From assembly GCA_031213475.1 (NCBI GenBank), contig JARUPZ010000009.1, positions 10,139,601-10,203,600 of the forward strand: 64,000 nucleotides of DNA, given 5' to 3'. The DNA comes from Nereocystis luetkeana (Eukaryota > Sar > Phaeophyceae > Laminariales > Laminariaceae). Below the pieces are notes generated by a model. That model was not told the origin of the DNA and did not search any database. It saw only the letters and a program-made list of their open reading frames with translations. Made by a program: the position numbers and the translations under genes. Below are positions 1-64,000 of this stretch, in pieces (the stretch's first letter is position 1; every line of letters begins with the position of its first letter).

Positions 1-440
1 ACCCCAGGAGGTGGGTTTCTGCTCATGCCGAGCGTCTCCGTGAGGCTATTAATTTCCCCTGCGTGCGGTATGGGGTCGATCGTTTTGAGCCGCTTTGAAA
101 AAAACGTGCGTGGTCCTGTAGAATGATGCTGAAAAGGGGTGGGGACGGACAGATACGTTTTCATTTTTTACCAGACAGAAGCCCTAATGGTGGTGCTTCC
201 TGTGGCGGCTGGCTACTTACAACTCGCTTGAACAATGTAGCACAGCACCGTGGTGTGTAAGCATGTATGTGTAGACTTAAATACCTCGGGCAGGTCTGTC
301 TATGGCCCCAGGTTGTTACTGTAACGCCTTCAAATATATCTGTAGAGCGGGGCAATCGTTGCCCTGCAGCTCCCTAGCTGTTACCATTTTCCTGGTAGTA
401 TTATTTTGAAGTTTTGTGTAGTTTTGTGTTTTCCGCCATT
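1..440. other. No recognisable feature
   Basis: I see no exon-like frame, hairpin or repeat in this stretch. The short open frames on either strand lack protein-like composition. Confidence 0.5.
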
Positions 441-668
441 TTTGTTTGCGAATGACGGGGCCCCTAAACCCAAAATCGTCAGAAGGCCAATCTTGTTTCG
501 AAAAATGACGTTGTTGTATACTTGGGCCATGGTACTATTCATCGGGATGCAATTCGAGTTTTGCTCAAAAGTCAGTTTTCGAGTGACTTAATATTAGTAT
601 GAAGCTAGCTCCTCAAGTGAGGAGCCTCAGAAAAAAATAGGGTGAACAGCTATCGTAGAACGCCCCAA
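441..668 (+). repeat. Dispersed repeat, copy 1 of 2
   Basis: About 225 bp that recur in diverged form at 31815-31985 in the same orientation. The shared text begins GAATGACGGGGC, includes the words CTTGTTTCGAAAAA and ATTAGTATG, and ends with a small hairpin (GCTCCTCAAGTGAGGAGC) followed by CCTCAGAAAAA. The second copy lacks about 50 bp from the middle. No coding frame, terminal inverted repeat or A tail is evident, so the element class is unknown. Confidence 0.65.
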
Positions 669-897
669 AAGCAGATGACACCGTCATAAGCGTAGAAAGC
701 GCTCCATAAAATCTAAGCGAGCCCGTTTGTTCCATCCCCCCCGGGCATAAGGGCCCCTAGAACAGCGCAACCCAAACCAACCCAACCAAGGTGCTATAGC
801 ACGTTTGCTACATTAACCTGAATGCCGGTGCAGAGAGGCAGATTGGGCAAAACGAATCCGGTGAGAAACGCGCTGCATCTAAACTTCGCGGGGCCGT

Positions 898-1462
898 TTT
901 CCCTTACCCCCTATTTGATATAGGTTGGGTTGGCGTCGGTTGGCAACGACACTGTAAAACATGACGCTCACTACGTGAGCTAGACTATCAGGGTACCGTT
1001 TTTGTTTTTTTTTTGTTTGGCGGTCGGCCACAGCTGGTTGTCGAGTTAGATCATTTATGCGAGGTGAGCAACCTTTACTCCGCACAATTGGGAATTATCG
1101 TATCACGTAGTGTTCAAGTTAAGGCACCCAAGAGGCAGTTACATAGCACTCACTCCCATTCATTGCTGTCTCTGGAATTGCCTACACCAGAAATTAAATC
1201 AACTCATTGAAGCTGTCATCCATATGCAAGTCCGTCTCACAAGCGGTTCTTAGTAGTATGATGCAGCTCACCCTTCATGCGACTCTCCGGACACCTCACA
1301 GCGCTTCGCGCTTGGTGCAAGCAAGCAATCTCTGCCTGGTCGGTGAAAACCCGACATGCTCCGTCCCGGCATTGTAGGGATGCGAGGGTCTATGGCCATA
1401 CGACTACGGCCATGCATGAGATCGAGTGCATCTCTCCTATCGAGTACCCCCCCCCCCCTCCC
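898..1462 (+). repeat. Poly(C)-bounded 0.55-kb interspersed repeat, copy 1
   Basis: This full-length copy matches 29342-29905 (plus) and 22944-23470 (minus). The body starts GATATAGGTTGGGTTGGCG, contains a T-run near 1003-1018, and ends with a self-complementary stretch around GGCCATGCATGAGATCGAG and then TATCGAGTA plus a C-run. All long copies border C-runs at one or both ends. I found no open frame, no convincing Pol III box and no inverted termini. It may be a non-autonomous element of unknown class. Confidence 0.75.
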
Positions 1463-1474
1463 CCCCTAGATATA

Positions 1475-1900
1475 AGGGCCACTACAGTAGCGGTCGGGGC
1501 TGCCGCCGCGTTCACGAGAGACTCTGCGCCCTGGATCGAACCACCGTCTCTCGCACCAGCCGGCGAAGTCGTTGGCTTCGTGCTCGTAACCGCAACCGCA
1601 ATCGCGCTCGCGCCCGTAATCACGCTTGCGGCCGAAACCGCTTTCGCGGAGGAATCTGCGCTTGCGGGCAACCCCACGGTGCTGTTTGCGCTGTTGGGCG
1701 AACCAACGCTCGCGCTAGCGGGAGGCCACCAGGCGCTTCATGCCTTGTTTAGCGCACCAACGCTCGCACTCACGTTCCGGTACGCGGATGACGTGCGCAC
1801 GTACGTGCGATCTGCTCTGTCGTACGAACAGAGCAGCGGAGCGGACGACGTCCGCCCTTTGCTCATGGAAGCTATATCAGAAGAAGAAGTAGAACTCTGC
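1475..1900 (-). pseudogene. Possible Arg-rich coding remnant
   Basis: On the minus strand one frame reads Arg/Glu/Cys/Trp-rich text with protein-like variety, for example RERWFAQQRKQHRGVARKRR, preceded by a partly similar RECERWCAKQ. At least one in-frame TAG separates the two similar parts. No family is recognised and no splice sites are clear. The opposite strand also has an Ala-rich open frame of 213 codons, which I regard as a shadow of the same base periodicity. It could equally be non-coding repetitive DNA. Confidence 0.2.
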
Positions 1901-2280
1901 CTCACCCTGACCCGATAGGTCAAAGACAGCTGAGCGGTCGCAGTTGTACCACTCGAACGGGAGGGTGGTGTTCACGATGATAGGGCGCCGGCACGCCTCC
2001 CCATAACAGTGACAGCACTCCCCTCACCCATGCCCAAAGGATCGTCAGTGGTCATACGCCAAGACGGGAGCTGCCTTGACGATGCGAGACCGGGGTAGCG
2101 GTTTGCCACAAACAACCCCTCCATGACCGGCGACAGAAAAAATAAGAAACCAGGAAACGGGCAGTCAAGCGGAAACCATCAGAATCGCAAGAGGGACTAT
2201 AAATAAATATAGTCCCACGAATATCACTAGTAGAGCAGGAAGCATCGGAACGTAGCGTAGCAGCGGTCGTACCACTACTA

Positions 2281-2385
2281 TTACGGGGGACCATAGTTAA
2301 TAGGACCTGTCGTATACATAAAAACCTATATATTTAACCAAGTATACTAACAATATTTGGTCCTATTAACTATGGTCCCCCGTAA
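2281..2385. mobile_element. MITE-B copy 1 (TA-flanked hairpin element)
   Basis: A 105-bp element with near-perfect inverted ends of about 27 bp, starting TTACGGGGGACCATAGTTAA and ending in the complement. TA stands directly on both sides, as expected for a TA target duplication. The interior is AT-rich and has no frame. The TA flank would suit a Tc1/mariner-type or related transposase acting in trans; the superfamily is inferred only from the flank. Confidence 0.85.
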
Positions 2386-3225
2386 TAGCAGTACAGCAGG
2401 GGCCATCGGAACGTCGGTGGAATTGGTGGCCGGATAGGGGGTGTGGGTGGTTTGGGTGGATAGGTGGGTTGGCGTTTCCCCACATAGCGTTGCAGCATGA
2501 GCTTGTGGTCAGCAAACACAACACAAAGCTTGAGGGAGTATCGGAATATCGGTAGTGTGGGTATAAACGTATGCCAGCCCCGCTGGCATGGCACCTGTCG
2601 TACCACTAGCACAGCAGTAAGCATCGGAACTTCGGCGGGTTAGTGGGCGGATTAGCTCAAAATAGAACGTGCTGGGGGTGTGGGTGGTTTGGGTGGATAG
2701 GTGTCTTGATTTCCCGCTACATAGCGTTGCAGCATGGGCCGGTGGTTAGCAAATATAACCCAAAGCATGAGCAAGCGTCGGAACGTCGGCGGTGTGGGTA
2801 TGTACGTATATCGGCCCCGCTGGCGTGGCAGCGGTCACACCACCGGTACATCAGTAAGCGTGGGGAACGTCTGTGGGTACGTGGGCAAATTAGTTCAAAA
2901 GAAGATGCCTGAAGCACCCTCGTCTGCAGATTGTCATGACAAGATACCAAAAATGCGACGTCAAAGTAAGTAGAGAATTAGTGTGGTTGAGGGTGCGAAA
3001 CAGGTTGGTTTTTCGTCATACATATATAGCGTTGCGGCATGGGCGGGTGAGCCGCAAACACAACCCGCAGTACGGGTAACGCTTGTACGGGGTGTGTGGC
3101 ACGCCTTTTCGCAAGCAGCAACCTCCTTCCCACTCGCGCTCAGCAAGGAAGGGTCATGAAAGGGCGAAAGAGAAGAGAGATACAGTAACACGAGAGACCA
3201 ATCCTTAACGCGGTATGGCCGACTA

Positions 3226-3342
3226 TTGCGGGGGGCCATAGTTAATAGGACCAAACTTGTTGGCAAAAAATAGCGAAACATATATAATAGTTGTTTGTGT
3301 GTACCTTAGGTCCTACCAGGTATTCACTATGGTCTCCCGCAA
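3226..3342. mobile_element. MITE-B copy 2
   Basis: The ends are TTGCGGGGGGCCATAG and its diverged complement, with TA on each side. The interior differs from copy 1, and the right arm carries an inserted TACCAGGTA word, so this copy is older. Confidence 0.8.
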
Positions 3343-3540
3343 TAGACTACAACATGGTATTGAGGTGGCAACGGATAGTGGGCGGATTGGTATGCTGCTG
3401 TAGTAAGGATGTACTGTAGTATCGCAGTACTGCTGCACTGCTGGGGGCGTAGGTGGTTTGGGTGCATAGATAGGTGGTTGGGTTTTACTCTAAGCAGCGC
3501 TGCAGGTACCAGGGTTGCGCCTGGAAACCACGAAACACTA

Positions 3541-3651
3541 TTACGGGGGACCATAGTTAATAGGACCTATGGTATACATAAAAAACTACCTGGTATATAT
3601 TTAACCATTTTTACTAACATTTTTTGGTCCTATTAACCATGGTCCCCCGTA
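3541..3651. mobile_element. MITE-B copy 3
   Basis: The ends are very close to copy 1. TA precedes the left end, but the right flank has lost the last bases of the TA duplication. The interior includes the TACCTGGTA word also seen in copies at 42.7 and 60.6 kb. Confidence 0.8.
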
Positions 3652-3799
3652 GCAGTTACATGCAGGCATCATGGGACACGGCCTGGTTGCAGGGAGTGGG
3701 GTTACAAAGGAGGGGGATTTACGGGGGATCGACACCTATTGTTGACGGACGAGAGCAACATCGCAACACTGCTGTATCCCTCGAAAAAAATGCAGAATA

Positions 3800-4770
3800 T
3801 AGTTAGGGGTGTACGGGTAACGGTTTCACGGAGCGTTCGGTACACCGTCTCGCAGCAGATTAGGTTATGATCCCGATACACGCCTTCTCGAGGTTCGCGA
3901 AACCTTTAAACGCACTTTGTGACCCGGTTTTCGGGCATGAATATATTCGATTCGAGCATATATCGCAATTTCTTTTGCCTCCGACGCCCCCCTCCCGGCG
4001 GGCCCTTCGGGGGCCCTCCCGGGGGGTCCCTGCGGGGGGCTTGCACGTCTTGCGTCGCCTGTTGCGCTGCGCACAAGATACACTGAACTACTTATCATAT
4101 CCCTGCTTCCGACCCCCGGTGCGCGCGGCGTGCTTCTGAGAGGAATTTGTACCCGTGAGCCAGCAACTCTTTGTGCGCGAGCTTCCTTCCATGCGAGGCT
4201 ATCCGATCGAGCAGCAAGTGCTCTGGGACCTTGCGCGACCTCACGAACTTCCGAGGTGCCTCGGTCTGCGGTGGTGGTGGTGGTAGTGCTGCTGCTGTTG
4301 TTGTCTGTTTGAGATGTACTTCGATTTAATATGGAGCAGGAAGCCATTCTTCTAAAAAACGCCACAGGATATTTGTCAAACCCCATGGGGTAGCCAAGTT
4401 GCGAAATATATCGCTGCTCGCACCGACCAAGCGATTGTCCCGCGGGTGGGACTGAGCTGCGTAGCGCAAGGCGCAGGGCTCTGTTGAATCCGAACGTTGG
4501 TCAATAAGGCTGCTTATTATACGTGTGCCAGCTGTCGATTCGCGCGGTATACACGTCAACGTCGGGGGCGGTGTCGGATCAGATGTTCCGAGGATTGGAG
4601 TTTCCTTTTGAGGGGGGACTGGCAGGTTTGGAATTTCCGACATATAACCCCACGTACGTAAACCTAGGGAATTATAGTAGAGCGGCACAGCTCTCCGAAA
4701 CGGTCCACGCGCTGCCGAGGCAACCCCAACCAGGCACGAGTGGCGCAAGGAGCTGAAACTTCGTGACGGT
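3800..4770. other. Unassigned sequence with a GC-palindromic tract
   Basis: There is no supported exon. At 3985-4045 there is a run of overlapping GC-rich palindromes around GGCGGGCCCTTCGGGGGCCC, able to fold as several short hairpins. A minus-strand frame of 173 codons crosses it, but its composition looks accidental. Confidence 0.4.
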
Positions 4771-4959
4771 CAGTCAAGTGAAGACGCATGGCAATGGCAA
4801 GGATGTTTGCGTCGTAGGGTGTCAGGACCGAGAACGCCGAAACTCGAAAAATCGAGGGGATGCCCAGAGTTGTGACGAATACAGAGCGGACAGGAGCAAG
4901 TAAACAGGCTCACCTTTGGAGTATCGTGCTGGATTACTTCGAAGTACGAGTGTAACCTT

Positions 4960-5052
4960 TTCGGGTTGAGCCTTCTCCGGCTGAGCCTTCGCGGGCTGAG
5001 CCTTCTCGGGCTGAGCCTTCGCGGGCTGAGAGCCTTCTCGGGCTGAGACTTC
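4960..5052 (-). repeat. 15-bp minisatellite, possibly coding a QPEKA/QPAKA repeat
   Basis: About six units of CGGGCTGAGCCTTCT, alternating CTTCT and CTTCG. The minus-strand frame 5142-4822 (106 codons) translates them as QPAKAQPEKAQPAKAQPEKA followed by a less repetitive tail. Because 15 is a multiple of three, another frame is open too (RRLSP repeats). There is no splice or homology evidence that it is expressed. Confidence 0.5.
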
Positions 5053-5149
5053 TCGTAGAGGGATTTCACTTGCAGCGGCCGGTTTCCATAAAGGCTTTTC
5101 GTTCCTTTTTCTTGTTTTGCCTCCTCCGCCCTCCCAGCCCAAACTTTTA

Positions 5150-7663
5150 ATTCATGCTCCGCCCCTTTCTACCGAAAGTGCCCACTGGCGCCAACAATGT
5201 TTAAGTTCCATCCCCAGTGCAATAGATCGATAGAGACATTGAAAACCCTTCGAACGCCAGCAGCGTCCTTCGCAACGGACCCCCCCCCCCCCCCCCCCCT
5301 CCTCTTCTGTTACTCGGCCCCGCCATCTTTGTGAACTTGACGAGTACTCAACCACCATTTACCACCTCCGTGAAATACCATCATCACACTCATCAACAGC
5401 AAAATGACATCGACAGGGACATCACTGACAGCGACGACAACGAGGGGCACAGAGTCAGTGGATGCGACCAGATCGCTCCCAAGATAAAAAAGAACGAAAT
5501 TACAGCACGAAAAAAAAAAAAAAAAAAAACAATCAAGTACGCACCAGGTAGGTTACACGCGAACAGATCCACCCACTCACCCAACTCTCAATCCAACTTT
5601 ACTTCAACCCCCACTATACCCCCATCTAAAAGGTCATTCGACTACGGCCATGCATTATATCGAGTAACCCCCCCTCCCCCCCCCCTATCCCCAACCGCCA
5701 CCACCGCCTCCTCTGCTATAAGAGGTCACTCGACACCAACAACAAAACGGCAATGGTTGATTGATTGATTGATTGATTGATTGATGTAATTGGTCGCGGA
5801 GAGATTGACGACAGGTGCGGCACACTAGAAAAATATACGCCCCACCCGCGCAAAATCTCCCCTATCCTATCCCCGTCCCGACATCCCCGACCAATCACGT
5901 CGCCGTAAAATTCCACAATCACCCCCCCCCCCCCCCCCCACCCTTCCCCAAACGCCCTCTCCCCTGCTCATAGCCACGGGAACACGCGAAAACCAGGAAA
6001 CTGAAAACGGTACGCACGCATAAGAAGTACAATAAACGAAACGCAACAACGGAGGCACAGCAGTACAGATCGCAAACATGAAAATAATCACCAGCAGCAG
6101 CATCAGCGAGTCTACTCTAAGGTACCTTTTTTTTTTGTTCTGCTCCAGAGTATCGTATATTTCGATGCGGCCGCCGCAAAAACATAGAAAACGGGCAACA
6201 GACGGCGGAGCTGTTTTCGGCTTGACCCAGTTCAACTTGGGTCAACCCAACTCAGTGTGTTTAAATTCGACATGACCCAATTCAACTGAACCAACCCTCT
6301 TGCCATCCACGATCATCCCGATTGGGGCCTGGAGACAAGCGAGAGACGCTACAAAACACAAAACAAGAACATCTATTAGTGACTAATGTTTCTGCTATTG
6401 CTACAAGCACTGCTGCCGCTGCTTCTGCTCTGAGCCGCGCGTGACTTTGCTCCGACCCGCACGGCAGAGAAAGATGTTGCGCAGGCCCGTACACACCCGT
6501 ATCGACCCCCCACACCCTCTTTCAAAAATACAGAAATACAGAAATAGAGAGGAACAGACCAGAGCCGCTGGGCTGACACGGTCACGACGCGGCGCCCAGA
6601 CTCCACCCACCTTCACATACTAGCGGCGGATGCTCACACACAAAGCATGACATACAACATACCAGGTACATACATTCCGTAGAGTACAACACGCACGTGT
6701 CCGTATCCGATCTCCCACCCGCACTCTGACTCTTCCCAAAAACTTTCCATCTCTCATCCCGACAACTGTATCCCCCCGAACCGAACCAAACCATACCCTG
6801 GGCGCCTCCCAACATCATCACCCCCGAAGAAAAGAAACCAGGCCAACTCGTACTCTTGTCTCCCCCCAACACCACCACCACCCCGTACAAACCAAAACCG
6901 TACGAAACCAACACCCGTTTCTCCCCGAACCCACGGCGATCTCCTCCCTCCCATGCCGACACCATCACGACCGGAACAAAACAAAACCGAACCATCAGTA
7001 CCCCATATCAGGACCACGCACGCCTATCCGAACGAGAAAAAAAACACACACACACAGATACAAGAGACTCGACGCCACGCCAACACAGTCACCGCGTCAG
7101 CACCAGCCATAGGACACGCTCCAATCGCATGTGCTTTGTTGGGGTGTAGCGTTAGAGCTGCTCGTGCTGCTGCGACCGCTATTACTGCAGCAAATGCTGC
7201 TGGCACTGCGTCTCTGCCGCTGCTAACGCTTGTGGCCAAAGACTAGGATGGTCATCAAGCCCGGGGCCGACAACCCCGCCAGGAAATATACTATTACCTC
7301 TGAGAAACCAGGGGATCAACCTAGGACGTCCCCTGGCGGACACAACCTACTTGCCGCTGGGTTGTCGAGAGTCTGCTAGAATCAAAACAACAGCGAAGCC
7401 CGCACCCATTCTCCTCCGGCAACTATGCCACCGTGTGTAGCAAGAACTTGCCCCCCCCGCACCCCCTCGTAGCCTCATTTTCTTCTAAATACGTGTCTGC
7501 CCGTTGCTTGCCAGGCTCAGACCCCAAGCCCGCATGCTTGCGACAAGGGGAAAAAGGGAGAAGAAAAACAAAATGGCTTGTCTACGCCGATTCCTGAGGA
7601 CCCCCCCCCACCCCCCATCAAGTATTTTTGTGATTCAACACTCGAAACATTGTTTAGTTGACC

Positions 7664-7705
<42 letters not shown>

Positions 7706-10560
7706 AAACCCAGTCCCGATAACCACCTCTCCTTCCTCGTCGGTCAACTATGATCCAAGCGTGCTAGCTAAGTTGCTCTAGGTGGTTTCCAGGAGGATTT
7801 TAACTGGTGCACCTCTCCCTTTCTCTTCGAGCGCGGGAACTCGTACATCCCGGTCAAGTTTCCAACCGGATTGGCCTTTTTGCCTGTGCACGCTACGCTA
7901 CCAGCAGTATCCGGAAAAAACAAACAACGCCACGGATACTCGCAAGCGAACCCCCGACAGAGACAAATACGCCTTATGCCGCGATGCCACACCACTGTAC
8001 AGCGGTGCTAACGTCACCCGCGGCGACCTTCCGGTGATGGGAGTGCACTCCAAAAAATATTTTATAGAACCGAAACTCCTAGAGCAAAACGAAGGCCCTA
8101 TGACGGGGGGGGGGGGGGGGGGGGGGGGGGTGGGGAAGCAGTCGCAGCAGCAGTCGAAGCAGCAGCCACATCATACCCACAGCAGCACCACGAGCCGCAG
8201 CAAGCACCCACCGTACCAGTAGGCACGCAGCGGTACCCCCCCCCCAAAAAAAAAAAAAAAAAATCTAGACTAGGACGGGGGCGTCAAGGAAGCAGCCGCA
8301 GCCGCAGCCGCCGCAGCAGTCGCAGCCGCGCCAGTAAATAACAGTAGCTGTACCCATAACCCCTTCCCCTAGTAAAAACGGGAAACAAAAGCGACCCCCG
8401 ATCCAAACACGCCTGTTTACACTTCGACGGCGCCTGCAGGTAAAACCCTAAGGGCGATAACTTCCCCTCATCGCCATCCCCGACCACCGCCCACGTTGAC
8501 AAAGGAAGGACGCCGCAAACGGGGCACTGCACGGATGGGGGACCTCGTTGTCGTTTTTGAGCCGTGCTGTCCACGGGGCCTCTATATGTATCTCTCTCCG
8601 TCTTGTCTCTTCCTGGAGTCATCTCCCTCTTGTCTCCCCTTCCCGCGTTTTTCTCTTTCTCCTCCCCTCTGCCTCTCTGTATCTCTCTCTCAACCTATCC
8701 CCCCACTCCTCGTGTACTCGTCGGGAAACGCCAACAACAGCTGCCGCAACTGGATCAACAGCAACAACGAAGACAGTCAGAACCGCTGGGGGGGGGGGGG
8801 GGGGGAGGGGGGGGGACATCGGTGGCAAAACATCCCGCCCTTTTTGTTGCTTTGTTCTGCAACAGCGACACACGAGACGCAAGGACCGAAACACGGAAAA
8901 ACGAAACAGACGGCACTATTACAACTTCCACGATTGCACGCACAGTACGCCAGTCCATCCCGTCTCGACAAACCAGACAGGCCTAGCCGGACAATGTCAG
9001 GCAACTCGCCGGGAGGAGGCATGCAAACAAACCAGCCCAGGCCAACACATGAAAACAAAAAAACACACACGCGATAGTATTTCATAATCATGTAGCGTCA
9101 CCAGTCAACTCTTTACTACTATTCTAGCCACGCACGCGCGCTGCTGTGCCGCCCACGAGAGGAGCACTGTTGTACGATTGTTCTTGGTTAGGTACACGCA
9201 CCGATCGAATTGCAACAGCTGTGCTTTTGCTAGTTCGCTGACTATCGGGGTATCGAAGCCAAAGCAGCCGGAGGCGTTATCACAAGAACAGCAACAACAA
9301 AAACTACCGGCAAAGCGAAGCAGAAAAAAACGTACAACTTGAAAAAAACCCTGCCGGCTAAACATCAAACAGCCCCAACCCCCAGACCAACCCCCAGACC
9401 CCCTCCCCCCCTAAAACAACGCCTCTGGTCCACCTCAACAACGTATTCAAGGCAGACCTTGTCTCTGGGTGAGAGGATCCCTTCGGCAACCCCAATCGCT
9501 GGGCCCGCAGAGCTGACGAGAAGCACGCACAGAGCAACAAAACCAACCAACAACGGCAACAGCAATGCCTCCCTCTCTCCCTTCAACCCTCCGCCTCAAG
9601 TCGAACAGCCACAGCAGCTACCCCCCCCCCTCCCCCCGTCCCCCTCTCCCGCTCTAGGCCACCCCGCCCCGCGTCCTGCCCCAAGAACTAACCATGGCGG
9701 CAGAGGGTAGGCTGTGCGCGTACTTTCCAGTACGTGTGATCTGTATCATCTGCCCCGGTCTAAAAAGAAACGAATAAAAGCAGCCGGCCCGTCAATCCCG
9801 ACCCCGATCAGCTGACTTGACGGCGCGCCCCCCCAAAAAAAACATTGAAAACAAATTGGTGGGTGCACGCGGACATGGATGGATGTATTTATACGAAGTA
9901 GATGGATACGCGTGCGAATACGGACACACGTACGTTCGGCCATAAGTACGGGTACCGATCGGAGCCCGCTGCTGCCCTTCCCGTCCGCGGGACCATTTGG
10001 ATGAACGCCCCGTCCGTGGCTGACTATCGTCGTAGTATCGGCTCGCTCCTCTCTCTCTTCCTCCGTCCTCCTGCGTCCTTCCCCCGCCCCTCCTCCTCCT
10101 CCTCCCCGGTTGTCCTGTTTCTATCCTCCATTGCCGACTCTTGACGTCTAACTCGACCGTGTGAGACAAGGCGACAAAAGCTTTGCTTCAACGGCCGGCC
10201 GACACAATGATGCCGCCAATCAAGGCTAAGGCCCGAGAACGGCAACCGCGAGTCCAGCAGATGCCCCACCCACGACCTTGACCGAGCGCAAGGCAAAGTC
10301 CGGGCCGCAAGCGCAAGTCAAAGCGCGGGGTCAAGCAAGCGCGGTGCAGACTCGAGGTTTAACACAGATCAAAATCGAAGCACAAGCTCTCAACCCCAAG
10401 CCGCACGCCAAGCCGACAGCAAAGGGCAGAGGCCACGCAAAGACGCAATTGCGAGAGCAAAGCGCAACGAAAGCATGCTGCCCGGTTGCCACCCATGCAA
10501 CCTTCAACGCACAATGTGCAACAAATGCTGATGGGCAGGTGCACAAGTGCGTGCGAGCGG
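5150..10560. other. Low-complexity, gene-poor stretch
   Basis: It contains C-runs at 5281-5300, 5927-5938 and 7665-7702, G-runs at 8105-8130 and 8788-8815, an A-run at 5510-5529, a GATT tetranucleotide run at 5757-5784, and a poly(C)-element fragment at 5635-5682. Many overlapping open frames exist on both strands, but all are Pro-, Gly- or Thr-rich shadows of simple sequence. I found no exon I would defend. The downstream (3') non-coding part of the large minus-strand gene could lie here. Confidence 0.5.
7665..7702 (+). repeat. 38-base C homopolymer
   Basis: This is the longest single-base run in the window. Such runs can form i-motif or G-quadruplex structures and are also prone to assembly length errors. 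Confidence 0.9.
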
Positions 10561-10565
10561 CTAGT

Positions 10566-13121
10566 TTACCGCACGACCCTCTTCGTGGGCCGCGCCGCAT
10601 TGTCTGAGCCGCCACCACCCCCGCCCCCGCTAACAGACGACGAAGAAGAAACGGAGGCAGAAGAAGACGGGGAAGCCCCCGATGCCCCTCCCGAGAACTT
10701 TCTCTTGCCCCTTCCGACATGCGCCACAGAGGAGGTGGTGTTGTTATTGCTATTGCTGTTGCCGCTACCGCTGCTGCTGGAGCTGGTAGTGGTGGCGGTG
10801 GTCACCGAAGGCTTGTCTTGCTTGTTGCCAGGCTTACCGGTACCCTGCTTCTCCACAGCGGGCGACGACGCCGCCGCCGGCGATGGCGACTCAACCCTCG
10901 AGCCGCTGTCAGCACCATCCCTCCCACCTGCTCCCCTACCAGTCACAGACGATGCCTCCGTCGACCCCGACCCCCCTCCCCCAACGCTCCCACGCCCTCC
11001 TCGAGAAGACGAAACCCGTGACCCACTTCCGTCCTTCTTCCCCGTGACGGGCGACTTTTCCCCGCCAGCGGCGGCCGCGCCAGCGGTGGTGGCAGTGATG
11101 GTGGAGGTAGTGGCGGCGTCCCTTCTGCGGGAGGCGAACGCGGCCGTAGAAGACGACGCATCGACTTGGAAGCCAACACGGGCCAGCCTTTCCACAGGGG
11201 ACCCTTGCCTGGCGGCCCCGGGCACCAATGTCGTCGATGAAGACGCTGCCGATGCTGGTGCGGGTGTTGCTGCTGCAGCCGACGTCGTTGAGGATGACGA
11301 TGACGTCGGTGTTACTACGGACGGCTGCTCCCACCCGCTCGTGGGTCTGTCACTACGGCGGCGCAACGACCGCCCACCCCTACCACCGCCGCCGCCGCCG
11401 CCGCCCTCGCGAGCGTCGTGCCTCTGCCTCTGCTGCCTCCTTTTATGGTCATCCTCAGTCTCCTCCTCCGTCTCATCATCATCATCATCGTCATCGTCAT
11501 CGTCGTCGTCATCAGAATCGTCGTCGTCCGAATCGTCATGGGCGCCGGCTCGACCGACGCTGGGACCGCGCTTCGCCGGAATTACCGGCGAAAGGGCTCC
11601 GTGGTGTCCGGCCAGGGGTAACGACGACAGAGCAGCGGCGGCGGTAGCGGCCGCCGCGGTAGCGGACCTCGTGTCTCTAGGGCCGTCACGATCGCTGTCG
11701 CTATCACTGTCTACGTCCGGCATCGTCTCCGAAGGGGAAGAAGAAGCAGCTGCCTTCTGCTTGCGGCTTCGTTCGACCCCCGACCCGCCTGGCGGAGCAG
11801 ACGCCGATCCTTTCTTAGACTCTCTTCCGCCACGGCTACCGCCACCACCGCCCTCGTCCTTGGCCACGGGGGCAATAGCCGCGGCGCCGGAATTGGCAAC
11901 AGTGGACTTCTTGCCAGGGGGTCGCCCTCGCGGTCTAGGTTTATTTTCGACCACCCTACCTCCCGCGCTGTCCGCGCCCTCGCCCTTGCGCTGAGGGCCG
12001 CTGTCGCTCGCCCCGGCGACGCCGACACCTCCACCTGCACCCCTAGCGCCGGCCTTGTCCTTGCCGGCGGCTGCCTTTCCTCGCACGGGAGCCCTTCCCG
12101 CTCCTTCTGGGGCGTCTCGGGTCGAATACGTTTCTTCCGACGAATCCGCGTCATCGATAGCACCGGCAGCACCAGCACCACGGCGCGCCGATGCTGCTTT
12201 TGCCGGTGCTCCTGCCGTCACCGCTGCCGCGGCTTCGGCTCCTCGGGAGCTCAACCGCGACGAGGGGACTCTAGAGGGGGCGCTGTTGCGCCCGCCGCGC
12301 CTACCGCTAGCAGTGGTTTGGTTGTCGGCCCCGCCGCCACCACCACCTTTACCGCCGGCAATCTTGTCGTTGCCGTTACAGCTACCCGTACCACTACCGC
12401 TACCACCGTCGTCCTCGCCAGCAGCGTTTGTGCGGCGCCGTGTAACGGTGGAGCGCCTCTTCCCTCCCTCGTCCTCCTCCGTCTCTTCGTCGTCGTCATA
12501 GTCTTCGTCGTCATCGTCATCCTCATCGTCATCGTCGTCATCATCATCGTCATCGAGGTCGTCATCGAGGTCGTCATCGAGGTCGTCATTGCCATGGCCA
12601 CCGCCGCCCTTTTTGTCCTTCTTGTCCGCTCCGGAGCGAGCGCGAGACCTTGTCGCGGACTCCTTTCCAACACCACCACTCCTACCACAACTGTCGTTTT
12701 CTCCGCCACCACCACCACCACCCCCGACCCCTTTCCCACCTTTTGATGGACCCGAACCGCCCTTTCTCCCCCCTTGGTCATCCCTGCTCCCATCGGACAC
12801 CTTCCCCGACCCCACCCCCCCCGCCTCCAGCTTGCCCACCGAAGAACCATCCCGAACTTTCTTAGCCGAGGGGGCAACAGTGGCGGGTGTCGTAGCTGTA
12901 GCCACCGCGCTTCGTCCCCTTCGCTGCAAACCTTCCGCGGCATCGGCATCGGCGCCGGCGCCCGCTCGGCCAGCAGCAGCAGCAGCAGCGGCGGCAGCAG
13001 CCGAGGCACCGCTATCGTCTCCGCTGCTGGTGTCACTCCGGCGCGTGGTGGGAGGGGAGCCAGCGCGGTTGCTTGCGCGTTTAAGCCACGCCTCCGTGCT
13101 GCGGGAAGCGGAAGCCGTTTC
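10566..13121 (-). CDS. Last exon of the large PDZ/AT-hook gene
   Basis: The exon is open for 851 codons plus stop, ending SDNAARPTKRVVR. It begins after a plausible acceptor (CATCCAG, then ETASASRSTEAWLKRASN in phase 0). A C-run (G on the plus strand, 13266-13287) lies upstream in the intron. An AT-hook core, NKPRPRGRPPGKKST, is coded at about 11904-11948; AT-hooks bind the minor groove of AT-rich DNA. Long Asp/Glu runs are coded near 11480-11530 and 12480-12580, with many Ser-, Gly- and Ala-rich stretches and basic clusters, so it is predicted to be largely disordered and nuclear. The opposite strand carries a 502-codon open frame that is a shadow. Joining to the upstream exons is inferred from strand, phase and style. 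Confidence 0.65.
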   Translation of the reverse strand, partial: ETASASRSTEAWLKRASNRAGSPPTTRRSDTSSGDDSGASAAAAAAAAAAGRAGAGADADAAEGLQRRGRSAVATATTPATVAPSAKKVRDGSSVGKLEAGGVGSGKVSDGSRDDQGGRKGGSGPSKGGKGVGGGGGGGGENDSCGRSGGVGKESATRSRARSGADKKDKKGGGGHGNDDLDDDLDDDLDDDDDDDDDDEDDDDDEDYDDDEETEEDEGGKRRSTVTRRRTNAAGEDDGGSGSGTGSCNGNDKIAGGKGGGGGGADNQTTASGRRGGRNSAPSRVPSSRLSSRGAEAAAAVTAGAPAKAASARRGAGAAGAIDDADSSEETYSTRDAPEGAGRAPVRGKAAAGKDKAGARGAGGGVGVAGASDSGPQRKGEGADSAGGRVVENKPRPRGRPPGKKSTVANSGAAAIAPVAKDEGGGGGSRGGRESKKGSASAPPGGSGVERSRKQKAAASSSPSETMPDVDSDSDSDRDGPRDTRSATAAAATAAAALSSLPLAGHHGALSPVIPAKRGPSVGRAGAHDDSDDDDSDDDDDDDDDDDDDETEEETEDDHKRRQQRQRHDAREGGGGGGGGRGGRSLRRRSDRPTSGWEQPSVVTPTSSSSSTTSAAAATPAPASAASSSTTLVPGAARQGSPVERLARVGFQVDASSSTAAFASRRRDAATTSTITATTAGAAAAGGEKSPVTGKKDGSGSRVSSSRGGRGSVGGGGSGSTEASSVTGRGAGGRDGADSGSRVESPSPAAASSPAVEKQGTGKPGNKQDKPSVTTATTTSSSSSGSGNSNSNNNTTSSVAHVGRGKRKFSGGASGASPSSSASVSSSSSVSGGGGGGGSDNAARPTKRVVR

Positions 13122-13711
13122 CTGGATGTTGCTTTTTTTGTGCGCCTGGTTTTGCATTGATTTTCGCAGCAGCAGGCCAGTTGGGGCAGGGGCGGGGACG
13201 GGGAGAGGGGGGGTGGACGGTCGGCCAGCCGAGGTTTTGCACCGAGAACGAGGGGGGATCGAAAGGGGGGGGGGGGGGGGGGGGGGGCAAGAAAGGGTAA
13301 CAATGAGGCAGGCGAAGAATACTACCATTTTGGAAGATGTATTACGGGGGTCTAAGTATGTTTTTAAGCGCAGTATCAACACCAATACCCGATGAATAAA
13401 CCCAAACCCCAGGCTCTTAAGCCCAAGCTCACTTCATAAGTAACCCCCGGCAATCCCCCCCATCAACACCATCTTAACCCAACTCCCCTTCTGCACCACC
13501 CGCGGCAACACAGTTTTCGGCAACACACGCAACGCGATTTTCCCTAGCGAAAACGGCACCCAAACACAAAGCAGGAAACCACCAGCAACGGCACCACCTC
13601 CATGGCGACGAGGACCACAGCCACCACCACCACCCCACCCCACTCCTACCCCGTCCAGCCCGACCACCAGCTACCCCCTCCTGTTACCCCCCTACCACCA
13701 CCATCACACAC

Positions 13712-15645
13712 CTCGCGAAACGCCGCCGCGATCCCCCTCTGCAGCGCCGTCCCCGCGTCAGCTCTTGCCGTCCCCGCAAACCCGCCACCTCTACCACCAC
13801 CACCACCACCACCACCACCACCACCACCACCACCACCACCACCACCACTGCTACCGCCACCGCCTNNNNNNNNNNNNNNNNNNNNNNNNNNNNNNNNNNN
13901 NNNNNNNNNNNNNNNNNNNNNNNNNNNNNNNNNNNNNNNNNNNNNNNNNNNNNNNNNNNNNNNNNCCTAGACCACGGCGCGTCTCCCCCTCCTCCTCCTC
14001 TTCCCCCCCCTCATCAAAGAACCACCCGGGCCTCTCACCATCCCCTGTCTCGCTCCCCACCGCTGCCGCCCCTGGAGGAGGATGCCAAGCGCTACCCCGC
14101 CCCCCAGCGCCACCCCCTCCTCCCGGTCCCCACATCCCACCACCGCTCCCACCTCCCCCGTTCATGCCACTCTGCATGACCATCACGCCTCCCTGAAACG
14201 CTCCACCTGGACCTCCGCCCTGAACAACGCCTCCATACATGTGATGAGCTCCCGGCGGAGGCGGGTGGGGGGGGAACGGCGCCCCCCCCGCGGCCACAAC
14301 TATCTGACCGCCCGCTGCCTGCGACATATGCGCCTGATGCGAGAGGGGGTGAGAGGGAGGATAGGAAGAGGCCGGGGGGGTGCTGCTGCGTGCCCCCTCT
14401 CCCCCCCCCCGCCGCCGCCGCCACCACCCCCACTACCCTGGGGGCAGCGGTAAGCGAGTGGCTATTGCGCCCGAGGACAGAGTAACCACCACCGCCCGCC
14501 GCCGCCGCCGCCGGCGCTGCTGCTGTTGCTGGTGGTGGGGTCGTACATGGCACTAGCCGCAAGGGCGGTTCCCCCACGAGGACCGTGTTCTTGATAGCGC
14601 TTGAACTGGTGTGGGGGGTGGTGGGGGGGCGACGGGACCAAGGCCGACGTGGACGATTGCTGCTGAACTTGCTTTTGCGGCTGCAGCTGAGGCTGAGCCT
14701 GCGTCGAGCTTGTCCCTCCTCTTCCTCCTCCTTTTCCAGCTTCTTCGCTCCCCGTCCTCCTTCTCGTCCCATCTCCACCCCTCCCCCCCCGCCACCACCA
14801 CCACCACCACCGCTACCGCCCGCACCTTCAGCCGTACCGTCATCCGTCCTTGACCGCTTTGAAGGCCCTTGTGGAGGGGATGCGCCGTCATCCGAGCCGC
14901 GTCCAGGAGACACCTTAGTCCTCCGTCCCGCGCTACCAGCACCCCCACGGGCTTCGCCCCCACCACCGCCACCGGTGCCGCCGGTACCACCGGCGCCATC
15001 ATCACCACCACCACCACCACCACCACCACCGCCGGAAGGACTTGGGTATCGGTCGCTACCCCGCCCCGCCGGGAGTGGGTCTGCGTTTACTGAGAGGCGT
15101 GGAAGGGTCGCCGCCATCACCGCCGCCACTTTTCTTGCCCTGGCTGCCACCGCCTCCGTCCCGATCTCCGCGCCGCCGCCGCCGCTGTTGGTACCAATCA
15201 ACATCATCATCTTTGCTGTTGTCGCTGTTGCTTTCCTTGTCGCCGGTAGCTTCGGCTGAGCGGGTCCTCGCCGGCCACGGTCTTCGATTTCCGCCCGGCA
15301 GCACGCGGTGTGCCATCGCCGCCTCCATCTCTCGAAGAGGCTGCGTCGCGACGGGCTGTGCTCTGTTGGCGTCATCGGTGTCGTCGCCGCCGGTGTCGTT
15401 ACCGTTGTCACTGTTGCGGCTCTTCGGTCTCGCGGTGTCGGCGGCGGTGGCGGCCGCAGTGGCGGTGCCCTTACGGGTGAGGGGAACCCGGCGCCCCCTC
15501 TCCCCTCCTCCCTCCCTGTCCCCGTGATCCTCCGCTTCCCCCCTCTCGCGCTCCTCCGCGCTACCGCGCCCACCACCGTTACCACCACTTCCGTCTCCTG
15601 CTCCCCTTCCTCCCCCGCCCCTACCTCTCTCTCCCGTGCCCTCGC
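13712..15645 (-). CDS. Gly/Gln/Pro-rich coding region with frame changes and a gap
   Basis: Protein-like text continues through this stretch but moves between frames. In order it includes RPKSRNSDNGNDTGGDDT and WYQQRRRRRGDRD, then KVSPGRGSDDGASPPQGPSK, then STQAQPQLQPQKQVQQQ and HQFKRYQEHGPRGG, then SHQAHMSQAAGGQIVVAAGG. It ends GTALQRGIAAAFRE at a good donor (GAG, then GTGTGTG) at 13712, phase 0. The frame changes fall at G-runs or GGC/GGT repeats, for example near 15058, 14780 and 14410. Short introns are possible, but homopolymer length errors fit better. The 100-N gap lies inside a Gly-coding triplet run. Confidence 0.5.
13866..13965. other. Assembly gap of 100 N
   Basis: Exactly 100 N follow a (CCA)n tract. 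The round number suggests a placeholder of unknown true length. It interrupts a Gly-rich coding exon on the minus strand. Confidence 0.99.
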
Positions 15646-15664
15646 GTCGTGGCTATCACCTTCG

Positions 15665-16756
15665 TTAATTCGCCACCTCCTCTTCCCCCTCCTTCTCTCC
15701 GTACCCCGCCCCGCCTCCGCCTCCGACCGCAGAGGACCTTGCCTGAGGGCGCTCCCCATCGGCCACGTTCACATCAGCCGCTCCTGCCGCCGCCGCTCCT
15801 CCCCCCCCTCCTCCTCTCCCCCCACCCGCCCCGCCCGCGCCCTTCCTCTCCCTCTCCTCCCAATACGCCTTGCGCTTCATGGGAACTCCCACCATCGCAG
15901 GAGCTCCCGCCACCGCCGCTGGGGAAGCCGAATCCGCTGGCGTCGTCGTTAGGTCGCGGCGTCCTCGCGATGGAGACGACCTTGCTACCCAGCTAGCACC
16001 AGCGCTGGCTAACGCGTCGACGTTAGCACTAGGTATGGTGCTATTGTGGGCGCTAGCACCCGTGTTACCGTCCCCGCCGCCGGGGATACCGCCACCACTA
16101 GCGCTAGCGCTACCATCAGCAACAGTAGCGTTAGGATCTGCGCTACCGCCGCCGCCGCCCCCTCCACCACCGCCGCCTTTAGCGGAGGAGGACCAAGGGC
16201 GCCAACCGACAGCTGCAGCCCCGTGAAACGGGACCACGCTTCCCTGCGGATAGACCCCCCCCGCCCCTCCCCCTCCTCCTCCCGGCCCCCCTCCGGCCCC
16301 GGCTCCGCCCGCCAACGTCATGGCCAGTCCCGAACCTCCCGAGCGGGAAGAAACTGAAGCCGCCGCGGCCGCCACGACCGCCGCCGCGGCTCGATCTACG
16401 CTAGCATTGCCAATACCGTTTCCAGCGCCGCCGCCGCCGCCGCCGCTTCTGTTCCCACCGCGACTTTCGAGGACCGTTCTGGGTGGGCCTTGCGGGTCAA
16501 CACTACCGCCACCACCACCGGCACCGCCGCTAACAGTGTTGCTGCTGTTGCTATTGCTGTTGCTGTTGTTGTTATTGAGGTTGGTGTTGGTGTTCGTATT
16601 GCTGTTGGTGTTGCTGTTGATGTTGCCGCTGCTGTTGTTGAGGCCGCTGCTGCTGCTGCTCATGTTGTCCATCGAGGCCCCCCCGTCGGGCGGGTTCCCG
16701 GGCGGACCCCCGCTGCTCCCCTGTCCAGGAGGCCCGTCGGCCGAGGGGCGCTGACC
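15665..16756 (-). CDS. Gly/Asn/Ser-rich exon of the large gene
   Basis: The exon starts after a strong acceptor (GTGTTTTGTCCCAG) and reads GQRPSADGPPGQGSSGG in phase 0. It continues with an Asn/Ser/Thr-rich stretch (about 16690-16560), poly-Gly and poly-Ala blocks, then MKRKAYWEERERKG near 15880. The frame stops at 15665, but frame-2 coding text continues below about 15645, so the true end is probably a donor or a frame error near 15.65-15.70 kb. It is a low-complexity, predicted disordered segment with no catalytic motif. Confidence 0.6.
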   Translation of the reverse strand, partial: GQRPSADGPPGQGSSGGPPGNPPDGGASMDNMSSSSSGLNNSSGNINSNTNSNTNTNTNLNNNNSNSNSNSSNTVSGGAGGGGGSVDPQGPPRTVLESRGGNRSGGGGGGAGNGIGNASVDRAAAAVVAAAAASVSSRSGGSGLAMTLAGGAGAGGGPGGGGGGAGGVYPQGSVVPFHGAAAVGWRPWSSSAKGGGGGGGGGGGSADPNATVADGSASASGGGIPGGGDGNTGASAHNSTIPSANVDALASAGASWVARSSPSRGRRDLTTTPADSASPAAVAGAPAMVGVPMKRKAYWEERERKGAGGAGGGRGGGGGGAAAAGAADVNVADGERPQARSSAVGGGGGAGYGEKEGEEEVAN

Positions 16757-17184
16757 CTGGGACAAAACACGACAAGGGAGGGAGTTACGTGTGAGAGTGC
16801 TGCCAGGACAGGGTGGTGTGACCACCACAATCACCACCACCATCACCACCCATGTCACCCGCACTACAACCGCCACCGCCGAAAAACAACAGCAAACATC
16901 ACCAACCCCCCATCGCCACCACCACCACCACCACCGCCGCCCTCACCTTCAACCCCACCAGCCCCACCCCCCACCGCCGGCATCATCACCAACACCGCCA
17001 ACACCCCCTCCTCCCCCAACCCATCACGACGACCCCCACCACCATCACCACCAGTCACCTGCACGGAGCAATCGCGGTAACCGCCACCACCCCCCCCACC
17101 GTCACACCAACACCATCACTCCCACCACCATCCCAACCCCCCCCCCCCCCCCCGCAACACCGACACCACCCCCACCACAATCAC

Positions 17185-17277
17185 CTGCATGGAGTACTCG
17201 CGGTAGAGGCGGTAGCTCCAGATGGCCTCGCGACCACGCTTGTCATTTTCGCCATGCATCCACTGCTTGCTTTCCGA
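17185..17277 (-). CDS. 31-codon exon of the large gene
   Basis: The sequence reads SESKQWMHGENDKRGREAIW and then SYRLYREYSMQ between an acceptor (GTTCTCAG) and a donor (GTGATT), phase 0 on both sides. Mixed, ordered-looking residues contrast with the poly-Gly text around it. It follows the PDZ exons at the protein level and so is just C-terminal of the PDZ fold. Upstream in the intron are five decayed copies of its acceptor and first codons (17290-17870). Confidence 0.75.
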
Positions 17278-17289
17278 CTGAGAACGCAT

Positions 17290-17870
17290 CACGTTGAGAG
17301 CAGACGCGTATACATAAGACACGACAAAAAACACAGGAGGTAAGCATGACCAAAAACTGAAGACCGGTTGTGCACCAACTGCTTGTTTTCCCGCCGACCA
17401 AGTAAGGAACCATCATGTTAAGGGCATACCTGGTACGTACAGACGTGACGCAAAAAACAGAGTGATGAAAACAGAAAAAAAGGTTGTGCATCCACTGCTT
17501 GCTATTCCGACTGGCGTTTTTACCGGCCAGACACAATAGACCCGACGCCAACAACAAAATAGGTAAGGTACTGCGAAACGCAGAAAACGGATTGCGCGCC
17601 CAATGCTCCCTTTATGAACTAGGGAGGGCACTACGTTAAGGGCAGACCCGGGTAGATCGAAACGCGAAGAGCAAAAGAGGGAAGGATAACCTGAACTAAA
17701 AAAATATATCGTGCATCCTCTGCTTGCTTTTCTCCCGACCGAGGAAACAACCACGAAAAAAGTCATGTCAAGACCCGACGCGAAGCAGCAAGAGGTAAGG
17801 ACAACATAGAAAAAAAAAAAAAAAAAACGGGTTGTGCATTCACTGCTTTACGGTCGAGGTGGTGACACCA
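17290..17870 (-). repeat. Tandem decayed copies of an exon start and its 3' splice site
   Basis: The first 20-odd bases of the 17277 exon (sense AGCAAGCAGTGGATGCA) recur in diverged form at about 17367-17399, 17482-17515, 17586-17620, 17706-17742 and 17831-17860. Spacing is 105-122 bp. The intervening intron text is also shared, for example the sense-strand copies of CACGTTAAGGGCAGAC and AAGAGGTAAGGACAAC. Only the copy next to the exon body keeps an open continuation. Confidence 0.8.
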
Positions 17871-17994
17871 AAATCTCCCGGGAAGGGCACACAAAAATAA
17901 CCGGCGCAACAGCAGGGCGGAGGGAAAATATATACCAGGTACCTGGTGTGAAAAAAGAGAGCTGAAAGGGGGCGAAGGCAAGCGGAAGAAAAAA

Positions 17995-18065
17995 TGGGAC
18001 CCTCGCGCATGTGTCGCCTCGCCCGACCCCGTTCTGCCACCACACTAACGCCACTAACATCCCCT
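17995..18065 (-). repeat. Decayed copy of the 3' half of the 18832-18981 exon
   Basis: The sense text GCGTTAGTGTGGTGGCAGAA matches the true exon text GCGTTGGCGTGGTGGCAGAG, and the similarity runs on to GACACATGCGCGAGGGTC. A small insertion shifts the frame. It lies in the intron downstream of the true exon, so exon-edge duplication occurred on this side too. Confidence 0.75.
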
Positions 18066-18584
18066 CTGACCATTCCAACACGCCTTCACGCCCCCCCTCC
18101 CCAGCCCCTATCCCCCCCGAAAAAAAAAAAACGATTCCCGGCCCCCGTCCCCTCCCTTATATCGCAATGCCTTCCACGAACTCTTAAGGGGAGCACTTTC
18201 CTGGTGACAAAAACAGAGCACAGACGGGGCTCCGGAACTACCCAATATAGTTGGAACACTCAAGTTTTTCACACAAAAAAACGTTCTGGGACCTTGAGGC
18301 CAAGCGTACAAAAAGTGATGAAAAACGCCTCTTTTGGGATGGCATAAAGAGCCCCATTTGTGGGGGAAAAGCCTTCGAAACTGTAGGAACTCCCTCTGCC
18401 GTATACCACTCAGGACATTAACATAAGGACCGTTTAGACAGTAATAGGAAGACTAAGCGGTCGTTATAATTCCGCCCAGAAAGGTATATGGCATGCGTCC
18501 TCCGCTCTCCCCTATCCTCATTTCCCATCTTCCTTGCCACAAACACACTACGTACTTAGCTCGCCCCCCCCCGGCACCCTCCGT

Positions 18585-18735
18585 CTCGAAAGGGATGCGT
18601 GGTCAATGGTCAAATTACAAAGGAGAGCAACAAATGAGTATCCCCCCTCCCCCCCCCTCCTATGGCCATACAACTACCGCCATGCATGAGATCGAGTACA
18701 TATCTCCAATCGAGTACACCCCCCCCCCCCCCCTC
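18585..18735 (+). repeat. Poly(C)-element fragments
   Basis: Two pieces are present. GTCTCGAAAGGGATGCGTGG (18590-18609) also occurs on the minus strand at 22795-22818, each time followed by AAGGAG and a C-run. The second piece (18660-18735) is the terminal part of the 0.55-kb poly(C)-bounded repeat, ending ATCGAGTACA and 15 C. Confidence 0.65.
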
Positions 18736-18831
18736 GGCACCCCCTCCACACATCATACACGCCTCCACTCCCCCAACTCCCGTATACCCCCCCCGTTACG
18801 TACAAAAAAAGCGCCATCTCTAGTATCTCAC

Positions 18832-18981
18832 CATCTGACCCATTTCGAGACCCTCGAGCATGTGCCGCCTGACCCCGCTCTGCCACCACGCCAACGCCTC
18901 GTGCCAAGGGTAACCCCTCGCGCTGCTCTCCCCCGTGGCCCTCAGGAAAGTGATGTCGAGCAGTCGCACTCCCTTGACAGA
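18832..18981 (-). CDS. PDZ domain, last part (exon)
   Basis: The exon has 50 codons in phase 0 at both ends, acceptor TTGCGGCAG and donor GTGAGA. It starts SVKGVRLLDITFLRATGES and goes on GYPWHEALAWWQSGVRRHML. Joined directly to the 21913 exon (ending EVAEDLVWSAK) it supplies the last PDZ strand, where VRLLDITFLR fits the usual V-x-L-x-V-x-R pattern. PDZ domains bind C-terminal peptides of partner proteins. The fit across the splice junction is the best evidence that these exons belong to one gene. Confidence 0.8.
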
Positions 18982-19265
18982 CTGCCGCAAAAGAGATAAG
19001 GGGTTGGGTTGGGTTGGAATGGGTTGGGCTACAGGCTAGGTTGCGTTGGATTGGGCAAACACTTGATGGCCCCCAATGACAAACCAGCAGTCGGACCTTC
19101 GTGGCATGGTACAACAGCAGGTGTAAGACGTTGGGTTGGATTGAGTTAAATCAGGTTGGGCTGGGTTGGATTGGGTTCGTTCGCGTTGGGATATATTCGA
19201 TGGCCCTCAACAAGGTCATGTCCTGCAGCCGAACCACTTTGACGAGCTGCTATTAATGCTACTCC
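18982..19265 (-). repeat. Two decayed copies of the PDZ exon start, in TTGGG-rich intron
   Basis: The true exon edge (tggcc word at 18936 through the acceptor at 18983) recurs at 19066-19117 and 19201-19252, about 130-135 bp apart. The copy at 19201 is clearest: its sense text gives LVKVVRLQDMTLLRA beside the true SVKGVRLLDITFLRA. The spacers are made of TTGGG/TTGGA words. Confidence 0.8.
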
Positions 19266-19429
19266 TACAACAGGGGCAGGGTCGCGGGTGGTCTGGTGCT
19301 TACGAAGGTCGGGTTGAGTTGGGTCGGGTAAAGTTTACAAGAACGTTTTTTCCTGGTTGGTCGGGTTTCCTCGACGGCCAAGGGTGGCTCTTACCATGTA
19401 CCAGGTGTTCGAGAAAACTGATATGACAC

Positions 19430-20463
19430 ACCATGTGGTCAGATCATGTTATAACGACCAACCCTGACCCCGAGCCAATCAGACTCATGATGTTATAATC
19501 TTTACTTCATGTCCCAGAGACTTTGCTCTTGGTCACAAAGCATGCAACAAAAACAAAAAGTGAGTCTCCAACGGAAAAAACAGGCAGGCACCAAATAAGG
19601 CGCACGGCATGACATACAAACACAGAAGGGAACGCTACTCACGAGCTGTGGTATACCATCCCACCCCCATCGCCAGCACCCAAACAAATACCAGGAGCAT
19701 ATCTACTGTAGTCAAGCAGCGGTTAGCGTTGAGACCCCATTTTCTCGTGCACAGCAGTGAGTGTCAAGAGCAAATCAACGCCTTTCATGGGTGGTGCCTT
19801 ACTTCCCGGACTCTTCGCACGAGGAGCTCAGTACCTCACCCGAAACGCGACATAAAAGGAGTCTGTTCGCGACATGAACGACAAATACTTCTACGCGCTA
19901 CGAGTATACCAGGTAAACGATAGTCCGGGAACAAATACCATTATGTCCGAAAATATAAGCACATTTTGTGTCCTAACATTCAACACAAACAGTCCCTGTT
20001 AGGGTTATTCTTATCGGAGAGCATAATTTCGATATTTTTTTCGCGCAATTTTTCAATCTTCCATATTTCCCTGATTTTTTTTTTCCAAATACGTGAAATT
20101 TAACGAATTTAATTTTCCTGCTTCTGGACAACTAACTTCACGAATAGTGACAGAACGCCTCCGTATATTGATACACATCTCCAGTTATTTCCAAACTTTG
20201 GATTTTACGGAAAAAGCGCTCTCTCGTAAGAATGAACCTTAATCGACGGAGTGGTACTACTTGTAGTAAAGTCATCATACCAACCGTTGTACTACTACTG
20301 TAGTTCCTACTACATTGTCGAGCCAAAAAACGGTATACCCCTTCCGTGGGATGCGTATCAACCCGCTATCACTAAAAAAAAGAGGTACGATACGGTATGG
20401 TCTACCGTGACAGACCACCACCAGCAGCGAGAAAAGCCCGGGATTAGTAAAACGTTACGTTAT
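19430..20463. other. Intron sequence, nothing recognised
   Basis: AT-richer than its surroundings from 19930 to 20250. No exon-like frame, hairpin element or tandem repeat was seen. Confidence 0.4.
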
Positions 20464-20575
20464 TTACGGGGGGCCATAGTAAAGAGGACCAAATAATGTC
20501 AGTACAAATAGCAAAATATACCTGGTATGTATTTTTGTGCGTACCATAGGTCCTATTTACTGCGGTCCCCCATAA
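20464..20575. mobile_element. MITE-B copy 4
   Basis: The ends are TTTACGGGGGGCCATAG and the complement of CCCCCATAATAG, and the arms are diverged. The interior carries ATACCTGGTATG. It lies in an intron of the large minus-strand gene. Confidence 0.8.
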
Positions 20576-20748
20576 TAGGAGTAGAGCAGTTATTTTCCAT
20601 TGAACGAACTGGGTTCGGGTTTACTTTGAAACAAGAAAAAGAAAAAAAGTGTATATATAGCTGCACAAACGACGCGACACTGCTTCAGATCCAAACTCTA
20701 GTAACACTCGTAGCTTGTTTGGAAAAAACGTGCGTGCATGCAGGTTAA

Positions 20749-20839
20749 ACCAGTATAGGACTGCAGTCCCGTTTGGGGGGCAAACTACTTAGAACCATAG
20801 TGTTTTTTTCCCCAAAACGGAACTGCAGTCCTAAACGGG
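20749..20839. mobile_element. MITE-A copy (diverged)
   Basis: The hairpin is of the family described at 44433, with arms reading GGACTGCAGTCCCGTTTGGG and a diverged complement. The TTAA flanks are degraded. Confidence 0.75.
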
Positions 20840-21550
20840 TCAACTGGGGTTGCTTTCTTCGTCCGCAAAAAGGGCCCTTACGGTCGATCTTAACGACATG
20901 TTTTATATTTCGTTTTTCCTGGAAAAAAAAATAAAAAAATCGGCTTTTCACCAAATTCAGCGAGGGTTGAACCTTACCGAGTGAGTGCCTCAGCTGGCTC
21001 GGGAAATATTGGCCCACCCGGCACAGAACCATCCCTACAGCAGCTGCGCTTGCGGAACCCATGCGTGTCGTGGTCCCGCTGACATCGGCTTGACTCGTAG
21101 GCACGTGTCGGTGCCTTGGGGAGTGAAACCCATCAATCAACAACTCGTCACGCAACAACGCCCAACGCTTGCCCAACGCGATCAAGTCTCAGCTATTGTC
21201 TTTCACTGAGCTCAGTCGGTCGGCCACCTCGGTGCGGTCACCTTGTGAACTCGGCCACGAGAGCCAAAGAATCTATTGTTTATACGCCTTCTGCTTTGGG
21301 CCATGGCTTGCGAATTACCTTAGGAACGACCCCTGTCGGTCCTGTGCGCTCGCGGGTGGTGGCACAGCTCGAGCGGTGGGGCTGCCCGATCCTCTACAGC
21401 CGTGTGCCTGAATTTCCTGAAAAACCCTAAAAACTTCAAGACGCCATTATTCGGGGTCGAAGTTTTCAATCTTTGCCCGATCCAATTTCGGGAAAATACT
21501 GAAAAAAAAAAACACGCACACACACACAGTCCTCGTTAAGACCGCGATTA

Positions 21551-21643
21551 TAACCCCTTTTAGGACCGCAGTCCCGATTTGGGGACAAATTACTTAGAAT
21601 TTGAGCGGTTTGTCCCCAGAACGGTACTGCGGTCCTAAAAGGG
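21551..21643. mobile_element. MITE-A copy
   Basis: The arms run CCCCTTTTAGGACCGCAGTC to the complement near 21640, with the typical loop TTACTTAGAATTTGAGCGG. Confidence 0.85.
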
Positions 21644-21912
21644 ATACAAGAACCGTGCTTGCAGTTGTCGACGAAATCACAACAGTAGTGTTTGGTCCCT
21701 CTATACGAGTAGTGCCGGATGAGTAGTGCCTGTCGCCCGCTACAGCAGTACCGGTGACACCGCTTGGCACATGCAGGACTGACCAGCGCGAGAGCAGTGT
21801 GCGGAGAATACAGTGCCCGTTGCCGCATAGTTGCCTGGCGCGCACATACCGATCGGCACTATAGAGGGACCATCGCCGTACACCAGGGCTCTCGAGGGCG
21901 ATCGCCACCCAC

Positions 21913-22032
21913 CTTAGCGCTCCACACCAGGTCTTCGGCCACCTCGCCCGAAACGCCCTCGCCGTTGATGTGGGTGATCAGGTCACCGTCCAGCATGCCC
22001 GCCTGCTCCATCGCACCCCCAAACTTCACAAA
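21913..22032 (-). CDS. PDZ domain, middle part (exon)
   Basis: 40 codons, phase 0 at both ends, acceptor GGGTTTCCAG and donor GTGGGT. It reads FVKFGGAMEQAGMLDGDLIT and then HINGEGVSGEVAEDLVWSAK. GGAMEQAGML followed by GDLITHING is the classic PDZ pattern (G-x-A-x-x-A-G-x-L-x-x-G-D-x-I-x-x-I-N-G). The preceding exon (ending GELIVCAPQ) would supply the first strands. An alternative acceptor a few codons upstream cannot be excluded, as the text WGFQFV is in frame across the splice site. A 21-base C-run on the sense strand (22127-22147) lies about 95 bp upstream. Confidence 0.85.
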
Positions 22033-22374
22033 CTGGAAACCCCAAGCAGGCAGGAACGGAGGAGGGGGGGAATGGGAGGGACGTGAGATAGCGAGGGAGG
22101 GAGGAAGGGAGGGAGGGACGGAGGGAGGGGGGGGGGGGGGGGGGGGGAAGCAAAAATGGGTTGGGCGCTAGGGATGAGCGGAGGTTGCGGACGGGTACCG
22201 CACAGCAATAACGCGCAAAGTATGACACAACCTGCTCGGACAAGTTTCCAGCCAGATTATCTCCACAAAGAAAACGGGAAGAGGAAGAGCACAATAACCA
22301 CCCTTCTTTTTCGTCGCCTTTTATTTTTCGCGTTTGCCTCGCCTATCGCGAAGAAAATCGAGTCCGAAACTCAT

Positions 22375-22617
22375 CCCAGGGTGTGTGTTGTCGTATCACC
22401 CTGGTGTGTTATCTTATCACCCTTGTGTGTTATGTTATCACCCTAGTATCACCCTAGGGTGCTCTCTTATCACCCTACTATAGTGTGTTATCCTATCACC
22501 TTGGTGTGTTATCTCATCACCTTGGTATGTTATCTTATCACCCTGGTGTGTTATCGTATCACTAATCACCCTAGTGTGTTATCTTATCACCCTAGTGTGT
22601 TATATCATCACCCGGCC
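22375..22617 (+). repeat. 21-bp minisatellite
   Basis: About eleven imperfect units of TATCACCCTAGTGTGTTATCT, some truncated or fused. A stray single unit is seen near 54650 (TTATCTTATCACCCAGTGTG), so the motif is not confined to this locus. Confidence 0.85.
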
Positions 22618-22734
22618 AGCAGTCCATCGGAGTAGGGAGGGGGTAGGGGTAAAGAGGGCATAAGAGACGAGGAGGCTCTGGGGGGGTCGGAGGTGGTCAG
22701 GATGGGGGACGGGAGGGATCTCAACACGGTAGGA

Positions 22735-22822
22735 GGGGGGGGGGGGGGGGGGGCGTACTCCTTTGTTCCTTGCCTTGGTCATTTTGACTACTGACCACGC
22801 ATCCCTTTCGAGACGAAGCACC
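22735..22822 (-). repeat. Poly(C)-linked short repeat
   Basis: The minus-strand word GTCTCGAAAGGGATGCGTGG followed by AAGGAGTACG and a C-run; it is the partner of 18590-18640. Confidence 0.5.
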
Positions 22823-22943
22823 GTTTCTATGCATGCCCAATAGAGACCACCACTAACCTTTGGGCCATCATTACGTTTTCCCCATCAAAAAACTTTTACT
22901 ATTTGTAATTCGCTATCTGACGCCATCTATCTATTAGGATAGC

Positions 22944-23470
22944 GGGGGGCGGGGGGGGGGTGTACTCGATAGGAGAGATGTACTCGATATCATGCATGGC
23001 CGTAGTCGTATGGCCATAGACCCTCGCATCCCTACAATGCCGGGACGGAGCCTGTCGGGTTTTCACCGACCAGGCAGACATTGCTTGCACCAAGCGCGAA
23101 GCGCCGTGACGTGTCCGGCGAGTCGCATGGAGGGTGAGCTGTGTGAGGCGGACTTGGATATAGATGACAGCTTCAACGAGTTAATTTAATTTCCGGTGTA
23201 GGCAATTCCAGAGACAGCAACGGGAGTACTAAGTAACTCCCTCTTGGGTGCCTTACCTTGAACGCTACGTGATACGACCATTCCCGCTTGTGCGGAGTAA
23301 AGGTTCTTCGCCTCGCACAAATGATCTAACTCGACAACCAGCTCTGGGCGACCGCCAAAAAAAAAAAAAAAAACGGTACCCTGGTTGTCTAGCTCACATA
23401 GTGAGCGGTATGTTTTACAGCATCGCTGCCAACCGACGCCAACCCAACCTCTACAGAAGTTGGGGGGGGG
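22944..23470 (-). repeat. Poly(C)-bounded 0.55-kb repeat, copy on minus strand
   Basis: Near full length, in inverse orientation to 898-1462. It has G-runs (sense C) at both ends, the GGCCATGCATGATATCGAG terminal part at its left edge and an A-run (sense T) at 23357-23373. It lies in an intron of the large gene. Confidence 0.75.
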
Positions 23471-23654
23471 GGGGGGATAGGGGATAGTGCTAGAGGATAA
23501 GGGATATATGGCGGTCGGGACTCTAAGAAGACACATGTGGTGCCCCTTCCTCTTCCACCCCCGCCCCCGCTTTTAATATCGCGACTGTCACCTACCTGGT
23601 AGGTATTCGCTATTATACCCACCCCAGCCCTCCCCCCACCCCTGCTTAAAGTTC

Positions 23655-23779
23655 TTGGTGCAAGAAAAGTCTGCCTGATCAGTGAAGACCCGACGTGCTC
23701 CGTCTCGGCATTGTAGAGACGCAAGGGTCTATGGCCATGCATGACAATATTGCACCCTCCCCCCCCCCCCCCCCCCCCT
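23655..23779 (+). repeat. Poly(C)-bounded repeat fragment
   Basis: The terminal ~110 bp of the family in decayed form (GACCCGACGTGCTCCGTC and GGTCTATGGCCATGCATG), ending in a C-run at 23760-23778. Confidence 0.65.
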
Positions 23780-23820
23780 CTTCCCGCCTCCGTGTCATGA
23801 ACCCGTAATCGTCGTTTCAC

Positions 23821-23979
23821 CTGTGGCGCGCACACGATCAGCTCTCCAGGGGCACCGTACGCGACAGCTTTTTCGAAGGTCTCGGTTCTCAGGCAGAGCT
23901 CATCCATGATTGGTCCAGCCGCCGCCATCCGGACCAACAGGGTCGACCTCATGTCCACGAAAAACAAGGCCAGGTCGTC
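23821..23979 (-). CDS. PDZ domain, first part (exon)
   Basis: 53 codons, phase 0 at both ends, acceptor TTTTACCCAG after a long T-run (24002-24022 on the complementary strand) and donor GTGAAA. It reads DDLALFFVDMRSTLLVRMAA, then PIMDELCLRTETFEKAVAYG, then GELIVCAPQ. The last 20 residues fit the first two PDZ strands, with GAPGELIV standing in place of the GLGF loop. The exon is clearly coding by composition and by its precise splice edges. The N-terminal 30 residues are not recognised. Confidence 0.8.
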
Positions 23980-24429
23980 CTGGGTAAAACAGCACAAGAA
24001 TACAAAAAAAAAAAAAAAAAAAACGGAATAGAATGATGGTAGCATGTGCACACGGAGAGAGGAAGGGGGAAGGGGGGAGGGAGGAGGAGAGCGGAGGGGG
24101 AGAAGAAGAGAGGGGAGGAAGGCGAAAAAGTAGAAGGGGTCGGAGGGAGAGGGCGGGGGAAAGGGAGGAGAGTGGGGAAGATGAAGCGCGAAGAAAAAAA
24201 AACATGCGCACAGACACACGGAGAGACAGCAGTACTGCGGAGAGAGTGCGCACGCACGGACTGTCTACAGGCAGATAGGAAGACAAATCAACAGACGCGG
24301 ATTACAGCGTCAACATAACCGCCCCCAGGAAATAGGCGCTCATATGACACGCACATGCCTAGATTAAAGTTTGACTGGATGCTTCCATTGTGCCGGTCCG
24401 TTTGCCCGTAGTTGGGTATATAGCGCGAC

Positions 24430-25090
24430 CCGTAACGAGCCAGAGGGCGGCGGGAGTTGGCCCACGGGACAACGTCGAGGCCATGCCGCACCCGGACACA
24501 AAATAGCGACCCCCCTGGTCGACATCGCCCTTCACGGCGTGCAAACCCCACCCCCATCGGCTCGTCACGGCTTGACTGAGGCTCATGCGGCCAGAGGCAC
24601 CCAGGGACGATAGGGTCCCATCGCCGGATCATGAGTCCTTCCATACAAATACAACTTCAACACCCTGGGGACGAAACCGGACGACCCCTGGGTCGATACT
24701 GCCTCGCCATGTGTGGAACCTCCAACCCCACGGGCTGCATTATGATTGGCTGGAGCCAGCGCACGGTGAAAAATGCCCCATGGGACAAGGTCTAGGTCCT
24801 GCCGCACCCGGGGACTATAATACCCCATCCCCTGATAAAAAATCCTTCGATACATCTACAACTCCAACAACGCGGGGACGAAAACAGGGATCCCCCGGGT
24901 CAGCAAGATGTGGAGAATCCAACCCCATTGGCTTGAGCGCAGGTTAGGCCGGGGCTCGTGGTCGATGCCCCGCCAAACCCGGGGATGATAAGGCACAAAC
25001 TGCGGGTCGTAAATCCTTCCACGCATGAACTACTCCAACCCAGCAATCTGCGGACGAAAAAAAAGACACCTCTCCCCAAGGCCAATACCG
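24430..25090 (-). repeat. ~200-bp tandem array with coding-like units
   Basis: Three diverged units. Sense (minus) words repeated are TCGAAGGAYT, GGGACNNTATCGTCCC-like text, and CCATGGGGCATTTTTC versus GTGGGCCAACTCC. Translations line up as GRTHDPAMGPYRPWV, RRIFYQGMGYYSPRV and GRIYDPQFVPYHPRV. It lies in the intron between the 25990 and 23979 exons. It may be a decayed exon duplicated in tandem, as at 17.3 and 19.1 kb, but no intact source exon is seen. Confidence 0.6.
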
Positions 25091-25304
25091 CCCCTCACGG
25101 CGGTACTTTCATTTCCGTTCAGAGTAGTACGTCGCAGACACTACGAGCACTACCATACGGTACCAGTTGCTTACTACTACTATGGAGAACACAGGGCTAC
25201 GGCAAAGGGCGGGGGCGTGGCGGTACCGCCAGAGCAGATAATAGCAACACAGAACGAGCCCTAAAAGAGGGAAAGTTATCGCACAGCAAGAGAAGAGAGA
25301 CAAA

Positions 25305-25725
25305 ACGAACGGCGAACGCCGCACAAGATTAGTTACGTCCGGCGAACACCGTACGACAAGCTAAAAAGATCAACCGTGGCTACAGCAGCCTATATGCGAC
25401 AGAACAAACACACCTACATATATATAGATGAACAAAACGAAGATAGCGTCACGTGTGAACGAACGCACAGAAAATGCCCGACAAGCAAACAATGCTACAA
25501 GAAAAAAAAAATGCCGATGCACGCAGTACGGCAAACACCGTACGGCACGGCAAATACCGTGCAGTAAAGAAAAAAACACCGGGCTGTACGGCAAAAAAAG
25601 TACGGTACGGGAAACACCGTGCAGCGCGGTGAGCACCGGGGCTATAGGGCATTTATTATTCAGTGCGGCAAGCTCCGGGCTGTACGGCAAACACCGTACA
25701 GTACGGAAAACGCCGAACGGTACGA
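25305..25725. repeat. Cluster of short CGG...CCG hairpins
   Basis: About ten copies of small inverted words such as GTACGGCAAACACCGTACGG, GTACGGGAAACACCGTGC and ACGGAAAACGCCGAACGG at irregular spacing. Each could fold as a 6-7 bp stem with a 5-6 base loop. It lies just beyond the donor end of the large exon at 25990. Confidence 0.65.
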
Positions 25726-25989
25726 CAAGACCGACGACAACAACCAGCGACAACAGCACCGCCCGCCCCTACATACGATACATGCGATAAACGAAGCATT
25801 ACACACAGCTTGCGAAGAAGAGGGTTGAAAAAAACTCCCAGCTCATCTTAGTTCAACTTGGAAAAAAAAACAGTTTTCAAGAAAATTACCTGGTAGAAAT
25901 ATAACACACCTCGTATATACACAAACGTTTGTGAAAAACAAAAAGACCTCATCTAGCCGAAAAAAAAAGCAGAAACGAAAAAGACTCAC

Positions 25990-28965
25990 CAGCGTCTGAA
26001 GCGCTACCTTCCTTGTCCCCAGCGGAACCGCCGCCTGAATCACCCGATGCGAGCCCATCGCTCCTTCCCCGAGCATCACTAGCGGCGACACCGACTCCGC
26101 TCCGCCCGCCGGCCCATGGCCTTCAGCCACTCCCGCAGACCCTGCAGTGCCAGCCGCATAACCACCACCACCACCACCATCACCACCACCACCACCACCA
26201 CCAGCTGGATCAGCCACGCTCAGGTGAGCGGCAGCAGTACCGCCGGCGCCAGGGTGTCCTCCGCGGCCGCCTCGCCACGCCCCGCCCGCTTCATGTCCAG
26301 CTCCCGGCCCAGCAGCTCCCGCCCCACCGACCACTCCCATCATGGAGGAGGACAACGCTGACGCGCGACCCCCTCCACCACCACCACCACCACCACCACC
26401 ACCACCACCACCACCACCACCACCACCCTCGGCCACAGCTACCCCCGGCGGGTCATGGGGTGAGTGCGGCAGCCGCGGGATGGCCGTGGTAACACCGGTC
26501 GACGCCGACGGAGGCAGGGCGAAATCGGTAGAAGAACTGCCGTGGTGGGTGTGCGGGTGGGAGTGGGGGTGGGGGTAGACGTGCGGGTGCGAATGGTGGT
26601 AGTGGTGGGGGTGGAAGGGGGGCGGCGGAGCCGCCCCAGCCCCGGTCCCCGCCTCGGCCGGGCCGGCGGCGAGAACGGCCGAAGCCGCGGCCGCCGCGGG
26701 GGAAGGGCTGGAGGTAGCCCCTCGCCTCGCAACACCAACACCGCCGCCACTGCCGCTGGCTCCACCTTCCTCCATCGCTCCCCTGGACCCGTCTACCGCG
26801 ACGGTTGCTCCGGGCCTACTATACCGCGGGTAAGGCGCGGACGTACCACCGACGCTGCCGCCACCACCACCACCACCACCACCACCACCACCAGCCGCCG
26901 CGGCGGTGCGATACTTCGGAGGCGAGCTAACCCCCGACGGCCTCCCCCCGCCTCCGCCCCCGCCCCCAACCCCACCCCCTCCAGGTTCCGCCCCCACGGC
27001 TGGTCCGGCGTCCCCCGACGACGGGGCCCCCGTCGCCGACCTCCTAGACGACCCCCCGGAGTCTCTCATGTAGCTGGGGTACTGGACGGGACCTTCTCCT
27101 CTCCGACCTTCGTCATTGACACGCCAACTCGTCGACGCTTCATGACCTTCCCCCCCTCCCGCTCCCACCCCTACCCCCGTTTCCGGGCCACATGAGGGCC
27201 TCGGGCCCCCCGGACCCCCCGGGCCCCCCGGGCCTTCCGGGCCTCCCGGCCCCACCGGGCCTCGGTAGCCTCCCCTCATACTTCCGCTCGCGGCTGCTGC
27301 AGCGGCGTCGGAGGTGCCGGGCCCACCGAAGTCACCGCCAGCTGAACCCCGGCGGGGGGTGTTGCTGTAGGTCTCAGGAGAGCCAGGGTGGAAAGTTCTG
27401 GAAACGTTCTCTGGGGTCGCCTCCCGTCCGTCGTCGTAAGGCGGGGGCGGGTGGTGCCGCTGCTGGTAGGCGTGAGGGGGGCGTGGGTGCGGGGATGGGG
27501 ACGACCTCCGCGGGTACTGCGGTTGTCGTCGCTGCGGTTGTTCCTGCGGGCCTTGGGATTGGAGGTGATGTTGGTGGTGCTGCTGTTGTTGTTGCGGCTG
27601 CTGATGTTGAGGGTGCTGCGGCTGACGTTCGCGGTGATGCATCATCATATGTTCCCCCTCTTCCTGCTGCTGCTGCTTCTGAACAGGGTGCATCATCGAA
27701 CGGCCCCAGAGAGGCGGCGGTGGATGCCCCCCCTCGCCACCATCAAGCCCCACCTGATGGGGTGAACCGTACGCACCGCCCGACCCGTTGACCCCGCCAA
27801 CCCTCCCACCATCGCTCCACCTACCGTCGTGACCACCCCCCGCACCAGGCGGCTCCACCCCTCTCCCCGACCTAGACGGTGGACTCCCCATATGAACGCT
27901 ACCGCTACCACCACCACCACCACCACCACCACCACCATCACCGACAACAACCACACCGCTGCTAGCGCTCCGTCCCCGTGCTCCGCCAATCGCTCGCCCC
28001 ACGCCATCCCCGGCAGATTTAGGGCCGCCTCCGTCCCCCCTCCCCTCCCCCCCGCTCACCGACGCCGCGGCCGCTGCCACCGCGGCAGCCAACGCACTAG
28101 ACCCATTCACGGGGGTTCTGGTACCCCGCGCGCCGCCCCTGCTACCAATGGCACCGACGACGGCAGCCGGGGTTACCGCCTCCGAGCTCCACGCTCCTCG
28201 GAGCGAGCGGCCGCTGTCACCGCCACCGCCGCTTCCACCACCGCCCACCGGACCTCCGTGGCGTCTCAGCTCCCGCTCCATCTCGTTCGCGATTTCTAGC
28301 TCCTGCTCCCGGGTGAGCCCACCCCCACCGCCACCGCCACCGCCACCCCCACCCCCGCGACCACTTTCACCGGCCGAAGAACCGGCAGTAGCGGCAGCAG
28401 AAGCAGCAGCCGCAGCAGAAGGTGATGGCGAGGATGCACGCTCCCCCCCTGCCGCTGCCGCTGCTGCGGCTGCCGCTGCCGCCGCCGTCACCGCCGTCGC
28501 CCCTCCGCCTCCTCCTCCTCCTCCTCCTCCTCCCCCTCTTCCTCCTCCCAGCCCTCGGTAGAGCACGCCTGACCTGTTGCTGGCGATATCACCCGCGCCC
28601 CCCCCGCCCCCGCCCCCCCCACCCCCACCACCACCCCTCGAGACGCTCCCGGAACGCGCCCCCGCTCCAGTCCATCTGTGACCCTCATTGCCAACGCCAC
28701 CTCGACCGCTGCCTCCACTACCCCTTCTCCCTGAGTCACCCTGCCCGTATTCAGACGACGGCGGGGGAGGGGGAGGGCCGCTGTGGTACCGAAGGTCGAT
28801 GGGTGTCTGCCCCGGACCCCCCATGTCCCGAGCCGGGTGTGACCAGTAGGCGGCGTTCGAGGGGGGACCGGGGGGGGGTGGGGAGGATTGGGGGTTGTGC
28901 TGGCTGTCGGAGCGGGGAGGGCCACCGCCGCCACTGCTGCTTGCTGGGAAGGACGGGCCTCGTCC
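25990..28965 (-). CDS. ~992-codon disordered exon of the large gene
   Basis: Open without stop and ending VALQTL at a consensus donor (GTGAGT), phase 0. The 5' edge is uncertain; I chose AAG before GRGPSFPASSSGGGG because it is in phase 0 and follows pyrimidine-rich DNA. Segments in order: GPGQTPIDLRYHSG; poly-Gly and poly-Ala; a charged helix LTREQELEIANEMERELRRH; a Gln/His-rich block (near 27640-27520); a collagen-like GPGGPEGPGGPGGPGG stretch (27250-27190); a His-rich HPHHYHHSHPHVYPHPH block (26600-26550). It is probably the disordered N-terminal half of the PDZ protein. Triplet repeats (GGT/GGC) make it length-variable. Confidence 0.7.
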
Positions 28966-29280
28966 CTTCCGAGAGGTTTCCAGCAGCAGCAACATCGGAG
29001 GAGAGAGGGGATGAACGCCGGGCGGGAGGGGGGAGAGGAGGGATGATGAGGCAAGGGGTTGGGCGCCGACAGGATCGGAGAAAGGAAGGGAGAAAAGGGG
29101 GGGGGGGATCAACGAAGAGGGAGACCACGAGAAGGTTGTGAAATGTGTTGACATTTTGGGGCAACAGTGCGAAAACAACTCGACACTGCTGCATGCTGCT
29201 CTGGAGTTTTGTACCATACTCGAAAAAAGCAGTACGTAGTGAATAACTTTACGGTTTGGCTTGCCGTATTGCGAGTAAGC

Positions 29281-29970
29281 CCCCCCCCCCCCCGATCGAG
29301 TACATCTCTCCTATCGAGTACCCCCCCCCCCCCCCCCCCCCAGTGATATAGGTTGGGTTGGCGTCGGTTGGCAACGACACTGTAAAACATGCCGCTCTCT
29401 ACGTGAGCTATACAACCAGGGTACCGGGGTTTTTTCCCCCTTTTTTTTCTTTTGGCGGTCGCTCACAGCTGGTCGTCGAGTTGGATCATTTGCGCGAGGT
29501 AAAGAACCTTTACTCCGCACAAGGGAATTGATCATATCACGTACCAGGTAGTGTTTATGGTAAGGCGCCCAAGAGGCAGTTACATAGTACTCCCATTGCT
29601 ATCCCAGGAAGTGGCTACACCGGAAATTAAATTAACTCATTCAAGCCGTCATCCATATGCAAGTCCGCCTCACAAGCGGTTCCTAGTAGAATGCAGCCCA
29701 CCCTTCATGCGACTCGCCGGACACCTAATGTGCCGATTCGCGCTTGGTGCAAGCAAGCAATCTCTGCCTGGTCAGCGAAAACCCGACACGCTCCGTCCCG
29801 GCATTGTAGGGATGCGCGGGTCCATGGTCATACGACTACGGCCATGCATGAGATCAAGTACATCTCTCCTAAATATCGAGTACACCCCCCACCGCCCCCC
29901 CCCCCCCTTTCTGGACGATACGACTACGGCCATGCATGGTATAGGGTCCCCCCCCCCCCCCCCCCCCCCC
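29281..29970 (+). repeat. Poly(C)-bounded repeat with a duplicated end
   Basis: A full-length body (29342-29890) preceded by C-run, a 27-bp end motif (GATCGAGTACATCTC...GAGTA), C-run (20 C), and followed by the same end motif and C-run, then a third partial motif and C-run at 29915-29970. The end motif therefore stands as a direct repeat on both sides of the body. TACCAGGTA is inserted at 29543 relative to other copies. Confidence 0.75.
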
Positions 29971-30261
29971 GGATCGACTTTCGATATCTCCACAGCAAGA
30001 AGCATGTCAGCGCCGGAAAGGGCGATCGATATATCTCATCAAGGGCTGCCCGAAAAAGTGTCGTTCGGTATTTTGCCACTTTCTTTGTGCCGGAATTATC
30101 GAGCTCGAAAATTCCGTCCGGGAGGGAAGGGGGAGGGGGGGGGGGTCACTCGCATCTCTGCGGTACCTTCGTGAAAAAGGGTTGATAGTCAGACGATAAC
30201 TCAGAACCGTGCATAAACTCCCTGAGATAAATTTCAGCCCCACTTAATTTATCCTTTTTCC

Positions 30262-30263
<2 letters not shown>

Positions 30264-30292
<29 letters not shown>
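30264..30292 (+). repeat. 29-base G homopolymer
   Basis: An uninterrupted G-run. Together with the C38 run at 7665 it is among the longest homopolymers in the window. Confidence 0.9.
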
Positions 30293-30491
30293 CGACAGAA
30301 ACGACAAGGAGGGGCGGCTTGGGCAAGGTCTCGTCCGGATATTTTCATAGACGCATCGGTCATCGTATTGAGTACGCCCTCCTCATTGCCGAGGAGCGCC
30401 AACTTGGAAACTCGTTCGAAGGGGGAGTGAGTGCTATCGCTAGAGTGTTGCACGATGGGGTGCATCATCACTTCGATTATTCGTAGGGAAG

Positions 30492-30776
30492 GTGGGGGGG
30501 GTACTCGATAGGAGAGATGTACTCGATCTCATGCATGGCGGGTAGTCGTACGGCCATAGACCCGCGCATCCCTGACATGCCGGGACGGACCCTGTCGGGT
30601 TTTCACCGACCAGGCGTACATTGCTTGCTTGCACCAAGCGTGAAGCGGGCGTGACGTGTCCGGCGAGAGTCGCATGAAGGGTAAACTGCATCATACGGAG
30701 AACCGCAGGTGAGGCGGACTTGCATATGGGTGACAGATTCAATGATATCATTTAGTTTCCGGTGTTAAGCCACTGA
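30492..30776 (-). repeat. Poly(C)-bounded repeat, half-length copy
   Basis: The terminal ~280 bp of the family in minus orientation, from the GGTACTCGATAGGAGAGATG end to TTTAGTTTCCGGTG, then a 21-base G-run at 30777-30797 where the body would continue. Confidence 0.7.
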
Positions 30777-31017
30777 GGGGGGGGGGGGGGGGGGGGTTAC
30801 ACGGTTGTTATGTCGTTGTCAAGAACCCGCACATTGGAGAAAATTATTGTAGAAAAAAGCAGGACCAAAGTCTATAATGCCTGCTTCAGCCACACTCCTA
30901 AAAAAGAGGTCCCTGATTGTTCACCTCCTTCAACGACAGACCAACTCGAAAAAAAAAAAATAGATGCTCGCACGTGATCTATAGCGCCGACCGAAGACAG
31001 ACAGGCTCTTGGCTCAC

Positions 31018-31326
31018 CTGCCCTTGATGCGATCGCTCGTAACCGCCATCCGCACGTCCCCGTTTGTATCCCTCCGCATGCTCCCGGTCGTATTCAACCG
31101 CATGCTCCCGATCGTATTCAACCGCATGTTCCCGATCGTAACCCTCCGCGCGTTCCCGCTCGTAACCCGAAGCTTCCACCTTCAACACCACCTGGGCGCC
31201 ATCCCGTCCGTACATTGCGTGCGGGGCTCCTCCTCCCCGTCCCCCTACCCCCGACCCACTGCCGCCGCCTCCTCCTGTTGACTGGCGCGAACCCTTGCCG
31301 TTTCGTTGTTGTGGGGGGTGCTGACG
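31018..31326 (-). CDS. Exon with YDREHAVE octapeptide repeats
   Basis: 103 codons, phase 0 at both ends, acceptor GCGCGTACAG after a CT-rich tract and donor GTGAGC. It starts RQHPPQQRNGKGSRQSTGG, has MYGRDGAQVVLKVEASG in the middle, and then five 8-residue repeats such as GYDREHAV, EYDREHAV and GYKRGRAD, ending GGYERSHQGQ. The repeats are coded by a 24-bp minisatellite (31060-31165). It is the most upstream exon of the large gene that I can define. The start codon and promoter must lie further up, outside what I can recognise. Confidence 0.65.
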
Positions 31327-31814
31327 CTGTACGCGCCACGAGTGAAAGGCGGGCGGGGGGGTAGCGGGTAGGGGAGGATGGAGAGAGAGAGAGGGGGGGG
31401 GGGGGAAGGAAGTACCGAATTGAGTAAGAATAGGTTCGTTTCACTGTTCAAACAGGACGCAATTTTTAATTAATCCGGCCACAATTCTTCAGGTGCGGCT
31501 TTGCTATTAATATAAGCACGATTCAAACCGAAGTTCTTCCAAACTTTTTTTTGGAAAACGCTGGGGAACAAAAAACACAAAATGGGGCCGATGTTGGGCC
31601 AAGATCGGATCAGCTACAGAAAAGCTCAAGCGGATTTTTTTACTTCGAAGCGGCCACCCACAGACTTTGATCGACAAAATCAACGGCTGACTGCGTCATG
31701 AACTCTGAACGGAGTGCGCGCGTTATAGGGGCTCTGACCCACTCTAGCTATAGGGTGGGCGACGATGTCTACGATAGAGGCAAGACATTTCTGCTGACAT
31801 TTCTGCTGATGGAT

Positions 31815-31985
31815 TTCTGAATGACGGGGCTCCTTGACCCAAAATCGTCGGAATGCCAAATCTTGTTTCGAAAAAGGATGTTTGTGTTGAAAGCCAGTTT
31901 TCGGGCGACTTACTATTAGTATGGAGCTCCTCAAGTGAGGAGCCTCAGAAAAATTCGGGTGAACCTCTATCGTAAAACGCCTCCG
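31815..31985 (+). repeat. Dispersed repeat, copy 2
   Basis: Partner of 441-668, with a shorter middle. The hairpin GAGCTCCTCAAGTGAGGAGC and the CCTCAGAAAAAT tail are kept. Confidence 0.65.
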
Positions 31986-32479
31986 GCGTCTTCAAACATG
32001 TGGCGAGGCGCATGATGAAAAAAAAATCGGCCCGCTGGTGTGCACTCGAGAGGTCACAAGATTTATCGATGATCCGTCTCGAATGGCGAAAAAAAAAACG
32101 TTTCTCTTTAGATTAGGGAGAAGAGCGGCGTAGGACGCTGCCGGCATGCTCTCGCCCACTGGACGATGTAACCACGTGATATCTTCGAGGCCGCCATCTA
32201 CATTATTTGGCCTTGCCCGACGACACCAAGCGGGTTGGCCGGGGTGGGCTGAGTCCATGTCTGACAGATGGAAGGTCTAGCGTCGCACGAGCAGGTTTTT
32301 ATCAGCGTGTTGACAATTCGCAAAGAGAAAGAAAAAAAATGCGACGCCGCCTTCAGCCGATTGAACTCAAATATTTTTTCCCCCCCCCCTTTTTTTTCCC
32401 CGCAGCGGCGGTACGAGAATATCTTCGGCTGTTTCTTGAAACCGAAATTATAGAAATATAACTTTAAAACTTCGGGTTC

Positions 32480-33245
32480 TCATTGCCATAGGTCTCAGGG
32501 TGGACCACAGTAGGTGCAGAGGCTACGGGGGCTGTATTGTAGTAGTCTTTGGCTTAGCCTCGAAAAAACAAAACTCAAGCACACGCAACTTTTAAACCAT
32601 ACTCGTATACAGCCCACAAAATCCCGGCCACTTACGTAGCAATTTTGTTCAAGGAGGTTTCTCGGGATGAATGAAGAGTTGGGGCGGTCAGTGTGGACAG
32701 CGAGCAGATGCTATAGCGGCCGTTTAATCCTCGGATCGGCTTCGAAAACATCGCTTCAAGCAGAAGCAACACTAAAAACTCTAACCCTAGACCCCGACCA
32801 CCTACAGTATGTAGGATTTTTTCACGAGGAAATTTCTCGGGAGATGAATGAAGAATTGAGGCAATCAGCGTCGGCCAGGTACAGATGTTATGGTGGCTGT
32901 GTAGACCTTGGTTCAGCTCGGAAAAAAAGGGGTGGGGCACAAATTGACTTTTGAACCCTAAGCCTAGACCCCGGCCACCTACAGCGTGTACAAATTTTCA
33001 AGGAAATTTCTCGACAAGTATGAAGACTTGGGGCAGTCCGTGTGTGGACTATAGGTGCACATGCCATGGCGATTGTATAGTCCTTGGCGCATCTTCGTAA
33101 ACAATGTTTCAAGCGCACTTGATTCACTGATATAAATGCCTACCCCCAACGACCTGTACAGTGGTATGCAGGAAACATTTCTGGGAAAATTCTCGGGATG
33201 AAGATGTAACAAAGGGGCATAGCAGGTGTGGACTATCAAACATTC
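32480..33245 (-). repeat. ~175-bp tandem array, coding-like in places
   Basis: Four to five diverged units (about 32480, 32636, 32811, 32986, 33160). Plus-strand words repeated are GACCACCTACAG, GGAAATTTCTCGGGATGAATGA and TTGGCTCGGCTTCGAAAA-like text. Minus-strand translations of three units align loosely (LNQGLHSHHNICTWPTLIAS, IRGLNGRYSICSLSTLTAPT, MRQGLYNRHGMCTYSP). It resembles the intronic exon-edge arrays at 17.3 and 19.1 kb, but no intact exon is seen beside it. Confidence 0.65.
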
Positions 33246-33249
33246 CGCC

Positions 33250-34705
33250 GAAGCTGCGCCCCATCGTAAACACCCAACAATAGTATATACTACTCATGCT
33301 GTTTGAGCACAGCCGGTGGTGGTCGCTCCATCGAGCCGGTTTGCTGGCTGTAACGCCTGTGCTGTTCACACCGAACCGTTCCTTCTACCCGTCGGCATTC
33401 AGCACAGCCGGTGTCCATGCCGATTCTTCAATCCTAGCGATACTACTCGCAGAGCGGTACATCGCTGTGCAGTAAGCAACACGGAAGCAGTGGAATCCCT
33501 TGTCACGGGTCCGGTCAGCCAGCGCGGCAGTGTGAAAGGAGGGGGTAGCGCCGATTGCCGCGATAGTGCCGGCATTTTCGGCTGGCTCGGCCTACCGGTA
33601 TCACACGGGCAAAACAGAGGGACTCGTACAAGCCAGTACTACTGCTGCTGTACGACTGCTTGTACCGGATCAACCCGCGGGCAAAAACTTTTTACCGGTG
33701 AAGAGTCAAATCAAGAAAAAGAGCCGGCGAGGGCGCAAATAGTAACTTCTGGCAAGCGGCTGGTGAATACAAAATTTACCTAATAAAGGAGGGCGGGGTT
33801 GAAGCGATCAAGAAAGTCAGTGGTTTTATCCCTGTGTGTACCGGTAAATACTGACTTCACGATCGCTGCATAGATGGTCGGAAAAATAATATTTTTCTCA
33901 ATTGTCACAAGAGATAAAAAAAAAGCCAAGGGGGCGGACTCTTTTTTCCACGTATCTCGTACTGCCGTACCACGCTGTACCAGAAGTGTAAGAGGGGTCT
34001 TGATGGAATATAAATCTGCAGGCGGTGCACAGATAGATATCCGGTAGAGTGGTACAGATCGCGACAGCAGTTAAGAATCTCTTATTCTGGCCAAGGCTCG
34101 CGGCTTATTGTGACGTCAACGTTGAGCACAGGCTCTCAAACTCCTACTATTAATATGTACGATTTGTAGTCGCGTCCTCGCTCAACACAAATGCTTAGAG
34201 GCTGTAAATTCTTATGCAGACAAGAAAAAAATTCAGTCTGAAATTCTCAAACTACAAAAATTATCAACACATGCCGCGCACTGCTGTATAAATATTTATA
34301 TAATGCTCTGCATTTTTCCGCTCGTTCTGCCCCCAAAAATCGTAGGCCTGAAAGTTTCTGCATCAGAATACCTCACAACTGGCGACGTTGAAAAGCCGTG
34401 TATACATATAGCAGGGGGGGATTTATATCGCCATCTGCATACATACGCGATCGACGTATCTACACACAGCTTGCAAAGATGAGCTTCCGACGAAATCCTG
34501 GATGTCACAGCTGTTTTTTATTTTGATGCTATAAAAACAAATATATATATATATATTTTTTTGCGTTTACCAAAAAAAAAATCAAATACAAACAACAGCT
34601 ATATGTAAGATCGAAGATTTCGTCGAAATGTTGAAGTATTTTGTTCACAACAATAAAAAAACAACTGCTGTGAGATCGAGGGTCGTCGAAACTCTCACAG
34701 CCGTT
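33250..34705. other. Unassigned sequence with a SINE-3 fragment
   Basis: 33375-33480 matches the SINE-3 family in reverse orientation (TTCTACCCGTCGGCATTCAG). The rest is AT-rich with no exon. A small repeated word, CTGTGAGATCGAGGATTTCG, starts near 34605 and recurs around 34668, 34868 and 34950 (inverted). Confidence 0.4.
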
Positions 34706-34710
34706 GTTTT

Positions 34711-34801
34711 CCCCTTTAGAACCGCAGTCCCGTTTTGGGGACAACCCACTCAAATTCTAAGTAATCTGTCCCCAATACGGGACTGCGGTTCTAAAAGGGT
34801 T
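34711..34801. mobile_element. MITE-A copy
   Basis: A clean hairpin with 37-bp arms (CCCCTTTAGAACCGCAGTCC). The interior is CAAATTCTAAGTAATC. Confidence 0.9.
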
Positions 34802-35840
34802 GATCAAGACTAAAAATACGGTGGTTCACCTTGCACATCATACATTTATTTCCTTTTTTTAAATAACAGCTGTGAGATCGAGGATTTCGCCGAAACTCGT
34901 CTGATTTCACTGCTGCTCTTTTATTTTAATTCTATAGGGGAATCCTCGATCTGAGGACACTTCTTATGCAGTCGGAAACTACAGTAGGATTGAAAAGGCC
35001 GGTTTCCGATCGGAAATAAAAAAATCGCATTATTACGCAGTTGGGAACGAGCCTTTTCGATGCAAGATTTTTCCCGATTATGATTCCCAACTGGTACCAG
35101 TATGTAGCATGTACACTGCGATCGCGCTATTTTTTAGTAAATACCAGGTAGCAGATACCAGGTACCAGGTACACAGTACTGCAATCGCGTTTTTTTTTTT
35201 TGAAGTAGATACACGGACACTGGGTGTGCTGGATGTCGATATAAGATACTCAGCTCTGCGTGTAAAACAGAGCGGTTTAACGTGAAGAACGCACACACTA
35301 ATACGTTTGACATAATACCAGCTCATACGCTCACGAGGTACTAGGTCTATACGAGTATACATCATGAACATATAGACCACCGGGTAAATAGAATATCATC
35401 TCGTTCACCAGGTACCAGGTATGTTGCTTATTAATAGTTGTTCCGAGTCTGGCTTGGGTACGGAACGACTCTCATCATAATTATTTTCCCTCGCTACAAA
35501 AACTATACCTGGTACGTACTGAGAATGTTTTTCGACTCTCCCGACTTGTTCGAGGTTGCCTCTCTTCATACACTGCGGAGACCGGTCAACCCCAGGCAAA
35601 ACAACATCAGGAATACTTCGTATCTACCTGGTACCACAATATATATATATATATATATACTAAAGTCAATCGGACCATATATATACTCAAGTCGATCGGT
35701 ATCATATATACATATACATTCAATTCATAACCGATATTGGTACTATTAATAATAGAACATTGGGGTAAATACATTTCACCGAAAAATCAAGAAAAAAAAA
35801 AAAAAAAAGGAAGGGGAAAAAACTGTAAACTTTCTGTTCA
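34802..35840. other. AT-rich unassigned stretch rich in TACCAGGTA words
   Basis: TACCAGGT or its complement occurs seven times between 35141 and 35630. A (TA)n run lies at 35639-35660. A SINE-3 fragment in plus orientation lies at 35205-35310. No gene is supported. Confidence 0.5.
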
Positions 35841-35933
35841 CCCTTTCAGAAACTGCAGTCCCGTTTGGGGGACAAACTACATGTAAAGTTGAGCGGTTTG
35901 CCCCCAAAAACGGGAATCCGCCGCTAAAAGGTT
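35841..35933. mobile_element. MITE-A copy (diverged)
   Basis: Arms CCCTTTCAGAAACTGCAGTC and a complement with several mismatches. Confidence 0.75.
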
Positions 35934-36044
35934 ACGTCGTGGTCCCGTGATCACAGCGCTCCGGTTTGTTCCTCACTCTGTCCTTTTTGAGTACGTGATG
36001 GTGTCAAACAAACACTGCTGCGGGGCACCTCTTGTTGGTACACT

Positions 36045-36185
36045 CGTCGAAAAAAAAAAAAAAAACGATCTTCCCCATCCCATTTTGTTATCCTCGCCCT
36101 ACATACTCTCCGGCTCCCCCCCACCAGTAACTCGAAATCCGGGGTCACATATTGCCCCCCGCCCCCCACCCTCCCCCCTCCCCTG
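36045..36185 (-). mobile_element. SINE-1 fragment (3' part only)
   Basis: Plus-strand words CCCCATCCCATT, TCGCCC and AACTCGAAATCCGGGGTCAC match the tail-proximal third of the SINE-1 copies at 42.1 and 63.1 kb. The tRNA-like head is absent. The homopolymer next to it (36050-36065) is A rather than T, so the tail itself is not preserved. Confidence 0.55.
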
Positions 36186-36262
36186 GCGAGCGTGCGTGTC
36201 AGTCTCGCCTTTTCTTCTTTTGGTTTGGTTCAGAGTCTTCCTGAGGGACGCTCAGATCGCTC

Positions 36263-36271
36263 GCAGCAGCA

Positions 36272-36317
<46 letters not shown>
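36263..36317 (+). repeat. (CAG)n microsatellite
   Basis: About eighteen CAG units with one interruption (GAAG). The frames across it (poly-Gln, poly-Ser, poly-Leu) are not supported as genes. Confidence 0.9.
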
Positions 36318-36318
<1 letters not shown>

Positions 36319-36596
36319 GCAGGCAGGACACCTGTCATGTTGACGCATGCACACAAAGTATACACGACTACCGCTGCAGCACTGAGCAGGCCGTTCTTGT
36401 GCACAACAGCAGCACCAGAGCCAGAGGTACAGCAGTAGAACCGCAAAACCCGAAAGGCGACACCTTCGTCTCTGGAGCCTTCCGCAACTCGCGATAACAA
36501 CAAAGGGGAGGGGGGGGGAAGTCAGCCAACGCCGAGCGACTCGTCTATAGAAATACATGCGCAGAGGTCGCTCCAAAGCCCCCATTTTCCTACAAC

Positions 36597-36758
36597 CGTG
36601 TGGGGGACAAAACCAGTCAAGTCCTGAGTAGTTTGACCTCAGAACAGGACAGCCGTCCTAACAGGTTAACCCTTTTAGGACCACAGTCCCGTTCAGGGGA
36701 CGAACCACTTGGTATTAGACTGGGGTGGCCCCAAGACGGGACTGCAGTCGTAAAAGGG
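36597..36758. mobile_element. Two adjacent MITE-A copies, the second with TTAA on both sides
   Basis: 36597-36665 is a decayed copy. 36670-36758 is a good copy (CCCTTTTAGGACCACAGTCC) flanked by TTAA at 36666-36669 and 36759-36762. Confidence 0.85.
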
Positions 36759-36814
36759 TTAAAAGCGTGTGTTGGAGAAAAACGCCTCCGAAATTCGTCC
36801 CGGGAGGGGGGGGG

Positions 36815-36910
36815 GGGGGTGTACTCGATAGGATACATATACTCGATCTCATGCATGGTCGCAGTCGTATGACCATAGACCCTCGCATCCCTACAATGCC
36901 GGGGGGGGGG
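36815..36910 (-). repeat. Poly(C)-bounded repeat fragment
   Basis: The terminal ~85 bp in minus orientation (GTACTCGATAGGATACATA through CCCTACAATGCCGG) between two G-runs. Confidence 0.7.
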
Positions 36911-37985
36911 GTTACAGCAACAACAACAACAACGACAAAGTCGTGCAGTGACAGCCTCTCTAGCTAGCTAGCCCCCTCCAGGCCGACACACGCGCTTGGC
37001 GACGGCAACAACCGTAACAGAACCTTGCGACGAGTCCTGTTTAACTTGTTGCACGAAGTTTCGACATGTTTTTGCTCGACACCCGTTGCGGCATCTCACA
37101 GCGTATTCCAGTGAGCTACACACTTCGAAGTGCACTGCCAGAGAAAACAAAAATCCGACCTATGCAAGCGGTGTGGCTGGCTGCCCCTTCAGTTAATTGT
37201 CGCCGAGGCAAGTCCGTGCGAGGCGGCCGTAACGAGGTGTGTATACGAACATATATAGATCAAGTGGGACCGACCCCGACATAATACCCACCCAAACAAT
37301 TGCCAGCGTTACGTAGCGCTACCAAACCGTCAATATTTATGAGCAGCGTGATCGCCCAGCAGTTGCGGGTAGGGCAATGTTACGTCCGTGTGTGCCCGCT
37401 CGGACACGATGCTACTCCTGCTGCTGCTGCTGCTGCTGTACCATCCACCGGCCACACGCGCCGGCCGTCCCTGCAATGGTCACACTCCGTACGGTAAATT
37501 TGCGAGAATCCATGTATCCGCTCTGAAATCCCAACAGAGAAGGCTACGATATTACACCATGCCCGTACGGCTGGTTGCATTGGGCCACCCGAACACGATG
37601 CTACTGCTACTGCTGCTGATGCTGATGCTGTGTGTATGTTTTTTCACAAATCAACCTTTTTATGGCAAACATTGCTGTCCGGTTCAGGAGCGGCGGGCGG
37701 GGGGGGGGGGGGGGGGAAGCACTCAAATATCAAGTATTTTGTCTCCAAAACGGGACTGCAGTTTCCGCCCTGTACGGATTACAAATGTTTCTCCCCATAC
37801 CGTCTGTGTACCCGTACCATTTTCCTGGTGCCAGAACCACGCGGCGGCCGTCGGCACCATCGTCGCCTTGTACCGTTTATCCTCGGTCTGCAGTCGTGCC
37901 GACGGGGCCGTAACCCCCACCACCGTGATCTCTACGGTAGCAGCACTCCGTGGTCACCTATGCGCTGTATGAGGGTGTGTCTTGA
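36911..37985. other. Unassigned, with CTG triplet clusters
   Basis: CTG-rich tracts lie near 37412-37440 and 37600-37630, a G-run at 37698-37714 and a partial MITE-A arm at 37740-37760. Overlapping frames on both strands have no recognisable domain. Confidence 0.4.
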
Positions 37986-38079
37986 CCCTTTTAGGACCGG
38001 AGTCCCGTTTTGGGGACAAACCACTTGATTTTTTTTTTGAGTGGTTTGTCCCCGAAATGGGATTGCAGTTCTAGAAGGG
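37986..38079. mobile_element. MITE-A copy
   Basis: Arms CCCTTTTAGGACCGGAGTCC and complement, with an unusual loop containing nine T. Confidence 0.85.
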
Positions 38080-38768
38080 CTAACCCCCCCCCCCCCCCCC
38101 AGAGAGCATTGGAACGAATCGAATGGAATATTATTTGCCGCGTGAATTGGTGTTGATTGGTTGTGGGAAACGAATAGATTCAGTGCAGCCCGAGAAAAAC
38201 AGTATATCTATCTCTTAATAGGAAGAGGTAAGAAGAAGTGTTGCACCCTTTTTTCTTGTTTGGGAGGACCGAACGGCCCGACCGAACGGGAACAAACAGA
38301 AGACTATTTGATGTAGATGGACACCACCGAAGACGGATGTGGACACCATTTTGTCGTGGCACGCGCAAAAGATACCGTTCGTGCCGATTCGGCTGGCGAG
38401 GCCCAGGGTTCTGCATGGACCCAAACACGTTTTTTTTTTGGGTAGGAACGGAACGAATGACCACGAGCAGCCTCGTTCCGTTCCGCTCGTTCCCATGCTC
38501 TTTGGTGGGAGTTAAGACACACCCCTGACGAAACATTACAGGTAGCGGCACCTCTATACTCGTATCGTCAAAGTGTGCGCCAGCCAACCAAATACCGGCC
38601 TACTACTAACAGCACACCGCCACACTGGCTAGTACCACCTGCTGTGCCAGCCATTTCAACAGGCATTATAGCGGGCAACGGGGCCTACAGAGGGACCGCT
38701 CTTGTAGTACACTGTACCTGGTACAAAATACCAGATAGTGCTTCGGGAGGGTCATGGATAGCCCTTAA
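38080..38768. other. Unassigned
   Basis: A C-run lies at 38086-38100. The rest has no repeat match in the window and no convincing exon. Confidence 0.4.
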
Positions 38769-39870
38769 CCCTGTTAGAACCGCGGTCCCGTTTCGGGGAC
38801 AACCCCACTCAAACTTCAAGTAGTCTGTCCCCAAAGCGGGACTACGGTACTAAAGGGATTATAACCCTTCTAGGACCGCAGTCCCGTCTTCGGGAAAAAT
38901 CACGTTGGAATTAGAATGGTTTGTCCCCAAATCGGGACTGCGGTACCAAACGGGTTATAACCCTGTTAGAACCGCAGTCTCGTTTCCGGGACAAACTACT
39001 TGAAATTTGACTGGTTTGTCCCCACATACGGGACTGCAGTTCTAAACGGGACAGTAAGCAAATATCTCAGGAGACACGGTCAGGCCACATCAAATGCGCG
39101 TTGTCAACGGTGCATGCATATAGGGCCGACTGCTCCACACCAAAACTTACGAGTTCGGTCTCGGCGAGCGCATGTCGAGGCAAAGTTGCTGCCCGTCGAG
39201 AGTGGTGGAGGCGCTGTCTCCTGACTCCATAAAGTGACCACTTATAATTTCCCGTTTTTACCTCCGATAATAAGGGTCAGCGCGTTCTCGAACCGTTTAG
39301 GACCGCACTCCCGTTTCGGGGACAAAACTCTTGGAATTAGAGTGGTTTGCCCCTACATCGGGACTGCAGTAGTACCAAAGGGGTTTAACCCTTTCAGGGC
39401 AAAAATCGCAGTTCCGTCTTGGGGAAGAACCGCTCTAATTCCAAGGGTTTTGTCCCCCGTTTAGGACCGCAGTCCCGTTTCGGGGGCAAAACACTTGGAA
39501 TTAGAGTGGTTCTTCCCCACATCGGGGCTGCAGTGCTCAAGGGGTACTAACCCTTTTAGGGCAAAAATTGCAAGTCCCATTTTGGGGACAAACTGCTCTA
39601 CATTAATTCCAAGTGTTTTGTCCCCGAAACGGGACTGCGGCCCTAAACGTGGGACAAAACACTTGGGATTAGAGTGATTCTTCCCCAAAATGGGACCGCA
39701 ATTTTTGCCCTGAAAGGGTTAGCTCCTTAGCACTGCAGTCCCGATGTGGGGAAGAACCAATCTAATTTCAAATGTTTTGCCCCCGAACGGGACTGCGGTC
39801 CTAAACGGGGGGCAAATCGCTCAAATTATAAGTATTAATAGTTCTTCCCCACAACGGTTCCAGCCCAGCA
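38769..39870. mobile_element. Tandem cluster of about ten MITE-A copies
   Basis: Complete or nearly complete copies at 38769-38857, 38865-38954, 38963-39050 and 39293-39384, then overlapping or nested copies to 39870 in which arms follow each other with little spacer (around 39453, 39548, 39636 and 39735). Several share TTATAACCC junctions, suggesting repeated insertion into, or recombination between, the TTAA-like ends. Confidence 0.8.
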
Positions 39871-40312
39871 GCCCGATCCCAGGCTCTGACTACCTGTACC
39901 TCAGCAACCATGTGTGTGTTCCTCACATATTACCACATGTGTTACACTGCTGCTGTAAGCTGTAACCCATCTGGGCCGTTTTTCAAGCTACGCGTAGCAT
40001 GTATATAGAGGACCTGAAAAAATGACGCTGAAAGGACCCTCTGCTGCTTTCTACTACTGCAACCTCTTTTCTTTTCCGCTTTCTTAGGTACGTAAAACAC
40101 CAGGTACGTCTTTGTGAGAAGTTCCTCGCCCCAGAGATATTGCTTGCTTAACTCTGTACAAGTATACATATTTACAGCAGTAGTACCTAATGTAGCACAA
40201 ACCCGTAGGGTTATCATGCGATACGAGTAAAGACTACTCGATACAGCAGCAGCAGCAGCAGGCCCACGCAAGTATCGCAGAATGCATGACGCAAGACAAC
40301 ACACCCCCTATG

Positions 40313-40412
40313 GGATTTCTCCAAAACACGAATTTCTCCGAACCACAAAATTCTCCGAACAACGAATTTCTCCGAGCAACCAATTTCTCCGAACAACGAG
40401 TTTCTCCGTAAC
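40313..40412 (+). repeat. 19-bp minisatellite
   Basis: Five units of AATTTCTCCGAACAACG with small changes. Confidence 0.85.
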
Positions 40413-40789
40413 ACGGGAGGGGGTACGCGGGTTCACGAGAAAAAAGAAGAGAAAAAAAAAGAGAAGACGGGGCGACACTCGCCATCACGTCGGAAACCGT
40501 CAATAGAGAACGTGCTGAACAGCAGTAGCAGCGGTTAAGATCTTGTCAAAAAAAAAAAAAAAAACATGTTTTTTTCCGGTTTTGTTTTACTTGATTTTAG
40601 AACACCCCCCCCTCCCCGGTTATGCATGATATCAAGTACAATCCGCGCCCCCCCCCATGTCTGGAATACCTGGTACTAAAATAAAAAAGCGGGCTGTCGG
40701 CTTTTTTTTGTTCTTCAAAAAACGTGTCAATGAAAAATGCGGCTTCGACGGGTCCCTCGACGTTGTTGACGTTCTTCCCGTTGTCGAGT

Positions 40790-40879
40790 ACCGTTTAGAA
40801 CCGCAGTCCCGTTCTGGGGACAAATTACTTAGAAATTGACTGGTTCGTCCCCAAAACGGGACTGCGGTTCTAAATAGGG
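40790..40879. mobile_element. MITE-A copy
   Basis: Arms CCGTTTAGAACCGCAGTCCC to the complement. TTAA follows on the right; the left flank is changed. Confidence 0.85.
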
Positions 40880-41399
40880 TTAACTCGTTCCAGGAGGCGT
40901 GTGATCGCTAGCGTGTTGTACTAGCATGGTGCCACCTGGACAACTTTGCGTGTCTGTATGCTCCAGTGCCTGCCTTTCGTATTTTCTTTCCCCCCCGCCC
41001 GTGATTATCGCTTTTTTGCCCCTTCTTTTTTCATCTTTCTTTCATTCCCGTTTGTACCTCTTTGTGTCTCTGTTAGTATGGTCCGTTTTGCCTTTTTTGC
41101 CTTTTGCTATCTGCTTCTGTTTTTTTTGTTTTTTTTTCGCTTCGCTTCGTCTTCTTTTATAGGTTTTTGTCTGCTATAAATAGTCTCCTTTTTGCTTCCC
41201 TGGTGTCCGCAGTGGTGGAGTGCGTATGGTTGTTTTTTGTTTTTGCCTCTGTTATACTGCCGAGGTATTTCTTCCACTCCAGAGTTATTGGAGCCTGTCC
41301 TGCGACCACGGAGTGCATTGTTTTGTGAGTTAATGTGAGAAAACAACAACAATATAAATGTGTATGTGATATATAATTCGAAGTATATATAAATATATA
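40880..41399. other. T-rich unassigned stretch
   Basis: Strongly T- and TTC-rich on the plus strand from 40975 to 41230. The short hydrophobic frames across it are a result of the T bias, not evidence of a membrane protein. Confidence 0.4.
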
Positions 41400-41488
41400 C
41401 CCTTTTAGAACCGCAGTCTCGTTTTGGGGACAAACCACTCAAACCTTAAGTAGTTTGTCCCCAAAACGGGACTGCGGTTCTAAAGGGG
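41400..41488. mobile_element. MITE-A copy
   Basis: A near-perfect hairpin. TTAA on the right (41489-41492); the left flank has decayed to TATA. Confidence 0.9.
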
Positions 41489-41810
41489 TTAATGCATTCC
41501 GTACGGAAAACCGGGTAAGTGGTCTTATCCACTCCCGCCGCCGGAAAACAAGAGGTTGAGGGCTTGCCACTTGCTTCGCAGAGGGCGCACTGATCGCGCC
41601 CGGAACTCGACCAACGCGCCCGGCCGGGCTTTCGGGGTCGACCTCAAGCGTTTCGCCAAAAAGCGCTCGTACGACGAGATATGTTCGAAAAGGTACGAAA
41701 AATTCAGAAACATAATAATAAATATATATACAATGTACAGCAGCAGCAGCAGCAGTGCAACAGCAGTGCTACCCTCGTACAGCACGCGCACACAAACACT
41801 CGGATGCTGC

Positions 41811-41840
41811 TACTATTACTACTATTACTACTGCTACTAT

Positions 41841-41885
<45 letters not shown>

Positions 41886-41886
41886 C
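41811..41886 (+). repeat. (TAC)n microsatellite
   Basis: About 25 triplets of TAC/TAT. Open in several frames as Tyr, Leu or Ser runs; not a gene. Confidence 0.9.
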
Positions 41887-42010
41887 ATCGGCGGGGAGGC
41901 GTGTCGGCCCGGCGCCTAGACAGGAACTACGATGTTGCAGCATGTCGGGCGTGTTCCGCGAGCGGAGGACATCGTCTCGGCTCTCTCTCGTCCGTGTCCT
42001 CTTCGGACAG

Positions 42011-42478
42011 GGACCATAGTTAATAGGACCAAATATTACTAGTAAAAATGGTTAAATATATACTGGTAGGTTTTTATGTATACCATATTTTTTATATATA
42101 TATTTTTTTTTTTTCCTCATCCCATTCATTATCTTCGCACATCTTCTCCTCTCTCTCCTTCCAACTCGTAACTCAGATCCGGGGTCACATAGCAGGCTCT
42201 TCTCCTCCCTTCCCGCTACGGTACGTGCCTTCATTTTTATCGCGAGAAGATTTCAGCCTTTTCTTCCCTCGTCGACTCGCATCGAATTGTGCCTACCCAC
42301 GCTGCAAGGCGCTCTCAACAATTGAATCCCTTTTCTTTATTTTTGCAAATAAAGTCAATGTCCGACCCTCCTGGGGCTCGAACCCAGGACTCAAACAAGA
42401 AGAATTCGAGGTTAACCGCTTGAACCACCGGGGCGACCGGCTTTGGGCGTAGGTCCTATTAACTATGGTCCCCCGTAA
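42011..42478. mobile_element. MITE-B copy 5, split by SINE-1
   Basis: The left part 42011-42087 (GGACCATAGTTAATAGGACC onward) and right part 42450-42478 (TAGGTCCTATTAACTATGGT) flank a SINE-1. The outermost left bases are lost. Confidence 0.85.
42088..42449 (-). mobile_element. SINE-1, full-length copy inside MITE-B
   Basis: It reads on the minus strand. The tRNA-like head has box A (TGGTTCAAGCGGTTAACC) and box B (GGTTCGAGCCC) with a good T-arm, then an unrelated body, then an A-tail (T-run on plus, 42088-42114). It is about 98 percent identical by eye to 63118-63475, so both are young. SINEs are transcribed by RNA polymerase III and move using LINE enzymes. No clear target duplication at this copy. 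Confidence 0.85.
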
Positions 42479-42581
42479 TACGTACAGAGAGACGTGATCA
42501 ATATACCGTATATGCTCGGTATGCAGTACAGCGGTCCGGTTTTGAGGACACGCCACTCAGATTCTAAAAAAATAGTTACTG

Positions 42582-42755
42582 TTACGGGGGACCATACTAA
42601 ATAGGGCCTACGGTACACACAAAAACCTATATATACCGCTATTTTGACACAATATTTGGTAATATTAACTATGGTATACATAAAAACCTACCAGGTATAT
42701 ATTTAACCATTTTTACTAAGAATATTCGGTCCTATTAACTATGGTCCCCCATAAT
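42582..42755. mobile_element. MITE-B copy 6 (composite)
   Basis: The left end is TTACGGGGGACCATACTAAA and the right end is normal, but the interior contains a second internal ATATTAACTATGGTATACAT joint. It looks like two copies fused end to start. A decayed MITE-A arm adjoins it at 42530-42570. Confidence 0.75.
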
Positions 42756-42839
42756 AGCAGTTTTCGTCCCCGAAAGTGCATCTTGAAAGGACTCCCGTTG
42801 GGAGGAAAAAACACTTGGAGCTAGAGCATGGCTGCGGTT

Positions 42840-43110
42840 TCTGCTCCTCTCGTGCGTGTTTTCGCACGAAATCGTTCTTTCTACCCTTTCATAATCAGGA
42901 ACACCCAAGTGCGCGTGCCGATTCTCCATCCCCTCGTGGAGAGACACAACCTCTGTGATCACGATAGATGCTGCTGCTGCTGCTGCTGTACGTTGATACG
43001 CAGTACGTACGTGAGCAGAGTAGACAGAGCAATATATACCGTGCCATCGTACTGGATGCGACAGGCACGAACGACAACGTCTGCGTGGTCTGCACATGTA
43101 ACACATATTC
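42840..43110 (-). mobile_element. SINE-3 copy (diverged), reverse orientation
   Basis: Words GTTCTTTCTACCC, GTGCCGATTCTCCATCCC, CTCTGTGATCACGA and GGATGCGACAGGCACGA appear in family order. A CTG-rich triplet run (42969-42987) is inserted. Confidence 0.65.
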
Positions 43111-43309
43111 GTAGCTGTCGACACCCACGAATGTCAGCAACCCAGATAGATTGGTCGAAAGAAAGAAAACTACGGAGAACGCGAACACAAGGCACAGAGA
43201 GGGTTAGACCTCGAAACTCCTCGATACTCGTATATCCATGGCGCAAACGACGGCAGGGGGGCTAAAAACAAACAAAAAAGTACCCTCATCTAGGCTACTT
43301 TTTCATCGG

Positions 43310-43600
43310 AGAAAGCGTGAGAGCGTCGTGCGAGTTAGTTAGCCTCTTTAGAACCGCAGTCCCGTTTTCGGGACAAACTACTTGAAATTCGACTGGTTTG
43401 TCCCCGAAACGGGACTGCGGTTCTAAAAGGGTTTAAGAGCAGAATTCGATCAAAGTTGACGAGCAGTTGGAATGCTGAGCCCTCTGCACGATACAAACGA
43501 AGGCGAGCCTGTCGGAGGAAAAGGGTAGGACTCCTGTGACACACGACTAGTCCAGAGCGGGCCATTGAGTACATAGGGTTTCGGCGCAACACAAGCCCGG
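43310..43600 (+). mobile_element. SINE-2 copy 3 (headless), split by MITE-A
   Basis: Body text GAGAAAGCGTGAGAGCG, GACGAGCAGTTGGAATGCTG and CCTGTGACACACGACTAGTC matches SINE-2 at 53.8 and 55.1 kb. The tRNA-like head is missing. A MITE-A sits at 43343-43431 in the body. Confidence 0.75.
43343..43431. mobile_element. MITE-A inside SINE-2
   Basis: Near-perfect hairpin; flanks TTAG and TTTAA are a slightly decayed TTAA duplication. Confidence 0.85.
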
Positions 43601-44039
43601 GATGGTCTCCGGAGGCAAATCCCTTCCCCCCCCCCCGATATATACGTGGATACACACGCGAAAAACCATACCGCAATGTGCGTTTGGACGACCCGAAAAC
43701 GTTAGAACGACAAAAAAAAAAGCGGGGAAACGACCGAAAAAAATACGGCATGACCAAATTTTTTCGCCTCAACCGAAAATGGCAACTCATGTTTATTTAT
43801 TTTTTTTCGTCGTCGGAGAACGCTCTTGCGGGCCCTGAAACTCGTGATGCGCCGCCGCCTGTTGCGCGAAAACCGCTATTCCGACCCCAAAATGTTGCAA
43901 AAACAGCGCAGCAGCTAGAAGAATCCCTCTCTGGTAGAGCTGAAGAGTATATAGAAGGGACGGTCCATTGAAAACAAAAAATAAGGGATGGGATGAGATG
44001 GGATTGCTCAGGTCCTGGTGGCATCAGGTCCGGGTCAAT
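43601..44039. other. Unassigned
   Basis: Mixed sequence with short A- and T-runs. No repeat match in the window and no exon. Confidence 0.4.
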
Positions 44040-44329
44040 CCCTTTAGAACCTCTGTCCCGTTTTGGGGACAACCACTCACATTCCGCGTCATTTGCCCCC
44101 CTAGCGGGACTGCGATTCTAACAGAGTTAACCCCTTTAGAACCGCTGTCCCGTTTTGGGGACAAACCACTCATATTCCGCGTCATTTGTCCCCATAGCGG
44201 GACTGCGATTCCCACAGAGTTAAAAAACCCTTTTGAGCCCTTCTCGATTGCAGTCCCGGTTTTTGGGGGACGAATTACTTGTATTTTAGAGTGGTTTGCC
44301 CCCGAAACAGGACTGCGGTTCTAAAAGGG
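44040..44329. mobile_element. Three MITE-A copies in a row
   Basis: 44040-44126, 44131-44219 and 44227-44329. The first two share the variant loop CATTCCGCGTCATTTG, so one probably arose from the other locally. TTAA separates them. Confidence 0.85.
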
Positions 44330-44432
44330 TTGAAAACGTTACACGAGGATGATGGAGACCGGGAGTAGGGTGATCTAAACTATAAATACCAGGTGCTGCT
44401 GTAGGGACGACCTCGTAAGGGCCAATCTTTAA

Positions 44433-44521
44433 CCCTTTTAGAACCGCAGCCCCGGTCTGGGGACAAACCAGTCAAATTTCAAGTAGTTTGTCCCCAAAAC
44501 GGGACTGCGGTTCTGAAGGGG
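44433..44521. mobile_element. MITE-A, type copy with TTAA on both sides
   Basis: An 89-bp element CCCTTTTAGAACCGCAGCCC ... GGTTCTGAAGGGG between TTAA (44429-44432) and TTAA (44522-44525). Arms about 35 bp, loop about 18. The TTAA duplication together with ends beginning CCC is the piggyBac pattern. No transposase is in the window, so it must be mobilised in trans if at all. Confidence 0.9.
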
Positions 44522-44599
44522 TTAACGAACAACATTGTTCCATGATGATAGAATCGGAAAAATAAAAATAAAAAATGATTTGATTCGAATAGAATTTCG

Positions 44600-45360
44600 T
44601 GGAAAATATGCCTTTGGGTCCCCTACCGAGGAATACCCGTATACCTGGTATTTGTTTCAGGTCGAATAACGCACAAGGGACAACGAACACCAGAGGGCAA
44701 CCAACGAGGCGAGCGACGGCCCGCGTCCTCCCCGGGGCGCCGCGGGCAGCTTCCGGTTGTTTCTGCCGGCACCGCCGAAGAGGCTATCGCTCTTGGGGAT
44801 GTCTTGGGTGGCTGGCGCAGCCCCGAAGCCCCCCGCAGGCAGCAGCGACGGGGATACAGCGATCAATTTTCTGAGCGAAGTCGTGACCTGGTCGGTGCTC
44901 GTGTGGTTCACGAGGCAAAGAGGGATACAAACTGGGTTTGCGACGGCCTTGTAATGTTTTACGAGCCGCCGATGGTCTACTCTGTGCTAGGGGCGGTCGG
45001 ACCTCGCGCTGCGGCTGCTCCGGTGGCAGTGTCTCTCGGGAATGGTGGATCTCACCTGTCTGTGAAGCAGTCGACGACACGGCTCAAGTTGGCGTGGCTT
45101 GCTTCGGTTTCAGGAACATGCCACGTCGAGTTGGACAAACTCCCCGATTTGACTCCCCGATTTGAACAACACGAAGAGCAAAAGAAGTCCCAAAAGGCTT
45201 CTTGTCGAATTTGTTTTTTTTTTCGTTTCCATTCGAATCAAACACCAAAACGCCTGATGGATGATTTCACTTTTCGAACAATCAGACGCAAATCAAATAA
45301 AACGAAAAAAAAATCGACCGAGTATCATGAAAAAAATAATATGTTCTAGTCAAGATGGAC
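44600..45360. other. GC-rich island, possible coding
   Basis: Between 44690 and 45130 composition becomes GC-rich and exon-like. A plus frame (44804-45349) reads VVHEAKRDTNWVCDGLVMFY, and a minus frame reads TTSLRKLIAVSPSLLPAGGF. Neither has clear splice edges or a known domain, so I cannot choose a strand. Confidence 0.25.
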
Positions 45361-45840
45361 CATGCCTTCTTTCATCCGAACCGATATGGAACAATCCAAG
45401 AAAATTCTTATCTCAGGTCCTGGTGGGTTTTCATCGTCGAGTTTGGACTTGAATCTCTCTGTCGTAAAAAAAATACATATTATACCTCGTACGTGGTAGT
45501 ACGATACAAATATATTTACTCGTACGTAGCGGTCCTCAAGTACTACCGTTGAGTACTGCCGGTTGCTCGAGTACAGAGCGCCGCGCCGCGCCGGGTACTT
45601 GGGGCTGGCAAAGTTTTTCACCTCGATACAAACGTCTGCGTATTAATTCCCCAGCTCCGCAGCAGGGAGTGCCGATTGTTGCAATCGTGCCGGTTTTCGA
45701 GGCTAGCACGTGACGGCACTACAGAGCAACGAAACACTACTGCTGCTGTTCTTGTATCCCTTGGTGCCAGACACATAAAGCTGTGTGCATATATGTGTAC
45801 AAACGTCACGACCACCACGCACGTGCGATTCGCGCGTGAA

Positions 45841-45930
45841 CCGTTTTAGAACCGCAGTCCCGTTTTGGGGACAAACCCCTATATTATTCTAGTTATTTGT
45901 CCCCCAAACGGGACTGCGGCTCGAAAGGGG
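45841..45930. mobile_element. MITE-A copy
   Basis: Good arms and a variant loop (CCCTATATTATTCTAGTTA); TTAA on the right. Confidence 0.85.
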
Positions 45931-46072
45931 TTAAGGTCTGGTGCTTCGTTGTTGCGTGCGTTCTTCGCAAATTTTGAGCGAACCTGGAAGAAATAAAATC
46001 GACGTACCTACGACTACTACTCCTGTAGTTTTTTTTTTTCACCACGGGATGCGATTCCTACAATCCCACTTT

Positions 46073-46163
46073 CCCCCGTCAGGACAGCAGCCCCCCATTT
46101 TAGGGACAAAATACTGAGAATTTGACAGGTTTGTCCCCGGAACGGGACTGCAGTTCTCCAAGG
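46073..46163. mobile_element. MITE-A copy (diverged)
   Basis: Arm AGGACAGCAGCCCCCCATTT and complement with several changes. Confidence 0.75.
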
Positions 46164-46523
46164 TTTATACTACTTCGAAAGAAGAAACGACTGAATGAGC
46201 TGTTGACACCGGAGGGCTCCCCGTCACTCGTCTTCGCGAGCTTTGGTGTAATGCTACCTCCCTTGACGACTGAATCAATCATAACTATCTGGTATTCAAG
46301 TACTGTGTTGGTGTTGTGAACTGTCGTCTACAAGCGTGAGTACCCAGCAGCGCACCGGCGGGACCATGCTGCCTGCGCCCGCGCCCGAGCCGTGTGCGAC
46401 TCTTCATCTTTCAACTCGGGAGACCATCACCTTCACCATCCGATCGCGAAGAGGATGTCCGCTGTGATCTTCACATTTCTTCGTCTCGATTTTCTCCTCT
46501 GAAGTGCCAAGAGGTTTAGTTAG

Positions 46524-46613
46524 TCCTTTTAGGACTGCAGTCCCGTTTTGGGGACAAACTACTTAGAATTAGGGTGTTCTCTCTCCACAATCAGGACTGC
46601 GGTGCTAAAACGG
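46524..46613. mobile_element. MITE-A copy
   Basis: Arms CCTTTTAGGACTGCAGTCCC to complement. TTAA on the right. Confidence 0.85.
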
Positions 46614-46687
46614 TTAATTACACCCTCCTATTAATATTGATAGGGCAAAACTGCAGTCGCGTGTTGGGTGACGGCCTATTTATTATA

Positions 46688-46792
46688 TTTCGGGGGACCC
46701 TATTAAATAGCACCTATGGTAGAGACAAAAACCTACATATATCGCTATTTTTACTAACAATATTTGGTCCTATTTACTATGGTCCCCCGTAA
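46688..46792. mobile_element. MITE-B copy 7
   Basis: Left end TTTCGGGGGACCCTATTAAA, right end TATGGTCCCCCGTAA. It interrupts MITE-A and is cut at its terminal TAA by the next element. Confidence 0.8.
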
Positions 46793-47567
46793 GGCTGTTT
46801 CCTATGCGGTTCGATTTCGAGCTTCAGATTTTTATTTATCGATCTCAAAAAACGAATGACCCTGCTTATGCAGTCCAAATATGCAAAATCCGACCGGAAT
46901 TTTTTCGTTTTGAGAATCCGATGACCTAAGTCGTCGGATTTTGGGCCAAAATCCGACGACCTGGGTCATCAGATAAATCGAAAAATGGCATGTTCTCTAA
47001 GTTCAAGATGTTATCCACGACAGCAAACAGCAGCAGCGATCGATGAATTGGATAGCGACACAGCTGTGTAGCGACGTTCCTTCGCGCCCGACGCTCGGGC
47101 GGCGGGCGGCCCGTCCCTCCGTGGCCAGACTACAGCCGCCTGGCGCGGGCTCGGACCTAGAGACCAAGAGAAGCGCACTCCGCGCGCACCTCTCCGTGGG
47201 TACGTACGAGTACTCGTAGACTTACACTGCTGTACAGCAGCAGCAGTCAGACACAAAAGGGGACACAAAATACCAAGACAGGTTGGCTCTAGGGCACTCG
47301 CCACGTCTCTTTGCCGCCAGAGCAGAGGCAGTCAGCCTTGGCTCGCACGCTTGGGTCCCACGCGCACGGCAGCGCACCCAGCGCTCCTCCTCGCGGCGCC
47401 AAACCACAAAAACACCTGTTGGTCTCGGCGTTTGCTCGAATCTCTACACAAACAATAAATCTGAATTTTCCGCATAGGAAGGCTGTTTCGATTTGCCAAG
47501 TTCACTTCTGGAAATGCGATCGGGTCAAAATCTGAAGCTCAAAAATCGAACCGCATAGGAAACGGCC
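46793..47567. mobile_element. Harbinger-like non-autonomous element (775 bp)
   Basis: Inverted ends of about 41 bp, GGCTGTTTCCTATGCGGTTC ... with 38 matches by eye, flanked by TAA on both sides (46790-46792 and 47568-47570). A 3-bp TAA target and GG-starting ends fit PIF/Harbinger. The interior has a strong hairpin at 46920-46970 and a GC-rich part (47080-47400) unlike the AT-rich ends, possibly captured host DNA. No transposase frame. Confidence 0.8.
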
Positions 47568-48104
47568 TAATAGTTGAAAATTCAGCGGTTTGTCCACGAA
47601 ACGGAACTCCAGCAAAGAAGATCCTTCGATCGCGCGTGCTTACGGGGAGGTAGGGTGTACAGGATATAGGTTTTTTTAGAGTGTTCAACAAAACATAACC
47701 GTTTTGATACGAAACAACACAACAACCAAGTACTTCATACTCGTACCTGATATTTCATATACTCCTCCGTCGGCTCCTGCGGAGGGCTAAACATATTTCT
47801 GAACCTTGTGGGAGCAGGGTGCCGAACGGGATCACATCGGGGTGGGATCAGGTCTGGGTGGTAACATGTACGACGACCGGTGTTTTTTCCAATCGCCGTG
47901 GTGGGGAGCGTTGTTACAGACAGATGCAAGCAGCTGAGATGAAGGGAAAAAAAAAAGCTGGAGCGAAAAAACAACAAAAACGTGAACGTGAACAAACGAC
48001 AGGCACGACTGTCGCCTGTAGCGTGATTTCACTCGGTGAAATTATTATTTGGTATCGGCGGAGATAAAAAAGCGAAACAAGGCAAAAACAAGACGGCTTC
48101 GACT

Positions 48105-49170
48105 CTCCTCGCCTGTGTGTGTTCTCATCACATTACGTTCCGTCTATACCGGTCGACATCCAAAACAACCAGTGTCCGTGTCGATTCTTCAATCCTAGAA
48201 GAGATACAAGTTATGTCGTCAGAAAAACTACGCCACAGAGACACTGCATTGATATGCAGTAATCAGAGTGGGGAATGCAATGCCCTCTTTCGATTTGTCT
48301 TCTTTGTTTTTGTTTTCTCTTCGATTGTTTCCTTTCGTTTTCTCTAGTTCATAGAATGTGTATGTCGTGCCTATCGTATCTATAATAGCTGCACATTGTC
48401 GGATGGCAAGAGAAATAATAATAATAATAGTATGATGACATGGCCTTGCCTTGCCCACTGCTGCTGTGCTTACTGCATACTACGTGGCAACGAAGTATCT
48501 CTGTGGCGTAGCTTTGTGACCACAGAACTTGTACATATCTCTTCTATTAATAGGATTGAAGAATCGGCACGGACACTGCCTGTGCTGGATGTCGACGGGT
48601 AGAAAGAACGGTTTAAACCCTACAGAACCGCAGTCCCGTTTTGGGGACAAGTTACTTCAAGTTTGAGTGGTTTGTCCCCAAACCGGGACTGCGGTTCTAA
48701 AAGGGTTAATGTGAAGAACATACACACACCTGATATCGTACTTGGATACGACAGGCACGACATACACATTCTATCGAACTCGTGGGCTTGATCCACTATT
48801 AATAGTAACATACGAGGTATTCAATAGCCGCGAGCGGCGTAGCTTTGTGACCACAGAACTTGTATCTCTTCTACGATTTAAGAATCGGCACGGACACTGG
48901 TTGTACTGGATGTCGACGGGTGTGTGTGTGTGTGTGTGTTCTTCACATTAAACCGTTCTTTCTACCCGTCGACATCCAGCACAACCAGTGTCCGTGCCGA
49001 TTCTTCCATCCTAGAAGAGATACAAGTTCTGTGGTCACAAAGCTACGCCACAGAGATACTACGTTGCCACGTGTGCAGTGTGAACTGCAGTGGGCAATGC
49101 AAAGCCATGTCATCATACTAGATACGACAGGCACGACATACGCAATCTATGAAATAGTGAAACGAAAAGA
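48105..49170. mobile_element. Cluster of SINE-3 copies in both orientations
   Basis: Family order in sense: CGTGCCTGTCGTATC head, GTGGCAACGTAGTATCTCTG, GCTTTGTGACCACAGAAC, GAATCGGCACGGACACTGG, GGATGTCGACGGGTAGAAAG, GGTTTAATGTGAAG, then an (AC)n tail. Sense copies: 48352-48732 and about 48832-48945. Reverse copies: 48111-48260 and 48922-49165. The last two share one (GT)n/(AC)n run, forming an inverted pair with arms near 100 bp. Pol III boxes are weak here. Confidence 0.75.
48618..48705. mobile_element. MITE-A inserted in the SINE-3 TTTAATG word
   Basis: Flanked by TTAA at 48613-48616 and 48706-48709. The uninterrupted family text is GGTTTAATGTGAAG, so the target TTAA and its duplication are directly visible. 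Confidence 0.9.
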
Positions 49171-49439
49171 AACAATCAAAGAGAAAACAAAACAAGGTAG
49201 ACAAGTCGAAAAAGAAGAAGAAGAAAAATGAAAGCAAAATCTAAGAGAAACAATCTGTCGTGCCCCCCCCCCCGCAGGCGAGGTGGCCTACACTTGAAAA
49301 AGAACGAGCTGGAAAAAAGAAGAAATAACAAAAGACACCACTGCTTGTGAACAGAGTAAGACAAAGAACCAAGGAGAAAGTAACAAGGAAAAATAACAAA
49401 GGGGAAATAACAGGCAGACCAAAGCCCAAAGCACCTTCT

Positions 49440-49570
49440 AGGTGGCGGCAGCAGCTTGTGGTACGAGTAGTATAGCCAGGTTCTCCCTGCTAATCCGCCT
49501 GGTACCTTGCTACCCAGACTGCCGTCTCCGCCCTGCGTTCGTCAACTATGCCCAGCCCCTTGGCGTCAGA
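49440..49570 (-). mobile_element. 5'-truncated LINE remnant
   Basis: The minus strand reads VDERRAETAVWVARYQAD then stop, matching the LINE C-terminus VDESRKEMADRVARHQVD then stop at 49821. The 3' flanking text is also shared. Similarity fades above about 49570, as expected for a 5'-truncated older copy of the same LINE group sitting just downstream of the intact one. Confidence 0.75.
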
Positions 49571-49789
49571 CAATACGAGCCGAGCAGAGCAGGTTCGTCT
49601 TCCAACCACGCCACACGGCTCCTTGAGTACGGCTTATCAATCAGAAAAGGAAGAGGAAGAGAAAAAATGAAATGAAAATCACGGAGAGTCAGCGCAAGAG
49701 AGAAAACAAAAAAAAAAAAAAAAAAAAAAAAAACAAAACTAAAAGAGAAGACAAGGGAAGACCACGTTCGAGCCAGCTGCACCAGTTGG
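49571..49789. other. Spacer with A-run
   Basis: A 27-base A-run at 49708-49735. In the sense of the neighbouring LINE it would be a T-run, so it is not a normal LINE tail. It could be the tail of a plus-strand insertion. Confidence 0.5.
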
Positions 49790-52700
49790 TAGCACTAGTA
49801 GTATGGTCATATTCTACTTCCTAGTCGACTTGGTGCCTTGCTACCCTGTCTGCCATCTCCTTCCTACTTTCGTCTACCGCCGTTTCCCTTCTACCCCTCC
49901 TGTTCCCCCCCCTCTCCGCATTCACTCGGTCGGGCTTTATGCCACTTCTCCTGTTGCCCCCTCCCCCCCCGTTCCTTTGGGCACCATCCACGGCGGATGC
50001 GCGGCGCTGTCTACTCATCTCAGCCTCAGCCTCGTGCCACCTCACCATGAACCGTTCGGCTGCTTCAAGGATCCCCCGGTACCACTTCCCCGCCTTTTTG
50101 GCTGCTGTGGACCACAACGCGGTCTCAACTCCAAACACCAAGGGGGCAACTTCCGTTGACCCTTCGGTGGCTCGGAACTCCCTAAGGTCTTCGACTATGC
50201 ATCTATGCCAAGTCTTACACTGTCCGCCTGGTCTCGGGTTCTCCCCACCAGCTATCGTCCCGAGCATTACCCGATTGGGTAATCGCTCCTTGCTTTGCCG
50301 TGCCACGCCCCCCGCAAAGAAGAGCCGCCGTTTGCGAATGGTCGTTTCGATGCTCTCGCAACGTGTCATCTTGAGGGCCTTCGCGTACGAGAGGGTGGCA
50401 TGGTCAGTACGAAGTCGGCGCTGGAAGCCAATGACTCGCAACAGGACTTGGTGGTGAGCCGTTCGAAGCTTGGCAAAGTGTTCCGCTCTGAGGGTCCACG
50501 TCACACACCCGTACAGCAGGGTCTCAATCACCTCGGCCTTCAGCATTCGGACTTTAAGGCTAAGGGGGGCGGTCGTCCTATCATACAACTCCGGGCCGAA
50601 CCGTTTGAAGCATGCTCGCATGAGGCGGATCCGTCGGTCGATTTCGAGCGAGAGGTCAGCGTTTTCGTGGATAACGCCGCCTAGGTATAAGAACTGGGTC
50701 GTCTGCTTATACCTCTGACCTGCCGCTTCGATGACGAGCGGTGGTGCGAGGGTTGTCCGGTCTGGTGTTTGTAGGACCATTGTCTCAGTCTTCTTTTCCG
50801 ACACCGTGAGGCCTGCTGCTTCGAAGACAGTCACGATGACTGTCATCATTTTTGCGAGCCCTTCAGCCGACTTAGAGACAATTCCTGCATCGTCGGCGTA
50901 CAACATGCCCCATACAGACCTTCGCACGCACGCCAATGGCTCCTCCTTCCCTGTTCGAACTACTCCAGCTTCCAAGAGTTGGACCAAATCCCTTACAATG
51001 GCTTCGTCTTGGCTGAAGCGTACTAGTACGACGTGTAACGCAGCAGCGAAGAACACGTTGAACAGTAACGGTGACAGTACACAGCCTTGCCGCAGCCCCT
51101 GCGTGACATCAAACCATTCCGAGAGCTCGCCGTCATCAGTACGCACGCGAGCCCGCATGCCATCGTGGAAATTACGGATAATTCTCAGCATCTTGGTTGG
51201 TACGCCAAAGCGTGTGAGTACCTTCCATAACAGCTCTCGGTCGACAGAGTCGTACGCTTTCTGCAGATCGATGAAGCACACGTATAAGGGGATTTTCCTC
51301 TGTCGTCCGAGCTCTTGCAGCCGGCGCACGACGAACAACATATCAATCGTTGATCGTGCGGGGCGGAAGCCGCACTGTTCCTCGGGGAGTAGTTCCTCGG
51401 TCTCGCAGTAGTTGCTGAGGCGGGACGCGACGATTTTCAACAACACTTTGCCTGCGTGGGCAACAAGCGAGATCCCTCTATAGTTGTTGCAGTCAGTTCG
51501 ATCCTTCTTTTTGTGAAGGACCTTGATGATCGCATCTTTCCATTGCTGAGGGACTTCTCCTGTTAACCAAACATTGACAAGGATGTTGTGAAAGCGCTGG
51601 GCGAATGCCGGGTGGTCGATTTTTAGGAGTTCGACCGGGAGACCATCTGGCCCGACAGCTTTCCAATTCGACATCCCCTTCAGTGCTTCGGTCATCTCGT
51701 CTATGGATGGTTCATCTTCAAGCGACAGTTTAGGCGGTCGCGGTGGCAAGAGGTCGATGATCGTGGGATCGAGTTTCAGCGACTTCGTGTTCAAGAGTTT
51801 GTGATAAAACCCCGCCCATCGTTCACGAATTCGCACCTTATCCCGTAGGATCGTGCCATCCTCGTCCCTAATGAACTGTTCGCTCCTCGCTTTAGTCCCT
51901 TCCAATCCTACCGTACTCTTAAGGTGCTTGTAAAAGCCTCTTTGGTCGTTGTTCGCTAGGAGTCGTTCGGTTTCGGCAAGGTACGCTTCGAAGTACGCAT
52001 GCAGTCCTGCGGCAATCACCTTCTGCAGGTTCGCACACGCAGATCTCAGGGTCTTCCACGCGGTTCTGTCCCGGGGGTGGGCACGCAAGAATTGTCGTGC
52101 ATCCTCCCTCGCTGTCCATGCTGGCATGAATGCGGCCAAGGTTTCGGCAGACTCACACCATCCATGTCTGCGGTGGCGACGTGCAGGGGGTGGTACCTCT
52201 TTTTCGACCGCATCAATAACAGCCGCAGTGAAAATCTCAACCATACCAGACGTATTACGGGGCTGGATAGGCTGGTTGAGAGTGGAGATGATCCTGGAGA
52301 CTACTCGTTCACGACAATTTCCATCGGACATAAAAAGCTGCCTGTCGAACTCTCGGCGTTTCGTCGGTCTACGTATTTGTCTGTTGGGCGCAAAACGACC
52401 ACCGAGTCGGACTTTAATATACAAGATGTTGTGGTCTGAGTCAGCCTTAGCTGGGGCAGGAGGCTGTGGGACGACTTTCGCATCTTGTACTCTAGGTCGA
52501 TGGACTTGACGGGTTAGGATGTAGTCAATCCGCTTACGGTCATTCGGGCCGGTGCCGTTGTAAGTATGCGATATCCCACCCTTGCGCGTGCTGAAAAACG
52601 TGTTGGTGAGAGCCAACTTGCAATTGGTGGCGAACGACAGGAGCCGTCTGCCATTATCGTTACGAACATCACGTCCATACGCTCCCAGCACTCTGCTTTC

Positions 52701-53650
52701 ATCATCACCGCACCCTTCCTTCCTCTGTCCAGTTCGCGCGTTGGCATCCATCAGTACAAACAGACACTCTTTCGTCGGGATTTTTTTCACCAAGTACTCC
52801 AGCTTCTGCCAGAAGATACCTTTCAGTTCGGCGTCCTTGGTACAATCAGTTGGAGCATACGCAACGACGAAATTGACTGCCTCGCATTTGCCAGCCAGCT
52901 CAAAGCGCATAGACATTAGCCGCTCGTCAACGAACTGATGAGTATACACAGACTTACTGCACAACGATTCCTTGACAGCTAGGCCTACTCCGTACAGCCC
53001 TTGCCTGGTGGCTGTTGTTTCCTGTCCTGAACAGAAAACACGATACCCTGCCGCACGGAACGTCGTGCTGCCGGACCTCCGAGTTTCTTGCAGGCCAATG
53101 AAGTCACAGCCGAGTTGCCGTCCCTTCGCCAGTACCCGCTCGTCATGTCCGTACCCGTTCTTCCCCTTTACAGCCAGGGTGCGCACATTGTAGGTCGCTA
53201 CCGTCACAAGTGCCTCCTTCTGTCTCTTACGAGCCTCGCGTGCTGCTTTCTTTGCCAGCCGACGTGAGGCTCGTCCCCGCCTTCTTTTTTTCTTTTTTTG
53301 TTTCTTTTTTTTCGCTATGGCGAAAGTGGCTCTCCGTTTCGTAGCCCGGTACGCGCCTTGGTTCCCGTTGGCTGGGTGCAGCCGTCCCAACCCACGCCGA
53401 CAATCCCATCCTTCCTGTCGTGCATGCATACCCACGCTGTGGCCAGCCTCTCCACTCCACCGGCTGCCCACGTAGCGCTCTCTGCTGTGGTGATGTACCC
53501 GTCCCGCCTGAGGGATGAACTCCTCGGCGTCGGGGTTAAGAAGAAAAAACATCACCACCACCCCACGCGGTCCTTAAAGCGAGCAGGCCACCAGCCGGAC
53601 CGCGCAAGGTTCCCTACCTACGTAGTCCGAAGCTCGATGTTCGTGTGACT
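49790..53650 (-). mobile_element. LINE retrotransposon with an intact frame
   Basis: Non-LTR retrotransposon on the minus strand with one long frame and short flanking non-coding parts. The exact ends and target duplication could not be fixed. The single-ORF layout with N-terminal endonuclease and central reverse transcriptase recalls RTE-like clades, but clade assignment needs a tree. Confidence 0.85.
49821..53561 (-). CDS. LINE endonuclease/reverse transcriptase, 1246 aa
   Basis: A basic N-terminal region (KKKKQKKKKRRRGRASRR, residues about 84-101) precedes an APE-type endonuclease at about 119-380, with ATYNVRTL, GLQETRR, VAYAPTD, LMDANAR and SDHNILYI, the usual metal- and DNA-binding sites. 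The reverse transcriptase is at about 640-930: HKKKDRTDCNNYRGISL, EEQCGFRPARSTIDMLF, FIDLQKAYDSVDR, GLRQGCVLSPLLFN and the catalytic YADD in GMLYADDAGIVS. A C-terminal part has RKRRLFFAGGVAR and CKTWHRCIVEDL, as in many LINEs. It nicks target DNA and copies its RNA there. No stop or frameshift is present. The first ATG is used; the real start may be a later one. Confidence 0.9.
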   Translation of the reverse strand: MVVMFFLLNPDAEEFIPQAGRVHHHSRERYVGSRWSGEAGHSVGMHARQEGWDCRRGLGRLHPANGNQGAYRATKRRATFAIAKKKKQKKKKRRRGRASRRLAKKAAREARKRQKEALVTVATYNVRTLAVKGKNGYGHDERVLAKGRQLGCDFIGLQETRRSGSTTFRAAGYRVFCSGQETTATRQGLYGVGLAVKESLCSKSVYTHQFVDERLMSMRFELAGKCEAVNFVVAYAPTDCTKDAELKGIFWQKLEYLVKKIPTKECLFVLMDANARTGQRKEGCGDDESRVLGAYGRDVRNDNGRRLLSFATNCKLALTNTFFSTRKGGISHTYNGTGPNDRKRIDYILTRQVHRPRVQDAKVVPQPPAPAKADSDHNILYIKVRLGGRFAPNRQIRRPTKRREFDRQLFMSDGNCRERVVSRIISTLNQPIQPRNTSGMVEIFTAAVIDAVEKEVPPPARRHRRHGWCESAETLAAFMPAWTAREDARQFLRAHPRDRTAWKTLRSACANLQKVIAAGLHAYFEAYLAETERLLANNDQRGFYKHLKSTVGLEGTKARSEQFIRDEDGTILRDKVRIRERWAGFYHKLLNTKSLKLDPTIIDLLPPRPPKLSLEDEPSIDEMTEALKGMSNWKAVGPDGLPVELLKIDHPAFAQRFHNILVNVWLTGEVPQQWKDAIIKVLHKKKDRTDCNNYRGISLVAHAGKVLLKIVASRLSNYCETEELLPEEQCGFRPARSTIDMLFVVRRLQELGRQRKIPLYVCFIDLQKAYDSVDRELLWKVLTRFGVPTKMLRIIRNFHDGMRARVRTDDGELSEWFDVTQGLRQGCVLSPLLFNVFFAAALHVVLVRFSQDEAIVRDLVQLLEAGVVRTGKEEPLACVRRSVWGMLYADDAGIVSKSAEGLAKMMTVIVTVFEAAGLTVSEKKTETMVLQTPDRTTLAPPLVIEAAGQRYKQTTQFLYLGGVIHENADLSLEIDRRIRLMRACFKRFGPELYDRTTAPLSLKVRMLKAEVIETLLYGCVTWTLRAEHFAKLRTAHHQVLLRVIGFQRRLRTDHATLSYAKALKMTRCESIETTIRKRRLFFAGGVARQSKERLPNRVMLGTIAGGENPRPGGQCKTWHRCIVEDLREFRATEGSTEVAPLVFGVETALWSTAAKKAGKWYRGILEAAERFMVRWHEAEAEMSRQRRASAVDGAQRNGGGGGNRRSGIKPDRVNAERGGNRRGRRETAVDESRKEMADRVARHQVD

Positions 53651-53739
53651 GTCGCTAGACCGCTGCAGGTCCTGGCAGACTTCCTCGGCCCACCCCAAGG
53701 ACGGGGCAGGCCGAAGCAGGCAGGTACTTGTTATTAACG

Positions 53740-54132
53740 TGGTGTAGAAAGAACGGTTTAATGTAATGCCGGCGTCCCCGGTGGCTTGGTAGGTGGTCCG
53801 CGTGCCTATCAAGATCAATTTCGTGGGTTCAAGTCTCACCGAGTGCATGCTCGTGGCTTTTTCTTGCAAAAAAGAAATTGATTAGCGGAAAGCGCGAGAG
53901 CGTGAGTTATAGCTACATTCGATGAAAATCGACGAGCAGTGGGAATGCTGAACCCTATGCGCGACAAAAACTAAAGGCACGTACCGGGGGGGAGAAGGGA
54001 AGACACCTATGACCACGGCTTGTCCAGAAGCTCGTTGAGGGTAAAACCTCCGACGAGTAAGGCTGGAAAGCAAAAGTGATGTTGAAAAAACAAAAAACAA
54101 AAAAAAAATGTGAAGAACACACACACGTCTGT
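53740..54132 (+). mobile_element. SINE-3 tail split by SINE-2
   Basis: GTAGAAAGAACGGTTTAATG ends at 53762, and GTGAAGAACACACACACG resumes at 54110. Together they are the normal SINE-3 3' end. The word AATGT stands on both sides of the inserted SINE-2. Confidence 0.8.
53763..54108 (+). mobile_element. SINE-2, full-length copy
   Basis: The tRNA-like head has box A (TGGCTTGGTAGGTGG) and box B (GGTTCAAGTCTC), then the body AGCGGAAAGCGCGAGAGCG, then GATGAAAATCGACGAGCAG, and an A-rich tail at 54083-54107. AATGT flanks give a short target duplication. Matches 55083-55415 in inverse orientation. Confidence 0.85.
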
Positions 54133-54158
54133 CTATAGATCTCCCACGCCCGCCCCCA

Positions 54159-54247
54159 CCGTTTAGAACCGCAGTCCCGTTTTGGGGACAAACCAGTCAA
54201 ATTTCAAGTAGTTTGTCCCCAAAACGGGACTGCGGTCCTAAAAGGGT
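54159..54247. mobile_element. MITE-A copy
   Basis: A near-perfect hairpin with loop CAGTCAAATTTCAAGTAG, the same loop as the type copy at 44433. TTAA on the right. Confidence 0.9.
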
Positions 54248-54249
54248 TA

Positions 54250-55080
54250 AGACAACAGTCCTCAAAGGATAAAAGAAGAAAAGAGGGGAACAAAACGTAA
54301 GCCTTTGAGATCGAAAAAATCTTCAGACCTTACATTCGCACGCGCACTGATGCATCGGTGTGAGAGAAATCGATCTTTCAACCGCACGACAGGGTGCTCA
54401 ACAAGCACCCATATTACATACTGGTACCAGGTACCGTACCACACTGGGTGATGATTTAACACACACCCTGGGACGAATTTCAGGCCCGGCGTCCCGCTAA
54501 AACACGGGGGAGGGGGCACACAAAACCAAAAATTGTGGCTTTGGATTTATTTCGTCTACAGCAGTGGAAGGTTGCATAGACACATCGCTCGGCGTATCAC
54601 GAACCTTTCCTTTCGCCGAGAAACCCAGCTTTGAAAATCGTCGCAGGGGGTGTTATCTTATCACCCAGTGTGATAGTGTCATAGTGTACGGTACGGTACA
54701 TAACACAGGTACACATCACACAGGCAAAAGTACGTATACGAGCAGTATGTGCGCATATCCCACGTTACGTTAGTTTTCGTCTGCGTGGTGGGAGCGGAGC
54801 GTCTTTGCAGACAAAAAATCGACAAAAAATCACCAGGTGAGTGTGAGATACTGCTGTGAGCAAATAAACACAGGGCGAGTCCCGAGTTCCGCCTGCCTGA
54901 AGTGCGTGTGTGGGCGTGTTCCTCATCATTCTTTCTACTCGTCGACTCTCTCGCCTGTGGGCCTGATTCACTCGGTAGACTTATTGAAAAACAATGGCGT
55001 ACTCGTAGCGGAAGCAGTGGTTTAGAGGCTGATCCGTCCACGCTATACGCATTTTTCTGCTCTGCTCACTGCTCCCTTTT
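54250..55080. other. Unassigned
   Basis: A single minisatellite unit like 22.4 kb lies near 54650. No exon with clear splice edges was found. Confidence 0.4.
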
Positions 55081-55082
55081 TT

Positions 55083-55415
55083 TTCGATAATCACTTTCCC
55101 TTTCCAGCTCAACCCCGGTTATACTCTCCGCAGTCTTCTTCTGGAAAAGCCGTGGTCACAGGTATCGTCCCTTCTTCCCCCCCCCCGGTACGCGCCTTCA
55201 TTTTTTGTCGCGCATAGGGTTCATTCAGAGCATTCCCACAGCTCGTCGATTTTCATCGAATGTACGTAGCTAACTCGCGCTCTCGCGCTTTCCGCTCAAC
55301 ATTGTTTAGGCAAGAAAAAGTCCTTACGAGCTGTACGCATGCATTCAGACTGGAACCCACGCAAATGGTCTTGGGGGGCACGCGGACCACCTACGAAGCC
55401 ACCGGGGACGCATTG
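55083..55415 (-). mobile_element. SINE-2, second full-length copy
   Basis: Minus-strand head TGCGTCCCCGGTGGCTTCG, box B GGTTCCAGTCTG (one change), then the shared body and an A8 tail (T-run 55078-55086 on plus). Confidence 0.8.
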
Positions 55416-55435
55416 GAATGTATAACTGAATAATA

Positions 55436-55580
55436 ATGCATCCCTGTCGTGACTTTGCGACCACAGGGCTTGGTCTCCCCTTAGTCAGGACGGAGGATCG
55501 GCACGGACACCTGGCTGGGTGTGCTGGATGTCGAAGGGTAGAAACAACGGTTTGATGTGAAGAAGACGCACGCACACGAC
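55436..55580 (+). mobile_element. SINE-3 copy, 5'-truncated
   Basis: GACTTTGCGACCACAGGGCTT, GGATCGGCACGGACAC, GGATGTCGAAGGGTAGAAAC and TGATGTGAAG, then a C/A-rich tail. A (GAGT)n run follows at 55602-55627. Confidence 0.75.
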
Positions 55581-55777
55581 GTGAGCGTAAGGTGCGAGCG
55601 AGCGAGTGAGTGAGTGAGTGAGTGAGTGCGTGCGCATGGGTCTGCCCAGACAAAGGACGTAAAGCTGTCGACACTTTGCGACCGCTCCTTCACACCGGAG
55701 TCACCGTCACAGCAGCGAACAGGTTTGCACATGCGAAGAAACAAAAACGCCGAAGGGAGGATGGCAGTGACAACTTG

Positions 55778-55863
55778 ACCATTTAGGACCGCAATCCCGT
55801 CATGGGAACAAACTGCTTAGGTTTTGAGTAGTTCGTCCCCGAAATGGGACAGCTGTACTAAAT
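55778..55863. mobile_element. MITE-A copy (diverged)
   Basis: Arms ATTTAGGACCGCAATCCCGT and a partly matching complement. Confidence 0.75.
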
Positions 55864-55871
55864 GTTGAAAA

Positions 55872-56135
55872 CATGTGTGTGCGTGTTTTCACATTAAACC
55901 GTCATTGTTGCCCATGGACATCCACCCCACCCAGGCGTCCGTGCCGATTCTTCGACCCCAGAGAGAAGCAGGCAGATGTGTGGTCGCAAAAACTGCGACA
56001 CAGCGGGAAACTGCAGTATTTTGTATCCTGTAATACAGTCAGTGAATAAAACCAGAGTGCAGCAGCAGACAGACGATGCAATGGATGTCACGCCATCGTT
56101 CGGGATGCGACAGGCACGACATACACATCCCACCC
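55872..56135 (-). mobile_element. SINE-3 copy, reverse orientation, near full length
   Basis: Tail side GTGTGCGTGTTTTCACATTA, then GTCCGTGCCGATTCTTCGAC, GTGGTCGCAAAAACTGCG and the head GATGCGACAGGCACGACAT in order. Confidence 0.75.
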
Positions 56136-56398
56136 TGCGTTGCGAGCAATCATGTCAGGAGACATGCCAAGCGAGGCAACAGGCGCGCTGTCAAGGGTCC
56201 AGGGCAAAGCGTTCCTTTCTGAAACCTCGTGGTTAGGTGTCAGTCCGGTCGAGGTAAAGTTGCCGTCTGTCGAGTGGGGAAAGTGGCGTCTCCCGACATA
56301 TTCGGTTGACACAGGTGGAAAAAACCCTTGAAACACAGAAAAGCACGAACCTAAAAATCTGAGTCAAATTCCGAGTAATTTTTCCGCACAACCGCAGT

Positions 56399-56494
56399 GC
56401 GCTTTTACAACCATAGTGCCGTTTTTGGGGACAAACCACACAAATTCCAAGTATTATAGGTCGTCTCCAACGCGGGACTGCGGTCCTAAAAGGG
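56399..56494. mobile_element. MITE-A copy (diverged)
   Basis: The left arm is poor (TTTTACAACCATAGTGCCG); the right arm GCGGGACTGCGGTCCTAAAA is good. Confidence 0.75.
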
Positions 56495-56659
56495 TTCACG
56501 TCAAACACACACACACACACTTGCAACTGTTGTCCCAAAAATGAAGACACGTTCCGACAAGGTACGAGCGTGTAAGCGCTCTCTCTGCATTTTCAAGTAC
56601 TATTAATAGGTGGTCCAGTTAGTTATACGAACTGATACCATGTTGTTGTTGTCGTTGCT

Positions 56660-56790
56660 GTCTTAACATTAAATCGTCCTTTCTACCCAGCTTCAGTACA
56701 CCCAGCGTCCGTCCTGATTCCCTATCCTAGAGAGATACTGATTCTGTCGTCACAGACAGTGACACACATCCCGGTCGGAAATATAACATC
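56660..56790 (-). mobile_element. SINE-3 fragment, reverse orientation
   Basis: AACATTAAATCGTCCTTTCT, GTCCGTCCTGATTCCCTATCC and TTCTGTCGTCACAGACAG follow family order. Confidence 0.65.
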
Positions 56791-57281
56791 CGTACGATGT
56801 AGTCCAACAAGTGGTATGAAATGGGTATTACTAATATTAATAGTATCCTGTCGGCCTCGGTGCAACTACAGGCGTAGATGCTCTACTACCATCAGGTATA
56901 TATATATTTTTCAACATTTTTGGAGGACGGATCTGGCTCTCGCTTCGCTGGCCTGAACGTGAAAGTCGCAAAAAAGAAGCCAGCTCGCCGGCCACCAGCT
57001 GGCTTCCCAGCCTACTTGCCGACTCAAAACTACCCATCTAGTTGGCTCACGTCACCTACCGAACCGATTATTCATGATCACGTTCGTCGTGGAATCCTTT
57101 GTATCGCGCCTCAGCTTGAAGAAGGAAAAAAAAACACGCACACACACCCAGACAGACACACGCACACTTGCACACACTTGCACAAACTGCGATAAATCTT
57201 TAAAATACGAAGACAAAAAAATACAGCTGCAGCCCTCGACTTTTCTCTTGATTTTGGTCGGGACCAGTTCGGCACCTCCTA
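56791..57281. other. Unassigned
   Basis: An ACACAC-rich tract at 57133-57185 on the plus strand. No exon recognised. Confidence 0.4.
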
Positions 57282-57391
57282 TTACGGGGGACCACACGTA
57301 TGTAAACAGGACAAAGTATTGATAGTAAAAACACCGACATTTAAAAGTTTTTTGTGTGTACCGTAGGTCCTATTTAATATGGCCCCCACGA
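57282..57391. mobile_element. MITE-B copy 8
   Basis: Left end TTACGGGGGACCACACGTAT after TA; right end TTTAATATGGCCCCCACG followed by ATA. Older and diverged. Confidence 0.75.
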
Positions 57392-58110
57392 TATACTACA
57401 TATAATATGGGCACGAGGGTTCTTGGCTGCCCCTGCCGACAGCAGACTGCTGCTAAGAGCGTCAACATCGTTCGTACAGGGGATGCGCTCGCTTTTCCCC
57501 GAGAAAGGTGAGAGCGCTGAAAGTCAGACGCCAGGGTTTTTCGGAAAAGCTCTCGGGCAAGAAATTTTTTTCCGAGCAAGCAAAAACTCGTCAGGGGATT
57601 TTGGCAACCTTCCTGTGCTTTTTCATTATTATTATATATTACCCTCCGGCGGATTGGTAAAAATAAAGCTCAAGCTCACCACATTCCACGTTACCGTGTC
57701 GTGTGCCAATTTAACCTATAGCTCCCGTTGCAACATCAGCACAAGCGGCTGTTACGACTGGCGCTTGGGCACGTTGACCCGACCTGACCCCGGACAGGGG
57801 CAGGTGCGGTAGAGATAGCCACCCGGGAGAGTCATCTCCCCCGAGTAGTGTGGGACTTGCGCTTGGGGAAAAAAGAGCCCTAATAAGAAACGATCCGGGG
57901 CCCCTGTATAATTCAACTCGCAATAAGGTAAAAGTCCCCAGCAGGCTCGGTTTGGAGATCAGGTCTGGGTGGGATCAGGTCATGCCTGCGTGGCCTCACA
58001 CGGCAACAGGTGGGGGGGGGGGGGGGGGGGCTGGATAAGCTGGAGGAAAAAAAAACGCACCGCACGTTTTGGTTTCTCTCTCCCAGGCGAGCAAATATAT
58101 TACTGCTGTA
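57392..58110. other. Unassigned
   Basis: A short word GATCAGGTCTGGGTGG occurs at 57957-57972 and also near 47848, in the same orientation, so another low-copy repeat may be present. G-run 58013-58030. No gene supported. Confidence 0.4.
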
Positions 58111-58111
58111 G

Positions 58112-58250
58112 TAGCTATATACCGCAGTGGTAAATATCACGAAGCTGCACCTGGTTGTCCGTCCGTACACGAGCACCGGCATGGACACTGGCTGTGCAGG
58201 GTGTCGACGGGGAAAAAGAACGGTTTTCATGTGAAGAACACACACACCTT
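58112..58250 (+). mobile_element. SINE-3 copy, 5'-truncated
   Basis: GCACCGGCATGGACACTGGC, GTGTCGACGGGGAAAAAGAACG, then TTCATGTGAAG and (AC)n. Confidence 0.7.
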
Positions 58251-58558
58251 TCGTTCGTGGGTATGTTCCACTTTTTTCTAGACAGGTACTCGGAAAAAAA
58301 AAAAGAAATAAGGCTCGTAACTCTGCAAAACGTCAGCAGGCCGCCACTAAACATACAGCTGTTCGAGTTGGGCCAACCAGGACCCCGCCGCAACCCGTTT
58401 ATCGGCGGCGATGCCGGGCGCAATTTTCACAACTACTGGCAGTATATACGGAAACTAATTTCTTGACACGGCGTTCGTTGTTCGTGCGGACAGCAGAATA
58501 CATTCAGCCAGTCACGTTTTAGTTTGTTGCTGATGGTTTCTTTCGCCAACTCTAGGTC

Positions 58559-58909
58559 TTGACTCGTTATACCCCCCGTTCTTACCTGCCTCAAGGACAT
58601 ATGGCGTTGGGCGAGAGGCTCGACGACACGACAGGATCAGGACGAGTGAAGGCGCGGCCAGACTCGGGAGTGGACTGTCTGGAATCTACTTCGACCAGGA
58701 GGTCGACGGAGCAAAGTTGTCGGCTAGCCTTGAACCACCTCACTTCCCAGGGGGGTGTTTCAACCAACGCCGAGGGGGAGCAACGTGGTCGAGTACAGCA
58801 GTATGTACCTCTTGTCAACATCACCATGGTTTCCGATCGCATGGAGCACGCTACGAGTACGCACTTGCTTGTTGACGACATAATTCCTTCTCTCCTGCAG
58901 GGTAAATAA
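58559..58909 (+). CDS. Candidate host exon or small protein, 116 codons
   Basis: The frame reads MALGERLDDTTGSGRVKARP in the middle and ends STHLLVDDIIPSLLQGK before TAA. Residue use is balanced and unlike the simple-sequence frames nearby. Splice-like text TACCTGCCTCAAG lies at 58583-58595 and a donor-like CAGGGTAAAT at the end, so the last codons may be intronic. No family is recognised. Could be chance. Confidence 0.3.
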   Translation: MTRYTPRSYLPQGHMALGERLDDTTGSGRVKARPDSGVDCLESTSTRRSTEQSCRLALNHLTSQGGVSTNAEGEQRGRVQQYVPLVNITMVSDRMEHATSTHLLVDDIIPSLLQGK

Positions 58910-59000
58910 AGCGCGGAGGTGCTGATCTATGTTGTGTGTGTCCTTTACATTATACCGTTATTTCTACCCGTCGACATCACGTTGAGCTGATTTCGACTTG

Positions 59001-59089
59001 ACCTGTTAAAACCGCAGTCCCGTGTTGCGGACAAAGCCCTCAAATTCTAAGTAAGTTGCCCCCAAAACGGGACTGCGGTCCTAAAAGGG
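59001..59089. mobile_element. MITE-A copy
   Basis: Arms CCTGTTAAAACCGCAGTCCC to complement. It follows a SINE-3 tail fragment (58935-58980). Confidence 0.85.
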
Positions 59090-59594
59090 TTATAAGGAGT
59101 ACTACTAATCGTGCTGCCACTGCCGCTGCCGCTGCTTGGTTGGTTGGACTTGTGTCTCAACTTCTCCTTTCTTCTTTTTTCTTCTTCTACATCCCCATGT
59201 AATATTCTCGCCCTACGTACATACATACACCACTCTTCACCCAAATACAGGGACACTTCGCATTGAAACATTGACAAAGAACGTTTTCTTCCGTCCTGGT
59301 GGTACGTACGTACTCTTCCGCGCCCTCCATGTCGTACCTCGAACCCACATTAATTCACGTAGATCCCCGACTGAAATTCTCGACTTCTAAATTCTCAAAG
59401 GACACAATCGCGTACTGCTCTGCTGTAGCTGTGCTGGTGTATTTCTCTAGGATGACGAATAGGCACGGACTACCCGGGTGCCCTAGACAACGGCGACCAC
59501 GGGGTAAAATAAAAAGGATGGTTGAAGGTCACGAACACACAACCTCGACCTGTCGTACTTCCAACGAAACACCCACGAAACGGCTCTCTCTTAA

Positions 59595-59704
59595 CCCTTC
59601 TAGGACCGCAGTCCCGTTTTGGTGACAAATTACTTAGAATTTGAGCGGCTTGTCCCCGAGACGGGACTGCGGTTCTTAACCCCTGGACTGCGGTTCTAAA
59701 GGGG
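59595..59704. mobile_element. MITE-A copy with a partial internal duplication
   Basis: TTAA at 59591-59594 and 59705-59708. The right arm is followed by a second copy of its last ~20 bases (CTGCGGTTCTTAACCCCTGG then the arm end again), so the element is about 20 bp longer than usual. Confidence 0.85.
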
Positions 59705-59719
59705 TTAAGAACCGCAGAG

Positions 59720-60297
59720 CGGTTTTGTACAGGAGTCAAATGCTACTGCTTCTGAGTAGTTCGCCCCCGAAACGGCAGCCCCGTGTAAGGATCAAGGAAA
59801 AACGCCTCCTCGGATGAATGATCAGAACCGCTTGACCCCGAAAATCAGGGGGGTGGTGTGCACGAAACGAGACTGGCGGCTGCTGGCACACGTCGTCGAG
59901 ACATTCTTTAGTTTCGTATTTCTTTGTTATCATACGTACCTTCCCATTTATTATCCCCGAACTATTGAGGGGGTACGTACACCGTAGCCTCATAGAGCAG
60001 TCGCCTGTATGGCAGACTTGGCCGGCAGCGATCGCGTCGTTTTTCAAGGCTCTATTAATAGAAACTTACACAAACACTGCTGTGTGTGATCGAATTATCA
60101 CACACCAAAAGCTTGCAAATATGAACGTTGAATAAGTTTTCGGTCTCACAGCTCTGTGTTTTTTTTTCTTCATTTTTTTTTTTCCTTCATTTTCTTCTTT
60201 CCTACTCCTCCACTCCCTCACAGAAAGTACCGACAAAAAATCCGGGGTCATATATATGACGGGCGATCCTCACCTCTCCCCACCAACTTGTACGGAT
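59720..60297. other. Unassigned
   Basis: T-rich with short runs. The words CATCCGGGGTCAT-like at 60240-60255 recall the SINE-1 body, but too little matches to call it. Confidence 0.35.
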
Positions 60298-60388
60298 CTC
60301 TCTAGGATTGAAAAATCGTCACGAACACTGGTAGTGCTTCATGTACCAAGGGCGGAAAGAGCGGATTAATGTGAAGGACAAGACACCA
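60298..60388 (+). mobile_element. SINE-3 fragment
   Basis: GATTGAAAAATCGTCACGAACACTGG, in family order but with several changes, through GGATTAATGTGAAGGA and an AC-rich end. Confidence 0.6.
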
Positions 60389-60491
60389 ACACACACCACC
60401 GCTGTTCGCGCAGGCAGCTTTTTTTTTTCACGAAAATACTGACGCCCCTTGTTGCTTCGTCGACTCCCGTCGAATCTCGCTGTATGAACTA

Positions 60492-60729
60492 TCACGGGGG
60501 ACCACAGTTAACCCTTTTAGGACTGCAGTCTCGTTTTGGGAACAATTGGGGACAAATTACTTGGAATTTGAGTGCCCTGTCCCCAAAACGGGACTGGAGT
60601 TCTAAAGGGGTTAATAGGACCTACCAGGTACCTGGTATGGTAAATAAATAAAAACCTATCAGGTACCTGGTATATATTTAACCATGTTCACTAACAATAT
60701 TTGGTCCTATTGACTCTGGCCCCCCGTAA
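60492..60729. mobile_element. MITE-B copy 9 with a MITE-A inside its TTAA
   Basis: Left arm CACGGGGGACCACAG then TTAA; right arm TTAATAGGACC and onward to CCCCCGTAAT. The uninterrupted MITE-B arm reads ATAGTTAATAGGACC, so the TTAA is exactly the duplicated target of the inner element. Confidence 0.9.
60512..60610. mobile_element. MITE-A inside MITE-B
   Basis: CCCTTTTAGGACTGCAGTCT to TTCTAAAGGGG between perfect TTAA duplications (60508-60511, 60611-60614). Confidence 0.9.
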
Positions 60730-60999
60730 TATCAATGGCGTTGGGGATAGGAGAATAGGATATCGACATCGGAGTCGAGCTCGATACGATACCGGCGAAC
60801 CAACACAGAACACTCGATAAAATCTCGATATTTGATAAATTGAAGCTTCCGCTCGACCAACTGAACGAAACAAAAACTCTGGGGGTTACCCTATATATAC
60901 AGGAGTTTTTTTCTTTTTTCTTTTTTCTTTTTTCTTTATTCTCTCGATTTTTTACGTGAAAGAAACCCTTTCTTTCGTTTCACACGCTTTTCATACGTA

Positions 61000-61240
61000 G
61001 CACGGGTACGTCGTGCTTGTCGTATCCAGCAAGATGACATGAGCATTACATTGTCTTCTCGGGTTAATGCGCACCTGGTGACAAGGTAGAGTGTCTCCCT
61101 GCGTCGCAGGTTCGTAACCGCAGCACTTGGACCTCCCTACGAGCAGGATTGGAGAATCGGCACGGACACTTTTCGCACCGGATGTCGAACGGGAAAGAGA
61201 ACGGTCCAATATAACTATGTGCAAAAAAAAAAAAAAAACG
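61000..61240 (+). mobile_element. SINE-3 copy with the best Pol III-like boxes
   Basis: Head CGTCGTGCTTGTCGTATCC, then GTGACAAGGTAGAGTG (box-A-like) and GGTTCGTAACC at 61109-61119 (box-B-like), GAATCGGCACGGACAC, GGATGTCGAACGGGAAAGAG, tail with A-run. The boxes suggest that the family head is tRNA-related, although other copies have lost them. Confidence 0.7.
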
Positions 61241-61260
61241 CACGCACGCACGCACGCATG

Positions 61261-61533
61261 AAAGGCAAGAGGCTTTCGATACGATATCCACCAACGGTAT
61301 GTACGCGGTGTGTCAAACAGACCCGTCGCCGGGCGTTGTTTTGCGCTCTCCCATTAGTCGACGAGGAGATCGACTTTTTCGAATTTTGTCAGCGATGCTT
61401 ACGCTCGCCTCGGTGGCGAGGAATTCAGCTCTTGGAATTTGTCCGAGGGGTGGTTGATACCTTGCGTGCTATATTATACGTTATCTACGGCCAGCCTGCA
61501 GGGACGAAGCATGCAGGCCGGCACAAAGGTTAG
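61261..61533 (+). CDS. Weak candidate exon
   Basis: The part PLVDEEIDFFEFCQRCLRSP followed by RWRGIQLLEFVRGVVDTLRA looks protein-like, and the frame ends at a donor-like CAAAGGTTAGT. No acceptor or family is recognised. Confidence 0.2.
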   Translation, partial: KGKRLSIRYPPTVCTRCVKQTRRRALFCALPLVDEEIDFFEFCQRCLRSPRWRGIQLLEFVRGVVDTLRAILYVIYGQPAGTKHAGRHKG

Positions 61534-61670
61534 TAGATGACTTGTCGCTGCGTGTCGTCAGCTATATACGGTGAAAAAGCCGAAGCGTGCACTCACTCAG
61601 CACTACGACTACTTGCTGAAAAGGTCTCCTCGCGAGCAAAAAAAAAAAAAAGGTTGCTCTTCGTTTTCTT

Positions 61671-61724
<54 letters not shown>
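61671..61724 (+). repeat. (GTT)18 microsatellite
   Basis: A pure triplet run. Open as Val, Leu, Cys, Asn or Gln runs in various frames; not a gene. Confidence 0.95.
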
Positions 61725-61725
<1 letters not shown>

Positions 61726-61739
61726 GTTTTTTTGTTCCG

Positions 61740-62990
61740 ACCACATATATAATACCCGGGGGATACAGCCAGCAGGCAGCAACTCAACCAACGGGAGGAA
61801 AAGAAAGAGGAAGAGGAAGAGGAGGAGCCATCAATAGCATCATGTACACAGCAGTACAACCAACCGTAGAGAGCTTTTGAGTCACACAGGGTTCGCGATC
61901 TCTTTCCAGCTCTCGTTTTTGTCTCAACGGTAAGGGTCCTGAGGTCGGCCACCGTCAGTACATCTTTGGGAAGGCTCTTGATACGGTGTTTCCGAGAAAC
62001 GTTACCACTCTGTCCCTCAATATAAGGATAAGTTTGTATTCAAATCTCAGTCTACAAAAGGTCCTCAGAAATCGGAAGAGAGCGGGAGTTCGGTACCAAC
62101 GCGCACGTTTTGAAGGGAAAAAAAAAAAAAATGAGCGCTAAAACAAGAATCGCACCTCCAACTGCTGCCCCAGTCTCGACGCTCGTTGGGGTATCTAACT
62201 CAGAGATTTCAACCATTGTGTTGTGTCTAGAAAGCAGAAAACACTGCTGTAATTCTGACAGACAGCAGCACTTACGATTCACGATACACTGCTGCCGTAC
62301 GTAATTAATTGTAAGCCGTGTTATCAAACATTTCAACAGACAGGTAGGTGGCTTCTAACCCAAAACGACGGCTGCTTCATCCAGCCCTGAGGGCGTTGTG
62401 GAACAAACGGCGTACTGATGCTATCTTTTGATAGATCAGACCCGCTCCTACGTTTTCGAGGTTACAAGCACTTGGGAACCAGGGTATGAGCAATGTCAGG
62501 GGTGCGTTTCTAAGCCGCATGAAAAGTTCACCCTAACAAGGCAAAAAACTCCACTCCAGTTTCGGGACAAATCACTCGGAAACAGAGTCATACACTCGGG
62601 ATCAGAGCCCTATGCTTGGAATCATACCAAGTATATGCCATAGATACCCGCACCAGGTCTCCCATCATGCACGAGTATATGTCTACATATGTACGTACGC
62701 AATTCGATGAGAGTCGGCAAGGAAAAAAAGGGCCGCAGTCGTTTCTTCCCCCACGCGACGACCAAAAAAAAACATGAGGCGCACAAAACCTTCGGGTCCC
62801 AAAAGAGGAGAGGCTTCGTATTACGCGAGTCGAAAAGGGAAGATTAAATAAAAGTGCTGAATTACTCTCGCGATTAAAAAAAAAAACGATAGCAAGCGTA
62901 CACACCGTAGTGGGGATGGGGGGAGAAAAAATGCTTCTTCGTATCCCCGGATCTGAGTAACGCCAAAACACTACCAACTCCTCTGCTATC
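61740..62990. other. Unassigned
   Basis: No repeat match or splice-bounded exon. A minus frame near 62336-62052 has one hydrophobic stretch (GAAVGGAILVLALIFFFF), but the T/A-run explains most of it. Confidence 0.4.
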
Positions 62991-62992
62991 GG

Positions 62993-63113
62993 TAGGACTG
63001 CAGTCCCGGTTCGGGGACAAGCTATCACGGGGGACCATAGTAAATACGAAAAAATATTGTAGATAAAAATATTGAAAAATACAGGTTTTTGTGTGTACCG
63101 TAGGTCCTATTTA

Positions 63114-63150
<37 letters not shown>

Positions 63151-63540
63151 CATCCCATTCATTATCTTCGCACATCTTCTTCTCTCTCTCCTTCCAACTC
63201 GTAACTCAGATCCGGGGTCACATAGCAGGCTCTTCTCCCCCCTTCCCGCTACGGTACGTGCCTTCATTTTTATCGCGAGAAGATTTCAGCCTTTTCTTCC
63301 CTCGTCGACTCGCATCGAATTGTGCCTACCCACGCTGCAAGGCGCTCTCAACAATTGAATCCCTTTTTTTTATTTTTGCAAATAAAGTCAAAGTCCGACC
63401 CTCCTGGGGCTCGAACCCAGGACTCAAACAAGTAGAATTCGAGGTTAACCACTTGAACCACCGGGGCGACCGGGATAGTATGGCCCCCCGTAAAAGTCGA
63501 CTTTCAAGTAGTCTGGCCCCCCAAAACCAGGACTACTTGT
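62993..63540. mobile_element. MITE-A split by MITE-B, split by SINE-1
   Basis: MITE-A arm TAGGACTGCAGTCCCGGTTC (62993-63023), then MITE-B copy 10 left part (63025-63117), SINE-1 (63118-63475), MITE-B right end (TATGGCCCCCCGTAA, to about 63494), then MITE-A remainder TTTCAAGTAGTCTGGCCCCC. Confidence 0.8.
63118..63475 (-). mobile_element. SINE-1, full-length copy with target duplication
   Basis: Same structure as 42088-42449. T-run of 33 at the left is the A-tail. TAGTAT stands on both sides (63112-63117 and 63476-63481). Box A TGGTTCAAGTGGTTAACC, box B GGTTCGAGCCC. Confidence 0.9.
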
Positions 63541-64000
63541 AAACAGGGACGGAGAAGGAGAGGAGCGGTGGAGACAGCAGTAGCAGTGCATGTACAACAT
63601 GTACAACATGTACAACTGCAGCAGTAGAGGGGATGATAAAACGAAAATGAAAATTTCAGGCGTCATCCTTACGCACACCATGGGTGGGACCGCCCCCTCC
63701 CCCCCCCGCCCTGCCGCGGGCAAAAACACACATGGTGGAACATGCGTACGTGGCTGGTGACTGGTGACAGATGTTGAACGAGAATCGAATTCGATACTCT
63801 GAATGTAAACGCGTATTTTTTTGATCGTACCGAAAACAAATATTAAACCACATCGGTCCGCTGGCGTGTGTACTGCTATGCTGCTGCCGCCGCTGCCGCT
63901 GCCGCCGCTGCTGCTGCTGCTGCTGTATTGTGATGTTTTGACGGCGGTTTCCGGAGTTGTGTTCTGTGTTCCATCACACACCGTTCTCTCGTCCCGGTGG
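63541..64000. other. Unassigned, with GCC/CTG triplets
   Basis: A (CTG/CCG)n tract at 63878-63925. The minus-strand poly-Ser/Gly frame over it is not supported. Confidence 0.4.

Follow-up and report, generated by a model that had tools for sequence, protein, structure and literature searches.

In a window of 64,000 nucleotides from the brown alga Nereocystis luetkeana, which is the whole stretch of DNA that was analysed, we found decayed direct copies of exon edges in the introns of a minus-strand gene. These repeats are very probably old minisatellites of the kind called 'mirages', a by-product of local duplication across an intron-exon junction. The copies are most likely harmless and not a device for the control of splicing.

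Two putative exons of the gene are of interest, both predicted from open frame and splice signals. Exon B (17185-17277, minus strand) comprises 31 codons, SESKQWMHGENDKRGREAIWSYRLYREYSMQ, with the acceptor before 17277 and the donor after 17185. Its donor scores 8.8, and its acceptor scores -0.5, at the 81st percentile of background AGs. Exon A (18832-18981, minus strand) comprises 50 codons, with an acceptor before 18981 (score 2.7, 96th percentile) and a donor after 18832 (score 8.3). The gene is single-copy: a protein search of the genome returned six matches, three of which are the gene itself and three of which are weak (E 0.056, 0.085 and 7.5). A Pfam search with nine chosen reading frames of the window gave for this gene only matches below the cut-off, in low-complexity stretches, and we therefore leave it without a name. 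Rfam at gathering scores gave no match in the 64-kb window. The gene region includes an assembly gap, a run of 100 Ns at 13866-13965. Elsewhere in the window, a long minus-strand reading frame (49821-53573) with RVT_1 and Exo_endo_phos (reverse transcriptase and endonuclease) domains belongs to a LINE-like element.

The largest set of copies adjoins the acceptor edge of exon B and consists of six units, A to F, at 17255-17960 on the minus strand. The units start from plus-strand coordinates 17255, 17371, 17487, 17595, 17712 and 17835, with spacings of 116, 116, 108, 117 and 123 bp. Each combines the first ~23 bases of exon B with ~95 bases of the preceding intron, and the unit at 17255 overlaps the exon itself. 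On the plus strand the exon start ends in TGCATCCACTGCTTGCTTT at 17255, and this sequence recurs at 17371 (16/19), 17487 (18/19) and 17712 (18/19). Within the 64 kb no further plus-strand site matches it at 15 or more of 19 positions (two reach 14), and no minus-strand site reaches 14. Weaker copies of the edge lie in register at 17595 and 17835. The five copies of the exon start that the earlier note had reported besides the exon are thus real, three of them clear and two weaker, with spacings of 108-123 bp.

The repetition extends into the intron. We cut the units at their anchors, removed the first 26 bases and tested each pairwise alignment of the remaining intron against 300 dinucleotide shuffles. 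Among units A-E these intron parts proved homologous: five of the ten pairs were matched by none of the 300 shuffles (best z 6.0), and the other five by 1 to 31 of them. Unit F is no better than shuffled sequence outside the edge and matches at the edge alone. The homology of the intron parts of A-E identifies the array as a decayed minisatellite whose last unit extends some 23 bases into exon B. Pairwise identity is 46-63% among units A-E and 41-53% with unit F, and the array is absent from the list of Tandem Repeats Finder because its units are too diverged. When 17255-17960 was compared with the 465-Mb genome, in a search that skips simple and very common words and could miss short pieces, the only match was the array itself; the unit likewise had no match elsewhere in the window or in 20 kinesin loci. 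On these searches of the genome (simple and very common words skipped), the window and the kinesin loci, a dispersed, transposon-derived element as the source of the array was rejected. Chance as the cause of the copies was rejected by the shuffle tests and by the scan of the 64 kb for the exon-start sequence.

The block at the exon edge is the best-kept part of the unit. Its identity is 78% among units A-E, where the remainder has 49-54% (three alignments, scan P 0.001-0.027), and 73% versus 48-51% when units B-E are taken alone, without the live exon (three alignments, P 0.05-0.16). The direction of this difference is, in part, as expected if the template for the units was an edge that selection kept unchanged. 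In the one assembly, the units appear too diverged to suggest present instability of the array.

Acceptor signals in the array were scored with a model built from 23 of 32 inferred kinesin junctions of the same genome, nine having been dropped on inspection by eye, against a background of 2535 intronic AGs. The real acceptor at 17277 ranks low beside the 23 real acceptors, each scored with itself left out of the model (-2.3 to 7.3). Two of the five copies have AG at the corresponding position, at 17510 (-3.3, 54th percentile) and 17618 (-1.8, 69th percentile), and the other three have lost it, so that an acceptor signal is not carried across the units. The same-orientation, boundary-spanning tandem duplication in the earlier note is right, but the splice site that the copies were said to contain is kept in that minority. 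The edge contains a second AG, which lies at 17262 in the exon itself (37th percentile) and survives in four of the five copies (17378, 17494, 17719 and 17842; 30th-65th percentile). The top-scoring acceptors of the array, at 17942 (5.4), 17570 (3.7) and 17429 (3.0), lie outside the repeated position. The AG/GT at 17942 also scores high as a donor (7.8), and that at 17429 is similar (9.7); the former is possibly a zero-length (recursive) splice site or an element end. It falls within a palindrome-like stretch of 20 bases (17926-17945) that has an exact copy on the other strand at 60660-60679.

The earlier note had proposed that the spliceosome may face an array of decoy acceptors. Under that explanation, false acceptors or enhancer elements of the exon start would be retained as an array that slows or regulates the splicing of exon B. 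The better preservation of the edge block and the retention of the second AG speak for it. Against it, the AG homologous to the acceptor is lost in three of five copies, the edge sites lie at only the 30th-69th percentile of background AGs, and copies at kinesin exon edges are about as frequent as at random intron positions. Judged by its sequence, the array does not resemble a preserved set of acceptors, and we consider a decoy function unlikely.

The upstream limit of exon B allows some latitude, since its frame remains open over 17278-17412, across all of unit A and into unit B, and the exon might begin earlier than placed here. This open frame, together with the rather weak acceptor, would also suit the opposite order of events, in which an intronic minisatellite came first and its last unit supplied the start of exon B. 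Such an order seems to us quite unlikely: open stretches of 45 codons are not uncommon in random sequence, and the kinesin exons considered below belong to an ancient domain, which makes the exon the source of the copies in those genes.

Copies occur at the other three edges of the two exons as well. A three-unit array with a period of about 132 bp adjoins the acceptor edge of exon A (18936-19335, minus strand). The clear copy of the edge, at 19201-19243, lies 265 bp, or two periods, from the original (z 9.4, 0/500 shuffles). In the middle unit, from 19068, the edge is weak (z 1.7, 40/500 shuffles), and the unit is homologous as a whole (z 7.8, 0/500 shuffles); the whole-unit z-scores of the array are 7.8, 9.8 and 5.1. 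One of the two ~45-base copies claimed for this exon is accordingly clear and the other is weak. About 850 bp downstream of exon A, in the intron, 17998-18052 (minus strand) is a decayed copy of 18849-18898, with 82% identity over 55 columns (z 12.3). The earlier note had taken it for a copy of the other end of the exon. The copy is genuine but comes from the exon interior: it begins about 17 bases inside the donor of exon A, so the splice site is not visible in it. The same intron, between exons A and B, carries a short dispersed repeat (18579-18749) that has relatives in other parts of the window and in several kinesin loci.

The donor edge of exon B (17178-17205, minus strand) is copied 126 bp downstream in the intron, at 17052-17079 on the same strand, with 86% identity over 28 bases; a longer alignment, which takes in simple-repeat intron, has 73% over 116 columns. 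This copy keeps a good donor, GTGCAG|gtgactgg, which scores 10.1 against 8.8 for the inferred real donor, so either of the two may be the true donor of exon B. The open frame of the exon ends at 17119, short of the copy. In a test with a null drawn from introns of other loci (300 draws for each edge, lowest possible P 0.0033), in which the donor ends of both window exons were placed one base short, all four edges of exons A and B had a direct copy at P 0.0033-0.0066.

A rough measure of how often exon edges are copied in this genome comes from the kinesin genes. The kinesin motor family, used as a query, had 132 matches, and 20 loci were taken; domain matches form 39 neighbouring pairs in them, 32 with an acceptable inferred junction and seven without. 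Within 1.5 kb, the 20 loci contain 71 direct repeat pairs, versus 1.5 in a reversed-sequence control. The 118 edges, which are both ends of 59 domain matches, yield only a rough rate because some of them end the domain and not an exon. At three of the 118 the adjoining non-exon sequence carries a copy, and random pseudo-exons in the same loci predict 4.2; with 30 of the 71 pairs removed as dispersed repeats, 2.2 are predicted and the observed number stays at three. The copies are found at locus L042 (5748-5822 and 5919-5994, 88%, donor kept), on the donor side at L055 (4034-4096 and 4551-4613, 86%) and on the acceptor side at L055 (8492-8563 and 8077-8147, 85%, acceptor kept). No inverted copy was found at the 118 edges (3.1 expected).

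A more sensitive test was applied to 64 edges at inferred junctions. At P < 0.01 it found direct copies at 4/64 edges versus inverted copies at 1/64, and at P < 0.05 six direct and three inverted. The 64 edges count all 32 junctions, and one of the four significant edges, at L057, belongs to a junction dropped from the acceptor score; without the nine dropped junctions, 3/46 kinesin edges are significant. In these small numbers, kinesin exon edges are neither clearly favoured nor avoided by copies. The copies are mostly not adjacent in tandem, with a spacer between copy and original, unlike the arrays of the window. With copies at four of four edges, the window gene stands out against a background of 2-6%, but it was picked for being striking.

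It is very unlikely that the copies flank an insertion, with a mobile element or filler DNA between the two copies of a long staggered break that left the exon edge on both sides: a dispersed repeat does occupy 72 of the 96 bases that separate the edge from its copy at L042 and another lies in the spacer on the acceptor side at L055, but 58 of 101 spacers of local repeat pairs contain a dispersed repeat anyway, and no element of this kind separates the units of the exon B array.

The differences between exons and their copies are in keeping with old mirages that have decayed in the intron. Pooled over ten comparisons, 22 of 58 differences are synonymous, and these are not independent events, because the copies of an array share history. 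A model in which the copy drifts while the exon accepts silent changes alone, both at the same rate, predicts 18.6 synonymous differences (about 32%); with every change random, 11.2 are predicted. The pooled differences thus agree approximately with a copy that drifts freely next to an exon under constraint. For the copies as a pool, coding constraint was rejected, the 22 of 58 being set against the 18.6 expected without it. With the exon B array set aside, synonymous changes make up 21 of 35 differences, a proportion that leans above expectation and was counted after looking. By copy, the synonymous share is 5/5 on the acceptor side at L055, 4/5 at L042 and 7/11 on the acceptor side of exon A. 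The intronic kinesin edge copies at 5919-5962 of L042 and 8117-8147 of L055 combine differences that are nearly all synonymous with a kept splice site.

Repeats of this construction are known from amphioxus. In the globin gene BflGb6, minisatellite-like tandem duplications comprise the 3' end of an intron and the 5' part of the next exon, with six and three units of 150-160 bp in two haplotypes, and in BflGb9 the 3' exon boundary is duplicated (157 bp) (PMC3087553). The same paper cites Adh3 as the origin of the name 'mirages', states that regular splicing is apparently undisturbed by such repeats, and finds regular splicing by RT-PCR, with many, though not all, mirage units keeping AG/GT (PMC3087553). 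As in amphioxus, each unit of the window holds intron sequence and the adjoining sequence of a putative exon, and both types of boundary are copied: the acceptor side of exons A and B and the donor side of exon B. Of the five exon B copies, two keep AG at the homologous site. The two systems differ in divergence, the amphioxus units being 81-100% identical and variable by haplotype, whereas units A-E are 46-63% identical and seen in one haplotype. By its architecture the finding belongs to the mirage kind, with exon boundaries that are here predicted from frame and splice signals.

Turri et al. 1995 reportedly described a minisatellite with multiple splice donors in IFI6 (6-16). According to an excerpt of PMC4526556, the IFI6 (6-16) minisatellite likewise repeats a splice site in tandem, but its units serve as donors in alternative transcripts, whereas in the window it is mainly the acceptor side that is repeated, as read from the DNA. 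In the potato RdRp gene, as excerpted from PMC4974935, a tandem duplication across intron 1 and exon 2 made a new intron; that duplication is single and recent, whereas here several old units lengthen an existing intron. The earlier note's statement that no standard element class explains the arrays was consequently wrong, given the amphioxus mirages (PMC3087553) and, as far as the excerpt goes, the boundary-crossing duplication of potato (PMC4974935).

A plausible course of events begins with a local duplication that copied about 95 bases of intron together with the first ~23 bases of exon B. The junction beside the intact exon would have stayed in use for splicing, so that the extra copies became intron. 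Repetition would then have yielded six units at exon B and three at exon A, and separate events would have copied pieces at the remaining two edges. The intronic copies would drift freely while selection holds the exon, which would leave the exon-edge part of each unit the most recognisable. We infer that splicing ignores the copies, that copying in this gene ran from exon to intron, and that events followed this order. The process may have been replication slippage, unequal exchange, or fill-in and end-joining at staggered breaks. The abstract of PMC8355091 connects small tandem duplications with breaks that have 3' overhangs and are subject to fill-in synthesis and end-joining. Counting against the mirage reading are the copies at four of four edges, the better-kept edge block, the 21 of 35 synonymous differences and the non-tandem arrangement of the kinesin copies.

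There is a slim chance of a broader view, in which edge duplication is a steady source of intron growth in the lineage and hot-spot genes, such as the one with copies at all four edges examined, keep weak alternative exon ends. If this were true, the synonymous lean in several copies would be a trace of their past or present use. Under the mirage reading, repeated splice sites need not mean regulation, and this calls for caution with similar arrays.

Intron content is very high in the genomes of Ectocarpus and of most brown algae, and the median autosomal intron of Ectocarpus measures 524 bp, according to an excerpt of PMC12477816. A literature search found no boundary-spanning repeats in brown algae, with terms that do not exclude a report. 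Boundary-spanning minisatellites, described in amphioxus and as a single duplication in potato, are also present in another long-intron genome. The kinesin genes provide a first rough rate, a visible copy at 3 of 118 match edges, which is no higher than at random intron positions. The arrays suggest boundary-spanning duplication as one countable source of long introns.
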